A DNA stretch of 64,000 nucleotides from Spiroplasma tabanidicola (GTDB lineage: Bacteria; Bacillota_I; Bacilli_A; Mycoplasmatales; Mycoplasmataceae), in assembly GCF_009730595.1 (NCBI RefSeq), contig NZ_CP046276.1, positions 62,001-126,000 on the forward strand, in the 5' to 3' direction. Positions within the stretch are counted from its first letter, which is position 1. The number at the start of each line of letters is the position of its first letter. The notes beneath the pieces were generated by a model, which saw only the letters and a list, made by a program, of their open reading frames with translations, was not told where the DNA came from and made no database searches. Shown one piece after another: positions 1 to 64,000 of this stretch. The position numbers and the translations under genes were made by a program.

Positions 1-2
1 TA

Positions 3-212
3 GAAGCAAAAAAAGTTGTATTAGCAAAAATAAATGAAAAATTATCAATAGAAGCAGCTGAATCTACTGATATTACATTTAGTGAATTTAAAGCTGCAAC
101 AGAATCTTCAAAACCAGGAAGCATTATTGCAACAGCTGTTAAATCAAGCGCTTTAGTTAAAGGTAGTCCATTAAAATTTACATTAACATTTAAAGCATCA
201 GACTTACTTTAA
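3..212 (+). CDS. lipoprotein, C-terminal part (5' end outside window)
   Basis: The open frame enters from the left edge and stops with TAA at 210..212, giving 70 residues. The text fits the end of one Lipoprotein_17-like module: a helix with KKVVLAKINEKL, then DITFSEF, a Gly-Ser step and a final strand FTLTFKASDLL. The same pattern occurs in the lipoproteins at 25811 and 28076. The signal peptide is not in the window, so surface lipidation is inferred from the relatives. A hairpin terminator follows directly. Confidence 0.75.
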   Translation, partial: EAKKVVLAKINEKLSIEAAESTDITFSEFKAATESSKPGSIIATAVKSSALVKGSPLKFTLTFKASDLL

Positions 213-219
213 TATAAAC

Positions 220-249
220 TAAAACTCTTTATTATTTAAAGAGTTTTTT
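220..249 (+). terminator. rho-independent terminator
   Basis: AAAACTCTTT and AAAGAGTTTT form a stem around a short AT loop and run into a T tract, 8 bases after the stop codon of the partial lipoprotein. Confidence 0.8.
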
Positions 250-441
250 TATCCTTAAATTGGAAAAACTTTTATATATAGTAGAAAATAATTTTTCTTA
301 CAAAATTATAAAATTTGATATTATATTATTGTCATTTAGTATGATTAAATAGTTTTAAACTATTAAGATATTCTAAATGAAAAATTTTTATAGTAGAAAA
401 TAATTAAATTTTAGAAAATGATACAGGAAGGAATAAAACAA
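250..441 (+). promoter_or_regulatory. intergenic upstream region of lipoprotein gene
   Basis: This 190-base gap has no gene. A 16-bp sequence (ATAGTAGAAAATAATT) occurs twice, at 278..293 and 390..405. The second copy lies about 30 bases upstream of the Shine-Dalgarno AGGAAGGAA (424..432). The repeat may belong to the lipoprotein's control region, but no clear -35/-10 pair stands out. Confidence 0.35.
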
Positions 442-1587
442 ATGAAAAAATTATTAAGTTTATTAGGAGCAATGGGAATGGTTGCTACCTCAAGTAGTGT
501 TACTGTAGCATGTAATAAAGATTCAAAAACAGATTTAAGTGCATTATCTACTAAAGCATTAGGAGATATTTCAGGATCAGGAGATTTACCAGTTGCTGCA
601 GATTTAGTAAAAGCAATCAACAAAGTAAATAGTAACTATGGATTATCAAATAGTGATGTTGAATTAGACGGAGCAGCTACTACTGAAAAAGCAACTTTAA
701 AGGCTAAATCAACTTCAACTAAATTTACAGGAAAAGTAGTAGTCACTTATAAATATACAAAAGCAACTACAGATACTAAAAAGGATTTAAGTGAAGCTGT
801 TAAAACTAAGGAATTAGGAGAATGAGAAGGAGTTGGTTCATTACCAACTATAGATGAAGTTGTAGAACAAGTAAATTTAAAAAATGAAGGTTTAAATTTA
901 AGTAAAGCAGATGTTCAAATGGCAAAAATTTCAGATGATAAAGATTTAACAAAAGGAGCAAAATTAACAGCATTATCTGACTCAGCTGGTTTTTCAGGTA
1001 GTGTGGAAGTTACATACACATATACACAAACTAAAAAAACAAGCATTGGAACAGTTGCGGATCAAAATGTTAAAGTTTTTGATAAAGCTGCAAGTTTTGA
1101 CGTTACAATTTCTAATCCAACTAGTGATGGTGCATTAACAGCTCAGGAAGCATCTTCATCTGGAATGCTAAGTGAAATTAAAGTTGAAAAAAAAGAAGCT
1201 GGAAAATGAACTGTTAAATATGATGTAATAGCTGGAAAAGCTAATGAAAAAGATAATGGTGAAGCAAAAGAGAGTTTTCCTACAGTAATAAATCTTGCAT
1301 ATGGAAATTTAACTAAAAAAGTAAATGTTATAGTAGTTAAAAATGATTTAAATTTATTAATACCATTCGGTACATATACATTTTCATGAGTTGATGACAA
1401 ACCTACAGCAACTGAATTAGCAAATTATTGAAATAGTCAACATCAAGACCAAAAAATATCTGAAAGTGATTTTGATTTGACAAATAATTCAGGAGATAAA
1501 GAAAACGGTGTAGGAGCAACAGTAAAAGCTAAAAAAGAGTCTAAATTATTATATGGTACAACAACTATTCAAATAAAAAACTCATAA
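442..1587 (+). CDS. modular surface lipoprotein
   Basis: 381 residues, read through several TGA (Trp) codons. The start at 442 is chosen because AGGAAGGAA precedes it and because it gives a standard mollicute signal peptide: MKKLLSLLGAMGMVATSSS followed by a lipobox ending in Cys (VTVAC). After the Cys come two copies of a module with the pattern K-x-LG-x-I...DLV-A-N-VNSNY-L...V-x-DG...LKA...F-G-x-V-x-TY-Y, at about residues 33..110 and 120..195. Later residues form Ig-like strands with LAYGNLTKKVNVIVV. It is predicted to be lipid-anchored on the outer face of the membrane. Function unknown; related lipoproteins occur throughout the window. A terminator follows at 1597. Confidence 0.85.
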
Positions 1588-1596
1588 TTTAATTAT

Positions 1597-1626
1597 AAAT
1601 TTGCGTATTGAAGCGCAAATTTTTAT
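1597..1626 (+). terminator. rho-independent terminator
   Basis: AAATTTGCG and CGCAAATTT pair around a short loop and are followed by T-rich sequence, 10 bases after the lipoprotein stop codon. Confidence 0.85.
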
Positions 1627-1700
1627 TTTAATTAAAAAAGTACATAATAAATTAATTATAAAGTATTTTAGTTTAAATAATAAAGACTTGAATGACATAA

Positions 1701-1742
1701 CATAAATAGACCATTTAATATAAAATAAATGGTCTATTTATG
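1701..1742. repeat. perfect inverted repeat, likely remnant of an IS end
   Basis: Two 16-bp arms (CATAAATAGACCATTT and its complement) are perfectly paired around a 10-base loop. The core TAGACCATTTA..TAAAATAAATGGT is also found just inside the left end of the decayed IS at 61289. It can act as a bidirectional terminator. The match suggests it is what remains of an IS copy. Nothing else is recognisable in the gap 1627..1943. Confidence 0.55.
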
Positions 1743-1943
1743 TTTCCTTTTTATACTTGTAATTATTAATAAGTTTTCAAATAATTATAATAAATTATAA
1801 AACCTAAAATCTTTTATAAGTAAAAATGTATATTTAAAAATATGAAAAAAATTTTATTCATTTAAGTGATTGAATATTAATAGTGAGAAATAATATTTTT
1901 TTTACCAATTTAGTTGCGATAAGTTCTTAAAAAAGGAGTGAGA

Positions 1944-3338
1944 ATGAGTATGAAAAAAATTATAGCTTTTGTAAGCATTATATTTTTGCCTATGCCTTTA
2001 TTAAGTTTTACAAGCGCATGTGTAAAGATACCTCCAAAATTTGATTTAGCAGCAATTGATGAAAAAGATTTAGGTGTTGTTTATGGATCAAATGAAGTAC
2101 CAACTTTAACTGAAATTGTAAATGATGTTAATTTTACAAACTTAAATTATGATTTAAAAGAAAGTAGTGTTTAATTTGAAGCTGAACTAACTATTAAAAA
2201 CGCAAAACTATTAGCCTTGAAAAGTTCAAAAATATTTACAAGTCAAGTTGATTTATCTTATCAATATACTTTAGTTAATAGAAAATATCTAACAACACTT
2301 AGTTCAAAGATTTACAAATTGATACTCAACAAACTATAAAAGAATATGTAATAAATATTGCAACAAGAAGAATAATAAAAGCTTTAAATGTTAATGTGCA
2401 AGTAGATCATGATTTTATAGTTGGAGATAAAGATTTTTTACCTTCTACTTATAGTGATGATGGTTTTTTAAAAGTAACTTCTACAAAAAATAGTGCATAT
2501 TTATTACCAAATAAGTCTGTTGTATTTATTTTAAAACTTAAAAAAGGAGATTTATCAACTCTTAAAGATGAAGATTTAATTATTAATCCAAATGGAAATG
2601 ATGAACAATCTGTAAAAACAGCAATAACAAAAAAATTAAAAGAAGATTTTAATAATAACATAAGTGAAGATGATTTAGATTTTAGTAATTTTAATCAAGC
2701 AACAATATTTAATAAAAAGGTTCAATGACAGCAAAAGTTAAAGAAACAAGTCAATACTTAATTGCTAATTCAAGTGCAAAATTTAGCATAAATTATTTTG
2801 ATGATAGAATTGATTTAGATAATTTATCAGTTGATGATAAAAAAGTTTATTTTTCTACTTATAGTGAAAGTGATGCAAAACAAAGTGTGATAGATAAATT
2901 CAAAGAAACTTTTAATAAAACTCTTGTAGAAGAAAAAGATGTAAGTTTTAGTAATTACAACGCACAGACTCCATTAAAAGAAGATGGTACTGGATATATA
3001 GAAGTAACTGCTAAAGATAAAAATGAGTATATTAAAGGGGCAACAAAATTTGTATTAGTTGAAAAAAGAATAAGTTTATCTTTTGACAATAGAATAGTTA
3101 GAAATTTAGGATCAGTTAATGGGAATGGTAGCCCTTTGCTTCTTTAGAACAAGCAATAGAATTCTTTAATGCAAAAAACCCAAACTTTACACTCTCAACA
3201 GATGATGTTGATTTTGATGGAAAACCAACAAAAGAAACTTGTGTGTTAAAAGCAAAAGATTCTTCAACAAAAGTTGTTGGATCAGCCTATTTAACTTATA
3301 AATATGATAAGGTAGTTAAAACTTACAAAATTAATTAA
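1944..3338 (+). pseudogene. decayed modular lipoprotein
   Basis: The gene starts at ATG 1944 (or 1950) behind AGGAG and encodes a signal peptide ending in the lipobox LSFTSAC. It then shows the KDLG...L...I..VN module seen in other lipoproteins here. An in-frame TAA at 2172 breaks it, and homology continues through at least three frame changes: 2396..2728, 2725..3147 and a last part ending at 3338. The later parts contain three repeats of the Lipoprotein_17-like type (helix, DLDFSNFNQAT, Ser-x-Tyr-Leu, beta strand) and end with a module like the first. It was probably about 460 residues. Close relatives are the lipoproteins at 28076 and 30655. Confidence 0.8.
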
Positions 3339-3358
3339 AATAATTTTTTTATTAAAAA

Positions 3359-3431
3359 GCCTATTTTTTTTAAAAATAAGGGTATTTTTTCAAAAAAGTG
3401 CCTATTTTTTTTAAAAATAAGGGTATTTTTT
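3359..3431. repeat. two identical 32-bp direct repeats, each hairpin-forming
   Basis: The same 32-bp text lies at 3359..3390 and 3400..3431, separated by 9 bases. Each copy pairs CCT-ATTTTT with AAAAAT-AGG and ends in T6, so each looks like a terminator. They sit between the decayed lipoprotein and the ATPase gene. Confidence 0.7.
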
Positions 3432-3442
3432 AAATTTGTATA

Positions 3443-3448
3443 TATAAT
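3443..3448 (+). promoter_or_regulatory. probable -10 box for the ATPase-protease operon
   Basis: TATAAT lies 19 bases upstream of the ATG at 3467, directly after the tandem hairpins. AGGTGA (3456..3461) is the likely ribosome binding site. Confidence 0.5.
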
Positions 3449-3466
3449 AATTTTTAGGTGAAACAA

Positions 3467-4441
3467 ATGAAAACAAATGACATTAAAAATATTTATAATT
3501 TGATTTATAAATTAAATAACGAAGAATTTAATCTTATTATCGATATGTTGAAAAATAAAATAGAGGTTTCAGACAAGGAAATTGAGTTATTGATTAGAAG
3601 ATATACATTAAAAGATTATGATTTATTGAGCATGGATGATAAAGAGAAAACTTATAATTTATGATCAACTGAACTTTATTTGAATGAAATTAAAAAAATA
3701 AATATGATCATAAATAATGATAAATTATTACAAGAAATCGGAGGTTTAAAAATCTTATTATATGGACAAACAGGAACTGGTAAAACATCTTTAGTTGAAA
3801 ATATAATTAACTATAATAATGATATTGAATACGAAAATATTAAATGACACAACTTAGTTTCTCCAAAACTTGGTCAAACACAAATGAATATAATGCAATT
3901 AGAAAACGAGCTAAGTAATTTTAAAAAAAAGAAAATAATTTTTTTAGATGAATTAGACTCTTTAATAACAAATCGTAATGAGATGAATGATGTATCAGAA
4001 TACTCAAGAATAGTTGGAACTTTTATAAAATTTATGGACCTATTAAAACCTAATATAATTTTAATAGCAGCAACAAATTTAATAGATAAAATCGATGCTG
4101 CTATTATCAGAAGATTTAATGTAAAAATAGAAGGTAAAGTTATTAACTTTGAAATGTTTTATAACTTTATTGATACAGAATTAACTCTTCAGTTATCAAC
4201 ACATGAAAAAAATCTTTTAAAAGAGGTTTTTCAAGATCATAATTTTACAATATCTGAAGCAAAACAGTTTGTTTCAAATTATAAAATAGATTGTAATTTA
4301 TCTAGTATAGATAATAATTGAGCATACATATTACATAACTTAAATGGTGTATCAAAAATTAACTTAGAAAAATTATCTAAAAATAAAAAAGAGGAGATAG
4401 AAAGGGTAATAAAAAAATATGGGAGTTTACAATATAAATAA
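3467..4441 (+). CDS. AAA+ ATPase, IetA-like
   Basis: 324 residues, read through TGA codons. ATG 3467 is preferred over the in-frame GTG at 3458 because AGGTGA is correctly spaced from it. Visible motifs: Walker A GQTGTGKT at residues 100..107, Walker B IIFLDE at 157..162, a sensor-1 region IAATN ending at Asn204, and an Arg pair at 215..216. The N-terminal 90 residues are helical and unfamiliar. The last 23 bases overlap the start of the protease gene, so the two are co-translated. A stand-alone AAA+ ATPase followed by a subtilisin-like protease is the architecture of IetAS, described as a plasmid incompatibility pair and listed among anti-phage systems. Membership is inferred from motifs and gene order only. 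Confidence 0.8.
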
Positions 4442-6602
4442 TGAGAAAGCAATAAATCACAAAAACAAGTCCTCTCCTACAATATATAAATTTAATAAAA
4501 TAAATAAACAAGTAAAAAAATTAATAGAAAAACTAATTGATGAAGATTTCCCTCACGATATTGATAAAGAAGGTAATAAATTTTTCAAATTTTTATATAA
4601 GGGATTACCTCCAAAAACAAGTAGAGTAAAAATGTACAAAAATACTCCTTTAGACAAATTTCACTTAAATCAAAAAGATATTGTTGTAAACTTTAATTTA
4701 GATAATAGTATTTCAACAGAAATAATATATAAAGTTTCTAATGAAGATTTTGAATTTTTTAAAACTAAATTAATAAATATTATAGAAGATAATAGACTAT
4801 TTGAAGAGAGTTTATACAAAGGTGAGTTTAGCAATAAAAAAAAGAATGAAAAGTTTTTGTTAACTTGCTTATCACTTATTGAATCTGTAAAAAAAATAAA
4901 TGAAAAAGAAAATTTATCAGACTTAGAAACTGCAAAAGTAGTTAAAATTTATAATATGTATGATGATATGAAGCTGGCTTTAAAAAATATAGGTGTAGAT
5001 TGTGAAGTGGAAATTAATAACACAATTGCCATTACTCCCTATCAGTACTCTTTGATAAAAGAAAAAATGCCTTATATTATTAATAGATCAATTGAAGCAA
5101 AAGAGTTGTCAGATAACTTGCTTGATGATCTTGAAATACCTAATAGCTTAAAAATACCCAATAACAAAACTAATAGTGCAATTATTGGTGTTATAGATTC
5201 TGGCATGAATCTTGATGGAGATTTTAAAAATTTCATTGACTCTTACAGTAAAATGATTGAACCAAATGGTTCTACAACATATGAACATGGAAATAGAGTT
5301 GCCTCATTGATCATTGCACACGATGAACTAAATGATGATAAAGATAATTTAGGTAATTTTAAGATTAGATATTTTGAAGTTTCAAGTAAGAAATCATATT
5401 CTAAGGGTATTGCAACAGTTAATATGGATTTCTTAAGTAAGCAATTAAAAAGTATCATTAAAAATAATAAAGATATAAAAGTTTGAAATATATCACTTGG
5501 TGCATTAAAAAAACAAGTAAATAATAAATTATTATCATATGAGTCCATAGTTTTAGATAAATTGGCTCAAGAATATGATTGTTTATTTGTTGTGGCTTCA
5601 GGAAATTATAGAGTAGATTATGGTTATGATTCTTTGTGTTCTCCGGCTGATTCTTTAAATTGTATTAGTGTAGGATCAGTAACATTGAATGATAAAAATA
5701 AAGTTGTACCTTCTGATTTTTCTTCAATAGGAGTTACGCTGCATTGTCGAAAACCTGAAGTATCAGCTTTTGGAGGACCAAAATTAAAAAATGGTTCTAA
5801 ATTAATGACTGCAGGCTCATTTGATATAATCCAACCTTCAAGAGGAACTTCTTTTAGTGCGCCAAAAGTTTCAAGAATTGCAGGTTATTTAATTAGCAAT
5901 GGATATTCAACTTTAGAAGTTAAGTCAACACTAATAAATTTAGCAAAAAGTGAAACTCCATCAAATTTAAGCTCATTATTTGGATATATCGAAGATTGCA
6001 ATAAAGAAGCGACTTCTTTAAAAACAACTTTAGAATTTGAAAGCGGAGTAAAAAATAAATATTTTGATATAAATTTAGATAATGTTGAAAATGTTTCTAT
6101 AGCATGAGCAAACCATGTAAATAGTTTACCTTCATTAGGAGAAGAATATTCAATTACAAATTTTAATGTTAGTTTAATTAAATATAAAAAAAATTGAAAA
6201 AACTTACCCTATGATAAAAGTGGGAAAAATAGTTACACTCCAGAATTTCATGCTTGAGAATTAGAAAAAAATAACTCAATGGCCTGAAAAAAAAGATCTA
6301 AATATTTACCAGAATCTAAAAGAAGATTATATGATGGCAAATATTTTACCTCACACAAAAAAGAATATAAACTCTTAAATAACAAAAATATTATAAAATC
6401 TCATGAAAAAGTTGATTATAACTATGCAATAAGAATTAACAGACAAGAACTCTTTAATTTAATTAAAAATGATTCAATAAAGCTTGGCATTAGTATAATT
6501 TTTTCAGGACCAAATTTCAAAGAAGAGGATTTTATTTTAAATAACGAATCCTTAATAGAAATTAAAAATATTCAATCATTTGTAGAAACTGAGATTGGTT
6601 AA
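4419..6602 (+). CDS. cytoplasmic subtilisin-like serine protease, IetS-like
   Basis: 727 residues through multiple TGA codons. The S8 catalytic triad is complete: Asp260 in IIGVIDSGM, His290 in YEHGNRVASL and Ser478 in RGTSFSAP. Asn396 in VVASGN is the likely oxyanion residue. No signal peptide or membrane segment is visible, so it should act inside the cell, unlike most secreted subtilisins. About 250 residues precede the protease domain and about 230 follow it; neither part is recognised. The gene starts inside the end of the ATPase gene, with only a weak ribosome binding site, which suggests translational coupling. The likely role is the protease half of an IetAS-type defence or toxin module whose activity is gated by the ATPase. 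Confidence 0.8.
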
Positions 6603-6635
6603 CTTATTTTAATAATAAAAATCTAATAATATATT

Positions 6636-8018
6636 AGAATAGACAACCTTAAAGAGACCAATTATTTAAAAAAATTTAAATAATAAGTTTCTATAGAAAG
6701 GTTGTTTTTATATGCCAAAAGTAATAGATAAAAAGATAAAATTAATTGCTATTAAAAAGTTTTTAGCTAGAGAAAAAACTTCTAAAATCTCTGAAGAATT
6801 AAACTTAAAAAGTGGTTATGTTCAAATAAAACAATGAGTAAAAAGATATAATATTAACGAATTAGAAAGCGAATTAAATTTTTCGCCTTGTGAGGTTAAT
6901 ATTTATATGAAAAAAGACATTGAAAATAAATTGCTTAAAGATGAAAATAAGAAACTTGAAAAAGAATTAAACAAACTTAAAAAAGAAAAGTTAAAAGATA
7001 AGGCAAAAATTGAGTTTTTGGAAAAGCGCATGCCTTCTTGCATGAATTTATTGAAAACTCAAATGAAGATACAAACAAGTAAGAAGGCCTGAAAAAACAA
7101 TGCATATAATGTGATTTATTTTGATGACTCTTGTGAACTAAATATGAAAGATAAATGTAAAGCTCTATTTGTTAATTTTTCTAATTATGCTAAATGAAAA
7201 AAGAAAAATAAAGAAGAGCTTTTACAAAATAAAACAATAGAATTAAAAAGAAAATATAATGATCAAGCAGTTGTTTTAATAAATAAGTTTACAAAAACAA
7301 TGGTTCATCTGGTTCTAGAAATGTTAGCTCTTTAATAAGTGATGAGTTTAAAGTTAATATTAGTTATAAGATAATAAATGAATTACGAAATAACAAGTTA
7401 GTAAATTTAGAAAAAATTAATAGAGAACATAAAAGACAAAATCTCCAAAGAGGTAATGTTGTACCTGATCTAATTAAGAAAGATTTTAGTACTCAATATA
7501 ATTTACAAAAAGTAGGAATGGACGGTTCATATTTAGACCTTATAATTAAAGGCAAAAAAGTTAAAATACTTGGTGAGTTTGCATATAATTGATATAACAG
7601 AGATATGATTGCTTATAATTTTTCTTTAAGTGAAAACTCAGAAGTTGTTGTAAAAACAATTAAAGAGGTAATAAAAGTTATAAGCAAATACAAAGTAGAT
7701 TTTACAATACTTCAAACTGATCGAGGAACTGCAAATGCATCATATGCGGTAAAAGATTTAATTAATTCATGTCCAAATTTAGTTTTATCAATGTCTGAAG
7801 CTGGATTTAAACATAACGCACCAACAGAAGCTTTAAACGGTTGATACAAAGACTGTTTTTTTGCAGAATATGGAAATGAATTTAAAAGCATCATAGAGTT
7901 TAAATTATTTTTTGATGAATTCATTATTAAAAGAAATAATTTACAAAATTATTTATATAATAAAAAAAGAAACCAAATATCATAAGATATTTTTGGTCTC
8001 TTTAAGGTTGTCTATTCT
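6636..8018 (+). mobile_element. insertion sequence with perfect 25-bp terminal inverted repeats
   Basis: AGAATAGACAACCTTAAAGA.. at 6636..6660 is matched exactly in reverse complement at 7994..8018. The element is 1,383 bp and holds one broken transposase gene. No target duplication is clear. A more degraded relative lies at 42447..43825, a distant one at 61289..62723, and a solo end at 25689. Its right end truncates an unknown minus-strand gene of the duplicated segment. Confidence 0.9.
6712..7985 (+). pseudogene. IS transposase with integrase-type core, frameshifted
   Basis: Translation starts at ATG 6712 with a helix-turn-helix region, followed by a lysine-rich coiled coil (about residues 65..105). 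The frame is lost near 7300, where the A tract in TTTACAAAAACAATGG is one base shorter than in the relative at 43180. The other frame then runs to TAA at 7985 and carries a catalytic-core pattern: GMDGSYLDL, ILQTDRGTA and NAPTEALNG. Inferred to be an inactive copy of a DDE transposase related to the IS3 type. Confidence 0.85.
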
Positions 8019-8225
8019 GATACATAAAATATCTTTATTATTATTTTTAAGCACAAAGTTTCATCCTAAATCTTTATAAAAAAAAATATTAGTTTTTTTT
8101 CTTATATTATCTAATGTTAATCATACCAATTTTGCTTCAATAATATTGGGAAATTGTTTTTCTATATCTTTTTGAAGTTTTATAACATATTCATTATTAT
8201 GCAAACAACTAAAATATGGTTTCAT
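8019..8225 (-). pseudogene. hypothetical protein, truncated by IS (copy A)
   Basis: The start ATG at 8225 follows the stop codon of the upstream Cys-rich protein by one base. The first 69 residues match the 119-residue protein at 19453..19812 (MKPYFSCLHNNEYVIKLQ..). The reading frame is then cut off by the right end of the IS at 8018. No function is recognised. Confidence 0.75.
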
Positions 8226-8226
8226 T

Positions 8227-8553
8227 TTATTTTATCCTTTCTTTCTTTTCGCTGAAAGAACTTCCTACATTTTTTAAATCAGTATTTTTATTTACTTTTA
8301 AAGTTGATCGATTATTTCATAAATCGTTACTTCTTTTTAACTGATCATTATAAACTTTTTCATCAATAGCTAGTTTTTTCATATTTTCTTCTAAAAGCTG
8401 AAAATATTTAACGCCCATTATTAGAAAATGATAATCTTCAATAGTTTTAGAACAAATATTACAAATAGTGTTTTTAGTTAAGAAATAATCATTTTTTTCG
8501 TTATTATTTACATTAATTTCTGTAGATGTAAAACCGTGCTCACAATTATTCAT
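8227..8553 (-). CDS. small Cys/His-rich protein with C-terminal TLKVNK tag (copy A)
   Basis: 108 residues, extended past a TGA codon. The N-terminus has CEHGF and, about 30 residues later, ICNICSK, which could bind one zinc ion. A helical middle part follows (YFQLLEENMKKLAIDE). The last 26 residues begin with STLKVNKNTDLKNV, the motif shared with four other proteins of this segment. The gene lies just downstream of the ArdC-like gene and is followed with a 1-base gap by the truncated gene at 8225. Function unknown. The near-identical copy B is at 19814..20140. Confidence 0.75.
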
Positions 8554-8569
8554 AATTTCTCCGCCCGTT

Positions 8570-9597
8570 TTATCTATTTATTTTTTTTTCTTCTCTTTTA
8601 TTTAAAAACTCTGTATTTAGGTTTCTGGTTTTATCTACATTTAAAGATTTTTTATCATTAAATAATTCTTTCACTTGTTCTTTATTTTTGTTTCAATCAC
8701 TAACTATTTCTTTTTGTTGTTCTATAGTAGGTTAGTTAAAGACTTTATTTACACTATTAAATACTTTGTTAAATTCTTTCATAGGGTTCATATCTTTAGT
8801 TGCTTTTGTTCATGAATTAATGTAATTAGAAGCTATTTTTTTAGTTTTTTCATTTTCTATTCCTACATTTTTTCACTTACTCAAGCAAACATTTCAGCTT
8901 GTGTTTCTTTAACACCACGAATGTGTCCTTCGTAACCTAAATTATCTGTATTGTGTTCTAAATATATATGACCAAATTCATGTAGTAAAGTTTGATTTTT
9001 TAAATCCGGATCACTATCAACTGATATATTGATTTTTTTACCATCTGTATAACCAGCTTCTCCTTTTTCGCTAAGACTATAATTAAGGGCAAAAGGTTTA
9101 ATAGATTGTAAGTATTCAACAAGATAATTAAACTCTGGATTTTTTATTTTATTTTGAAAGTTTTCTTCAACAATTTTATTTATCTCTTCTTCTTTTAAAT
9201 TGGTTTGTTTAGCATCAAAAAGGGGTTGTTTTTTATATTTCATATATGTATCTACACATTTATTTGAACCGCACTTTGATGCTATTCCATGTTCTTTACA
9301 CATTGGTAGGGGAGATAAAACATATAAAGCTTTTGCTCCTTTGTTGACATTGACTCCTCCTTTTTGTCATGCGTTATATGTTTTTAACTCAGTTATATTT
9401 TTGGACTGACTCATTAAAAGTAATGCATTTTTAAATGAGTATTTTTGAAAAATATTGGTTTTTTTATTGTATTTAATCAAGTCATTTACTAATAATTCTA
9501 TTGATTCTGGGTTTTTAAAAGCTTCTTCTAATTCTTAATATAATTCTGCTTCAATTTCTTTGACTTCTATATTTTTAATGTTACTAAAATCAATCAT
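8570..9597 (-). pseudogene. ArdC-like protein, copy A, broken
   Basis: Same protein as at 20157..21185. An N-terminal part with NAWQKGGVNVNKGAKAL resembles the ArdC single-stranded-DNA-binding domain. A zincin motif HEFGH (8968..8982), followed by ETQAEMFAW, resembles the ArdC/ImmA metallopeptidase part. Lesions: TAA at codon 21 (shared with copy B), a one-base deletion near 8872 after IENEKT, and TAA replacing Lys in VFN(K)PT near 8735. The C-terminus keeps the TLNVDK tag. The gene is inactive at full length. Confidence 0.8.
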
Positions 9598-9730
9598 CGT
9601 TCAAACCTTTAAATGAATCTGTGAAATTATTTAAGTTTTCTTCATATTCTTTTTTGTTTTTTGAATTTTCTAAAGATATCTCAGCTTTTAAAAAATTAGC
9701 TATTTTTTTATTTTTTTCTTCTTTTTTCAT
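9584..9730 (-). CDS. 48-residue lysine-rich protein (copy A)
   Basis: Starts MKKEEKNKKIANFLKAEI and ends in GLNDDWF (TGA = Trp). The stop codon overlaps the first ATG of the ArdC-like gene, so translation is probably coupled. It is mostly helical and charged. No family is recognised. The copy at 21172..21318 differs by a few residues. Confidence 0.55.
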
Positions 9731-9806
9731 CTTAAATTTCTCTTTTCTTATTTTTTTCTTTTCTTTACTTTAATAATTATTTCTACACCAAAAATTTAAG
9801 TTTTTT

Positions 9807-10220
9807 TTACAATAAATTATAAACTTTTAATTTTTTAAGAAAGGTGTTGTTATAGATATCATTACCTATTTTTTCTAGTGAAGAAAGAGTGTATTCAACT
9901 ATGTTTAAATAACTTTCATAAAAATTATGATCATCTTCTTTTGAAGCAATTCTTAAAATCATTTCTTTTTTTCTTGAATCTAAATAAAAAAAATTTTTTA
10001 TATAACAAATAAATATCTCTTTAAAAATTTTAGAATTTAAAAATTCCGTATATATTATTGCAACTAAAAAATTATTAGAATAGTTATTATTTAATTTGTT
10101 TTCTTTATCAAAAAATGAATACATTTTATTTCTTTCTTTATCATTTATAAAATCTTCAATAAACATTATTTTTATGTCACTATATAAACTTACAACATCA
10201 GATAATTTAATTCTACTCAT
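9807..10220 (-). CDS. hypothetical protein, 137 residues (copy A)
   Basis: Identical in sequence to the protein at 21395..21808. It begins MSRIKLSDVVSLYSDIKIMF, has no signal peptide or clear membrane segment, and is predicted to be helical with conserved acidic and aromatic residues. It lacks the C-terminal TLKVNK tag. It lies 76 bases upstream of the 48-residue gene on the same strand, as part of a run driven from the promoter cassette near 10444. Function unknown. Confidence 0.65.
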   Translation of the reverse strand: MSRIKLSDVVSLYSDIKIMFIEDFINDKERNKMYSFFDKENKLNNNYSNNFLVAIIYTEFLNSKIFKEIFICYIKNFFYLDSRKKEMILRIASKEDDHNFYESYLNIVEYTLSSLEKIGNDIYNNTFLKKLKVYNLL

Positions 10221-10236
10221 ATGTAATTCGTTTCAT

Positions 10237-10395
10237 TTATAAATTATTTAAAACTATTTTAACAACATATTTTTCCCACTCATATAAAGCTTTTTTAAAA
10301 AATAATTCTTAATAAAATATGATCGATTTCAATTTGGTTCTTATACAAAATTATATTTTCAAAAGTCTTTATATCATAAATATTTTTCGATATGT
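10237..10395 (-). pseudogene. short broken ORF behind promoter cassette (copy A)
   Basis: After the ribosome binding site of the promoter cassette the minus strand reads SKNIYDIKTFENIILYKNQ.. and then, after a one-base shift in a T tract, KKALYEWEKYVVKIVLNNL before TAA. No ATG is available at the right place; the codon at the expected position is ATA. The same text is at 21825..21983. It may be a broken small gene or only a leader. Confidence 0.35.
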
Positions 10396-10404
10396 AACCA
10401 CTCC

Positions 10405-10478
10405 TTTATTAATTTCTTGCAAAAACAAGAAATTAATAAATTCATTATAAAAAAACAAAAAAATTTTCCCCGGGGAAA
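10405..10478 (-). promoter_or_regulatory. promoter cassette 1: palindrome, -10 box, leader hairpin
   Basis: Reading leftward: a perfect GC-rich palindrome TTTCCCCGGGGAAA (10465..10478), then TATAAT (10444..10449) about 15 bases further, then a perfect 15-bp stem with 6-base loop (10405..10440), and directly after it AGGAG. The palindrome sits where the -35 box should be, so it is a good operator candidate. The hairpin abuts the ribosome binding site. The cassette recurs at 11087, 21993 and 22676. Confidence 0.6.
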
Positions 10479-10479
10479 G

Positions 10480-10505
10480 AAAAAACCACGTAAGCGGTTT
10501 TTTAA
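10480..10505 (-). terminator. rho-independent terminator
   Basis: On the minus strand AAAACCGC and a GTGGTTTT-type arm pair around a short loop and continue into T6. It overlaps the stop codon (10502) of the fragment of the heptad-repeat protein and lies just before promoter cassette 1. Confidence 0.7.
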
Positions 10506-10623
10506 GCATCAAAAATTCTATCATTTTCATCTGAATCTAAAAATCTTTTAATTTTCATATTAATATCATGGGCTATGCTTTTCAAACTTCTTTTCGTCTT
10601 TTGTTTGTTTCTTCTTTTTTCAT
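10502..10623 (-). pseudogene. remnant of the heptad-repeat protein (copy A)
   Basis: A short ORF starts MKKEETNKRRKEVWK, then jumps frame to SIAHDINMKIKRFLDSDEND and ends IFDA. Both parts match the start and end of the 129-residue protein at 11185..11574 with the middle deleted. It is a second, collapsed copy of that gene. The same remnant is at 22091..22212. Confidence 0.7.
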
Positions 10624-10624
10624 C

Positions 10625-11083
10625 TTAAATGTCTTTTTTCTTATTTTTTTCATTTTGTTTTTCTATTTTTTTTAAAGCAGCATTTTTATTTACTTTTAAA
10701 GTACTTTTTTCTTTATTCAAATAACTATATTTATCTATTTAGTTTTTCATTTCTTCAAACGAAATTTCTTTTTTTTCTACTTCAAATTGAAAATTAAATA
10801 TCATATCTAAACTTATATCGCCTTGATCTAAATAAAATTCTTTTTTATCAAGATCTGCTATAACAGAAAACACACAATTTTCTATATTGTCATTTTCGTT
10901 AAAATCTTGTTCTAGTTTAATGCCTCTTTCAAAACTTGTATCTTCTTTAAAAGCTTCTTGTATAGTTTTTTTTAAAAAAGGTTCACCATCAAAAAAATTT
11001 CAATAACATTAAACTTGATATTTTTTATTTGGTTAAAATTAGCAGAACAATAGTGCAAAACTCTTTTTTCGATATGTAACCAC
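10625..11083 (-). pseudogene. hypothetical protein with C-terminal TLKVNK tag, broken (copy A)
   Basis: It corresponds to the gene at 22214..22672. The frame is disturbed by an extra base near 11071 and a missing base near 10995, and a TAA after the residues EEMKN (10740) is shared with copy B. After that stop the same frame continues to a C-terminus with STLKVNKNAALKKI, 26 residues from the end. The start codon is uncertain. Function unknown; acidic central part. Confidence 0.6.
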
Positions 11084-11086
11084 TCC

Positions 11087-11160
11087 TTTATTAATTTCTT
11101 GCAAAAACAAGAAATTAATAAATTCATTATAACAAAACAAAAAAATTTTCCCCGGGGAAA
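11087..11160 (-). promoter_or_regulatory. promoter cassette 2: palindrome, -10 box, leader hairpin
   Basis: Same arrangement as cassette 1: palindrome TTTCCCCGGGGAAA at 11147..11160, TATAAT at 11126..11131, perfect 15-bp-stem hairpin at 11087..11122, then AGGAG. It drives the gene at 10625..11083. Confidence 0.6.
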
Positions 11161-11161
11161 G

Positions 11162-11187
11162 AAAAAAACCACATAAGCGGTTTTTTA
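11162..11187 (-). terminator. rho-independent terminator
   Basis: Hairpin with AAAACCGC and a GTGGTTTT arm followed by T residues on the minus strand. It begins inside the stop codon of the 129-residue heptad protein and separates it from promoter cassette 2. Confidence 0.7.
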
Positions 11188-11574
11188 AGCATCAAAAATT
11201 CTTTCGTTTTCTTCTGAATCTAAAAATCTTTTAATTTTCATATTAATATCATGGGCTATGCTTTTAAATTCTTGTTCGATATAATCTCACTTTTCTAATA
11301 ATATTATTGATTCTTTTCAAACTTCTTTTCGTCTTTTATTTGTTTCTTCAATTCTTTTATTTGTTTCTTCAATTCTTTTATTTGTTTCTTCAATTCTTTT
11401 ATTTGTTTCTTCAATTCTTTTATTTGTTTCTTCAATTCTTTTATTTGTTTCTTCAATTCTTTTATTCATTTCTTCATTTCATTTCAAAGCTTGAATAAAT
11501 TTTTTATTCATTTCTTCAATTTTTTTATTATTTTTTTTCATTCATTTTTTTTGCTCTTTTAAAAAATCATCCAT
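11185..11574 (-). CDS. coiled-coil protein with tandem RIEETNK heptads (copy A)
   Basis: 129 residues through TGA codons, starting MDDFLKEQKKWMKKNNKK. The centre carries six near-identical heptads of the form RIEETNK, encoded by 21-bp DNA repeats. The C-terminus is KSIAHDINMKIKRFLDSEEN.. ending IFDA. The family is unknown, but a short protein with hydrophobic-poor heptads and a compact C-terminal domain suggests a multimeric DNA- or protein-binding role. The copy at 22773..23162 has the same length but diverged repeats. Confidence 0.7.
11336..11478. repeat. 21-bp tandem repeats inside the heptad protein gene
   Basis: Six to seven nearly perfect units of TTCTTCAATTCTTTTATTTG(T). They code RIEETNK on the minus strand. 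In copy B the same interval holds less regular units, so the array has been homogenised or expanded in copy A. Confidence 0.85.
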
Positions 11575-11610
11575 AATTTAAATTTCCTTTTTTTAATTTT
11601 AACATTTTAA

Positions 11611-12253
11611 TTACTTAATTTTATTAAATTCTTTTTTTATCCCATTAGATATTTTTTTTAATTCAGCCTTTTTATTAATTTTTAAAGTGCTATCATTTTC
11701 TAAAAAATTATCAATATCATTTTTAAGTGCACTCAAATTGTTTTTCGCTATTAAAGCATTTTTCACTTTTTTATTTAAAATAAAGTTTTGTGCTAAAATT
11801 TCTTTATTTTCTTGTGATAGTTTGTTTATTTCTTGTGATAGTTTGTTTGTTTCTTGTGATAGTTTGTTTGTTTCTTTTTCTATTTTTTCTTTTTCTTGTT
11901 CTATTTTGTTTTTTTCTTGTGATAGTTTGTTTTTTTCTTGTGATAGTTTGTTTTTTTCTTGTTCTATTTTTTCTTTTTCTTGTGATACACTAACTATTTT
12001 TTTAGTTTTATTCTCGCTTTCTTGTCTTAATTTTTCATAATTAATTTCAAGTTCTATTATATAGTGTTGATAATTTTCTATTAGTTTTCTATCATTTTTT
12101 AAAGCTTCAAGTTCAGCTAAAGTAATATTTATGTCTGCAAATAAACTATCTTCTTTAGCATTATCTCTTTTTAAGTGTGTTTTGTCTGGAACAATAATAT
12201 TAGTAAGTCTTTTAATATGATATTTAATATGGCCTTTTAAAAAAAATCATACT
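11611..12253 (-). pseudogene. long coiled-coil protein with C-terminal tag, truncated by IS (copy A)
   Basis: Matches the gene at 23199..23991. The visible part reads from HIKYHIKRL to the C-terminus KKEFNKIK and contains a long coiled coil with SQEKNKL and SQETNKL heptads. The C-terminal tag STLKINKKAELKKI begins 26 residues from the end. The 5' part is lost where the IS at 12254 begins. Copy A has 105 more bases (five 21-bp units, 35 residues) of heptad repeats than copy B. Confidence 0.75.
11810..11975. repeat. 21-bp tandem repeats inside the coiled-coil gene
   Basis: Repeated units with TTTCTTGTGATAGTTTGTTT and the variant TTCTTGTTCTATTTTTTC encode SQE(K/T)NKL and EQEKEKI heptads on the minus strand. 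There are five more units here than in the B copy. Confidence 0.8.
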
Positions 12254-13463
12254 TTAAACAGGGAAAAATAAATTCTACACAAGAAAGAGGTGTAGAATTT
12301 TTTATGTCAAAAAATTTAACAATAGAACAATGAGCTGAGATAATTGGAATATATAAAACAAAAGGAATTAAAATAGCTGAACAAGAGTATCGTAAATTTA
12401 AATTAAAAGAAATTAAATTTTCGCAAAATCTTCAAAAAAGAATAAAACAAAAAGCTTATTTATTAGATAATTATGGTATGAAAAGTTTAAAAAGAAAAAA
12501 AGGTTCAGGAAGACATAAAAAGAGAGATGATTCTGATATTCCTGGAATAATTAATGATCTAACAGAAGAACAAAAACGTGAAATAATCTAAGATTGAATA
12601 AAAAACCAAAGAGATAAAAGAGAGAAAGAATCCATTAATAAAATAAAATCATTAAATATTAGTACGAAGGCAAGAATTATATCAATGCATAAAACAACTT
12701 TTTATAAAAAGCAAAAAATTAGAAGTTATAAATACAATAATTTAAAAAGTGAAGTTGTGAAAATCTTAAGTGAGTCTAAGTTTATCTATGGCAGTAGAAA
12801 AATAAGTATATTATTAGAAAAAGAAAAAATATTCATATGCGATAGAACTTTAAGACATTATTTAAAAAGATGAGGTTATATAATCAAAACAAGAATTAAA
12901 AAAAGAAAACAAGAATCGAAAAATATTTATGCTAAATATAAAGACTTAGTTAAACGCAATTATAATCCAAGTATTGATAATATTATTGCGACTGATGTAT
13001 CTTACATACCTGGTTTGGTAGAAGGAAATTATTATTATATATCTGCGGCTATTAGTCATAAAACTAAAAAAATTGAGTCATGATGCTTGTCAAAAAATAA
13101 TAATACACAGTTGGTTGTTGATACTATAACTAAAATTAATAAATCTAATTTTATTCTACATTCAGATCATGGTTCTCAATATTCAAGTAACGAGGTTACT
13201 GAATTAGTAAAACAGATAAATGGCCAAACTTCAATGAGCAGAGTTGGTAATTCCTTAGATAATAGAGAAATTGAATATTTTTTTAGTTGTTTAAAAGGAG
13301 AATATCTAAATCATATTAATACAAGCAAAATGAGCTTCAAAGAAATTTTTAACCATATAGATTGGTATAATAAAAAAAGAATACAAAAAGTTTTAAATTG
13401 AAAAACGCCAGCTAGTGCCTGCGTTAATATTTAAAACTGTAGAATTTATTTTTCCCAGTTTAA
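12254..13463 (+). mobile_element. IS3-family insertion sequence
   Basis: 26-bp terminal inverted repeats at 12254..12279 and 13438..13463 match except for one base (TTAAAC(A/T)GGGAAAAATAAATTC..). It is 1,210 bp and contains a single transposase gene with one nonsense codon. It joins the truncated copy A segment on its left to a lipoprotein fragment on its right, so recombination at this IS probably caused the junction. Confidence 0.9.
12304..13434 (+). pseudogene. IS3-family transposase, one nonsense codon
   Basis: 376 codons from ATG 12304, broken only by TAA at codon 96 (12589). The N-terminal part is a helix-turn-helix (MSKNLTIEQWAEIIGIY). The C-terminal part is a DDE integrase core: Asp in IATDVSYIPG, Asp in LHSDHGSQYS and Glu in NREIEYFFS. 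The sequence ends on the terminal inverted repeat. The active-site residues are intact, so the copy could be recent apart from the stop. Confidence 0.9.
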
Positions 13464-14035
13464 TTACAGGAGAAGATTTAAAATTAACTCCAGAAGCTAA
13501 CACAAAAGATGCTGCAGTTACAGCAGCTGTTGATAAAATTAAAGCAAAATTAAGTGTTGATGTAGTATTAGATACTGACTTTACAGTAGGAGAAAAAGAC
13601 TATACCGAAGCTAAATCAGATACAACTGGATCATTAAAAATTACTTCTAAATCAGGAAGCAAAGTTTTAACTGAAGGAAAAACAGTAACATTTAGTTTAG
13701 CATTTAAAGCTGAAGAGGCTGCAAAAACTCCAGTATTGTCTTTTGGAGATGAAGTATCTCAAAATGCAGTGGAAATAAGCATGAAAGAAAACAGTGCAAA
13801 AAAAACTATCACAATTAAAGTTGAAAATCCTACAAAGGATGTAAAGCCAACAGTTAAAAAATCTGGTGATGATAGTAATGCGAAACTAGAAATATGTCAA
13901 GTTTCTGGTGATAATGAAACATATACTGTTGAGTTAACAGGAAAAGCAAAAACAGATAGTAGTCCAATTGAAGTAACTGTTAAATATACAGGAGCAACAA
14001 AAGATTTAACTTTAAATGTTACTGTAAAAGAATAA
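13464..14035 (+). pseudogene. lipoprotein 3' fragment cut by IS
   Basis: The frame is open from inside the IS right end (13415) to TAA at 14035. The first residues come from IS DNA, and the true lipoprotein sequence starts near LITGEDLKLTPEA. It contains one Lipoprotein_17-like repeat (AAVTAAVDKIKAKL, LDTDFTVGEKDY, VTFSLAFK) and then Ig-like strands ending TKDLTLNVTVKE. The signal peptide and first half are missing and are not found on the other side of the IS. A terminator follows. Confidence 0.8.
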
Positions 14036-14046
14036 AACAAAATATT

Positions 14047-14088
14047 AAAAAAACTTTGAAATTTATCTAATAATTTTCAAAGTTTTTT
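14047..14088 (+). terminator. rho-independent terminator
   Basis: AAAAACTTTGAAAATT-type arms pair around an AT loop and run into T6, just after the lipoprotein fragment. The following 100 bases hold nothing recognisable. Confidence 0.75.
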
Positions 14089-14188
14089 AATTGTTTTTTT
14101 ATTAAAAAACTAAAATAACTACGCTTAATAAATAATAAATTTTTATAAAGCGTTCAATTAAGGAAAACTGAGAAAAAATACTTACAAT

Positions 14189-15444
14189 TGAACTTGTCAA
14201 TTAAAATTGACATTAAAAAGATACTTTCTCCATACGAAATTCGTATGGAGTTTTTTTATACTTTAATGAAGGTCTTACGTAATTATAAAACTCAATATAA
14301 TCAGAAATTACATTATATATATTAGAATAATTTAGCTCACTTACTTTATAAGTATAAATACACTCGTTTTTTAAAGTTCAAAAAAACGATTCGTATGCAC
14401 CGTTATTAGGAGAATTTCCTCTTCTCGACATAGAAATCTTTATATTATTAGAATTACATAAATATTTTCAAGTCTTGTTTGTGTATGGCCAACCTTGATC
14501 AGAATGAATAAGTTTTGGTTTACCTTTTTTTGTGATTGCAGGTTTTAAATTTGTATGGCAAAGTTCATTATCAGGTTTTTTAGAAAGTTTTCAATCTACT
14601 ATTTCTGAATTGTATAAGTCTTTAATGGCTGATAAATAAACCATCCCTGAACTTGTTTTAATGTAAGTAACATCTGTAACCCATTTTTCATTTAAGTTAT
14701 TTGCTTTAAAATTTCTGTTTAAAATATTTTTAAATCTTAATGGACCTGATTTATCATAATCGGGTACTCTTTTCTTTTTGACTGCCTTAATGCCTAATAT
14801 TTTCATATATCTGTATAAAACCCAAGGTTTTAAGTTCATTTTAAAATACTTATTTAACATGAGTGTAATCATATTGTAGCCATAACGTTTTTAAAAAGAT
14901 TATGTATATAAATGATTTTGTTAGCAATTTTTGTATCATAGTTTTTGTATTTAGGTTTACCTGTTTTTAATCATTTTAAATAACCATATCTTGATACTCC
15001 TAAGTATTTACAAACTATTTTTAATGAAAAACACTTTTTCTCATTAAAAATAGCGAAGTACTTTTCCTTAACAGTCTTCGCCAAATGCTTTTTTAAAGCG
15101 CGCTATAATTTTAACGCTTCTCTCAATTCTTCTAAACTCATATCATCAGGATCTTTAAATAACCAATCATGAGATTTGAATTTCTTAATATTACTTTTAG
15201 CTTGAACTCCATTACCTCATTCTAAAGCACCTTCACCTTCAGTTCTTATTTCATGTTTTTATCTCTTAATAGTACTGGTACTTAAATTAAATTTTACTGC
15301 AGTATTAATTATTCCAACTTCTTTTGCCTCATTAACTATGTTAATTTTTTCTTGTTTTGATCATTGTTTTGCCGTATAAAAAGAACACCTTTCAATTAAA
15401 TTTTAACAATAAAAGTACTTTTTTACTGTCAATTTTATTTTAGA
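14189..15444 (-). mobile_element. IS3-family insertion sequence, copy 1 (minus)
   Basis: The ends match those of the copy at 24234..25488: one end reads TGAACTTGTCAATTAAAATT and the other carries AAAATTGACAGTAAAAAAGT when read inward. The element is about 1,255 bp. Its transposase 5' end faces right, toward the accessory genes. It cuts off the 3' end of the large surface protein gene. Exact borders are uncertain by a few bases because they are inferred from where the two copies stop matching. Confidence 0.85.
14213..15373 (-). pseudogene. IS3-family transposase, multiple lesions
   Basis: Homologous to the gene at 24302. The start codon is ACG instead of ATG. A Trp codon TGA has become TAA (in STIKR(W)KHE), another TAG interrupts the helix before RALKKHLAK, and the frame shifts near 14880. 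The C-terminal half is intact and keeps the DDE residues in WVTDVTYI, IHSDQGWPY and GAYESFFW. It is inactive. Confidence 0.85.
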
Positions 15445-17940
15445 TGTTCATATGATATCTTTTTTTACTTTTTCTTGAATTTTTAACTTATATTCTTCTG
15501 AAGTAGAAGTTTGAAAACCAAATTTTAAAGTATGTACATTTAAGTCTTTTATGTCATATCTTTTATCTGGACTTGGATCAGAAGTAGCTTTATTTTGTCT
15601 AATGTCACTAACATAATTTCTTCAATAAGCTATAACACCTTCGTAAGATAATTTCATAAAATCTTCACTATTAGCATTATTTCAACCTTTATAATTAATC
15701 ATATAATTTCTTAAATGATTTCCGTGTGAAGTAGATCAATAACTAGAGATAAGATTTCTATCTTGATTAATTTCGTTTATGTCTTCTATAAAATCTCCAT
15801 ATTTTTTATTAACATACATAAACTTTTGCAAAAAGAAAGGCGGATTTTTTTTATCATTTAAATCTTTATTTGTTTTTGTTTCAATAACAAAATGATATAA
15901 ACCTTCATATGTTTGTATAGTTGTGTCATTTTTATTTACTTTATAAACATTTTTATCATTTTCAACAGATGTTTCTAAATTTGTATCTATTTTTCATCTA
16001 GAAACTGAATTAAAAGTTTCATTATTTCACGAATTAGAAAAACCAACTCCACCAACTTCGCTAGCTAAAGCTATGTAACCTTGTTCATAATCATTTTTGT
16101 TTTTTGAATCTATTTTGTAATTATCACTACTTACAGGGTCTAATTCAAAACTAACATCTTTTTTTGATGGTTTATTAACTCAAATTAATTGTTCTCTTGT
16201 TCCTGTTAATGGATTAATTGTTGGGTCATAATTTGGGTTATCTTCTTTATCTCCAGTTACTTTATTTGTAATAGTAGGGGATGTTAGTTTTTCAAAATCT
16301 GGATTATTTGAATTTCAATTCATCATTGTTAAATCAAGAGTATCCATACTATTTTCTATAATAATAGTTATTGAGTATTTTCCACCTTGATCCCCCAAAA
16401 TATTTGGATTTTTATCATGAACAATTAAAATTTCATAACTTGTTGAATTTGTTTTATCAATTTGTCCATCGTCAAACTTAACCGGAAGATGTTCTAAAGT
16501 ATAAGAATAAAAACCATTATATCCATTAAGTTGTTGACCATTAATAGAGATGTGATCATAATCCTTAGAATTTGGGTCAGTTTTCTTTTCTGCAAAACTT
16601 AAACCTACTGTTGTGTGAAATTTTATTTTTCCACCGTTATAACTACTAGATAAACCACCACCAGAATTAATAACTTCTTCTTTATCTTGAACAACAGTTA
16701 TTCCATCTCTATCAATAATGTTTCCTGGAGACCATGTAATTCTTTGTGCTATATTTTTATTTCAAAAATCCGCAGAAAGACTAAAATCTATATAAGTTTT
16801 AAAAGTTCATTTTTCTTGTCTTATTTGTTGATAATCCTTAGTGTTAAAAGTAAATTGTGTTAGAGCATATGGTTTATTTCCATTGTCATCTCAAGAACTT
16901 TGTTTAGGAATTGTTATTTCTAAACTCGTTTTTCCACCAGAATAGCTATTATATAAATAATCTAAAATATATCTTTGACCATCAAAACAATTTACTATTC
17001 TATTTTCAACTTCTTCTTTGACTTTTTGATAAACAGAAGAATCGTTAATATTTGTAGTTGTTGAACTTGAAACTTTTATGTGACGAGCTTCAACTCCGTT
17101 TTTATCATAATTATCAATTTTTCCTTTTCCTAAATAATTAGTATTGTTGTTTAATTTATTAAAATAATCGCCTCATTTAAATGTAGAATATAAATCTATT
17201 TGTTCATTTCTAAAAGATAAAAAGCAAGCATGATTATTACCAGAATTGCTTCAATTTATATATCCATACAAAGAAATTGTAAAAATTATTCTATTCCCAG
17301 ATTCATGAATATATAATTCATATCACAATGTTTCTTTATCGTGGTCTGGTTCTCTTCTTAAATAACCAGAAGATATTGATCTACCTATATCTGATTTTTT
17401 TATATTATAACTTTCATTATATAAAGGTGGATCAAAACCATTAGCTTTATTATTTTTAGCATCTACCGGCTTATGAAATCATCCCCAACCAATAGCGCCG
17501 TCTCAAAAATTATAAGTATAATCAAATTTAATACTTACTGAATTATAATTTCTTCAAAAATCATCTTTGTTATAACTATATTTACTATATTCAAAACTAT
17601 ATACATCAAAACTTACACTTTGTGTTTGGAGTTTAGGTTGTGATCAAAACGATTGTCCATAGTTATAACTAAATCAATATTTTCCGACAGGATCTACACT
17701 CTCTTTGTAATCAGTTCTATCAATATATATTCATTTTGCCTTGTCGCTATTAAATCCTGTATCATGAACCGTTGGATAAAATCCTCCTTCAGTAGAAATT
17801 TTATTAGTTATGCTATTAGTTTTTTGTTTTTCAAAATCTAGATTGTTCAAATTTTTGTTCTGTCTGAAAAAAATAAACAATATAATAAAACTTGTAATAA
17901 ACAAAAAACTAATAATTATTAAATTTTTGTATTTTTTCAT
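15403..17940 (-). CDS. large membrane-anchored surface protein of the accessory block, 3' end replaced by IS
   Basis: 845 residues when TGA is read as Trp, with no other stop. AGGGGG precedes ATG 17940. The N-terminus KKYKNLIIISFLFITSFI, extending to LFIFF, is a single hydrophobic segment with no cleavage or lipobox Cys, so a signal anchor is likely. The rest is predicted outside the cell and is rich in Trp, Tyr, Asn and Gly, with alternating strands (for example FWDGAIGWGWFHK, SLSADFWNKN). No family is recognised. The last codons are IS DNA: the natural C-terminus was lost when the IS inserted at about 15444. It could be an adhesin of a plasmid or conjugative element. Confidence 0.65.
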
Positions 17941-17984
17941 AAATACCCCCTTAGTTTTTAATTATACAAATTTTTAAAAATAAA

Positions 17985-18012
17985 AAAAAAGAAGTTTTAA
18001 AAACTTCTTTTA
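17985..18012 (-). terminator. rho-independent terminator
   Basis: AAAAGAAGTTTT and AAAACTTCTTTT form a near-perfect stem with a T run on the minus strand, directly after the small lipoprotein gene. Confidence 0.8.
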
Positions 18013-18468
18013 TTTTGAATATTTTTCTATCATTTTATCAAAATCGTTTTTTAATTGCTCATAAACTTCTGGGCTTTCTTCTTTAAGATCTTTAACTGCA
18101 TCTTTAAGTGATTTTAAAAATTCTTCTTTAGAATTTAGTGGAATAATTGTTTGATTTTCTGGTAATTTGCTAGCATCTATTTTGCATATTTTGTAAGCAG
18201 ACTCACTCAAATAAATTCACATTTTATTACATTCTACTCTCTGCTCAAAAGTTGGTTCGCCATCTACTACGATTTTTTCTAGTGGTACATATTTATCTAA
18301 CATTTCTTTATGTTTAGCTACTAATTCATCTAAACTAAGTTCTGGTTCTGAAGTTTCGTTCCCGCTATCACTATCTTTTTTTGTATCATCGTTACCGCAC
18401 GCAACAGCAACACTGCTTGAGGTAGCAACCATTCCCATTGCTCCTAATAAACTTAATAATTTCTTCAT
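18010..18468 (-). CDS. small lipoprotein
   Basis: 152 residues through one TGA codon. AAAGGAG precedes the ATG. The signal peptide is the standard cassette MKKLLSLLGAMGMVATSSS with lipobox VAVAC. The mature part is acidic and helical (ELSLDELVAKHKEMLDKY .. EEFLKSLKDAVKDLKEE) and lacks the repeat modules of the chromosomal lipoproteins. It is transcribed toward the large surface protein, but a terminator separates them. It is probably anchored to the outer membrane face. Function unknown. Confidence 0.8.
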
Positions 18469-18496
18469 TTTTTTCTCCTTTTTTAAAGCTATTTAA

Positions 18497-18502
18497 ATTA
18501 TA
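18497..18502 (-). promoter_or_regulatory. probable -10 box of the small lipoprotein gene
   Basis: TATAAT on the minus strand lies 28 bases upstream of the start codon, just downstream of a hairpin at 18511. Confidence 0.5.
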
Positions 18503-18510
18503 TCAAAAAA

Positions 18511-18546
18511 TAAAAAAGAACCCTTTTTAAAGTTCTTTTTTATTAT
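18511..18546. terminator. terminator-like hairpin upstream of lipoprotein promoter
   Basis: AAAAAGAAC and GTTCTTTTT pair around CCTTTTTAAA and are flanked by A and T runs on both sides. It can stop transcription from either direction and would insulate the lipoprotein promoter. Confidence 0.65.
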
Positions 18547-18801
18547 GCACAAGTGCACAAAACAAGAAATATATATCAATAACCTGAAAATAACTTTGTG
18601 TTATTTAGAGCCGAAAAATTCTTTTCGACAAAAAAAATATAACACACTATTTTTTTTATTTTTAAAAAAAAAATAAAAACTCTTATAAGAAACATAAACA
18701 AGCATAAATTTTTATTTTGACTTATATTACCACTTTGCTTTTTTTCGTTGGGTTCTACACGGGTTCTACACCTAATTTAACCTTTTTAAGTATTTAAAAA
18801 A
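18547..18801. other. non-coding stretch with 11-bp tandem repeat
   Basis: No gene is visible. GGGTTCTACAC occurs twice in tandem at 18750..18760 and 18761..18771, unusually GC-rich for this DNA. An imperfect inverted repeat GCCGAAAA..TTTTCGAC lies at 18611..18630. The region sits at the downstream end of the minus-strand gene run of copy B, where an att site or transfer origin could lie; this is speculative. Confidence 0.4.
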
Positions 18802-19056
18802 CTATAAATTTAAATCATCATAAATTTTAATAAAATTTTCAATTTCAGCTTTATCTTTTAAAAGTTTAAAGTTTAAAAAAAAATAAAAAAACAATATAAA
18901 TAAATATCATAAATAATTAAAATTTGATAATTTTTTATTTTCAATTAAAAATTTTAAATCAAATGTAAAAAAGTATAAAAGAAAAAACACCATCATAAAT
19001 AAATTGAATATCCAACAAAATAATTGTCTATTTTGTTCTTTTTTTAATTTTTCCAT
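18802..19056 (-). CDS. small protein with two membrane segments
   Basis: 84 residues through TGA codons, start MEKLKKEQNRQLF behind AAGGAG. Two hydrophobic stretches, FNLFMMVFFLLYFF and WYLFILFFYFFLNF, are separated by a lysine-containing loop. The C-terminal tail is charged (KDKAEIENFIKIYDD). It is the last gene of the minus-strand run of copy B and has no counterpart in copy A. Function unknown. The opposite strand also shows an open frame here, but it lacks a ribosome binding site. Confidence 0.65.
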
Positions 19057-19103
19057 ATTTGAATCTCCTTAGTAAAAAAGATATCACAAAAGTGCAGGGA
19101 AAT

Positions 19104-19131
19104 AAAAAAACAGAAATAAATCTGTTTTTTT
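19104..19131 (-). terminator. rho-independent terminator
   Basis: AAAAACAG and CTGTTTTT pair around AAATAAAT with flanking A and T runs. It lies at the 3' end of the 113-residue gene. Confidence 0.75.
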
Positions 19132-19471
19132 ATTTGGTTTTGCTTTTTCCTTTTACAACCACAAATTCAACTCTATCTTTTATATCTGCTTTTTTATCAA
19201 CTTTTAAAGTGTTTTGTTTTTCAACTAAAGTTTTTTTAATCTCTTTAATAATTTTTTTAGCTTCTTTTAAAGTTTCATAATGAGATTCATAACCTCCAGC
19301 TAAACCTTTAGCAAATTCATATTCAGCTGCAAAATCAGGATCAGGATAAACACCATCATTTTCTTGTAGTTCTTCTTCTAAATTTTCATATTGATTATTA
19401 TAGTACTTATAATCTTTTTTTATTTCTTCTAATTTTAAATTTATAAAATTTTCTAAATCTGTAAACTTCAT
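19130..19471 (-). CDS. acidic coiled-coil protein with C-terminal TLKVDK tag
   Basis: 113 residues. The start MKFTDLENFINLKL overlaps the end of the upstream gene, indicating co-translation. The centre is helical and acidic (NLEEELQENDGVYPDPDF). The last 27 residues begin with NTLKVDKKADIKD and end in a basic tail KGKSKTK. The tag and its position match four other products of this segment. No enzymatic motif is visible. Copy A lacks this gene because of the IS at 6636..8018. Confidence 0.7.
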   Translation of the reverse strand: MKFTDLENFINLKLEEIKKDYKYYNNQYENLEEELQENDGVYPDPDFAAEYEFAKGLAGGYESHYETLKEAKKIIKEIKKTLVEKQNTLKVDKKADIKDRVEFVVVKGKSKTK

Positions 19472-19812
19472 TTTTCTCCTTGTGAATCAACAAAACCAAA
19501 ATATTTATTAATAATTTGTTTATTTTCTTTAACATATTGTTTTAGCTCTTTTTTAAAGATACTTTTTATAAGTTCTATTTTTTTAAAAGAAAGATTTTTT
19601 AAAGGGATACATAAAATATCTTCATTATTATTTTTAAGCACAAAATTTCATCCTAAATCTTTATAAAAAAAATTATTAGTTTTTTCTCTTACGTTATCTA
19701 ACGTTAATCAGACCAAATTTGCTTCAATAATATTGGGAAATTGTTTTTCTATATCTTTTTGAAGTTTTATAACATATTCATTATTATGCAAACAATTAAA
19801 ATACGGTTTCAT
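19453..19812 (-). CDS. hypothetical protein, 119 residues (copy B)
   Basis: Reads MKPYFNCLHNNEYVIKLQKD.. to ..WSLQI with several TGA codons. The ATG lies one base after the stop codon of the Cys-rich protein and its own end overlaps the next gene by 19 bases, so the three genes form a tightly coupled unit. The protein is a mixed alpha/beta sequence without signal peptide or tag. The family is not recognised. The first 69 residues survive in copy A at 8019..8225. Confidence 0.65.
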
Positions 19813-19813
19813 T

Positions 19814-20140
19814 TTATTTATTCCTTTCTTTCTTTTTATTTAAAGAACTTCCTACTTTTTTTAAATCAGCATTTTTATTTACTTTTAAAGTTGATTGATT
19901 GTTTCATAAATCGTTACTTCTTTTTAACTGATCATTGTAAACTTTTTCGTCAATAGCTAGTTCTTTCATATTTTCTTCTAAAAGCTGAAAATATTTAACA
20001 CCCATTATTCGAAAATGATAATCTTCAATAGTTTTAGAACAAATATTACAAATAGTGTTTTTAGTTAAGAAATATTCATTTTTTTCATTATTATTTACAT
20101 TGATTTCTGTAGATGTGAAACCATGCTCACAATTATTCAT
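19814..20140 (-). CDS. small Cys/His-rich protein with C-terminal TLKVNK tag (copy B)
   Basis: 108 residues. CEHGF near the N-terminus and ICNICSK about 30 residues later are possible metal ligands. A helical segment follows. The final 26 residues start STLKVNKNADLKKV and end in KKKERNK. It differs from copy A at a handful of positions, mostly in the tag region, where copy B is closer to the consensus. It sits between the ArdC-like gene and the 119-residue gene. Confidence 0.75.
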
Positions 20141-20156
20141 ATTTTCTCCGCCCGTT

Positions 20157-21185
20157 TTATCTATTTATTTTTTTTTCTTCTTTTTTATTTAAAAACTCTA
20201 TATTTAGGTTTCTGGTTTTATCTACATTTAAAGTTTTTTTATCATTAAATAATTCTTTCACTTGTTCTTTATTTTTGTTTCAATCACTAACTATTTCTTT
20301 TTGTTGTTCTATAGTTGGTTTGTTAAAGACTTTGTTTACACTATTAAATACTTTGTTGAATTCTTTCATAGGGTTCATATCTTTAGTTTCTTTTGTTCAT
20401 GAATTAATGTAATTAGAAGCTATTTTTTTAGTTTTTTCATTTTCTATTCCCAACATTTTTTCACTTACTCAAGCAAACATTTCAGCTTGTGTTTCTTTAA
20501 CACCGCGAATGTGTCCTTCGTAACCTAAATTATCTGTATTGTGTTCTAAATATATATGACCAAATTCATGTAGTAAAGTTTGATTTTTTAAATCCGGATC
20601 ACTATCAACTGATATATTGATTTTTTTACCGTCTGTGTATCCAGCTTCTCCTTTTTCGCTAAGACTATAATTAAGGGCAAAAGGTTTAATAGATTGTAAG
20701 TATTCAACAAGATAATTAAACTCTGGATTTTTTATTTTATTTTGAAAGTTTTCTTCAACAATTTTATTTATCTCTTCTTCTTTTAAATTGGTTTGTTTAG
20801 CATCAAAAAGGGGTTGTTTTTTATATTTCATATATGTATCTACACATTTATTTGAACCGCACTTTGATGCTATTCCATGTTCTTTACACATTGGTAGGGG
20901 AGATAAAACATATAAAGCTTTTGCTCCTTTGTTGACATTGACTCCTCCTTTTTGTCATGCGTTATATGTTTTTAACTCAGTTATATTTTTGGACTGACTC
21001 ATTAAAAGTAATGCATTTTTAAATGAGTATTTTTGAAAAATATTGGTTTTTTTATTGTATTTAATCAAGTCATTTACTAATAATTCTATTGATTCTGGGT
21101 TTTTAAAAGCTTCTTCTAATTCTTAATATAATTCTGCTTCAATTTCTTTGACTTCTATATTTTTAATGTTACTAAAATCAATCAT
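20157..21185 (-). pseudogene. ArdC-like protein with zincin motif; in-frame TAA at codon 21
   Basis: 343 codons from ATG 21185 to TAA 20157, broken only by TAA at codon 21 (21123..21125). The N-terminal part with FKNALLLMSQ, NAWQKGGVNVNKGAKAL resembles the ArdC ssDNA-binding domain. The zinc peptidase part has LLHEFGHIYLEH (HExxH at 20556..20570) and the third-ligand region ETQAEMFAWV. The C-terminus carries TLNVDKTRNLN 26 residues from the end. ArdC proteins are plasmid antirestriction factors known to travel into recipients with the DNA strand. Either the stop abolishes expression, or translation restarts downstream at a non-ATG codon; the sequence does not decide. Confidence 0.75.
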
Positions 21186-21318
21186 CGTTCAAACCTTTAA
21201 ATGAATCTGTGAAATTATTTAAGTTTTCTTCATACACTTTTTTGTTTTTTGAATTTTCTAAAGATATCTCAGCTTTTAAAAAATTAGCTATTTTTTTATT
21301 TTTTTCTTCTTTTTTCAT
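21172..21318 (-). CDS. 48-residue lysine-rich protein (copy B)
   Basis: MKKEEKNKKIANFLKAEI .. GLNDDWF, with the stop overlapping the ATG of the ArdC-like gene. The overlap suggests coupling, so it may act as a leader ORF for it. Helical, charged, unrecognised. Confidence 0.55.
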
Positions 21319-21394
21319 CTTAAATTTCTCTTTTCTTATTTTTTTCTTTTCTTTACTTTAATAATTATTTCTACACCAAAAATTTAAGTTTTTT

Positions 21395-21808
21395 TTACAA
21401 TAAATTATAAACTTTTAATTTTTTAAGAAAGGTGTTGTTATAGATATCATTACCTATTTTTTCTAGTGAAGAAAGAGTGTATTCAACTATGTTTAAATAA
21501 CTTTCATAAAAATTATGATCATCTTCTTTTGAAGCAATTCTTAAAATCATTTCTTTTTTTCTTGAATCTAAATAAAAAAAATTTTTTATATAACAAATAA
21601 ATATCTCTTTAAAAATTTTAGAATTTAAAAATTCCGTATATATTATTGCAACTAAAAAATTATTAGAATAGTTATTATTTAATTTGTTTTCTTTATCAAA
21701 AAATGAATACATTTTATTTCTTTCTTTATCATTTATAAAATCTTCAATAAACATTATTTTTATGTCACTATATAAACTTACAACATCAGATAATTTAATT
21801 CTACTCAT
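21395..21808 (-). CDS. hypothetical protein, 137 residues (copy B)
   Basis: Identical to the product at 9807..10220. Predicted helical, cytoplasmic, with SRKKEMILRIASKEDD in the middle and NTFLKKLKVYNLL at the end. No tag, no membrane segment, no known motif. The perfect identity between copies, while neighbouring genes differ, suggests a recent duplication or gene conversion. Confidence 0.65.
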   Translation of the reverse strand: MSRIKLSDVVSLYSDIKIMFIEDFINDKERNKMYSFFDKENKLNNNYSNNFLVAIIYTEFLNSKIFKEIFICYIKNFFYLDSRKKEMILRIASKEDDHNFYESYLNIVEYTLSSLEKIGNDIYNNTFLKKLKVYNLL

Positions 21809-21824
21809 ATGTAATTCGTTTCAT

Positions 21825-21983
21825 TTATAAATTATTTAAAACTATTTTAACAACATATTTTTCCCACTCATATAAAGCTTTTTTAAAAAATAATTCTTAA
21901 TAAAATATGATCGATTTCAATTTGGTTCTTATACAAAATTATATTTTCAAAAGTCTTTATATCATAAATATTTTTCGATATGT
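21825..21983 (-). pseudogene. short broken ORF behind promoter cassette (copy B)
   Basis: Same text and same frame break as at 10237..10395; no convincing start codon. Confidence 0.35.
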
Positions 21984-21992
21984 AACCACTCC

Positions 21993-22066
21993 TTTATTAA
22001 TTTCTTGCAAAAACAAGAAATTAATAAATTCATTATAACAAAACAAAAAAATTTTCCCCGGGGAAA
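21993..22066 (-). promoter_or_regulatory. promoter cassette 3: palindrome, -10 box, leader hairpin
   Basis: Palindrome TTTCCCCGGGGAAA at 22053..22066, TATAAT at 22032..22037, perfect 15-bp-stem hairpin at 21993..22028, then AGGAG. It drives the run of 137-residue, 48-residue, ArdC-like and tagged genes. Confidence 0.6.
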
Positions 22067-22067
22067 G

Positions 22068-22094
22068 AAAAAAACCACGTAAGCGGTTTTTTAA
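22068..22094 (-). terminator. rho-independent terminator
   Basis: Hairpin with AAAACCGC and GTGGTTTT arms and a T run on the minus strand, overlapping the end of the heptad-protein remnant. Confidence 0.7.
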
Positions 22095-22212
22095 GCATCA
22101 AAAATTCTATCATTTTCATCTGAATCTAAAAATCTTTTAATTTTCATATTAATATCATGGGCTATGCTTTTCAAACTTCTTTTCGTCTTTTGTTTGTTTC
22201 TTCTTTTTTCAT
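22091..22212 (-). pseudogene. remnant of the heptad-repeat protein (copy B)
   Basis: Fused first and last parts of the gene at 22773..23162 with a frame change between, as in copy A at 10502..10623. It brings a second terminator and promoter cassette, so an internal tandem duplication of the cassette must predate the large duplication. Confidence 0.7.
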
Positions 22213-22213
22213 C

Positions 22214-22672
22214 TTAAATGTCTTTTTTCTTATTTTTTTCATTTTGTTTTTCTATTTTTTTTAAAGCAGCATTTTTATTTACTTTTAAAGTACTTTTTTC
22301 TTTATTCAAATAACTATATTTATCTATTTAGTTTTTCATTTCTTCAAACGAAATTTCTTTTTTTTCTGCTTCAAATTGAAAATTAAATATCATATCTAAA
22401 CTTATATCGCCTTGATCTAAATAAAATTTTTTTTTATCAAGATCTGCTATAACAGAAAACACACAATTTTCTATATTGTCATTTTCGTTAAAATCTTGTT
22501 CTAGTTTAATGCCTCTTTCAAAACTTGTATCTTTTTTAAAAGCTTCTTGTATAGTTTTGTTTAAAAAAGGTTCCCCATCAAAAAAATTCTCAATAACATT
22601 AAACTTGATATTTTTTATTTGGTTAAAATTAGCAGAACAATAGTGCAAAACTCTTTTTTGATATGTAACCAC
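22214..22672 (-). pseudogene. hypothetical protein with C-terminal TLKVNK tag, internal TAA (copy B)
   Basis: An open frame from about GTG 22672 reads VTYQKRVLHYCSANFNQI .. SFEEMKN, then TAA (22328..22330), then continues in the same frame for 37 residues to a normal end with STLKVNKNAALKKI 26 residues before the stop at 22214. The same stop is in copy A. The start codon is unclear: GTG is too close to AGGAG and no ATG is near. The protein is acidic (QDFNENDNIENCVF) and unrecognised. The intact tag behind the stop suggests recent inactivation or read-through. Confidence 0.6.
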
Positions 22673-22675
22673 TCC

Positions 22676-22748
22676 TTTATTAATTTCTTGCAAAAACAAG
22701 AAATTAATAAATTCATTATAACAAAACAAAAAATTTTCCCCGGGGAAA
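22676..22748 (-). promoter_or_regulatory. promoter cassette 4: palindrome, -10 box, leader hairpin
   Basis: Palindrome TTTCCCCGGGGAAA at 22735..22748, TATAAT at 22715..22720, perfect hairpin at 22676..22711, then AGGAG in front of the gene at 22214..22672. Confidence 0.6.
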
Positions 22749-22749
22749 G

Positions 22750-22775
22750 AAAAAAACCACATAAGCGGTTTTTTA
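22750..22775 (-). terminator. rho-independent terminator
   Basis: AAAACCGC and GTGGTTTT arms with a T run on the minus strand, overlapping the stop codon of the heptad protein. Confidence 0.7.
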
Positions 22776-23162
22776 AGCATCAAAAATTCTATCTTTTTCA
22801 TCTGAATCTAAAAATCTTTTAATTTTCATATTAATATCATGAGCTATGCCTTTAAATTCTTGTTCTATATAATCTCACTTTTCTAATAATATTATAGTTT
22901 CTTTCCAAACTTCTTTTCGTCTTTTGTTTGTTTCTTCACTGCTTTTATTTATTTCTTCATTTCATTTATTTATTTCTTCACTTCTTTTATTTATTTCTTC
23001 ATTTCATTTATTTATTTCTTCATTTCATTTATTTGTTTCTTCACTTCTTTTATTTATTTCTTCATTTCATTTCAAAGCTTGAATAAATTTTTTATTTGTT
23101 TCTTCAATTTTTTTATTATTTTTTTTCATTCATTTTTTTTGCTCTTTTAAAAAATCATCCAT
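22773..23162 (-). CDS. coiled-coil protein with tandem heptads (copy B)
   Basis: 129 residues from ATG 23162 (MDDFLKEQKKWMKKNNKK). The central heptads are mixed: RSEETNK, WNEEINK, RSEEINK, where the Trp is encoded by TGA. Ends KGIAHDINMKIKRFL .. IFDA. Compared with copy A the overall length is the same but the repeat units differ, showing independent repeat exchange. Confidence 0.7.
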
Positions 23163-23198
23163 AATTTAAATTTCCTTTTTTTAATTTTAACATTTTAA

Positions 23199-23991
23199 TT
23201 ACTTAATTTTATTAAATTCTTTTTTTATCCCGTTAGATATTTTTTTTAATTTAGCCTTTTTATTAATTTTTAAAGTGCTATCATTTTCTAAAAAATTATC
23301 AATATCGTTTTTAAGTGCACTTAAATTGTTTTTTGCAATTAAAGCGTTTTTCACTTTTTTATTTAAAATAAAGTTTTCTGCTAAAACTTCTTTATTTTCT
23401 TGTTCTATTTTTTCTTTTTCTTGTGATAGTTTGTTTTTTTCTTGTTCTATTTTTTCTTTTTCTTGTGATACACTAACTATTTTTTTAGTTTTATTCTCAC
23501 TTTCTTGTCTTAATTTTTCATAATTAATTTCAAGTTCTATTATATAGTGTTGATAATTTTCTATTACTTTTCTATTATTTCTTAAAGCTTCAAGTTCAGC
23601 TAAAGTAATATTTATGTCAGCAAACAAACTATCTTCTTTAGCATAATTTCTACTTAAATGAGTTTTGTTTGGCACAATAATATCATTAAGTTTTTTAATA
23701 TGATATTTAATATGATTTTTTAAAGAAATATCATATTTAGAGATAACTTTCTCAATAGTTAAAATAATTTCTTGAGCTCTATCTCTGGGTCAAGTGCTAA
23801 TTTTGTTATTGCTAAAATCTATAAAAGCCTTTTTTATCAAATTTATTATGTATTTCTTTATATTCTATTAATAACTTAGTAACAAAAGTCATATCTTCTT
23901 CACTTGATAGATCTTTTGATTCTTTTTCGATTCCTTTTTTAACTTCTTTAAATAGCTTACTATCTGATTTATTCTTTTTTTTCGTCTTCAA
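23199..23991 (-). pseudogene. long coiled-coil protein with C-terminal tag, one frameshift (copy B)
   Basis: The 5' part (TTG 23991, MKTKKKNKSDSKLFKEV.. to FDKKGFYRF) ends at TAG 23812. One base of shift near 23825 continues into IDFSNNKISTWPRDRAQEII and on to TAA 23199. The second half has a long coiled coil (QEKEKIEQEKNKLSQEKEKI) and ends with STLKINKKAKLKKI starting 26 residues before the stop. With the frame restored it would be about 264 residues. Coiled-coil C-terminal halves are common in mobilisation proteins, but no relaxase motif is visible. Confidence 0.65.
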
Positions 23992-24175
23992 CAGCCCCCA
24001 ATATACTTTCTACTAATACAAATGCTTTAAACATAAACATTTGCATATCAGCACTATTTAATTCATTTTTATGTTTTTCTAAAAATTTTTCTAGATTTCC
24101 TTCTACAGAAATATCAAGTTCATAATTTTTGTGTTTAACTAAAAATATATTTATATCTTGTCTATCTTTTTTCAT
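23969..24175 (-). CDS. hypothetical protein, 68 residues
   Basis: Starts MKKDRQDINIFLVKHKNYEL behind GAGAGGA and ends GAVEDEKKE. Its last bases overlap the TTG start of the coiled-coil gene. Helical and charged; no family recognised. It is the first gene of the minus-strand run, directly after the IS border at 24234. Confidence 0.55.
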   Translation of the reverse strand: MKKDRQDINIFLVKHKNYELDISVEGNLEKFLEKHKNELNSADMQMFMFKAFVLVESILGAVEDEKKE

Positions 24176-24233
24176 ATTTATTTCCTCTCTAAATAACAAA
24201 ATTATATCAAATAAAAAAAACCATTTTTGAATA

Positions 24234-25488
24234 TCTAAAATAAAATTGACAGTAAAAAAGTACTTTTATTGTTAAAATTTTATGAAAAGTGTTATTTTTA
24301 TATGGCAAAACAATGATCAAAAAACGAAAAAATTAAAATTATTGAAGAGTCTAAAAAAATTGGAATAACAGATGCTGCATTAAAATATGATGTTAGCACA
24401 AGTACAGTCAAAAGATGAAAATCAGAAATTAAAACTAAAGGTGAAGGCGCTCTTGAATGAGGGAACGGAATCCAAACAAAAGGAAATATTAAGAAATTTA
24501 AATCTCATGATTGAATTTTTAAAGACCCTGACGATATGACAACAGAAGAATTAAGAGAAGCTTTAAAATTGGAGCGAGCTCTAAAAAAGCATTTGGCGAA
24601 GACAACTAAAGAAAAGTACTTCGCTATTTTTAATTGTTCTAAAAAGTTTACTTTAACATTAACTTGTAAATATTTAAGCGTTTCACGATTTGGTTATTTA
24701 AAATGACTAAAAAATGGAAAACCTATGAACAAAAACTATAATCGAATTCTTGCTATAAAAATTAAATTTACTTTCTATTTATTTAAAGAATGTTTTGGTT
24801 ACAACATGATAACTCTACTTTTAAACAAATATTTTAATCAAAACTTAAAACCATGAGTAGTTTATAGATATATGAAAATTAATAATTTAAAAGCAGTTCG
24901 AAAAAAAAGAGTACCTAAATATGATAAATCTGGTCCTTTGAGATATGAAAACTTATTGAAAAGGAACTGCAATGCAGATTGTTTAAATCAAAAATGAGTT
25001 ACAGATGTTACTTATATAAAGACAGCATTAGGAAATGCATATTTATCTGTTATAAAAGATTTATATAATTCAGAAATTGTTGTTTGAAAATTATCTAACA
25101 GTCCTATTGGTAAATTATGTTATACAATCCTTATCTCTGTAATCAAAAAGAGAGGCACTCCTAATATTATTAATTCTGATCAAGGTAGTCCTTATACCAA
25201 TGAAACTTGAAAAAGTTTATGTGATGAAAACAAGATAAGTATATCCATGTCAAGAAGAGGTAACTCTCCTGATAACGGAGCGTTCGAATCTTTTTTGGAA
25301 CAATAAAAAATGAATGTATTTATACTTATAAAATAAAAGAGTTAAACTTTTCAAATATCTATACAATAATTTCAGATTATATTGATTTTTATAATTATGT
25401 TAGACCTATGTTGAAACATAAAAAAACTCCATACGAATTTCGTATGGAGAAAGTACATTTTTAATGTCAATTTTAATTGACAAGTTCA
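24234..25488 (+). mobile_element. IS3-family insertion sequence, copy 2 (plus)
   Basis: Same element as 14189..15444 in opposite orientation. Inner inverted-repeat text AAAATTGACA.TAAAAA at the left is matched at the right (25452..25474). The transposase 5' end faces left, so the two copies face each other across 8.8 kb. Borders are approximate. Confidence 0.85.
24302..25464 (+). pseudogene. IS3-family transposase, one frameshift
   Basis: From ATG 24302 (MAKQWSKNEKIKIIEESKK, helix-turn-helix) the frame is open through TGA codons to about 25290, where one T is missing in the run coding ESFFGT. The remaining frame ends IKELNFSNIYTII .. FRMEKVHF at TAA 25464. The DDE residues are in WVTDVTYI, INSDQGSPY and GAFESF(F). 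This is the best preserved copy of this IS in the window. Confidence 0.9.
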
Positions 25489-25688
25489 GTACATAGGGAT
25501 TTTTTATATGTAAAAATAGAAAAAAATCTAAAGCTGTATTTTAAAAAGCTAAAAGTGTAAAAATTAAAATATGCTTTATTCATAGATAAAAATCATACTT
25601 AGTATATAAAAATACAATATAAAATTTTATAAATCTGCTGTAAAAAGAAGATTTGTTTACTAATTAAGAAAAAAATATAATTTTTGTA

Positions 25689-25710
25689 TCTCTTTAAGGT
25701 TGTCTATTCT
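25689..25710. repeat. solo IS end
   Basis: TCTCTTTAAGGTTGTCTATT(CT) is an exact copy of the outer 22 bases of the right terminal repeat of the IS at 6636..8018, without any IS body next to it. It marks an IS excision or deletion. Confidence 0.8.
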
Positions 25711-25766
25711 TGTTATTAAAAAATTTTAATTGAACATCAATAATTTGATTTTTATATTTATATATA

Positions 25767-25793
25767 TATAATATAAATATGGCTATCAGCCAT
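25767..25793 (+). promoter_or_regulatory. -10 box and short leader hairpin
   Basis: TATAAT (25767..25772) is followed by ATGGCTatcAGCCAT (25779..25793), a 6-bp hairpin ending two bases before the ribosome binding site AAAGGG of the lipoprotein gene. Confidence 0.5.
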
Positions 25794-25810
25794 GAAAGGG
25801 AATAAAAAAT

Positions 25811-26458
25811 ATGAAAAAATTATTAAGTTTATTAGGAGCAATGGGATTAGTTGCTACTTCAGGTAGTGTTGCAGTTGCATGTAACAAGGGAGAAAAAGAC
25901 GCAAAAACACCTGCTTTTGCAGATACTTTAAAAGCAAGTGAAGCAATGGTTGGAGTTAAAACTAGCATTGAAGTTTCAATTACAAATGGAGATTCAAAAA
26001 CAGTTTTAACAGCTGTAGGAGATGATGTAAAAATTAATAAAGACGTTACAGTAGTTGTTGATAGTAACGATAAAAACAAATTTACAGTTACTTATACTGG
26101 AAAAGCTGAAGGTGTAGATGGAAAATTATCACTAGCTTATGGAGAATTAAAAAAAGATTTAACAGTTACAGTAGTTGCTGATGCAAGAAAAGATTTAACA
26201 GAATTATTATCAGGAGCTTTAGACTTAAAAAGTGATGCTGGAGCATACGATGAAGCTGGAGCTAAAACAGCTGCATTAGCTAAAATTAAAGAAAAATTAG
26301 CTGAATCAGGAGATCCAAAAGAAACAACTGATGTTGTATTTTCAGAATTTCAAGCATCTACAAGTACTAGCGTTGATGGTAAATTAGTTGCTACTGCATC
26401 TGAATCAAGCAGATTAGTAAAAGGTACAGCAACTTTTGTATTAAAACAAACTAGCTAA
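25811..26458 (+). CDS. surface lipoprotein, Ig-like plus Lipoprotein_17-like domains
   Basis: 215 residues, no TGA codons. Signal cassette MKKLLSLLGAMGLVATSGS with lipobox VAVAC. Residues about 30..115 look like a bacterial Ig-like domain (VTVVVDSNDKNKFTVTYTG, LAYGELKKDLTVTV). Residues 118..215 are one Lipoprotein_17-like repeat (AKTAALAKIKEKLAESG, DVVFSEFQAS, SSRLVKGTATFVLK). It is followed by a strong terminator. Predicted to be lipid-anchored outside the membrane; function unknown. Confidence 0.85.
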   Translation: MKKLLSLLGAMGLVATSGSVAVACNKGEKDAKTPAFADTLKASEAMVGVKTSIEVSITNGDSKTVLTAVGDDVKINKDVTVVVDSNDKNKFTVTYTGKAEGVDGKLSLAYGELKKDLTVTVVADARKDLTELLSGALDLKSDAGAYDEAGAKTAALAKIKEKLAESGDPKETTDVVFSEFQASTSTSVDGKLVATASESSRLVKGTATFVLKQTS

Positions 26459-26465
26459 TAAAATT

Positions 26466-26500
26466 TTTAAAAATCTATACAGTAATGTATAGATTTTTTA
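26466..26500 (+). terminator. rho-independent terminator
   Basis: AAAATCTATAC and GTATAGATTTT pair around AGTAAT and run into T6. Confidence 0.85.
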
Positions 26501-26559
26501 TACTCTTTTTATTACTTTTAAAAACAATAGTCAGCAAAAGTGTGTTAATAACTAATATA

Positions 26560-27858
26560 TTTTTCCCAAGACTTTATTTTTAGAGTTTTTTTAAAATATT
26601 CAATTAGTATATTTTCCTGGGCTCTTTGTTTTAATTTGCTTATGAGTTTTTTGTATATCATAAACATTCTTATCTTTATAAGTGGAGTTTTGTTGAACTT
26701 CAATTAATGGCATTCATTCACTAAATGAGTTTGAATATAATTGCCCATCAAAAGTTTCTACTAATAAAATTTTTTTTATAAAAGACTGGCTTGCCATTCG
26801 AGTGTGGTAAATAAAATTTATGTTAGTATTTTATTGTATATACTTTATTAATAGTTCGTTCAAATCTTCTTTATAAATAAAAGTCTATGTTTTTTTGTTC
26901 GTTAAAAATAGCAAAAGAGTTAATGATATTATTGAACTGAACTAAAAATTGTTAATTATATATTTTAATATATTATTTATACCAAATATATTATTTTTTG
27001 AGCTCCTTTGGTAGGCGATCTTGAAGTGTATTTTACAATCTTTCAATACGGCCTTTTGTTTGATGAACACTTGAAGTTGTTAGCTTAATTTCTAGTTATG
27101 ACATAAGAATACGTATTGTGTTAAAGAATCAGAGTGTAGATCTGACTCTTTTTCTTTTTGACTGCAAAAAACAGTCCTTTTGTCAGTAAGTATTTCTTTA
27201 GGAGTCCCATATAACAATAAAACTTTTTTTGTTATATTTTAGTATCTCATAAGAGTTTATTCTTTACCAAAATATAAAGTTAAAACTTTACCTGTTGTAT
27301 CACCTATAAAACCATGTAAATACCATTTCTCATTATCAACTTAGTAGTGGATCGACGCATCAGTTTGTAAGCGTTAACCAAACTTAGTTTTTTTCTTTTG
27401 CACAGGATGAATATTTTCTATCGAAAGCAAATTATTTAAATACTCTCATTTCTCAAGATTTTAAATATTGTCATTTTTTAATGAGTTAGTAATTTTTTGT
27501 TTAATCGTTTTTTTTAGTTACTTTATGAATTATTGGTGAATATAAATTATTCTCTTTTTATAAGTTAATTAAGTAAGTATATGAAACACTTATTTGTTGG
27601 TCTGATCAAAGTTTTTCTAAAAAGTGCTTATAGTTATATTCTTCATATTTATTAATGTACAAATCAATTATTTGCTCGCTTGTTTGCTATTTTTTTTTTA
27701 TTTGATATTCTTCCTGTATTTTTGTGTATAAATGCTGTGTAACCATACTTTTTATATTTGTTGCTTAATAAGTTAACATTTCTTATTGTTTGACATATTT
27801 TTATTGCATAATCTTTTTTAGATAATTTTCCATTAATCACATCTTTAATTATTTCCAT
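26560..27858 (-). pseudogene. decayed ISNCY (IS1202-type) transposase
   Basis: The minus strand starts MEIIKDVINGKLSKKDYAI at 27858 with YGYTAFIHKNTGRISNKKK, then continues in other frames with HFLEKLWSDQQISVSYTYL, QTDASIHY, LTDKRTVFCSQKEKES and HQTKGRIERL(stop)NTLQDR. These are the N-terminal, DDE and Lys-Glu-Arg regions of the ISNCY family; compare the better copy at 44326..45525. At least five stops or shifts are present. No terminal repeats were found. Confidence 0.75.
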
Positions 27859-28075
27859 TTTGTTTTTTTTTATTTATTTTTAAATATATCCTCATATTTA
27901 AACTTCCCCTATAAATTATATACTTGGGTTATTTTTATTTGTTGTATATAGGGAAAATATCATATGTTATTGACATACACTATTTATAAAATTAATTAAA
28001 TAAATTGCTTTTAAAAAGCATAGTTGTATAATTAGATTAACAAATAAATGATAAATGGATATAGGGACTTTACTT

Positions 28076-30616
28076 ATGAAAAGACTGTTTAATTTATTAG
28101 GAATAACAACTTTAATATCAAGTACGTGCACTTTGTCAATTGCTTGTCATCCAAAAGCTATGTCACTAAACAAATTAATTAATAAAGATCTTGGGGAAAT
28201 ATTTGGAGATGATGAAATTCCAAGCTTACAAGAAATTGTGCAAGCAATAAACGAAAAAAACGAAGGTCTAAATTTAACTATAGATCAAGTGGAATTTGAA
28301 TCTGAACCAACAACAAATGAAGCAGTTATAAAAGCAGTTTATTTAGCAACTACTTTTACAGGTAAAACTCAAATAACTTATAATTATTCACAAAACTTTA
28401 TAAAAAAAGATTTATCAACTTTAAATGGAGAAATTTTAAATCCAAGTAATCCTACACAAGAAACCGCAGTTGATGTTGCAATTAATCTAATAAAAGAAAA
28501 ACTTGAAGTTGATTTACAACAAGATATAGACTTTATTGTCGAAACTGATTTTAAACCTGCTTCTCTAGAAACAAGTGGAAAAATTACTTTAAGTTCAAAA
28601 TCTGAAAGTAAAAAACTAATTGCAAATAAATCTGCAACATTTGAAATTACATATAACGAAAACAGAAAAGATTTATCAACCTTAGATAATGAAGTTTTAG
28701 ATCCAGCTAATCCATCTTTAATTTCTGCAATTGATGTTGTAGTTGCTTTAATTAAACAAAAACTTGAAGTTAATGTACAACAAGATATTGATTTTACAAT
28801 TAGTAAAGAAGATTTTAAACCAGCAAGTTCAAAAGGGAATGGTTCATTAAAAGTTGTGGCAAAAGAAGGAAGTCAAAAATTAATAGAAAATAAATCTGCA
28901 ACATTTAGTTTAAATTACAATGAAAATAGAAAAGACTTATCAACAATTGATGGGGCAAATCTAAACTTAGTCCCTGAAGATAATTCAAAACCAAGCGCAT
29001 TAAAAGCAGCTATTGATAAAGTTAAAGATGTATTAAAAGTTGATGTTACTGAAAATACAGACTTCACATTAGATCAATTTAATCCAGCTTCTTTAGAAAA
29101 ATCAGGAACTTTAAAAATTACAGCAAAAGAAGAAAGTTCAAAATTAATTGAAAATAAATCTGTAACATTTAGTTTAACTTATGCTGTTATTAAAAAAGAT
29201 TTATCTGATATTAAAGGAGATAGTTTAATATTAAAACCAATTGATAACTCAAGAGATAACGCAATAAAAGCAGCCGTGAAAAGAATAAGTGAAGTATTAG
29301 GACTTGAAACTATTGAAGGACAAGATTTTGAAGTCAATAATTTTAGTCCATCAAAATCTAGCAATCAAGGAGAACTTATAGTTAAGGCTTTAGAAAAAAG
29401 TACAAAATTGATTGCAAATAAAACAGCAAAATTTGATTTAGATTATAGCAAAGAAAAAGTGGATATATCAAAAATTCAAGGTGAAGATTTAAAATTAAAA
29501 CCTACTGACAATAAAAAAGAAGAAGCAATTAACTCTGCTATTGCAAAAATAAAAGCAGTTCTTGGAGTTGATGTTCAAAACGATGTTGACTTTACAATTG
29601 GAGGAAGTGATTATAATCCAGCAACATGATCGCAAGAAGGTTCATTGAAAGTAACTTCAAAAGAAGAAAGTGATGCATTAATTGGAAATAAAACAGCAAC
29701 ATTTAGTTTAACTTATGTTGAAAAACGTGCTGACTTAACAAAAATTCAAGGTGAAAATTTAGAGTTAAGTCCAGTTGATAATTCAAAAACCGAGGCTGTA
29801 AATGAAGCTATAAAAAAAATAAAAGAAGTATTAAAAGTTGATGTAAAAGAAAATACAGATTTTAAAGTAGATAGTTTTAATGGAGCTACTCCTAATGGTA
29901 AAGGTATTTTAAAAATAACTTCAATAAACAATAGTCAATATTTAGTAAATGAAAAACATTCAACGTTTAGTACAAATTATGTTGATATAAGAGTTGATTT
30001 AAACGATTTAAATATACCAAGTGCTGAACAAGGAAAAACAAATGGAAATAATGAAAAAATTGATAAATATGATGCTTTAAATATAATCAATCAAAAAATA
30101 GCAGAACAATTTAAAAAAGGTCAAAATTATTTATCTCTAGATACAGATGTTAATATCGAAGTAGATGCTTCATGAATATCAGTTACTCCAAAAACGGGGT
30201 CTTCAAAAATAAAAGGGGATATGAAGAAATTTCAATATCAATATAAACAAATTTATTTTGAAATGAACTCTTTAGAAGAGTCCGATAACTTCGTTGTAAA
30301 AGGTGAAACAATAACAATTAAAGAAGCAGATAATAAAGATACATATAAATTTAAATTGGTTTGAAAAGGAAAAGATATTGACCAAACAGTTGGATTTTGT
30401 GGAAAACCATCTGTTGATAGTCAAAATAGCAATAATGAATATTTTCAAGTAGAATATGACTCAAACTCATTAGATAATTCAGATGTTTATAGTAAAAAAT
30501 ATCATGTAATATATATTAAAAATGTAAAAAAGGCATTTAGTGAACCAAAAGAATTTTGAACAATTTTAGGAACTTTTAAAATAAGTGTTAAATTAGTAGT
30601 TAATGAAATAACATAA
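28076..30616 (+). CDS. large lipoprotein with six tandem Lipoprotein_17-like repeats
   Basis: 846 residues through TGA codons. ATG 28076 is preferred over 28055 because it begins a signal peptide MKRLFNLLGITTLISSTC with lipobox LSIAC. An N-terminal module (DLGEIFGDDEIPSLQEIVQA .. ITYNYS) is followed by six repeats of about 86 residues, each reading KDLS-x-L-G...A...I-x-K-L-x-V...DFxV...F-x-PAS...L-x-I...S-x-L-I-x-NK-x-A-T-F-S-L-x-Y. The last 170 residues are different, with strands such as YFQVEYDSNSL. The repeats are diverged, so the array is old. Predicted surface exposure; tandem domains may act as a stalk or variable surface antigen. Confidence 0.85.
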
Positions 30617-30654
30617 AAACATAATTTATTTTATCATCTAAGGGGGGAACAAAA

Positions 30655-31248
30655 ATGAAAAAAGTAGTATTTATTATTTTTGGTTTATCATTATCTATTT
30701 CATTGATGCCAAATTTAACTTCATGTATAAAATTACCAAGTAAAATTGATATAAACGATATTTTGATAAAAGATTTAGGAGAAATTAAAGGCAAAGATTT
30801 TTTACCCAACTTAAAAGACCTTGTGACAGCATTAAACTATTTAAACAAAAACTTAGATTTAAAAAAAGAAATTGTTGAGTTTGAATCAACACCAACAGTT
30901 AGTCAAGCAACTATAAATGTAAAATCTGATGCTACAAAATTTTTTGGATCAGCTGAATTAAGTTATGATTATAAATTAGAAAATAAAATAAGTTTATCAC
31001 AAATTATGGGAAGTAATTTGAACCTAGATACAGAAAGTTCTGAGAAAGAAGTATTAATTTTTGCTGTAAAAGAAAAAATTAAAACAAGATTAAATGTAGA
31101 AGTTAAAGAAGGTTTAGATTTTATGGTTGATGAATCTGATGTTGGTCAAAAAACACAGGAATATAATGGTTCATTTAAAATTAAAACACTAGAATCAAGT
31201 CCTTACTTAATCGCAAATGAAGATTTAGTTTTCAAATACAAATTATAA
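30655..31248 (+). CDS. lipoprotein, two modules
   Basis: 197 residues. A very strong ribosome binding site AAGGGGGG precedes the ATG. Signal peptide MKKVVFIIFGLSLSISLMP with lipobox LTSC. Then one module (KDLGEIKGKDFLPNLKDLV .. LSYDYKL) and one Lipoprotein_17-like repeat (LIFAVKEKIKTRLNVEV, DFMVDE, SSPYLIANEDLVF). Only 38 bases separate it from the 846-residue lipoprotein and no terminator lies between, so the two are probably co-transcribed. It resembles the front of the decayed gene at 1944. Confidence 0.8.
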   Translation: MKKVVFIIFGLSLSISLMPNLTSCIKLPSKIDINDILIKDLGEIKGKDFLPNLKDLVTALNYLNKNLDLKKEIVEFESTPTVSQATINVKSDATKFFGSAELSYDYKLENKISLSQIMGSNLNLDTESSEKEVLIFAVKEKIKTRLNVEVKEGLDFMVDESDVGQKTQEYNGSFKIKTLESSPYLIANEDLVFKYKL

Positions 31249-31262
31249 TAAATAATGTTATA

Positions 31263-31303
31263 AACTTAAAAGATTATGATTTTAAAGCTTTTAAGTTTTT
31301 TGT
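31263..31303 (+). terminator. rho-independent terminator
   Basis: AAACTTAAAAG and CTTTTAAGTTT pair with a 13-base loop and run into T6. Confidence 0.8.
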
Positions 31304-31365
31304 TTAGAAAATTTATTTTTTATTTTTAAATATATATAATATATATGTATAAAAGGAGAAAAAAA

Positions 31366-32157
31366 ATGAAAAAATTATTAAGTGTATTAGGAGCTATAGG
31401 CTTAGTTTCTGCATCATCAAGTGTTGCAATAGCATGTAACAAAAAAGAAAAAGAAGTAGAAAAAATTGATTTAGCAACATTACCAATAAAAGAGTTAGGT
31501 GAAATTGAAGGAAGTGATTATGTTGTATCAATTGGAGATCTTGTACGTGCTATAAATACAACAATTGGAAATGAAAGTATGCATTTAGATCAAGTAGATG
31601 TTCAGTTTGATGGTGATGTTTCATGATCAAAAGCTACATTGAAAGCATCTAATAATTCAACACTTTATAAAGGGAGTGTTGAATTAACATACAAATTTGC
31701 AAAACAATTGGTTGTTGATACAGAAAATAATCAAGATATTGATAATGCAAGATCAATATTAAAAAAACATAATATGGTTAATGAAGATTTTACATGAAAA
31801 GAAACATTTAAAGATACTGATGAATTTTCAGAAGGTAATGTAAATTATGGAAAATTTGATGGAAAATGTTTAGAAGGAACAGAACCTGAATTACCTGAAT
31901 CAGAAGCAACAAGTTCAATTGAAACTATATTTAATGAATTAAAAGTAGTATTTACAGATACTAAAAATTTAGAACATTTGGACAACAAAAATAAAATAGT
32001 ATATTTCTTTTCTGCAAGAGCAAATGCAGGAGATAAAAAAGTAACTTTATTTTTAGTAAAAGGAATTGTTGTTAAATCTGGTGAAAAAACAAATTATAGT
32101 TTTACAACTATAAATAGAACAACCTTTGATTTAAAAATTCTTGGAGGAAGTAACTAA
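31366..32157 (+). CDS. lipoprotein
   Basis: 263 residues through TGA codons. ATG 31366 follows AAAGGAG; the upstream in-frame ATG 31345 lies before that site and is not used. Signal MKKLLSVLGAIGLVSASSS with lipobox VAIAC. A module (KELGEIEGSDYVVSIGDLV .. VELTYKF) is followed by a second domain ending ANAGDKKVTLFLVKGI and YSFTTINRTTFDL. This second domain is shared with the lipoproteins at 41575, 62744 and 63314. A TATAAT box lies about 30 bases upstream of the start. Confidence 0.85.
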
Positions 32158-32195
32158 AATAATTTTTGATATTTAAGCATAAAATTTAAAATAAG

Positions 32196-32230
32196 CAAAA
32201 TGTTCTTAGAATTCTAAGAACATTTTTTTT
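32196..32230 (+). terminator. rho-independent terminator
   Basis: ATGTTCTTAGAA and TTCTAAGAACAT form a perfect palindrome followed by T8. Confidence 0.85.
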
Positions 32231-32260
32231 ATAAATTTTTTAAAAAAATAAAAATTTTAC

Positions 32261-32291
32261 TTGCCTTAACCTAAGGTTAATGTTTTATTAT
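32261..32291 (+). promoter_or_regulatory. MerR-type promoter with operator palindrome
   Basis: TTGCCT (32261..32266) and TATTAT (32286..32291) are 19 bases apart, the stretched spacing typical of MerR-controlled promoters. The spacer holds the palindrome TTAACCTAAGGTTAA (32266..32280). The operon it drives includes a MerR gene at 33135. Confidence 0.7.
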
Positions 32292-32315
32292 TAAAACATA
32301 AGGAAGTGAAAAGAT

Positions 32316-33119
32316 ATGAACAAAAAATGGTGATTTTCAGATTATGATGGAACAATATTAATTGATTCAATCAAAGGAGTTACAAAAAAAGATTGAGACT
32401 TTATTAATAAATGAATAAAAGATGGTAATAACTTTGTAATTGCATCTGGAAGAAATAGAGATGATGTAAAAAGTATTTTAAAAGAAGCTAATTTAAATTA
32501 CAATTATTTGATAACAAATAATGGGGCTATGGTTCATGATAAAAATGACAATATTATATTGCATAGAGTAATACCAATGGATGTTAGAAAAGATATTTTA
32601 AAATTAATTGAAAAATGGATGGATAAAGTTGGTATTGAACTTTGTTTTGGAAATGAAAGCATGATAGTTTCAATTTTAAAAGAAAAAAGAAAAGATGTAG
32701 AACCAGATCAACTTTTTGAAAAGATATGGACATTTAAACCAAATGTTAATAAAGATTTTCAAGATCAAGTTTTAAAAGATTTAAATTTAGATACAGTTAA
32801 GTTTTTTAGTTATTATGAAGATTTAGAAGCAATAGAAAATGATTTTAAAAAACTAAATAATACAAGATATATGCAAACATATTATTTTGTTTTAGAACTT
32901 ACTAATAAAGATACTTCAAAACTAGATGGAATAAAACAAATTCAAAATATTTATAACATTGATGAAAAAGATATTTATACAACTGGAGATGGAGAAAATG
33001 ATGTAGAAATGTTAAAAGGATTTCAAAATTCATTTGCAATTGAATCAGGAAATAAAAAAGCATTAGCAGCTGGAAAACATATTATAAAAGCTGTTAATGA
33101 ATTACAAAATTATATTTAA
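32316..33119 (+). CDS. HAD-family (Cof-type) phosphatase
   Basis: 267 residues through TGA codons; AAGGAAGTGA precedes ATG 32316. Motif I DYDGT at residues 9..13 carries the nucleophile Asp, and motif IV TGDGENDVEM holds the Mg-binding Asp pair. The cap between them is of the IIB type. Cof-like HAD enzymes hydrolyse sugar phosphates or other small phosphate esters in the cytoplasm; the substrate cannot be told. It is the first gene of the MerR-controlled operon, 15 bases before the regulator gene. The paralogue is at 40685. Confidence 0.85.
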
Positions 33120-33134
33120 GAAAGGAAAGTTGGT

Positions 33135-33518
33135 ATGGAAAAAAAACTATATGTAAGTGAAATTGCAAAACAGTTTAACTTAACAGAAAATACAATAAGG
33201 TTTTATGAGAAAAAAGGATTAATGCCTTATATGAAAAGAGATAAAAATAATTATCGCTATATTTTAGAAGATGATGTTAAATGATTTGATACAGTTATAT
33301 GTCTTAAAAAAACAGGAATGTCAATTTTAGAAATTAAAGAATATATTAAACTTGCTGAAAAAGGAAATGTTACAGCAGCAAAGCGTTTAGAAATGATTGT
33401 CAATCAAAAAAAAGTTGTTAATGAACAATTAGAGTTTTTAAAAAAACAATTAGGATTTTTAGATTATAAAATTGAATATTACAACAATATTTTAGAAAAA
33501 GAAAATAAAGGAGAATAG
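33135..33518 (+). CDS. MerR-family transcriptional regulator
   Basis: 127 residues, read through one TGA. The N-terminal winged helix has YVSEIAKQFNLTENTIRFYE, followed by YRYILEDDVKWFD and the dimerisation coiled coil (LEMIVNQKKVVNEQLEFLKK). No Cys cluster for metals is visible, which fits the AdhR/NmlR type responding to aldehydes or electrophiles. Located between the HAD gene and the alcohol dehydrogenase gene, it probably controls the promoter at 32261. Confidence 0.85.
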
Positions 33519-33523
33519 AAAAA

Positions 33524-34552
33524 ATGAGAGCAGTATTTGGAAGTAAAAAACCTGGAAAAGTAGCAGAGTTAAGAGAAGTTGAAAAACCAACAGTAATAAA
33601 AGATGATGAAGTTTTAGTAAAAACTTTATATTGTAGTTTGTGTCATAGTGATTTAAGTTTAGCTAAAGGTGATTGAGGAGAAGTTTCTGATAGTAGTGTT
33701 GGACATGAATCATTAGGAGAAGTTGTGCAAGTTGGTGCTAATGTAAAAGACTTAAAAGTAGGAGATTATGTAGCTGGTCCTGCAGGTTTAAGAGGGGCAT
33801 GTCAAAAATGTAAATATTGTTTACGTGGAGAAGAAGTATTTTGTGATGAAGTAGTTTTCACAGGTCAAAGAGGATATGGAACTATGCAAGATTATACAGT
33901 TGAAAAAGCTGCATATAGTATTAAAGTTCCTAAGGATACTGATTTAGCAGCAGCATGTATAATTACTTGTGCAGGTATTACAGTTTACAAAGGATTTAAG
34001 TTAGCAAATCCAATTAAAGGAGACACAGTTGCGATTTTTGGAATTGGTGGATTAGGAAATGTAGCAATTGAATATGCAAAAAATGTTTTTGGTTTAAAAG
34101 TAATTGCAGTTGGATCTAATGAAAAAAGTTTAGAAATTGCAAAACAAAAAGGTGCAGATTTAATTATTAATTGAAAACAAGATGATGTAGATAAAAAAAT
34201 TAAAGATTTTACAAATGGAGTTGGTTTAGATTTAGCAATGGTAACTAGTTCAACATTACCTCAGTTTGAATTAGCTTATAGAAATTTAGGAAAGCTTGGT
34301 AAACTTTGTTCAATTGGATTGCCAGCAGGAAAATTAGAAACTGATATTTTAGATATTACTTTAGGACAAAAAATGGTTTATGGATCATTAGTTGGAACAC
34401 GTCAAGATTTAAGAGAAGCACTTGAAGCTTTATATGAGAAAAAAGTAAATCCAGATTTTGAAGTAAAATCAATTAATGAAGCAGAAAAATATTTTGAACT
34501 AATGGATCAAAATAAATTACATACTAGAATTGTATTTGACTTAACTAAATAA
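33524..34552 (+). CDS. zinc-dependent alcohol dehydrogenase
   Basis: 342 residues. AAAGGAG overlaps the end of the MerR gene. Catalytic zinc ligands are in CSLCHSDL and GHESLGE. The structural zinc Cys set lies in CQKCKYCLRGEEVFC. The NAD(P)-binding loop is GIGGLGNVAIEYAK. The family oxidises alcohols or reduces aldehydes. Next to a MerR regulator it may serve aldehyde removal. The ORF contains one TGA (INWKQDD). A terminator follows at once. Confidence 0.9.
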
Positions 34553-34573
34553 CCGATTGGTTATTTTTTTATG
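34551..34573 (+). terminator. rho-independent terminator
   Basis: AATAACC and GGTTATT pair around GATT and run into T7; it starts on the stop codon of the dehydrogenase. Confidence 0.8.
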
Positions 34574-34621
34574 TAAAAAGAGTGCTATAATGAAAGCAAA
34601 TGAGTTTTTTAAAGGAGTTTA

Positions 34622-35377
34622 ATGGAATCAATTGTAGGAAAGCTATGATCAGTAGCTAATAGAGGGGATAGTAATACATATAAATTAATTGCAAAAAAAT
34701 TAAATGACTGTTTTATTGATAGTATTTTTCCTTCTCAAAGAGAATTATCTAGTATGTGTTTTTGTTCTATTTCTACAATAACTCAATTTTCTAAAAGCAT
34801 TGGCTTAGAAGGTTATAGAGAACTTATAGTAAGGTTAAAGGTTGAGCTAGAAAGATTTAATTTCAATTCTAAAAAAGACAATAATAACATTAATAATAAT
34901 TTTGATACAGTTACTTTTATTAAAAGATGATTAGATTTAAATAAAGATTTTATTAATAAATTAACAAATAAGATTAAATTATATAAAAAAATAACTTTAT
35001 TATGTAGTTATCATTTAATTGATATAAATTCCTATTTAAAAAAAATAACTAAAAAAATGAATGTAGAAATCAATATAATAGATTTAACTTCAGAACTTTT
35101 TAAATATAGAACTTATGAAAAAGATAACACTGTAAACTTAGCAATAATATCTGGATTCGACAATGAATCACTATGTTCAATTTACTTACCATATTTTTTA
35201 ACAAGCTTTGAAAATGCATTTTTATTAATATCACATTCTCAACATGAAAAAATTATAAATTTAACTAATTCAAATGTAATGTTTTGAAGTTTTTATGGTG
35301 ATGATTCTAGTTATGAAAAAAGATTTTTAGCGTTGATTCTTATTTTTAATTTAATATTTGAGGAATACTCCAACTAA
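34622..35377 (+). CDS. RpiR-family sugar regulator
   Basis: 251 residues through TGA codons; AAAGGAG precedes the ATG and TATAAT lies near 34586. N-terminal HTH: FPSQRELSSMCFCSISTIT followed by QFSKSIGLEGYRELIVRLK. The C-terminal part is a SIS-like sugar-phosphate binding domain (LCSYHLIDINSYLKKI, LAIISGF). It stands 90 bases ahead of a PTS permease and a GH1 glycosidase and probably controls them. A short A+T stretch with an imperfect hairpin separates the genes. Confidence 0.8.
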
Positions 35378-35466
35378 AAAACTACTTTTGTATGAGCGAA
35401 GTACTTCTGTGTTTTCTTATTAATTTCTTAAAAGTTTCATAATATAAATATGAAAGGATGAGAAAA

Positions 35467-38028
35467 ATGAGAAAAAGCTTAAAAATATATTCTCCGGTTA
35501 ATGGAGAAATAAAAAAAATCGAAGATTCAATTGATGAAGTTTTCAAATCTAAGGCTCTTGGAGATGGTTTCGTTATAATACCTTTAGAAAATGAATTTGT
35601 TTCACCATTTGAAGAAGCAATTGTCAAAATGGTTTTTCCAACTAAACACGCATATGGTTTTTTAGTAGATGATTTAAATTTTTTAATTCATTGTGGTATG
35701 GACACAGTCAAATTAGAAGGTTCTTCTTTTATAAGCTATATTAATGTTGACCAAAACTTAAAAAAAGGAAATAAAATATTTAAAGCTGATTTAGAAATAA
35801 TAAAAGAAAATAATTTGTCTATTGAAACTCCAATAGTATTTGAAGTACAGGAAATAGAAAACTATAATTTTAAAACTTTAAATTTAGGAAAAGTAAAAAA
35901 AGGTGATTTAGTTTGTGAAATAGAATATTCTTTAAAAGAAATTCAAGAAAATCAAGAAAATCAAGAACTTACTTTAAAATCATTTAAATCTAAATATGAA
36001 TTAGCTGCAGAACAATTTGTAGAAGCTGTTGGTGGAAAAAATAATTTTAGCGAAGTTTATAATTGCATGACTAGATTAAGATTTGCAATTGTAGAAAAAG
36101 AAAAAGTGGATACTGACAGTATTAAAAAAAATAAATTAGTAAAAGGTATTGTATGAAATGGCTTAGAATTACAAGTTATAATTGGCGGAGAATGTTATAA
36201 ATTAAAAGATGAAATACTAAATATGGATAAAAAAACCGAAGATTTTGGTAAAAGAGTAGGCATAAAACCACCTTTACAAAAAAGAATATTAGGAGCTGTT
36301 GCAGGTATTATGACTCCAAGTATTCCTGTTATAATGGCTAGTGGTATTTTGAGTGTTATTTACGCACTAACTAATCAATCTCACATAACTAAGGACTTAT
36401 CAAATGGTGTAGAAGGGGCAGATGCTTTAAGTTTAATTTTATTTATAATGAGCAAAGTAGGGTTAACACTAGTGGGAGTATTCTTTTGTATAAATACAGT
36501 TAAATTTTTTGGAGGTAATCCGTTAGCGGGAGCTTTAATTGCATTAGCTTTAATATCTAGATTTTATTTTTCTACAGGAGAATCAGATTCTAATGCTTAT
36601 CAAGCGGGTCATTACATAAGCAATGCAAAATTTGGAGTTCAAGGATGATATTTATTTAGCATTGCTGATTATCCAATAGTTATAAAGTCTTATGAAGGTA
36701 GTGTTCTCCCGTTTATAGTCGCAGGTATTATAGTCGCATATTTAGATAAGTGAGTTAAAACTTGAATGCCTTCAAGTTTAGATGTTGTTTTTAGATATGG
36801 TATTGTGTTAATAGTAACAACATTGTCAATATTATTATTTTTAGGACCTTTATTATCATTAATAGAATATGGTATGGCGCAATTTATTTTCTTAATTGAA
36901 GATCTACCTATTGGGTTAGGTGTTGCAATATTTGCATTTTTATGACAACCATTAGTATTAACTGGTGTTCATGTGGCAGTTATAATGACAATAATGATTC
37001 CTTTTTATACAGGTATACCAAGTTTAATGCTAACTGGTTCTGCTTTAGGAGTATGGGGTCAAGTTGGTGCAGGTTTAGGCGTTGGTTTAGTAACAAAAAA
37101 TAAAAATCTTAAAAGTGCTGTATACGGAGCCTTACCAGGTGGATTGTTTGGTATAACCGAACCAATTATATATGGTGTTACATTGCCCAAAGGAAAACCA
37201 TTTTTAATGGGATGTATAGCAGCAGGAATAACAGGAATATTAGCAGGAGTTTTAGATGTAAAAACCGAAGTTCCAGCAGGTCAAGGTATATTTGCAATTT
37301 TAGGATATGTTGGATTTAAACATCAAGCATTAGCGGTTTTAGTTAGAGTTGTATCAATAGGATTGGGAACATTGTTAAGTGCCGTAACTTATCGAGAAAG
37401 ACTAAAAGAAGATAGATATTCAAGAAATGTTACAAGAAAATTAAAAAAACTAATTGAAAAAGTTAATAAAGAATTATTAGTAAAATATAATGAAAATTTA
37501 AATAATATAGATCAAGAAGTAAAAAACTCTAAAAAAATACTCGCTCAATATAATAAATATGTGATTAGCATGTCAATTATTGAGAGTAAAATCATATCAA
37601 CAGAGCAAAAAGAGGAAAAAAACAAAAAAAGATTATATAAAAAAGCTGTATCTTTAATAAAATCTAAAAATACTTCACCAGAATTTTTAGAAACACGAAA
37701 AGATTTTATAAAAAAATATAATGAATACAATTTGGATAATATAAAAAATGAGTTGGATGATAAAAAAAATGATTTAAACAACTCTAATAAAGAAATGTTA
37801 GAAAAATACAAAAATGTTGTAGAAAAAATCGTCAACTCATCTTCTAGCTTAGTTTCTGATATATCACAAGATTTAAAAATTATGGATGCAACTACATATG
37901 CAAATGGTTATTGAAATGCAATTCATAGTGTTGAAATTGGTTTTGGATATGAAGACTTAAAAAAATATGGTTTATCAAAAGAAACAAAAAGAAAAATAAA
38001 AGGAGAAATAAAAAATGTACAAATTTAA
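35467..38028 (+). CDS. PTS EIIABC permease, beta-glucoside type, with long C-terminal extension
   Basis: 853 residues through TGA codons. ATG 35467 follows AAAGGATGAG. Domain order is A-B-C: EIIA with phosphorylated His75 (LIHCGMDTVKLEG), EIIB with Cys200 (YNCMTRLRF), then membrane EIIC from about residue 255 (GIMTPSIPVIMASGIL .. GITEPIIYG). BglF-type permeases usually run B-C-A. After the last membrane segment, a lysine-rich, probably coiled-coil tail of about 200 residues follows (from RKLKKLIEKVNKELL). The gene overlaps the phospho-glycosidase start by 14 bases. Uptake and phosphorylation of a beta-glucoside is inferred from that neighbour. Confidence 0.88.
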
Positions 38029-39469
38029 AAAAGAAAACTTTTTATGAGGTGGTGCAACTGCAGCAAGTCAAGTTGAAGGTGCATGAAACTTAAATAATAA
38101 ATCTTTAACTATTTCCGAAATGCGTCCATTTATAAAAAATTTAGATAGAAAAAATATTAAAGATGTATTAGACATATCAAAAGAAAATTATTTAAAATCA
38201 ATCGAAAATAAAGACAATTTACATTATCCAAAAAGATTTGGTGTTGATTTTTATCATAGATATAAAGAAGATATAAAATTATTTAAAGAATGTCATTTAG
38301 GTATTTATAGACTTTCTATGGCATGGGCAAGAATATTTCCAAATGGAGATGATGAAAAACCAAATGAAGCAGGCTTAAAATTTTATAGAGATGTATTTGA
38401 AGAATGCAAAAAAAACAATATTAAAATAATGGTTACAATTAATCATTTTGACTTACCATATCCTATTATTGAAAAATATGGAGGATGAGTAAATAAAAAA
38501 GTTACTGATCTATATTTAAAATATGCAGTTACTATTTTTAAGGAATTTAAAGATATTGTTGATTATTGATTGCCATTTAATGAAATTAATGTTGCAATAT
38601 GATCTGGTGTTACTGGATTAGGAATTTTTAGAGAAGATTATAAAAGTAATAAATTATATTTGGAGGCTTGCTATCAGGGATTGCACAATCAGTTTTATGC
38701 ACAAGCTAAATTTATAGAAGAAGCAAAAAATATTTCTCATGAAGCTAAAATTGGTTGTATGGTTGCAAACTCTACAAACTATCCATTAAACTGCGATCCT
38801 AAAAATGTTAGAGAGTGTCAAAGATTACAACAAATACACAGATTTTTCTTTTATGACTTGATGGTTTATGGAAGTTATCCAAGTTACATAAATAGATTTT
38901 TTAAGGAAAATAATATAAATTTAGAAATCAAAAAAAATGAAATGGAAACTATAAAAAATAACAAGATCGACTTTATATCATTTAGCTATTATGCGACTGG
39001 AACTATTTCATTAGATGAAAGTGATAAAACAGAATCAAATTTAACAATTGCTGGCAAAAATCCTTATTTAAAAGCAACTGACTGAGGTTGACATATTGAT
39101 TCAATAGGAATAAGAATAACAATTAATGAAATTTGAGACAAATATCATTTACCTATATTTATTTCAGAAAATGGTATTGGTGTTTTAGAAAAACTAAATG
39201 AGCAAAATACAATCGAAGATGATTATAGAATTGATTATCTAAAAGAACATATGATTCAAATTGGTGAAGCAATTGAAGATGGTTGTGATGTATTTGGATA
39301 CACTATGTGAACTCCAATAGATGTTGTTTCTGCAGGAACAAATGAAATGTCAAAAAGATATGGAATGATTTATGTTGATTATGATGACTTTCATAACGGA
39401 ACTGGAAATAGATATTTAAAAAAATCTTATCACTGATTTAAAAAATTTAGAGAAACAAATTTACTTTAA
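38015..39469 (+). CDS. 6-phospho-beta-glucosidase, GH1
   Basis: 484 residues through TGA codons; AAAGGAG lies inside the PTS gene. N-terminal FLWGGATAASQVEGAW is the GH1 signature. The acid/base Glu190 is in LPFNEIN and the nucleophile Glu385 in ISENGIG. The region YWRR is replaced by GNRYLKKSYHWFKKF, the phospho-type C-terminus. It would hydrolyse the phosphorylated beta-glucoside brought in by the EIIABC. Start codon overlap implies translational coupling. Confidence 0.9.
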
Positions 39470-40684
39470 AAAAATAGTTTTATATTTTATAACTAATGAG
39501 AAAAATAATTATTATTGAATTGTAAAATAAATTTTACTGCTCAACATAATTATTTTTTTATTTAAAATATAATAAATATAAAGACAAGAATATGTATGTA
39601 GTGATTTAGCCAATAGATTTGAATCAAACTTGAATAAAAAATTAAAAAATTTCAACAAAGAAATCTGAGATTGAATAAAAATTTTAATAGAAACTTATCT
39701 AAATTATACGATTTTTATTATGAAGTAATAAAGTTAATTGGAGTAGAAAACTTTAATGTAAAAATTACTGATATAGAAATATTAGAAAAATGTCTCTATA
39801 AATTAAATTTACATATTAATAGAGTTGATAATTAAAGTGTTGAGTTTTACTTCAGAAAATAAGAATGGACTTCTCAAAGTATTTTGAAAAAAATAATAGT
39901 AGTGAGAAAAGTATATTCTTTTATAATCTTTGTATCGTTTTAGATTTTTTTGTTTATATAAATACAACTGAGTTATGTTTAAATTTTTAAAAAAATAGAG
40001 TTGAGATTTTTAGAAGACATCAAAACATCTTTTTATATAATAACAACAAATTATATAAATTATGCTGATGCCCTATATTATATATGAAAAAAATATAAAG
40101 GAATTTATACAACAAAAATAAATGTATGTAAAGTTCATGGTGAATTTCAAACTGAAATAGATTTTTTGCAAATATTCAAATAAATTTAAAAACAAAAAAA
40201 ATCTTGACCTGCATTTGAATATATATGTATACAAGAAAAGCTTGACAAATCCAATACAATAAATTTTTTATTTTTGGTTTAAATATGATAAAGGACAAAA
40301 CTTAATTTTAAATATAATTAAAGTTGCATGTGTAACAAATGTTATTAATTTATATAAATTTTTTAAATAACTAAAGAGATAAATTATAAAGGATTTTAAT
40401 TATTTAAAAATGCAGAATAATGAAGTTAAAGACTTATTTTGCTCTTTAGATAAGCTGAAAAATAAAAGTATAAATAAATATGGTCTAGATATAGAAAGTT
40501 TTATGTATGATAAATTAACAACCCTTTAAAATAAACTTTCATAATAATACAAATAAAAAAATCGACGTAATTTTAAAACCGTTTTTAAAAATTCAAATAA
40601 GAATTATTTAAAAAAATGTTTATATGAAATTTAAAAACCTGATTAATTTAACTTATAATTAAAATATAAAAGGAAGTATAAATT
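39470..40684 (+). other. gene debris, possibly an AbiH- or SIR2-like remnant
   Basis: No intact gene in 1.2 kb. Plus-strand fragments are protein-like: RFESNLNKKLKNFNKEIW (39620), LYDFYYEVIKLIGVENF (39705) and, near 40015..40180, SFYIITTNYINYADALYY followed by KGIYTTKINVCKVHGEFQTE. A TTNY..then VHG pairing is reminiscent of AbiH or SIR2-like proteins (NYT..IHG), but this is weak. A further fragment at 40260 reads NKFFIFGLN. Many stops and shifts separate the pieces. Confidence 0.35.
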
Positions 40685-41491
40685 ATGAAGTGATGATTTT
40701 CAGATTATGATGGAACAATTAATTTACAACATGATGATTCAATTGATCCAAGAGATTTAGATTTTATTAACAGATGAATTAAAAACAATAATGCATTTGC
40801 AATAGCAACAGGAAGAATGGTAAGCGAAGTCCAAGAAGTTTTAGCAAAAAATAATGTACCATACAATTATATTATTTGTAACAATGGTGCAATGGTTTAT
40901 GAAAAAGATAAAGGTGTAATTGTAGAAACTCCAATTCCACTTGAGTATCGAAAAGATATTATAGAGGTTTTAGATAAACTAAGAGATAAATATATTTTAG
41001 GATACTGCTTATTAGATCAAAGAAAAGATTATGCAAAACCTTATTTGGAAGAAATTGATAGTAATCCATTCTTATCTAAGTATGCTCCTAAAAAAAATAA
41101 TTATGAAATAGGTAAAAAAGATATTTTAGAAAATAAAGATGTAAATTTAATTTATGTGTATGTAAATAAAGATGAAGCAATTGAAATGAGAACTTTTTTA
41201 GAAAAACAATTACCTTTTTTAAAAGTAGTAAGAACTCATATTAATGTTATTGAAATAATGCAAAAAGATGTTTCAAAAGCACATGGAATTTTAGAAATAC
41301 AAAAACTAAAAGGTTTCAAAATGGAAGATGTTATTACAAGTGGTGATGGAGAAAATGATATTGAAATGCTTGCTTTAACTAAAAACTCATTTACAATGAA
41401 ACACCATCAACCTGGTGTAAGAGAACATGCTGAATATGAAATAAATAATGTTTTTGAAATCGAAGACATTTTAAATTTTGATTTAACTTAA
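40685..41491 (+). CDS. HAD-family (Cof-type) phosphatase
   Basis: 268 residues through TGA codons; AAAGGAAG precedes the ATG. Motif I DYDGT is at residues 8..12; motif IV is TSGDGENDIEML. It is a paralogue of the product at 32316 with the same start (KWWFSDYDGT). Alone in its transcription unit between gene debris and a lipoprotein. Probably a cytoplasmic sugar-phosphate phosphatase; substrate unknown. Confidence 0.85.
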
Positions 41492-41574
41492 TTTTATTTA
41501 TATTTAATAAGAAACTACTAATTACTAATATTTTCATAAATAATATATAATAATTTAGGAAAAGGAGAAATATA

Positions 41575-42396
41575 ATGAAGAAATTGTTAATTATTTTAGG
41601 AGCAATGGGATTAGTTGCTACATCATCAAGTGTTGCAATCGCATGTAACAAAGAAAATAATAGTAGTGAAAAAACTGATTTATCTACATTGCCAATAAAA
41701 GAATTAGGAACTATTAATGGTGCCGAAGACAAACCTACATTAGAAGACCTTGTAAAAGCTATTAATAATGTAAACAGTAATTACAATTTAAGCATTGGAG
41801 AAGTTTCTTATGACGGACAACCAACTTTATCAAAAGCAAGATTAAAAGCAAGTACAAATGCAAAAAAATTTAAAGGTACTGTGGATATAACATATACTTT
41901 TAAAAAAGAAGAAAGTCAAACACCAGGAAGTACAGTTGAAAATTTAACTTATGCTCAAAGTAAATCAAAAGTTGATGTTATTAATTTATTTAAAAATGAA
42001 AATTATAACTTGATTAATGATCAAAATAAATGAACAAAAAATTATGCAGATACAGAAGCTAGCAAAATTGAAGATGATAATAATATTTTAAATTATGGAG
42101 CTTATCAGGGAAGCTTAATCGATTCAGAAAAAATAACAGAAGAAAATAAAACTAGAGAAAATGAACACAATGTATTTAATGAAATAAAAGTATTTTTTAA
42201 TCAATCTAAAGATTTAAATCACTTAAATCAAGACGCTAAACAAGCGTATATCTTTACAGCAAAAGCAAATGCAGAAGATTCTAAGTTTATTATTTTTCTT
42301 ATTGAAGCAAAATGAACAGTTGAAAATGAAAAAAGCAAAACAACAACTAATTTTGTTTTTACAACTTTAAATCAATTAGAAATAATAATAAGTTAA
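41575..42396 (+). CDS. lipoprotein
   Basis: 273 residues through TGA codons; AAAGGAG precedes ATG 41575. Signal MKKLLIILGAMGLVATSSS with lipobox VAIAC. One module (KELGTINGAEDKPTLEDLV .. VDITYTF) and then a domain with VFNEIKVFFNQSKDLNHL, YIFTAKANAEDSKFIIFLI, FVFTTLN. It is a paralogue of the lipoprotein at 31366. The next element is an IS inserted 50 bases downstream. No terminator is visible before the IS, whose hairpin end may serve. Confidence 0.85.
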
Positions 42397-42446
42397 TATT
42401 TAAAGTAAAAGTAGTTTTAAGAAAAACTTAATATAAAAAAAAACAA

Positions 42447-43825
42447 AGAATAGACAAACTTAAAGAGACCAAAAATATCTTATGATATTTGGTTTCTTTT
42501 TTATTATATAAATAATTTTGTAAATTATTTCTTTTAATAATAAATTCATCAAACAATTATTTAAACTCTATAATGCTTTTAAATTCACTTCCATATTCTG
42601 CAAAAAAACAATCTTTGTATCAGCCATTTAAAGCTTCTTTTGGTGCATTATGTTTAAATCCAGCTTTAGATATTGATAAAACTAAATTTGAACATGAACT
42701 AATTACATCTTTTACTGCATATGATGCATTTGCAGTTCCTCTATCAGTTTGAAGTATTGTAAAATCTACTTTGTATTTGGTTATAACTTTTATTACTTCT
42801 TAATTGTTTTTGCAACAAATTTTGAGTTTTCACTTGAAGAAAAATTATAAGCAATCATATCTCTGTTATATCAATTATATGCAAACTCACCAAGTAATTT
42901 AACTTTTTACCTTTAATTATAAGGTCTAAATATGAACCATCTATTCCAACTTTTTGTAAATTATATTGAGTACTAAAATCTTTTTAATTAAATCCGGCAC
43001 GACATTACCTCTTTAAAGATTTTGTCTTTTATGTTCTCTATTAATTTTTGCTAAATTTACTAACTTGTTATTTGTAATTCATTTATTATCTTATAACTAA
43101 TATTAACTTTAAACTCATCATTTATTCAAGAACTAACTTTTCTAGAAACAGATGAACCATTTTTTTCTGTAAACTTATTTATTAAATCAATTGTTTGATC
43201 ATTATATTTTCTTTTTAATTATATTGTTTTATTCTTTAAAAGTTCTTCTTTATTTTTATTTTTTCATTTAGCATAATTAGAAAAATTGACAAATAGAGCT
43301 TCACATTTATCTTTCATATTTAGATCACTAGACTCATCAAAATAAATCACATTATATGCATTGTTTTTTTCATGCCTTCTTACTTGTTTGTATCTTCATT
43401 TGAGTTTTCGATAAATTCATGCAAGAAGGCATGCGCTTTTCCAAAAACTCAATTTTTGCCTTATCTTTTAACTTTTCTTTTTTAAGTTTGTTTAATTCTT
43501 TTTCAAGTTTCTTATTTTCATCTTTAAGCAATTTATTTTCAATGTCTTTTTTCATATAAATATTAACCTCACAAAGCGAATAATTTAATTCGCTTTCTAA
43601 TTCATTAATATTATATCTTTTTATTAATTGTTTTATTTGAACTTGACCACTTTTTAAGTTTAATTCTTCAAAGATTTTTGAAGTTTTTTCTCCAGCTAAA
43701 AACTTCTTAATAGCAATTAATTTTATCTTTTATCTATTACTTTTGGCATATAAAAACAACCTTTCTATAGAAACTTATTATTTAAATTTTTTTAAATAAT
43801 CGGTCTGTTTAAGGTTATCTATTTT
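42447..43825 (-). mobile_element. degraded IS, relative of the one at 6636
   Basis: The left end 42447..42471 matches the 25-bp terminal repeat of the IS at 6636 with one mismatch. The right end 43801..43825 matches with several. Length 1,379 bp, minus orientation. It lies between a lipoprotein gene and a truncated membrane protein gene. Confidence 0.85.
42480..43749 (-). pseudogene. IS transposase, many lesions
   Basis: Begins at ATG 43749 with MPKVIDK, is interrupted almost at once by a frameshift (one base missing in KIKLI), and contains further stops in the coiled coil (after ELKRKYN, near 43219), near 42985 and near 42800. The coiled-coil part MKKDIENKLLKDENKKLEKE (43555) and the core parts ILQTDRGTAN and NAPKEALNG are recognisable. 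It preserves the longer A tract at the site where the copy at 6636 is frameshifted. Confidence 0.8.
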
Positions 43826-43898
43826 CAATATAGGAAATATTGTTTTTTTATTTATGAAATTATAATTAAATAGATTCTTAAAAAAAGGTAAAAAAAGT

Positions 43899-44069
43899 AT
43901 GAGCAAAATTTTCAAAAAATATAGAAAGTTATTTATAAAAACTTGAGTAGAAACAATTGGTACAATTTTGTTTTTAGTAATTTTTACTATGATTGTATTT
44001 GGGATTTTAGCAACACCGTTACAATTAACTTTAAAAGCAAGTTATTTATTAAAAAATACAAATAGTTAA
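43899..44069 (+). pseudogene. 5' fragment of a membrane protein, possibly an ABC-type permease
   Basis: 56 residues through one TGA: MSKIFKKYRKLFIKTWVETI, then a membrane segment GTILFLVIFTMIVFGIL ending ATPLQL. The KLFxKTW..IGT start followed by a membrane helix and ATPLQL resembles the beginning of very large mollicute permease-like proteins, so this is probably what remains after IS insertion. The stop comes 70 bases before the ISNCY element. It could also be a genuine small membrane protein. Confidence 0.5.
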
Positions 44070-44140
44070 AATAATCAAATGCAACATAATTTTAATTACG
44101 ACAATAATTTTTAAATAAAGTTATTTTAAAATGTGTTGAT

Positions 44141-45597
44141 TGTAAGCGATTATGTCACAAAAAACAATATATTAATATATGCTTCTTGTATTTCTTCTTT
44201 TCTTATTAAAGAAGTATCAATTACTATATTTTCATGAACTTTCAATTTTTGGTGGTTTAATAGACTCTAGTTCTTCTTTTTTAATTGTATATTTATTACC
44301 GTGAAGCCTATTTCATCTATTTCTATTAAGTTATATACATCATTACCAATTGAAGAATAATATTTTTATCCTGAGTTTTCATAACCATAACTTTTGTTTT
44401 TGGTTTTAAATACAGCGGCTCATACCCTGAACAAACAAACCATTTTTTATTATCATAATCAATACTTGAACCTTTATTGACGATTCTTGTTGTTCTATAT
44501 GAAAAAACAATATTTGGATTTTCTGTAAATTTTCTTACAACTGATTTACAATTATCAATAGGAGTTGAATATTTTTTATTATATTCTTTAATCAGTGTAG
44601 GTAAATAATCATTTAACTCTTCAATTGTTTTAATATTTTTGATTCGAATTCTTTGAGGCCATCTTCTTTGAAGGGTGCCAAAAGTTCTCTCAACCAAAGC
44701 TTTTTCTTGTGGTATAGAGGTAGTTTTTGTTGATACTTTTAAAGAATGAAAAATAAATTGCAATTGAGTACGAGACTCTGAATACCCTTCAGAGTCTCTA
44801 TTTATTTTAGAGCTAAATACATTTCGATTGTCAGTTACATTCTTAATAGGAATGCCATAATTTACAAATGTTTCTTTATAAACACGATAATAACTCTCTG
44901 TTGTTTCTTGCTCGCTAAAATGTCCTGCTAAAATTCTTTTTGTTGACTTATCAATTACAATGTGTAAATGACTTTTTACTCCCTTAATCCACTCGTGATT
45001 TGAAGCATCTGCTTCAAAAATTGCCCCAAAGTTTGTTTCTCTTTTTTGGGTTGGGTGAGGGTGTTTTAATAATGGAATTTTATTTTTGATTATAACTAAT
45101 GGGTCTAAATCATTGTTTAATCGATTTGTTCTTAATCTAATTTCTTTTTTGGTTTTTTTATGCATACTAAAAACTAACTCATTATTTTCTTTCATTATAT
45201 TTCTTAATGAAGAATAGCTAATTTTATCTTTTCAACAATTTTCTCAATAATCTAACATACTAAAATCATAATATTTTAATTTATAAAAACTAATTATTTT
45301 TTCTTTAATATCATGATCTATTTTATTTCTTGGGATTTTCCCAGTGTTTTTATGAATAAAAGCTTTTGGTCCAATTTTTTTATACTCTTTTAACTTTCTA
45401 TATGTGTGTCTTTTTGATCAACCAAGAGTTTCTGCGCTTGTGTTTATGTCATGTAGTTTATTAGATAAACCTTTTATAACCTCTAATTTAACTTGTTTCA
45501 TTATGTCTAATTCAATTCCTCTCATAATTTTGCCTCCAAGTATATTGTACTTGTGACATAATCGCTTGTTAATTGTTTGTGACATAATCGCTTGTTA
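44141..45597 (-). mobile_element. ISNCY (IS1202-type) insertion sequence
   Basis: Left end TGTAAGCGATTATGTCACAA (44141..44160) is matched in inverse orientation at 45577..45597. A second copy of that end lies just inside, at 45551..45571. The element is about 1,457 bp. It sits immediately upstream of the rplJ leader and next to the membrane protein fragment. Confidence 0.85.
44326..45525 (-). CDS. ISNCY-family transposase, C-terminus frameshifted
   Basis: 399 residues from ATG 45525 (GGAGG upstream), read through several TGA codons. N-terminal HTH LGWSKRHTYRKLKEYKKIG, then FIHKNTGKIPRNK. DDE core: Asp in FEADASNHEW, Asp in VTDNRNVF, Glu in KALVERTFGTLQRRW. The final residues LQLVMMYIT look like a frame slip: the neighbouring frame continues NDVYNLIEIDEIGFTVIN and then breaks again. 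The core is intact but the C-terminal domain is damaged, so activity is doubtful. Confidence 0.85.
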
Positions 45598-45654
45598 TTC
45601 ATATAATTTACTATTTACTTTTTATAAAGTATTAAAATTTATGATATTATATAT

Positions 45655-45808
45655 ATGCTATTCGTACCAAAGAAAGTAACTGGGATTTATCCCTTAATTT
45701 GTTACCGAGGAATGAAATTACAGATACAAACTATTTTTATTTTTAAAAATAGTTATTTAGTGTATTTTTTAATTAACCTCGGAAATAATTATTTTCGAGG
45801 TTTTATTT
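45655..45808 (+). ncRNA. probable L10 ribosomal protein leader
   Basis: The transcript upstream of rplJ has a G+C-richer structured part (GTAACTGGGATTTATCCC .. GTTACCGAGG) followed by a hairpin ACCTCGGAAA/TTTTCGAGGT running into T-rich sequence at 45775..45806. Such leaders bind the L10-L7/L12 complex and switch a terminator or antiterminator to autoregulate the operon in Firmicutes and mollicutes. The assignment rests on position and the hairpin pattern, not on a covariance search. Confidence 0.6.
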
Positions 45809-45841
45809 TGATCAAAAAAATAGTAAAAGGAGGTAGTATTA

Positions 45842-46342
45842 GTGTCAAACGCAAGACCAGCACATGCTAAAAAGAATGAAATTGTAAAAGATATTGCTAA
45901 TCGTATTAAAAATTGTAAAGGAATGGCAATAGCAGAATACAAAAACTTATCAGTTGCTCAAATGACTGATTTAAGAAACAAAGCTCGTGAACAAGGTATT
46001 TTTATTAAAGTTTATAAAGATTCATTAGTTACAAGAGCAGTACAAGAACTAAAAATTTCAGGATTAGAACCATATTTAACTGAACAAAATGTTTACATTT
46101 TCTCTGATGAAGAAGCTCTATATCCTGCAAAATTAGTTGATAACTTTGCAAAAATCAATAAAGATTTAAAATTAAAAGCGGGAATTTATGAAGGAAATGT
46201 ATTAGATACAGCAGCAATCAATGAAATTGCTTCTCTTCCATCAAAAGAAGAACTATACTCAATGTTTGCTTCATCTCTTATCTACCCATTACGTCAATTT
46301 ATGTTGACAGTAAAAGAAATTGCAAAAACAAGATCAGAATAG
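45842..46342 (+). CDS. rplJ: 50S ribosomal protein L10
   Basis: 166 residues, GTG start behind AAAGGAGG. Sequence MSNARPAHAKKNEIVKDIAN, then KGMAIAEYKNLSVAQMTDLR and SLVTRAVQ match L10; the C-terminal helix binds L7/L12 dimers, forming the ribosomal stalk that recruits translational GTPases. The gene is followed after 59 bases by rplL, the conserved order. Length is normal for the family. Confidence 0.95.
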   Translation: MSNARPAHAKKNEIVKDIANRIKNCKGMAIAEYKNLSVAQMTDLRNKAREQGIFIKVYKDSLVTRAVQELKISGLEPYLTEQNVYIFSDEEALYPAKLVDNFAKINKDLKLKAGIYEGNVLDTAAINEIASLPSKEELYSMFASSLIYPLRQFMLTVKEIAKTRSE

Positions 46343-46401
46343 TTTAAATTAAAGTGTACTAATAGCAACTTAATAAATTAAATGAAAAGGAGAACCAAAT
46401 T

Positions 46402-46770
46402 ATGGCAGTTACAAAAGACGATATTATTAAAGCTTTAGAAGAAATGAAATTAACTGAATTAAATGAATTAGTTAAAGCTATCGAAGATCACTTCGGAGTT
46501 GTTGCAGCAGCAGCAGTTGCAGCACCAGCAGCAGGGGGAGCAGCAGATGCAGCACCAACTGAAGTTAATGTATTATTAACAAATCCAGGAGGAAACAAAG
46601 TTGCAGTTATTAAAATTGTAAAAGAAATTACTGGATTAGGATTAATGGATGCTAAAAAATTAGTTGATGGAACATTACCAGCAACTATTAAAGAAAACGT
46701 AAAAGTTGAAGAAGCAGAAAACATGAAAAAACAATTAATGGAAGCTGGAGCTTCAGTAGATTTAAAATAA
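46402..46770 (+). CDS. rplL: 50S ribosomal protein L7/L12
   Basis: 122 residues; AAAGGAG precedes ATG. N-terminal dimerisation domain ([20 protein letters not shown]), alanine-rich hinge ([14 protein letters not shown]), and the C-terminal factor-binding domain ([34 protein letters not shown]). It forms the flexible ribosome stalk. A terminator ends the operon. Confidence 0.97.
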
Positions 46771-46783
46771 TTTATCTAAAAAT

Positions 46784-46814
46784 TAAATCACTTTATAAAA
46801 AGTGATTTTTTATT
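46784..46814 (+). terminator. rho-independent terminator
   Basis: AAATCACTT and AAGTGATTT pair around a short loop and run into T6 after rplL. Confidence 0.85.
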
Positions 46815-46844
46815 TGTTAAAATTACTTATAAGGGGTGGTTTGA

Positions 46845-47901
46845 TTGGAAGTTTTAAAAAAAGAATACCTAAAAAATATTGACTTAAATGATTGTTTCTT
46901 TGATTCATTAAAAAATGATTATGGAACTAACGATTTTGTATCTTGATTTCAAAAAAAGCATCAGAAAACTATGAAGCATTTTTAAAATACGATGAAAATA
47001 ATAAAATTAAAGCTTTCTTAATGCTACAAATAAAAGATGAACCAGAAAATGACATTTTACCAATTCAACCTAATAAAAAAAGAATAAAAATATCTACTTT
47101 CAAAATAGATGATGACTTTAAATCTCTAATATTATCAGAAGCTATTATAAATATCATTTTTTCGGAAATGGATAAAGAAAAAATATATGAATGTTATGTA
47201 ACAATGTATAAAGACAAGCAAAAGGCTCTTCTTAATGTATTATTTTCATGAGGTTTTTTAGAAGTTGGAACTAAAAATAATGAAATAGTTATGGTCAAAA
47301 TGAAAAACACAGATCTTAATGACGTGAAAAAAAATTATAAATGATATTTTAATTAAGAAAATCTGAATAATATAAAAGATGTAAACTTTTTTTAATTCCT
47401 TTAGAACCAGAATATCATGATAAATTATTTCCAGAAAATCATTTAGCAAAAACACAAAACACAGCAAAAGCATTTGATATTTCTTCAATTAGCATAAGCA
47501 AAACATATTTATCAAAAATTAATTATAATAAATTACCTAAAAGAGGAGATTTTCTTTTAGAATACAGAATGAGCAAGGAGCAAAAGTTCTTTAAATCAGC
47601 TGTTACAGGAATTGGTATTGTTAGTGAAGTTATTTATGATAAAAACTTATCATTTAAAAATTGAAAAAAACACGTCGGAAACACCTCTGTTTTTACAGAT
47701 GAAGAACTGGAATTACAGTTTAAAATGGGTAGAAATAAAATTATTAAATTTTTTCATATTTTTGCATTTGGAGAAGGCAAAAATATAAATCTCAAAGCTT
47801 TATATGATTTAAATATATGACCAGATAATTTTTATTTACCAGCATATCCAATTAATGATAAAGAACTAGTTTTAAATTTAATTTTAGAAAGGTGAAAATA
47901 A
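46845..47901 (+). pseudogene. GNAT acetyltransferase-like protein with EVE/PUA-like C-terminus, broken
   Basis: TTG 46845 (behind AAGGGGTGG) begins MEVLKKEYLKNIDLNDCFFD. The A7 tract at 46951..46957 is one base short, shifting the frame. The next frame reads SENYEAFLKYDENNKIKAFL and SWGFLEVG to TAA at 47355. A third part reads LIPLEPEYHDKLFPENHLA, KLPKRGDFLLEYRMS, GIGIVSEV and ends ERWK at 47901. GNAT-like N-terminal and PUA/EVE-like C-terminal parts are inferred from these patterns. The stop codon is adjacent to the ATG of the ASCH gene. Confidence 0.55.
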
Positions 47902-48272
47902 ATGAAACTTTTAATATCTATACACAACGAACACATTGAAAATATAAAAAAAGGTCACAAAAAATTTGAATTTAGAAAAGTTATTGGAAGACAGTTTAAT
48001 GAAAATGAAATTTATTTTTATGCAACTTATCCAACTTCAAAAGTAGTAGGAGTTGCAAAAATAAAAAAAGTACATATTGATAAACCTAGCGTAATATGAG
48101 ATATAGCCAAGAATTTCTCGGGAGTTGATAAAGAATTTTATTATAGTTATTATCATAATAAAAAATTGCAGTAGCCTATGAAATAGAAGAATATATTAGT
48201 TTCAAAAAACCACTGGATTTACAACACTTTGGCATAAAAAATGCACCTCAATCATTTGTATATATTAAATAA
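47902..48272 (+). pseudogene. ASCH-domain protein, one frameshift
   Basis: MKLLISIHNEHIENIKKGHK, then KFEFRK, IYFYATYPTSKVVGVAKI and PSVIWDIAKNFSGV are typical of ASCH domains (PUA-like, RNA-related). The frame breaks in the A6 tract at 48160..48165; the next frame gives VAYEIEEYISFKKPLDL and ends APQSFVYIK at 48272. It is coupled to the upstream GNAT-like gene. The pair looks like a conserved cassette that is now inactive, unless the A tract slips. Confidence 0.65.
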
Positions 48273-48323
48273 TATATTTTATAAAAAATAATTTTTTTAT
48301 AAAATCAAAAAAGGTAACAAAAT

Positions 48324-48998
48324 ATGGAAAGTAAGAAAATATATTCATACTTAGAAAATAAAATATTAAGTAATGAATTAAAAAAAGATGACAAACTACA
48401 ATCAGAAAATCAACTTTGCGTTAAGTTTAATGTATCAAGAAATTTAATAAGAGATGTTTATAACGACTTAATAATAGATGGTTATATTCATAGCCAAAAA
48501 GGTAAAGGTTATTTTGTAAATGATAAAAAATTTTGAATGAAAAACTTAAACCCACAAAAAAAGTTTCCTGAGTATGAATGCGAAAATAAGTTATTAGATT
48601 TCAAAATAGATTTACCGAATTGATTTTTAGAAAACTATAATTTAGAAAGTAAAAATTTTCAATGTTATACAAAAGCTAGATATTTAAATAATAAAGAATT
48701 GTGTTTAACTTACATATTTTTAAATTTAAATTTAATACCTAATCCTAACGAAAAAGAAATAGAAAATTCTGTTATAAGTTATTTGAGCAAAAGATATGAT
48801 TTTAGTAAATCATATAACTTTATTAAAATACAAAAAGCAGATCAAAAAGATAAAGAATATTTTGGTTTAAATGATAATAGTTATGTTGTTTGTGAGTACT
48901 CAATAATTTTTAATAGCGATGAAACTATATTACAATGCTCACTTGATAAAAGTAGAATAGAAGATTTTAACTTTGGTTATATAGCTAGAGTTGTATAA
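48324..48998 (+). CDS. GntR-family sugar regulator
   Basis: 224 residues through TGA codons. N-terminal wHTH: KIYSYLENKILSNELKKDDK, LQSENQLCVKFNVSRNLIRD and GKGYFVNDK. The C-terminal domain is of the UTRA type (CLTYIFLNLNLIPNPNEKEI .. ECSIIFNSDETILQCS), which binds sugar or sugar phosphate. It is followed by a terminator and then by the GH31-PTS operon it probably controls. A similar TAACAAAATATGG leader supplies a weak ribosome binding site. Confidence 0.82.
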
Positions 48999-49028
48999 AT
49001 AACTTGTCCTTACAAGTTATTTTTATTT
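48998..49028 (+). terminator. rho-independent terminator
   Basis: AATAACTTG and CAAGTTATT pair around TCCTTA, followed by T5; starts on the stop codon of the regulator. Confidence 0.8.
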
Positions 49029-49062
49029 TTATAAGAAATATAATTTTAATGAGGTGATAATA

Positions 49063-51321
49063 ATGTCTTTAAAAGATAATATAAATAAAGAAATGTTTCG
49101 TTATAGTTATATTGAAAAAGAAAATATTTTTACAGTTAATGCTAATTATGCAATTGCCTTAAGAGTATCTGATATTTGAGAAGAAGGTTTGAATTTAATA
49201 TTAGAAGTTACTTTTAATAATTTTCAAAAAGCTTATTTATCATTTGGTGAATTTGAAAATAGTATTATAAATATTAAGTTCTGACAAAAACAGCTGAACA
49301 AAAACAGATATAATGAGCAATTTAAAAAACATTTAAAACAAGAAAAATTAAATTATAAAAACAACTCAGAAAATATAGAAATTACATTAAAAAATAAAGA
49401 AAGATTAGTGATAGAAAAAAAACAGTTTAGAATTTTATTAATTGATGTAAATGGAAAAATAAAAACCCAAACTTCAGTAAGACCAGGTTGAGATAACTTA
49501 GAAGGATTTTGTTCTCCTGGATTAGGATATAAAATTAAAGAAAAAGTACAATTGCCATTCTTAACTTTACAATTAGCTAGTGAAGAACTACTTTATGGTT
49601 TGGGAGAAAAGTTTAATAACTTTGTTAAAAATGGGACTCAATCTGTAATTTATAATTTAGATAATCAAGCAGTATCAAATGGAGATCTTGGCTATGGTGG
49701 GGTTCCACTAGTTTATTCAAATCAAAATTGAGCTATGTTGGTTAATACAGGATATAAAACAGAATGAGAAGTTGGATCGCCAATAACCGAATCATTATCT
49801 GTACTATCTTACGAAGAGTGTTTTGATATTCTTTTATTTACAAGTGACTCTATAAAAAATTTAGTTTCACTTTATACAGAATTTACCGGAAGAATAACAG
49901 GAGTACCTGATGAAGCATACGGTATTTGATTAAATCGTTTGTACTATCATAATAAAAATGAGCTATTTACTGAAATAAATAATGCAGAAAAATTTAATTA
50001 TCCAGTTGATGTTTTTACTTTAGATCCAAAATGAATAAAAAATCGTTATACAAAAACTTGTAACTTTGAATTTAATGAAGAACAATTTGGAAACTTAAAA
50101 GAGTTACTTGATGAAGTTCATAAAAAAAATGCTAAGATGTGTTTTTGAATTAATCCATATATTCAAATTGATAACTCATCAACTTGAAAAGAAATAGAAG
50201 CTAATAAATTTTATACTAAACGTGTTGATGGTGGTGTTGCTCATATTTGAAGTGGTTTATGTAACTATCAAGAAAATGCAACTGCAATTGATTTAACAAA
50301 TCCAGACGCTGTAGTTTATTGAAAAAATAAAATTAAAGATTTACTAATTAGTGGATTAGATTTTATAAAAACTGATTATGGAGATAGTATTGATGAAAAA
50401 GCATTAATGTACAATGGGGAGTTAGGAAAAAACTTTAGAAATGCCTATATTGAATTATATTTAAGATATGCATACGAAGCAACTCAAGAAGTTCATGGAA
50501 AAGATAAAGGTTTTGTTTTATCAAGACCTGGTTATATTGGAACAAATAAATATGTTGGTAAATGAGCAGGAGATTCAGCATCAAGTTTTAATGAGTTAAA
50601 AATGCAAATGTGATCTGGATTATCAAATTCATTGTGTGGAACAGTAATGTGAGGAACAGATATTGGAGGTTTTTTAGATATTAATGTTAAAGAAAAAGAT
50701 TTATATGCAAGATGATCACAATTTGGTTTGTTAACTCCATTTTCTAGATACCATGGAGTTGGAGCGAGAGAGCCTTGATATTTTGGAGAAAAAGATTTAG
50801 AAATATCAAGAAATTATGCAATTTTAAAAAGAAGATTATTACCATATTATAAAGTTTATGAAAAACAATCAATTGAAAAAGGTTTACCAATTATTAGACC
50901 ATTAGTTTTAGAATTTCAAAATGATAGTATCGCTTCAAAAGTAGACAATCAATTTATGCTTGGACAAAAAATAATGATAGCTCCAATCTTAAGTGATCAA
51001 AAATATAAAAGACAAGTTTATTTTCCAGAAGGACAATGAGTTAGCTTCTTTGATAAAAAACAAATTTACGAAGGAAATAAGTTATATGAAATTGATTGTC
51101 CAATTGAAAATACTTTAATATTTGTAAAGCAAAATAGTGTAATACCATTAATGAAATCAGGAAATTATAAATTTAATAAAATTGAAAGTGAAAAGATAGT
51201 TTTGAATATTTATGGTGAAGTAAATGATGAGACTTTAGAATTTAGAATTAATAATAAAGATTACAAAGTAGTTGTAAAAAATAATAACATAGAAAAAAAT
51301 GATAAATTTGAAATCTTATAG
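49063..51321 (+). CDS. GH31 alpha-glycosidase (alpha-glucosidase/alpha-xylosidase type)
   Basis: 752 residues through many TGA codons; GAGGTGATAA precedes ATG. Catalytic nucleophile Asp438 in FIKTDYGDSI and acid/base Asp504 in WAGDSASSF; the following CGTVMWGTDIGGFLD and FSRYHG are GH31 core motifs. The nucleophile surroundings resemble YicI-type alpha-xylosidases more than classic alpha-glucosidases. No signal peptide, so it acts in the cytoplasm on an imported alpha-linked sugar. The EIIABC gene starts 8 bases downstream. Confidence 0.9.
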
Positions 51322-51329
51322 GAGGTAAT

Positions 51330-53870
51330 ATGAAAAATAAACAATCAATAAAAATATATGCTCCTGTAGATTGTTTTGTTAATGATATTAAAGAACTAAA
51401 TGATGGAGTATTTAGTGAAGGTATGCTTGGGATAGGAATTTATTTTAATCCAAAAAATAATAATTTATATGCTCCTGTCGAAGGAAAATGTGTGCAAGTG
51501 TTTAACACAAAACATGCTATTCACTTTGAAGATTTAAATGGTAATATTTTATTAATGCATATTGGTATTGACTCAGTTCAATTAAATGGAGAAGGATTTG
51601 ATATAAAAGTTAATCCAGGTCAAGTAGTTGGTTTAAAGAATGAAGTTGCAACTGTAGACTTCAAACTATTCGAACAAAAAAACATAATTAAATCGACTCC
51701 AATAGTAATTGAAACAGATAACAATTTTGAATATGAATTTAAAAATTTCAAACCTGGAGATTATAAAAAAGGAGACTTGATTTTAGAAATAGAAAAAACT
51801 TTAATTGAAAATAAAGCTTCTGAAAATAAAGTTCAAAAAGATGATGCAGGAAAAGTTATGCCAATTATTTTTAAAGATAAATGGGAACAACTTTCTGAAG
51901 AACTTCTAAAAGGTGTAAGTGGAAAAGATAATGTTACAAATGTAAACAACTGTAATACAAGATTAAGATTACAGATTAAAAATATGGATAAACTTAGTCT
52001 TGATACAGTTAAACAAAATAGAAATGTTAAAGGTATCAATATAAAAGGTAATGAGCTTCAAATAATTATTGGTCCTGATGCTTATAAACTTAAAGAAGTA
52101 TTTAATGATTATGCTGCAAGATCAATGATTAACAAAAATGCAAAAAAAGTTAAAGAAACATTTAAATCTAAATTAGTAAAAGTTATAAATGGGATTTTAA
52201 TACCAGTTGTACCAATAATTTGTGCTGCATCATTTATAACATTGGTTAAAACAATTTTTGAAACAACTCATGTAATTGATCAAGTGTCATTAGACTATAG
52301 TCATGGAGCTTTAAGTGTTTTAACTGATTATGATTTAGTTACAGGATTATTTTTCATCCTAAGTCAAACAGCTTGAGCTTTTGTAGGAATATATTTTAGT
52401 TATTCCACAGTTAAGTTTTTAAAAGGTAATACAATAATGGGAATCCTTTTAGGATTAACATTAGTTTCACCATTTTTATTTAGTGGATTGAAATGAGATT
52501 TATTTACAATTGGAACTTGAACGTTTAGTGTGTCTGCATATCCTTCTTCAATACTTCCTCATATTTTTGTTGGAGTTGTATATGTTTATTTTGATAGATG
52601 ATGTAGAAAGTGAATACCTACTTGTGTCGATTTAATTTTTAGACACTCAATTAGTTATGCAGTATCAATACTAAGTGTATTTTTAATTGCAGGTCCTTTA
52701 TTAGCGTTATTAGAAAGTGGCTTATACTTTGTAATAATTGATGGATTAACAAAAATTCCATTTGGAATTGGAACTGCTTTGTTTGGATTTTTATGACAAC
52801 CACTTGTTTTAACTGGTATGCATACTGCCTTTTATGTACCAATAAATAATATGATTGGAAATGGTATACCATTAGTTTTAGGAACAGTTAAAGAAGCTGG
52901 ATCATTAGGACAATTTGGTGCTTGTGTTGCAGTTATATTTGCAACAAAAGGATCTGCTACAAAACAAATTGCAGTATCATCTTCACCACCGGCCTTACTC
53001 GGGATTACCGAACCAGCCATATATGGATGTAACCTTGTTAAAGTTATTCCGTTTATTGCAGGATGCATAGGTTCTGGTTTAGGTGGATTGTATTTTGGTT
53101 TAACAGATTGTAAATTATATGCAATAGGTAATGGAGTCTTATCATCTATTGGAACATTAAAAGGTGGGACAATGAACTTTGTTAACTGTTGGATCGGATA
53201 TGTAATCACAATGGCTTCAGCATTCTTAATAACATTCTTCTTCTATAAAGAAAGAATAGATGAGAAAAATGGTATTCAAAGATTATATAAAAAAGTAATT
53301 AGAACTTTTGAATTAAAAGAAAATAAAAAATTAAATAATTTATATTATATAAATAAGTTTAAAGAAATTTACAACAAAGAAGCAAAACTTAAAATTAAAA
53401 AACTTGAAAAATTTTTATATAAAAAAGGTCTTATTGAAAATAAAATAACTAGTTTAATTGTTAAAGAAGACAATTTAAAACAAAAATATTCAAAACTTGC
53501 AAGTAAATATTATGAAAAAAATATGGAAGACAAAGTTGTGAAATATAATGATCTAATTTTAAATACTAAAATAGATAAAGATAAATATAATGGAAAACTT
53601 AATGTTTTTGTTAAAGAAATTTTAGAATTAAATACAGACTATAACAAAATAAGTATTAAAGCAAAAGAATTAACAGATTCATTTGTAGAAGGCGTAGTAA
53701 AAGAATTAAAAAATGAAAATCTTAAAGTGTTGAAAAATAACTTTAACCAAATAATAATGTCGTTAGAAAATAATGCTTTAAATGTGCCAAAACAAGAAGA
53801 ACTTTTATTTAACTTTAAAGAGTTTGTAAAAAATAAAAAACTTGAAAAAAAAACAATAATATCTAAATAA
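51330..53870 (+). CDS. PTS EIIABC permease with long C-terminal extension
   Basis: 846 residues through TGA codons; GGAGG overlaps the end of the GH31 gene. Order A-B-C: EIIA His77 (LLMHIGIDSVQLNG), EIIB Cys208 (NNCNTRLRL), then membrane EIIC from about residue 285 (GILIPVVPIICAASF .. GITEPAIYG). A lysine- and asparagine-rich tail of about 190 residues follows the last helix. It is a paralogue of the permease at 35467 with the same unusual order and tail. Together with the GH31 enzyme it should import and phosphorylate an alpha-glucoside. Confidence 0.88.
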
Positions 53871-53872
53871 AC

Positions 53873-53908
53873 TAAAAATCTATATATGAAAATATATAGA
53901 TTTTTTAA
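53873..53908 (+). terminator. rho-independent terminator
   Basis: AAAATCTATATAT and ATATATAGATTTT pair around GAAA and end in T6, directly after the permease gene. Confidence 0.85.
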
Positions 53909-53963
53909 GTTTAATTATAAGCAATAGTAAATTTATATTTTATTGAATTGAAAGGATGATAAA

Positions 53964-54343
53964 ATGAAAAAATACTTATTTTATTAGGATCATTTGGTCT
54001 AATATCTTCTACTTCAAGTATTATTTATGCATGTAAAGATACAAACTTTAACTTTGGGCCAAATTTTCAAAACTTAAGAATAGCCGCATAAGAAACTAAA
54101 GAAATAGAATTAACTTTACCTATAGAAAAAGGAAGTTAATTTTCAACACTGGAAGTAAAATCAAAAGATGAATCAATTGCAAAAGTAAGGGATTTTAAAT
54201 GAGATACAATTAATTTTAGTAAATATACATTTAATATAACTGGAATAAAAGAAGGTTATACAACAATAACTGCTAACTATCTAAATAGATATTCAAAAAC
54301 AATTCAAGTCAAAGTTACCGGACCAATTAACCAAGGATTATAA
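53964..54343 (+). pseudogene. lipoprotein with Ig-like domain, broken
   Basis: ATG 53964 follows AAAGGATGAT. The A6 tract right after the ATG is one base short; in the corrected frame the signal peptide is MKKILILLGSFGLISSTSS with lipobox IIYAC. Two more stops follow (TAA near 54088 and 54137). The rest reads KSKDESIAKVRDFKW, ITGIKEGYTTITANYLN and IQVKVTG, a Big_2-type Ig-like fold. It is a close relative of the next gene. Confidence 0.75.
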
Positions 54344-54480
54344 TATTAAAATCACTAAGATATTTTTTAATACTCATCAAAAAAAATTATAAAGAAGAAA
54401 TTCTGTATTTTAAAATAATGATAGATTTTTTTGTTTGAGCATATAATAAGTGTGAAAATACAATATGTATTTTTAGTGAA

Positions 54481-55390
54481 ATGCATGATAAAGTGAAGAA
54501 ATTATTAGGATTATTAGGAGCAATGGGATTAGTTGCTACATCGGGTAGTGTTGTTGTTTCATGCGGCAATTCAGCACAAGCAGATTTTGGTAAAGAATTT
54601 AAAGATATATCAATTGCAGTGGGAGAAGTTAAAGAAATAAATATTACAATTCCTACAACAGATTCAGAAAGTTTAAAAACTTTTGAAATAAAATCAAAAG
54701 ATGAGACAATTGCAAAAATAAGTGAATCAAAAAAAGACGATAAAAGTCCAGAAAATATATTTAATTAAAGTTGTTGGAGTTAAAGAAGGTTTAACAAAAA
54801 TTACTGCAAAATACGATAAAGGATCTAAAGACATAAATGTTACAGTTAATGAGGCAGTTGAAGAAGAAATAAAAGATTTATGCTCAGTTGATGGTAGTGT
54901 TGTTTTATATACAGATGGCGATGAAAGTGAAGAACTTGCAAAACCAATAGCTATAGCTGAAATTAATAAACAATTAAAACCAACTGTTGCATATGTAGAA
55001 TCTGATTTTAGTTTTGAATATGTAGGTAAAACAAGTGCAACTAATGCAAAACTTAGAGTTAAACCTGCTGAAAATAGCAAGAAGTTAAAAGGTGATGTAA
55101 TGTTTGATATCAAAAAAGAAACTAGAACAGATTTATCAACTATTTTTCCAGATAATAAATTAGAAGTAACAGCTGTTAAAATAGAATATGTCAGAGCTGA
55201 AATACAAACACAAATTAGAACAAAAGTAAATGGTGCAACTGTAGTAACTGATTTTGATACAAAAGATTATGTTGAACCTGCAAGTGATAAAAATAAAAAT
55301 GGAAGTATAACTATATTTGCTGCAAAAAATAGTGATAAACTTAAAAGTTTAGTTACTTTAGAAGTAGTATGAAAATCATCAAGTAAGTAA
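54481..55390 (+). pseudogene. lipoprotein with Ig-like and Lipoprotein_17-like domains, one frameshift
   Basis: Start ATG 54481 or GTG 54493 (VKKLLGLLGAMGLVATSGS, lipobox VVVSC). The frame is lost at the A7 tract 54729..54735; one A fewer gives KTIKVQKIYLIKVVGVKEGL and restores the Ig-like domain (ITAKYDKGSKDINVTV). Two repeats follow (AIAEINKQLKPTVAYVESDF; VRAEIQTQIRTKVNGATVV) and the end is LVTLEVVWKSSSK at 55390 through a TGA. A single homopolymer change would switch it on, so phase variation is possible. Confidence 0.75.
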
Positions 55391-55406
55391 ACAAAGTTAT
55401 ATTTAT

Positions 55407-55437
55407 TAAAAAATGTTTCATTTATGAAACATTTTTC
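55407..55437 (+). terminator. rho-independent terminator
   Basis: AAAATGTTTCAT and ATGAAACATTTT pair around TT and run into T-rich sequence. Confidence 0.8.
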
Positions 55438-55481
55438 AATTTTTTATATAAAAAATTTATTATATATATAGGAGTTTAATA

Positions 55482-56081
55482 ATGGCAAAGTCAAATAAAA
55501 TTAATTTTTTAAAACCTTATATTACAAATGAAGGAATAGAAGTAGGTGATTATACTTATTTTTATTCCTTTAATGGCGAACAAGGATTAAAAGAATTTCA
55601 AAATAAAAACGTTTTATATCATTTTTATAAAATTTCAAATAATAAATTAATTATAGGAAAGTTTTGTGCGATTGCAGATGAGGTTAAGTTTATAATGAGT
55701 GGTGCAAATCATAGAATTAATTCTTTATCAACTTTTCCATTTGAAATGTTCGATGAATTTAATGATGAACACGATTTAATATGTGCTAATCCTGTATTTA
55801 AAGGAGACACAGTTGTGGGAAATGATGTTTGAATTGGGTATGGTGCAACTATTTTACCTGGAATAAAAATTGGAAATGGAGCAATAATTGGTGCAAAAAC
55901 TGTTGTATCAAAAGATGTTGATCCTTATACAGTTGTTGCTGGAAATCCTTGCAAAGTAATAAAAACAAGGTTTGATAATGAAACTATTAAAAAACTACAA
56001 GACTTAAAATGATGAGATAAATCTGAAAAAGAAATAAAAAAATTAATTCCCCTATTGACAGATTCTAACAATAACTTATAA
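55482..56081 (+). CDS. xenobiotic-type hexapeptide acyltransferase (CatB/Vat-like)
   Basis: 199 residues through TGA codons; AGGAG precedes ATG. The left-handed beta-helix repeats are visible (VGNDVWIGYGATILPGIKIG, NGAIIGAKTVVSKDV). The active-site His lies in SGANHRINSLSTFPFEMF, the signature of the family with chloramphenicol and streptogramin acetyltransferases. It would use acetyl-CoA in the cytoplasm. Whether the substrate is an antibiotic or a cell metabolite cannot be told; many family members are not resistance proteins. Confidence 0.85.
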
Positions 56082-56163
56082 TTTTTTGTATTGAACAAAA
56101 TTTTATAAGTTTTGTTTTTGTGTATCAATCTTAACAATCAATAAAAATTTTAAGAGGTAATTT

Positions 56164-58254
56164 ATGAATATAACACAAGAGCAAGAAGATATTATTAATA
56201 ATATTTTAACTAAAAACATTATTGTAGAAGCGGTGGCTGGAAGCGGAAAAACAACAACAGCACTTGAAATGGCAAAAAGATATTTAGATAAAAAGTTTTT
56301 ATTAGTAACATATAACAAAGATTTAAAACAAGATACAAGAGAAAAAGTAGTTAAACAAAATTTAAATAATATAATTGTTGAAAATTATCATTCAATTACA
56401 ATGAAATATTATGGAATAAGAAATGCAGCAAATGATGATGCAGTTTTAGATGTAATTGAAAATGATTTAGCTTTAGCTTATGATTTTATTCCTGATGTAT
56501 TAATATTAGATGAAGTTCAGGATATGAATATTAGTTTTTATAAGCTAATAAAAAAATTATTAAGAGATTTAAATAATGAACAAATATCAATTTGTGTTTT
56601 AGGAGATCGAAAACAAACTTTATATAGATTTATGAAATCTGACTATCGATATTTAGAATTAGCAGATGAAATTTTTACTTACTCTAAAAAGGAATGAATT
56701 AGATTAAAGCTTACAGAAAGTTTTAGAGTACCAAATAAAGTTTGTGATTTTTTAAACAAATGTTTTTATAAAACAGAGTTTATTAAAAGTAATAATATCA
56801 ATAATGTGCCTATTGATTATTTGATTTATGATCCTTATAACATTGATCAAGTAAGCAATATTATTTTAAATAATATTGAAATATACGGAATTAAAAACAC
56901 ATTTTTATTAGCAAATAGTTTACAAACAAACTCAAATATCAATCCACTAAATAATATTTTAAATTCTGTAAATGATAAATTTGCTTTATTTTTAAAAGAA
57001 AAAGATATAAAAACAAATGATAAAAATTTAAAAAAGAATAAATTAGAAATTACAACAATTAACTCAACTAAAGGTAGAGAAAAAGATTTAGTTATAGTTT
57101 ATGGATTTGATGAGTTTTATTTTAAAGCTTATGCAAAAGATGAAAATAATAAAATACCTAGTGATAAATTTTATGTAGCAATCACAAGAGCAAAACAAAA
57201 AGTTATACTTTTAAATACAGCATGAAGTGCACCATTATGCTTTTTAGATAAGTATGACATATTAAATACTTGTAATGTAGTTGGAGATTTTGAAGCATTA
57301 AATAAAAAATGTGAATTAGAAAATCGAAAAAAAGATAAAGATATATATTTTGATGTAACTCAATTAATTGAATATTTAGACCCAAGTATTTTGTATAAAT
57401 TTAAAAAAATTCTTTCAGTAGAAGAATATGAGTTTACAAATAAAGCCAATGTTGATTTTTCAAAAATTCCATTTAGTATTGAATTAAATTTTAAAGACAA
57501 ATTAATTAAAGAAAATGTTTCAGCAATAAATGGTTCACTAATTACTTATATTCCTTTATATATGAAAACAAATTTTATTGATGCAGTATTTAAATGAATC
57601 AATATGATTATTGAAATAAGAAAAGCACAAGATAAAAACTTTCAACTAACTAATGAGATAAATAATATAAATGATATTTTTAAAAAAGGTAACTTATCTA
57701 TACAAGACTTAACACATATTGCATGTATTATTGAAACTGCAAAATCAGGTAGAAACTACAAATATTTGCAACTAAAAGATTCTAACTTTGATTGATTAAA
57801 TAAAACTTTTATGGAAGATACTTTAAAAGTAATTGAAGAAATTGATCCAAAAGGAACTATGCTTTTTGAAGAAGACTTAATAATTAATGCAGAAAATAAT
57901 GATATATTAAAAAAAATTAATAAAGAATTAGGCTTAAATACAATTAATTTATATGGAATTTATGATGGATATAATAGTGAAACAAATGAGTTATGAGAGT
58001 TTAAATTAACAAAAAATGTTGATTATGAAATGTTTTTACAAGCTTGTATCTATTCATATATAATTCAACAAAAGAACAAACAAAGTTTAAAAGCTACATA
58101 TTTGTTTAATTTATATACTTCAAAAATATACTTATTAAAATTTGACATAAAAGAATTTGAAAAGATATTATATGAAATTTTATATTTTAAATGTACAAAT
58201 GTAGCAGAAAAAAATGATAATCAATTTTTAAAGGAGGTTTTAAATTGTGAATAA
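56164..58254 (+). CDS. UvrD-like superfamily 1 helicase with C-terminal PD-(D/E)XK nuclease-like domain
   Basis: 696 residues through TGA codons. Walker A GSGKTT at residues 26..31, Walker B ILDEVQD with Asp116-Glu117, and motifs GDRKQTLYRF, LTESFRVP and FYVAITRAKQKV identify the helicase. The last 130 residues carry YGIYDGYN with Asp601, then ELWEFKL with Glu612 and Lys614, and FLQACIY with Gln626: the order of a PD-(D/E)XK nuclease. This is the AddA architecture in a much shorter protein. The stop overlaps the start of the exonuclease gene. Role in double-strand end processing, repair or defence is inferred. Confidence 0.8.
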
Positions 58255-58843
58255 ACCAAGTTTTATAGTAATAGATTTTGAAACAGCCAATTATAAAAAT
58301 GAACCATGTCAAGTTGGTATAGTAATTTGCGAAAATGGTGTGATTACAGATAGATATGAGACTTTAATAAGTTTACCAAAGTATAGTTATATTGATTTTA
58401 AATATACAATGATTCATAACATTTATGATGAGCAACTAGTAGGACAACCAGGTTTTGTAGAAGTATGTAAAAAAATAAAAGAAAAATTACAAAAAGGATA
58501 TGTTGTAATTGCTCATAATGCCAAATTTGATATGATGGTTTTAAAAAGAGCTATGCAAAATAATAATATTGAAATGTTTGATTTTGATTATGCATGCAGT
58601 GTTGAAATTATTAGAAACTCATTTCCAAAAAGATTTTTAAATCATAAATTATCCACTTTAGCCAATGCATTAAATATAAAGTTTAATCATCATAACGCAT
58701 TAGCAGATTCAGAAGCAACTTGTGAAGTCTTATTAAAGTGCTTTAATGATCATGAAAGTTTTTTAAATGCATTAAAACATCCAAAATATATTCTTAAAAA
58801 GTTTACAACTTATTTTAATAAAAAATGTCACTTTCATAACTAA
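58247..58843 (+). CDS. DnaQ-like 3'-5' exonuclease (DEDDh)
   Basis: 198 residues, GTG start behind AAAGGAGG inside the helicase gene. Exo I VIDFETAN (Asp10, Glu12), Exo II HNAKFDMMVLKRA, Exo III HHNALADSEATCEV complete a DEDDh active site. The rest (WF-type BRCT or other domains) is absent; a short basic tail ends KKCHFHN. Overlap with the helicase gene suggests both act together on DNA ends. A terminator follows. Confidence 0.88.
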   Translation: MNKPSFIVIDFETANYKNEPCQVGIVICENGVITDRYETLISLPKYSYIDFKYTMIHNIYDEQLVGQPGFVEVCKKIKEKLQKGYVVIAHNAKFDMMVLKRAMQNNNIEMFDFDYACSVEIIRNSFPKRFLNHKLSTLANALNIKFNHHNALADSEATCEVLLKCFNDHESFLNALKHPKYILKKFTTYFNKKCHFHN

Positions 58844-58845
58844 TA

Positions 58846-58871
58846 ATAAGTTTTTACTTATTTTTTTTGTC
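58846..58871 (+). terminator. rho-independent terminator
   Basis: AATAAGT and ACTTATT pair around TTTT and run into T8. Confidence 0.8.
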
Positions 58872-58935
58872 TTAAAAATAAAGTTTAAGATTTTCCATAT
58901 AATTTAAAAAATATAGAATTTTTTTTATTTAGTGC

Positions 58936-58941
58936 TATAAT
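58936..58941 (+). promoter_or_regulatory. -10 box of the mreB gene
   Basis: TATAAT in AGTGCTATAATG lies 26 bases before the start codon. The same GTGCTATAATG text precedes the RpiR gene near 34586. Confidence 0.6.
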
Positions 58942-58967
58942 GTAAGCGAAGATAGTGAGTGATTTTT

Positions 58968-59993
58968 ATGAGTAAAGACAACAAAAAATTTGTTTCCATT
59001 GATTTAGGAACAGCATATACTCTTGTTTATATACATGGACAAGGTATTGTTTACAATGAAGCTTCAATTATTGCATATAAAGTAAAAGAAAATAAGATTA
59101 TTGCAGTAGGTAATGATGCTTATAAAATGATTGGAAAAGGAAACAAATCTATTAAAATAGTTAAACCAATGGCAGAAGGTGTTATTTGTGATATAAAAAC
59201 AACCGTTAGCCAATTGCGATTTATCTTTAAAAAATTGAGAATGGAAGACCAACTAAAAGGATGCACAATGCTATTAGCATGCCCTTCAGTAATTACAGAG
59301 CTAGAAAAACAAGCTTTAATTAAAATTGCAAACAGTTTTGGAGCAATTAATGTATTTATTGAAGAAGAAGTGAAAATGGCAGCGCTTGGTGGAGGAGTAA
59401 ATATCTTTGCACCAACTGGAAAATTGATTGTTGATAGTGGAGGAGGTACTACTGATGTTGCAGTAATAGCCTCTGGAGATATAGTGCTATCCAAATCAAT
59501 AAAAATTGCAGGAAATTATTTAAATGAAGAAATTAAAAAATTTGTTAGATCTCAATATGGGTTAGAAGTTGGTACAAAAACAGCAGAACTTATAAAAATC
59601 AATATTGGTTCATTAGCTAAGTATAGTGACGAAAGACGTATGAAAGTTTATGGACGTGATGTTGTTTCAGGATTACCAAGGGAAGTCGAGTTGAGTCCTG
59701 AAGAAGTAAGAGAAGTTTTAAAAGTACCAGTATCAAGAATTATTGATTTAATAGTTCAAGTATTAGAAGATACCCCTCCAGAATTAGCAGGAGATATCTT
59801 CTTAAATGGAATTGTGTTATGTGGTGGAGGAGCCTTGATAAGAGGTTTTGATAAATATGTAGCAGATATATTACAATTACCAGCTAAAGTTGGAGAACAA
59901 CCACTTTTAGCAGTAATAAATGGTACTAAGAAATTTGAAACAAATATATGAGACATGTTATACGAAAGAAAACATGCAACACCTATAATTTAA
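58968..59993 (+). CDS. mreB: MreB, bacterial actin
   Basis: 341 residues through one TGA near the end. ATG 58968 is chosen over an upstream TTG because it starts the usual MSKDNKKFVSIDLGTAYTL. Phosphate loop 2 is VDSGGGTTDVAVI and the adenosine motif GIVLCGGGALIRGFDKYV. MreB polymerises on the membrane. In wall-less spiroplasmas several MreB paralogues take part in helicity and motility with fibril. It is alone in its transcription unit here. Its presence separates this genome from most mycoplasmas, which lack mreB. Confidence 0.93.
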
Positions 59994-60005
59994 ATAAATG
60001 CTAAA

Positions 60006-60038
60006 AAATACATTAAGGAGTTAATGTATTTTTTATTA
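60006..60038 (+). terminator. rho-independent terminator
   Basis: AAATACATTAA and TTAATGTATTT pair around GGAG and run into T5 after mreB. Confidence 0.85.
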
Positions 60039-60131
60039 GATATAAAATTTTAATAAAATTTTTTGATTATAAAAAATTCCTTTTATATATATTTATTTAA
60101 AATTATCTTATAGAAAAAGGAGAGAAATATA

Positions 60132-61184
60132 GTGAAAAAATTATTAAGTTTATTAGGAGCAGTTGGATTAGTTGCTTCTTCATCAAGTGTTGCTGTTGCA
60201 TGTAACAAAGGTAACAAAACAGATACTACCAAAACTGACTTATCAGCAATGTCTAAAAAAGACTTGGGAGAATTGCATTTAGCAATTACTAACCCAGCAG
60301 TTGATTTGCTTAACTCAGTGCCATCAATTTCAGACATAGTTAACGCAGTAAACGCAGTTAACTCAAATTATGGCTTAAATGATGCTGATGTTGAGTTTGA
60401 CGGAACTCCAACAGCAACAAAAGCTAAGATAAAAGCTACTTCTACAACTAAAAGTTTTACTGGAAGTGTAGAGTTAACATATACTGCATTAAGAGAATTA
60501 AATTTAAATTTAGTTGAAAAATTAGTAAATGGAGAAGGAATAGGAGCTTTACTTCCAACATTTTATGTGGGTGGAATAACTGTGGATGATAATACAAATT
60601 CCCAAAAAGTTCAAGAAGCAGTTAGTGCTTATACAAAAGGGTTTTTAGCAACCGCAAAAGCTCTTGCAGAGCAAAATAAGCTAACTTTTAATATTGATGA
60701 AAGTAAATTAATTGGTGCATTAGATATAAAAATGTTTAGCGATGATGCTGGTAAAACTGCTTGACAAAGTGGAGATGTTAAAAGTATAACTATTTCTGTA
60801 AAATCAGGAAAAGAAAAAGACGTTACAAGTTACTTTTTAAGTGGTAGTGCAACAGTAAAAATTGTAAAACGAGTTGATATAAATACTGTTATTACTGGTG
60901 ATGAAAACAATAAAAAATTAGAAATCAGCGTTAAAGATGATAAAGAAATTTTATCAAAAATTTTAGAAGCATTATCTACAAAATATACTTCTTATAAAGA
61001 CACTCCAAAAGTTTGAGGTTTATCTGGATCTTATGGAACAGATGCAAGTCCATTTAAATACGATAGTAATAGTCAAACTGATGGAAAAGTAACTTTACCA
61101 GGAACACCAATTGGATGATTTAATGCTCTTTTCACAAGTACTGTAGTTTTAAGCGTTAAAGTAAATAAAATTCAAACTTCTTAA
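60132..61184 (+). CDS. lipoprotein
   Basis: 350 residues through TGA codons with a GTG start behind AAAGGAGAG. Signal (M)KKLLSLLGAVGLVASSSS with lipobox VAVAC. One module (KKDLGELHLAITN .. DVEFDGTPTATKAKIKATS .. VELTYTA) is interrupted by an insertion rich in Asn-Pro. The second half is unrelated to the other lipoproteins (LVEKLVNGEGIGALLPTFY; ISVKDDKEILSKILEALS). Predicted to be lipid-anchored. Downstream sequence lacks a clear terminator before the decayed IS. Confidence 0.85.
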
Positions 61185-61288
61185 ACTATTATTTTAAATA
61201 CCTATAATGTTAAAATATTATCTAGTTATTTTTTTATTATAATAATTAATATAGATCTATTTCTATTTAGAAAAGGAAAGAATAACGG

Positions 61289-62723
61289 AACCTAAGTAGA
61301 CCATTTATTGTAAAATAAATGGTTTTTTATATATTTCAATTATATTTTATATATTGTAAATTATTATAATCTTTTGAAAAGTTTTCAAATAGATTATAAA
61401 AGCACTCTTTATTTGCAAATCTATTACCATATGTTGCAAAAAACTTTTGTTTTATTCATCCATTTAAACTTTCGGTAGTGCATTGTGCTTAAATCCCTTT
61501 TTTGACATAAATGTATAATATTTTTATTTTTATTAACATAAGTAAAAAATACTTTCATTTGAAAAAGCTAATCCTCTATCTGATTGAATAATTTTTTTTA
61601 ATTTGTTTTGTATTGCATAATTGTTAATTTTTTGAATTACATATAAAGCAATTACAGAGTTCTCGCTTTGATCAAACTTATAATTAACTATTGTTCTTGT
61701 TAATCAATCATAAGAAATTAAACAGCTTAGCTTTGTTATACTTTTTGAGTTATTCAAAAAAATTTTAAAGTTAGTACCATCAATGCCTACAACATTAGGC
61801 GTTTTATAATTCATTTCGATTAAATCATTTCTAACATAACTATTGTGTTTCTTAGATTCTTTAAAATAACCAGTTTTATTGACTCTATTTGCTTTTTTTA
61901 AAATATTTGATACATCTTTTCTTATTTTTCTAACTAATTTTTCAAATACTCTAATACTTTTATTTATAAAAATTCATTTTCTAATTAAATCAGACCCTGA
62001 TGCTAGCATGTTATTTGCATCGTTATAGTCTTTTATTATTTCAACAACTCTATCATAAATAGGACTCCTAAAACTAGGTAGATCTTTAAGATCTAAACCT
62101 TGATTATACAAATTTATTGGATTTTCTAAATTGTTTTTTTAAATCTTTTGAATGTATTTTTATGTACTTTAAAATATTTAACTAAATAATTTGTACCAAT
62201 TCCATATTTTGCAATAAATGTATAAATTTGACAGCATGCGAAATGTTTATAGGACTTTGTCGCCATTATCATTATCTAGTCCTTCTTGCCATCCTTAACA
62301 TGTTCAACATTGTGGTTATTGTGCAAGAAGGAATGGACTTTTCCAAAATTTCTTTGCTCGCTATTGCTAGTAGTTTTTCTATTGCTCAAACTTTAATTTA
62401 TTTTCTAAGCTTTTTATTTTTTCTTTTAATACTTTATTTTTTAGTTCTTTAGAAATGAACTCTTTTTTTAATTTTTGACTCACTTTATCAATCTCATTGC
62501 ATAATTTGCTTCTATTATAAGAATAACAAAGTTTATCATTTTTATCTCAAATTCTTATTAGCTGACCCCCAGATATGATATTTAATTCATAAGCTATTTT
62601 ATCCACTGATTCACCATTTCTAAATCTGTTTAATGCTATTTTTTTAATTTATTCTGTATACTTTTTAGGCATTTTTTCCTTTCTAATATAAAAGACCAGT
62701 TTTTTAACTGGTCTAATTAGGTT
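61289..62723 (-). mobile_element. heavily decayed IS
   Basis: Ends AACCTAAGTAGACCA (61289..61303) and TGGTCTAATTAGGTT (62709..62723) are inverted repeats with one mismatch. About 1,435 bp. A terminator-like hairpin lies just inside each end. It inserted directly in front of a lipoprotein gene, removing its start codon. Confidence 0.75.
61350..62672 (-). pseudogene. decayed IS transposase, distant relative of the one at 6712
   Basis: ATG 62672 begins MPKKYTE and meets TAA at codon 8. Pieces in several frames show KKIALNRFRNGESVDKIAY, a lysine-rich coiled coil (KELKNKVLKEKIKSLENKL), VGIDGTNFKIFLNN, IIQSDRGLAFSN and KKGFKHNALPK. These line up with GMDGSYLDL, ILQTDRGTA and GFKHNAPTE in the IS at 6636. 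The 3' limit is approximate. Confidence 0.7.
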
Positions 62724-62743
62724 TTTTTCTGAATATATTCTGA

Positions 62744-63224
62744 AGAAATTAATTACTTTATTAGAAGCAATGGGTTTGGTTGCTTCAACAAGTGTTATGT
62801 CATTAAATACTGTCTCATGTAAAGCTGGTAAATTAAGTTTTATTGATGAAAAAACTAAATCTGATTTAATTAAATATTTAGATGAAGAAAATATATTGCT
62901 GATAATAAATGTGAAATAACATTAGAATATTTAAAAGCGTCTATCTTATCAAGATGCTGATTGGATATATTACTACTAGTGCTTGTGAAGGAGCTCCAAT
63001 AAATAATTATAGTTTATTGGAAAAAATAAAAGCACTGTTTTAACTTTCTAAAGATTTAGAGTTACATAATGCTAATAAAAATGGTTATAATTTTGCATAA
63101 AAGGTATTCAGGGAGATAAAAATTTACAATATATTTAATCTAAGTTATACATAAAAATAATATAGCTTCAAATTCTTATGAAACGAATTATAAAACAGTT
63201 AACAAGTTAGATGTTTTTATATAA
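62744..63224 (+). pseudogene. lipoprotein remnant truncated at its start by IS
   Basis: KKLITLLEAMGLVASTSVMS and the lipobox-like NTVSC follow directly after the IS without a start codon. The mature part (KSDLIKYLDEE) soon breaks into several frames. The last part (LLEKIKALF) resembles the C-terminal domain of the lipoproteins at 41575 and 31366. Confidence 0.7.
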
Positions 63225-63313
63225 TAAATTTTTTAAAAATTATTTATTTTTTTATAATATTTTTTATTAGAAAATTTCGTATTGATTTTGTCTATATAGA
63301 AAAAGAAAAAAAT

Positions 63314-63818
63314 ATGAATAAATTATTAAGTTTATTTGGAGCATTAGGGATGGTTGCTTCAATGGGATTTGCAGCATCTCAAGTAGTATCATATGGAGTT
63401 GGAACTTTAACTTATGTTGAAGGAAAAAAACAAGAAGATTTAGTTTCTGCTTTAACAAAAGCAGAAATAATTGCAGATAACAAATTAGTTAAAGATTGAG
63501 AAGATACAAAAAAATCTGAAGGTGAATTATTAGGAGTTAAAATAACATATGGAGCAATGGATGGAACTTTAATTTCAAATGTTGAACTTACATATGAACT
63601 TGCTATGTTGTTTAATGAGTTAAAAGATTTAAAAGCAAGTACTGACGAAGCAAAAAACATCTACAGGTTATGCATTTTCATTAAAAGGTGTTAAAGGAGA
63701 AAGTATTTTCACTTTATATTTACTTAAACAATTTTCTAAAGCAAAAAGTAGTTCAGTTTCACAAACTAATTCTTCAATGAATAGTTTAAAAATTACATTA
63801 GAAGCAGTAGTAGCTTAG
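63314..63818 (+). pseudogene. lipoprotein-like gene without lipobox Cys, one frameshift
   Basis: ATG 63314 follows a weak AAAAGAAAAA. Signal MNKLLSLFGALGMVASMGF, but the position of the lipid-modified Cys reads VVSYG (TAT instead of TGT). The frame shifts in the A6 tract near 63650; the other frame continues TSTGYAFSLKGVKGESIF, LYLLKQFSKAKSSS and ends EAVVA at 63818. With the frame restored it is about 167 residues and matches the C-terminal domain of the lipoprotein at 41575. Confidence 0.7.
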
Positions 63819-63822
63819 TTTT

Positions 63823-63857
63823 ATTAAAAATACTACTTTTAAAGTAGTATTTTTTTA
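63823..63857. terminator. rho-independent terminator, possibly bidirectional
   Basis: AAATACTACTTT and AAAGTAGTATTT pair around T and are followed by T7; it lies between the plus-strand lipoprotein and a minus-strand gene entering from the right edge. Confidence 0.8.
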
Positions 63858-63860
63858 TTT

Positions 63861-64000
63861 TTAATCATGCTTTATTGCTTTATCTTTACTATAACGCGAT
63901 TTAATAATATCTAAAATATTATTGAACTCATTTGTTATATTAGCAATTGATTTTTTATAGTTGTATCTTGTTCCAAATTCTCTAAATAATTCGCAGTTTA
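63861..64000 (-). CDS. C-terminal part of an unknown protein (5' end outside window)
   Basis: The minus strand has an open frame from the right edge to TAA at 63861..63863, giving 45 residues: CELFREFGTRYNYKKSIANI, TNEFNNILDIIKSRYS, KDKAIKHD. Too short to assign. The terminator at 63823 serves it in this direction. Confidence 0.6.
   Translation of the reverse strand, partial: NCELFREFGTRYNYKKSIANITNEFNNILDIIKSRYSKDKAIKHD

What the first reader, a model, noticed from the sequence alone, without database searches (positions are those of the whole stretch)
18802..23991. Five unrelated proteins of the accessory segment share a C-terminal tag
The coiled-coil protein (23199), the acidic protein behind promoter cassette 4 (22214), the ArdC-like protein (20157), the Cys-rich protein (19814) and the 113-residue protein (19130) have nothing else in common, yet all end alike. 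A motif with consensus (S/N/K)TL(K/N)(V/I)(N/D)K-x-x-x-(L/I)(K/N) starts exactly 26 residues (27 in one) before the stop and is followed by a lysine-rich tail. Copy A repeats this for four of them. The fixed distance and basic tail look like a sorting or export signal. ArdC proteins are known to be carried into recipient cells during conjugation, so a C-terminal recruitment signal for a type IV secretion channel is one possible reading. Others are a shared partner-binding or degradation tag. I know of no description of this tag.
Basis: partly seen in the sequence, partly recalled or inferred. Interest (0 to 1): 0.86.

Follow-up and report, generated by a model that had tools for sequence, protein, structure and literature searches.

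The report
Shared C-terminal tag of conjugative-plasmid proteins
Several otherwise unrelated proteins in a relic of a transferable Spiroplasma plasmid end with the same short basic tag; the tag also occurs on five proteins of an intact conjugative plasmid in another Spiroplasma species and was found nowhere else I could search, so it is probably a docking signal of that plasmid family, perhaps one that sends the proteins into the recipient cell.

Summary
Four unrelated copy-B proteins end in (S/K/N)TL(K/N)(V/I)(N/D)K...., 26-27 residues from the stop. The fifth, the 'acidic' protein, has the tag beyond an in-frame TAA in both copies. Shuffling and real C-termini reject chance. In the own genome the profile hits only the nine window sites.

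The new result is the origin. A motif-blind scan of C-termini around conjugation genes found the same tag on five proteins of the 29,239-bp plasmid of Spiroplasma corruscae EC-1 (NZ_CP022536.1). That plasmid has a MobL relaxase, VirD4 and VirB4. It shares part of its gene order with the window, whose 845-aa protein is a 53.6% relative of a plasmid conjugation gene (ICE_Mbov_0399 type). The window segment is therefore a decayed chromosomal relic of such a plasmid. No VirD4 or VirB4 was found in its genome. The S. corruscae chromosome and about 30 other mollicute conjugation regions lack the tag.

Best reading: a modular C-terminal docking motif of this plasmid family, most likely recruiting accessory proteins such as ArdC to the conjugation machinery (inferred, about 0.42). 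Against export: the relaxase lacks the tag, and one tagged protein looks membrane-anchored. I found no earlier description.

The parts
23202..23279 (-). tag of the coiled-coil protein (gene 23199-23840): STLKINKKAKLKKISNGIKKEFNKIK
22217..22294 (-). tag-coding stretch behind the acidic ORF: STLKVNKNAALKKIEKQNEKNKKKDI; separated from ORF 22328-22801 by an in-frame TAA
20160..20237 (-). tag of the ArdC-like protein (gene 20157-21068): KTLNVDKTRNLNIEFLNKKEEKKINR
   Evidence: Pfam ArdcN E 2e-5; plasmid homologues align only up to residue 277
19817..19894 (-). tag of the Cys-rich protein (gene 19814-20140): STLKVNKNADLKKVGSSLNKKKERNK
19133..19213 (-). tag of the 113-aa protein (gene 19130-19471): NTLKVDKKADIKDRVEFVVVKGKSKTK
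11614..11691 (-). copy A, tag of the coiled-coil protein
10628..10705 (-). copy A, tag-coding stretch behind the acidic ORF (same in-frame TAA upstream)
8573..8650 (-). copy A, tag of the broken ArdC gene
8230..8307 (-). copy A, tag of the Cys-rich protein
15403..17940 (-). Mbov_0399-type conjugation protein, C-terminus lost; 53.6% identical to S. corruscae plasmid protein 21981-25169
   Evidence: NCBIfam NF045892 E 2e-47; tblastn
18010..18468 (-). lipoprotein, positional counterpart of plasmid 21456-21935
   Evidence: E 1e-13
23969..24199 (-). 76-aa protein, positional counterpart of plasmid 20049-20282
   Evidence: E 2e-4
22773..23162 (-). coiled repeat protein without tag, counterpart of plasmid 20996-21403 by position only
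   Evidence: no significant sequence similarity

Best explanation
The tag is a short modular docking motif at the C-terminus of accessory proteins of one family of Spiroplasma conjugative plasmids. Anatomy: extended core STLxVNK, then a hydrophobic position and usually an I/V three residues further on, then a basic tail, with the core 25-27 residues from the end in all but one case. Shown: it is real, repeated, in frame, C-terminal and confined to this plasmid type in what could be searched. The window copy is a decayed chromosomal relic of such a plasmid. Inferred: the tag is bound by the plasmid's type IV machinery (coupling protein or an adaptor), so that establishment proteins such as ArdC are carried to, and probably through, the mating channel with the DNA. 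Separate tagged proteins would then do what one large polyvalent protein does elsewhere.
For: A motif-blind, stop-anchored scan of conjugation regions found the tag on proteins of the S. corruscae plasmid, which encodes MobL relaxase, VirD4, VirB4 and an Mbov_0396 protein. A profile from the four clean window families ranks four plasmid tags first outside the window among 25,716 six-frame segments (E 2e-4 to 2e-3; next 0.0096). S. corruscae chromosome: nothing better than E 0.0197. Shared gene order and a 53.6% identical conjugation protein link window and plasmid. Three tagged plasmid genes lie in front of ssb and the relaxase gene, and one window cargo is ArdC, a family known to be transferred in conjugation (PMC5512222). 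Net charge is +4 to +9, against a mean of +1 for other C-termini; basic C-terminal signals are known for VirB/D4 substrates (PMC10025392). Positive control: the same scan picks out LPXTG sorting signals on an E. faecalis plasmid.
Against: The plasmid relaxase, SSB, topoisomerase and VirD4 have no tag. Tagged protein 12094-13155 begins with a hydrophobic stretch and looks membrane-anchored. The window genome has no VirD4 or VirB4 relative. Some 30 other mollicute conjugation regions have no such shared tag, so it is not general. Only one intact element is known to carry it. The cross-species match needs HMMER's bias correction switched off; with it on, the window-only profile did not ring in that genome. 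No binding or transfer data exist.
Confidence: 0.42

Rival explanations
1. A docking motif that gathers plasmid proteins on a common partner inside the donor (membrane-bound T4SS protein, DNA-processing complex or partition complex), without export.
For: Hydrophobic spacing L-x-V ... hydrophobic-x-x-I/V suits a short binding motif; one tagged protein sits directly behind VirD4 and has a hydrophobic N-terminus; the relaxase is untagged.
Against: The tagged set includes ArdC, a family whose studied members act in the recipient (PMC5512222).
Confidence: 0.33
2. A degradation or turnover tag that keeps plasmid proteins scarce.
For: C-terminal position and fixed distance to the stop.
Against: The lysine-rich, hydrophilic end does not resemble ssrA-type tags with hydrophobic ends (own knowledge, not tested); host proteases would not explain restriction to one plasmid type.
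Confidence: 0.08
3. A gene-end cassette spread by DNA-level copying, with no present function.
For: Plasmid genes 3891 and 4712 share an identical 37-residue tail and similar 3' flanks; coil, acid and Cys tags share codons more often than expected (30 against 20.5 +/- 3.1).
Against: Across the seven diverged cases codon sharing is as expected from usage (82 against 74 +/- 8, p 0.2) while the residues are kept; the tag is always in frame and C-terminal; it persists in two species on different genes.
Confidence: 0.1
4. A DNA or RNA element at gene ends (operator, terminator or recombination site) that merely happens to be translated.
For: Partial nucleotide similarity in the core.
Against: Codons vary while residues are kept; all distinct cases are in the same frame relative to their gene; 3' flanks differ.
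Confidence: 0.04
5. Chance similarity of lysine-rich C-termini in an AT-rich genome.
For: Lysine-rich tails weaken HMMER statistics.
Against: Zero of 5000 shuffles and zero of 20000 real C-terminus sets reach the observed score; independent recurrence on the plasmid.
Confidence: 0.02

Closest known systems
C-terminal translocation signals of VirB/D4 type IV substrates (VirF, VirE2, MobA)
   Same: short, basic, at the extreme C-terminus, carried by unrelated proteins
   Different: those have an Arg motif or charge clusters without a long consensus (PMC10025392); this tag has a defined STLxVNK core, and the element's own relaxase lacks it
BID domain and XVIPCD
   Same: one shared C-terminal module on many T4SS substrates
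   Different: both are much larger folded domains (own knowledge); this is about 27 residues with no Pfam or PHROGs match
Polyvalent proteins with ArdC-N and MPTase domains
   Same: window ArdC has ArdcN above cut-off and a weak MPTase-like match; such proteins are thought to be delivered with element DNA
   Different: here separate small proteins each carry a tag, instead of many domains in one chain
LPXTG sorting signal
   Same: fixed distance to the C-terminus on unrelated proteins; found by the same scan
   Different: no LPXTG motif, no hydrophobic segment, and mollicutes have no cell wall
Mollicute ICE and plasmid transfer module (Mbov_0395-0399 families)
   Same: the window and the S. 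corruscae plasmid carry members
   Different: other members of this module scanned here have no shared tag

Membership tests
T4SS C-terminal translocation signal | located at the extreme C-terminus of several unrelated proteins of one element | tested here: met
T4SS C-terminal translocation signal | net positive charge | tested here: met
   +4 to +9
T4SS C-terminal translocation signal | encoded with a coupling protein | tested here: met
   met on the S. corruscae plasmid; no VirD4 or VirB4 in the window genome, which fits a relic
T4SS C-terminal translocation signal | present on the relaxase, the main substrate | tested here: not met
   MobL ends without the tag
T4SS C-terminal translocation signal | necessary and sufficient for transfer of a fused reporter | not testable with these tools
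   needs a mating assay
BID / XVIPCD | match to a described domain family | tested here: not met
   no Pfam or PHROGs family; no solved structure
LPXTG-type sorting | LPXTG motif, hydrophobic segment, basic tail | tested here: not met
   sequences
ArdC (the tagged cargo) | ArdC-N domain | tested here: met
   PF08401 25.2 bits, cut-off 22.6; the gene has an in-frame TAA near its N-terminus
pSCOR-like conjugative element (window segment) | homologous conjugation gene and shared gene order | tested here: met
   two of five positions are supported by order only

The most novel reading that the evidence does not exclude
This is the first defined modular type IV docking and delivery tag in wall-less bacteria: a roughly 27-residue signal grafted onto the ends of unrelated establishment proteins (ArdC and others), so that each is carried into the recipient with the plasmid DNA, in place of a single polyvalent protein.
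Probability: 0.35. Interest if true: 0.82.

Novelty: new variant of a known kind. Interest (0 to 1): 0.66.

Why it matters
Which proteins a conjugative element sends into the recipient, and how they are selected, is poorly known in wall-less and Gram-positive relatives. A short transplantable tag with a sharp consensus would name the delivered set of a plasmid by sequence alone, and would give a testable docking site on the coupling protein. The motif-blind stop-anchored scan that linked the two loci also recovers LPXTG signals, so it may find other private tags on mobile elements.

Tried and rejected
Window-only profile A1 on 60 family genomes: hit only the window; it missed the S. corruscae plasmid because of bias correction. 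Coiled-coil and 113-aa proteins as queries in relatives, and coiled-coil and Cys-rich proteins in plasmids: no convincing homologue. Only ArdC homologue among relatives: G045, 55% identical but truncated before the tag position. AlphaFold of a plasmid tagged protein and of the Cys-rich protein: mean pLDDT 42.5 and 41.1, not usable, although the plasmid tail is drawn as a helix after the core; no fold search was made on them. Rejected: chance, DNA element, LPXTG-like sorting.

Full report
WHAT IS THERE. The window lies in a 1,284,335-bp single-contig Spiroplasma-type genome, TGA = Trp. On the minus strand of copy B, four complete reading frames end in the described tag: coiled coil (stop 23199), ArdC-like (20157), Cys-rich (19814) and the 113-aa protein (19130). 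Counted from the residue before TL, the tag has 26 residues (27 in the last). Copy A (about 8.2-12.2 kb) repeats it at 11611, 8570 and 8227. The fifth case needs correcting. The acidic frame stops at TAA 22328 (ATG AAA AAC TAA); the tag-coding stretch ending at 22214 follows in the same frame after that stop, in both copies. The ArdC genes also carry an in-frame TAA near the N-terminus in both copies, and copy A's ArdC is broken further on. The segment is therefore partly decayed. Neighbouring small proteins (119, 137, 129 and 84 aa) have no tag, so the tag is selective.

IS IT CHANCE? Stop-anchored ungapped similarity of the five ends sums to 446; the maximum in 5000 shuffles was 274, and in 20000 random sets of five real C-termini from the region also 274. 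Without the acidic case no shuffle reaches the observed sum either. A profile of the tails finds exactly nine places in the whole genome, all in the two copies. These places are also its training rows, so the information is that there is no tenth. The tails are lysine-rich, and a strict leave-one-family-out search with bias correction re-finds only two of the five. I therefore relied on shuffles and on independent recurrence.

WHERE ELSE? ArdC homologues on plasmids of Bacillota align at most up to residue 277 of 303, that is, up to the start of the tag, so the tag is an addition to the domain. No tagged protein of the window has a tagged homologue in 60 family genomes (the Cys-rich protein was searched only in plasmids). 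VirD4 (PF02534) is present in 22 of 60 family genomes but not in the window's own genome. A VirB4 search there was also empty, though the tool warns that an empty answer without a positive control shows little. I then took stretches around VirD4 genes of relatives and asked, without using the motif, which non-homologous neighbours share a C-terminus. Besides the window, one contig stood out: G032:C2, a 29,239-bp contig identified by tblastn as the circular plasmid of Spiroplasma corruscae EC-1, NZ_CP022536.1 (genome paper PMC5597761). I call it pSCOR here for short; the record leaves it unnamed. Its proteins 3891, 4712 and 5627 end STLQVNKNRTFEDIKRSKAIEKKKE(I/L)KK, protein 12094 ends GSLSINKDNKYKQIVKSDKVFASKKLGK, and the coiled-coil protein 20272 carries STLKVDKERSIEDIKKNK... 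with a longer tail. In four of the five the core stands 27 residues from the end.

IS IT THE SAME TAG? A profile built only from the four clean window families, run over 25,716 six-frame segments of held regions with bias correction off, ranks four of these plasmid proteins first outside the window (E 2e-4, 7e-4, 1e-3, 2e-3; next 0.0096). The reverse profile, from plasmid tags alone, ranks the window's acidic tail first (1.5e-4). With the correction on, neither direction is significant; this is the weakest link statistically. Pairwise shuffles give p 0.001 to 0.015 for the best pairs. Independent of the tag, window and plasmid share a block: 77/76-aa protein, tagged coiled coil, repeat coiled protein, lipoprotein, and a large Mbov_0399-type conjugation protein (53.6% over 649 aa; NF045892 E 2e-47), with the ArdC/Cys/113 group inserted between the repeat protein and the lipoprotein in the window. 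Two of these five correspondences (coiled coil, repeat protein) rest on order only. The window segment is best read as a chromosomal relic of a plasmid of this type. In S. corruscae the tag profile hits the plasmid five times at E about 1e-9 or better and its chromosome at no better than 0.0197; the plasmid tags were among that profile's training rows, so again the point is the absence elsewhere.

HOW SPECIFIC? The same scan on about 30 other mollicute conjugation regions and plasmids found no comparable shared tag. As a positive control, on an Enterococcus faecalis pheromone-type plasmid it picked out the three LPXTG surface proteins with scores of 44-67, the range of the window tag (45-71).

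PROTEIN OR DNA? Across seven diverged tags, codons at shared residues agree no more often than codon usage predicts (82 against 74 +/- 8; p 0.2), all tags are in frame, and flanks differ: selection acts on the peptide. Within the window the coil, acid and Cys tags share codons more than expected (30 against 20.5 +/- 3.1), and plasmid genes 3891 and 4712 share an identical 37-residue tail and similar 3' flanks, so gene ends have also been copied at DNA level. The picture is a peptide kept by selection and sometimes grafted onto a new gene.

HOW IT MOST LIKELY WORKS. Shown: a modular C-terminal motif, basic (+4 to +9), with regular hydrophobic positions, private to one conjugative plasmid family in the data searched. 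Inferred: a docking signal for a plasmid-encoded partner. I favour the conjugation machinery because the only intact carrier is a conjugative plasmid, because three tagged genes sit just before ssb and the relaxase gene, and because ArdC is a family shown elsewhere to travel with the DNA (PMC5512222). Basic C-terminal signals are established for VirB/D4 substrates (PMC10025392). Against export: MobL lacks the tag, protein 12094 begins with a hydrophobic segment, and nothing was measured. Recruitment for delivery 0.42, docking without export 0.33. The window copy, with no VirD4 or VirB4 found, is probably no longer in use for transfer.

NOVELTY. No Pfam, PHROGs or PDB entry matches the tag, and the paper searches made here found no description (open-access library only). 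C-terminal T4SS signals are a known kind; a private consensus tag of this sort would be a new variant.

Noticed in passing
window 22020-22110, 22665-22760 and 10420-10510, 11080-11170 (minus strand): Near-identical cassettes of about 90 bases (terminator-like repeat, promoter-like TATAAT, hairpin, ribosome-binding site, GGTTACATATC) recur in front of genes in both copies, some leading into broken frames.
   Followed up: no
window about 9500-9600 and 21080-21190 (minus strand): ArdC of both copies has an in-frame TAA (GAATTATATTAAGAATTAGAAG) between an ATG-started N-terminal piece and the rest, so the intact-looking 303-aa ORF may be translated from an internal start or be a pseudogene.
   Followed up: partly
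L150:31-2133 and L150:18156-19961 (Lactococcus lactis NZ_CP053672.2): The MobQ relaxase and the ArdC-like/ImmA-IrrE protein of this plasmid end alike (GYSPKM and PFTPKL), and the relaxase of an E. faecalis plasmid (L149:32970-34697) ends in PKL; possibly another shared C-terminal signal.
   Followed up: partly
L099:3891-4361 and L099:4712-5167: Two plasmid genes with unrelated bodies share an identical 37-residue end and similar 3' flank, a clear case of recent gene-end grafting.
   Followed up: partly
G045:C2:564864-565490 (L004): The only other ArdC-like relative in the family genomes (55% identity), truncated before the tag position, directly behind a predicted DNA methyltransferase gene.
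   Followed up: partly
G036:C1:275976-276200 (L119): A fragment of the Mbov_0399-like protein with stop codons, perhaps a relic of a similar element in another species.
   Followed up: no
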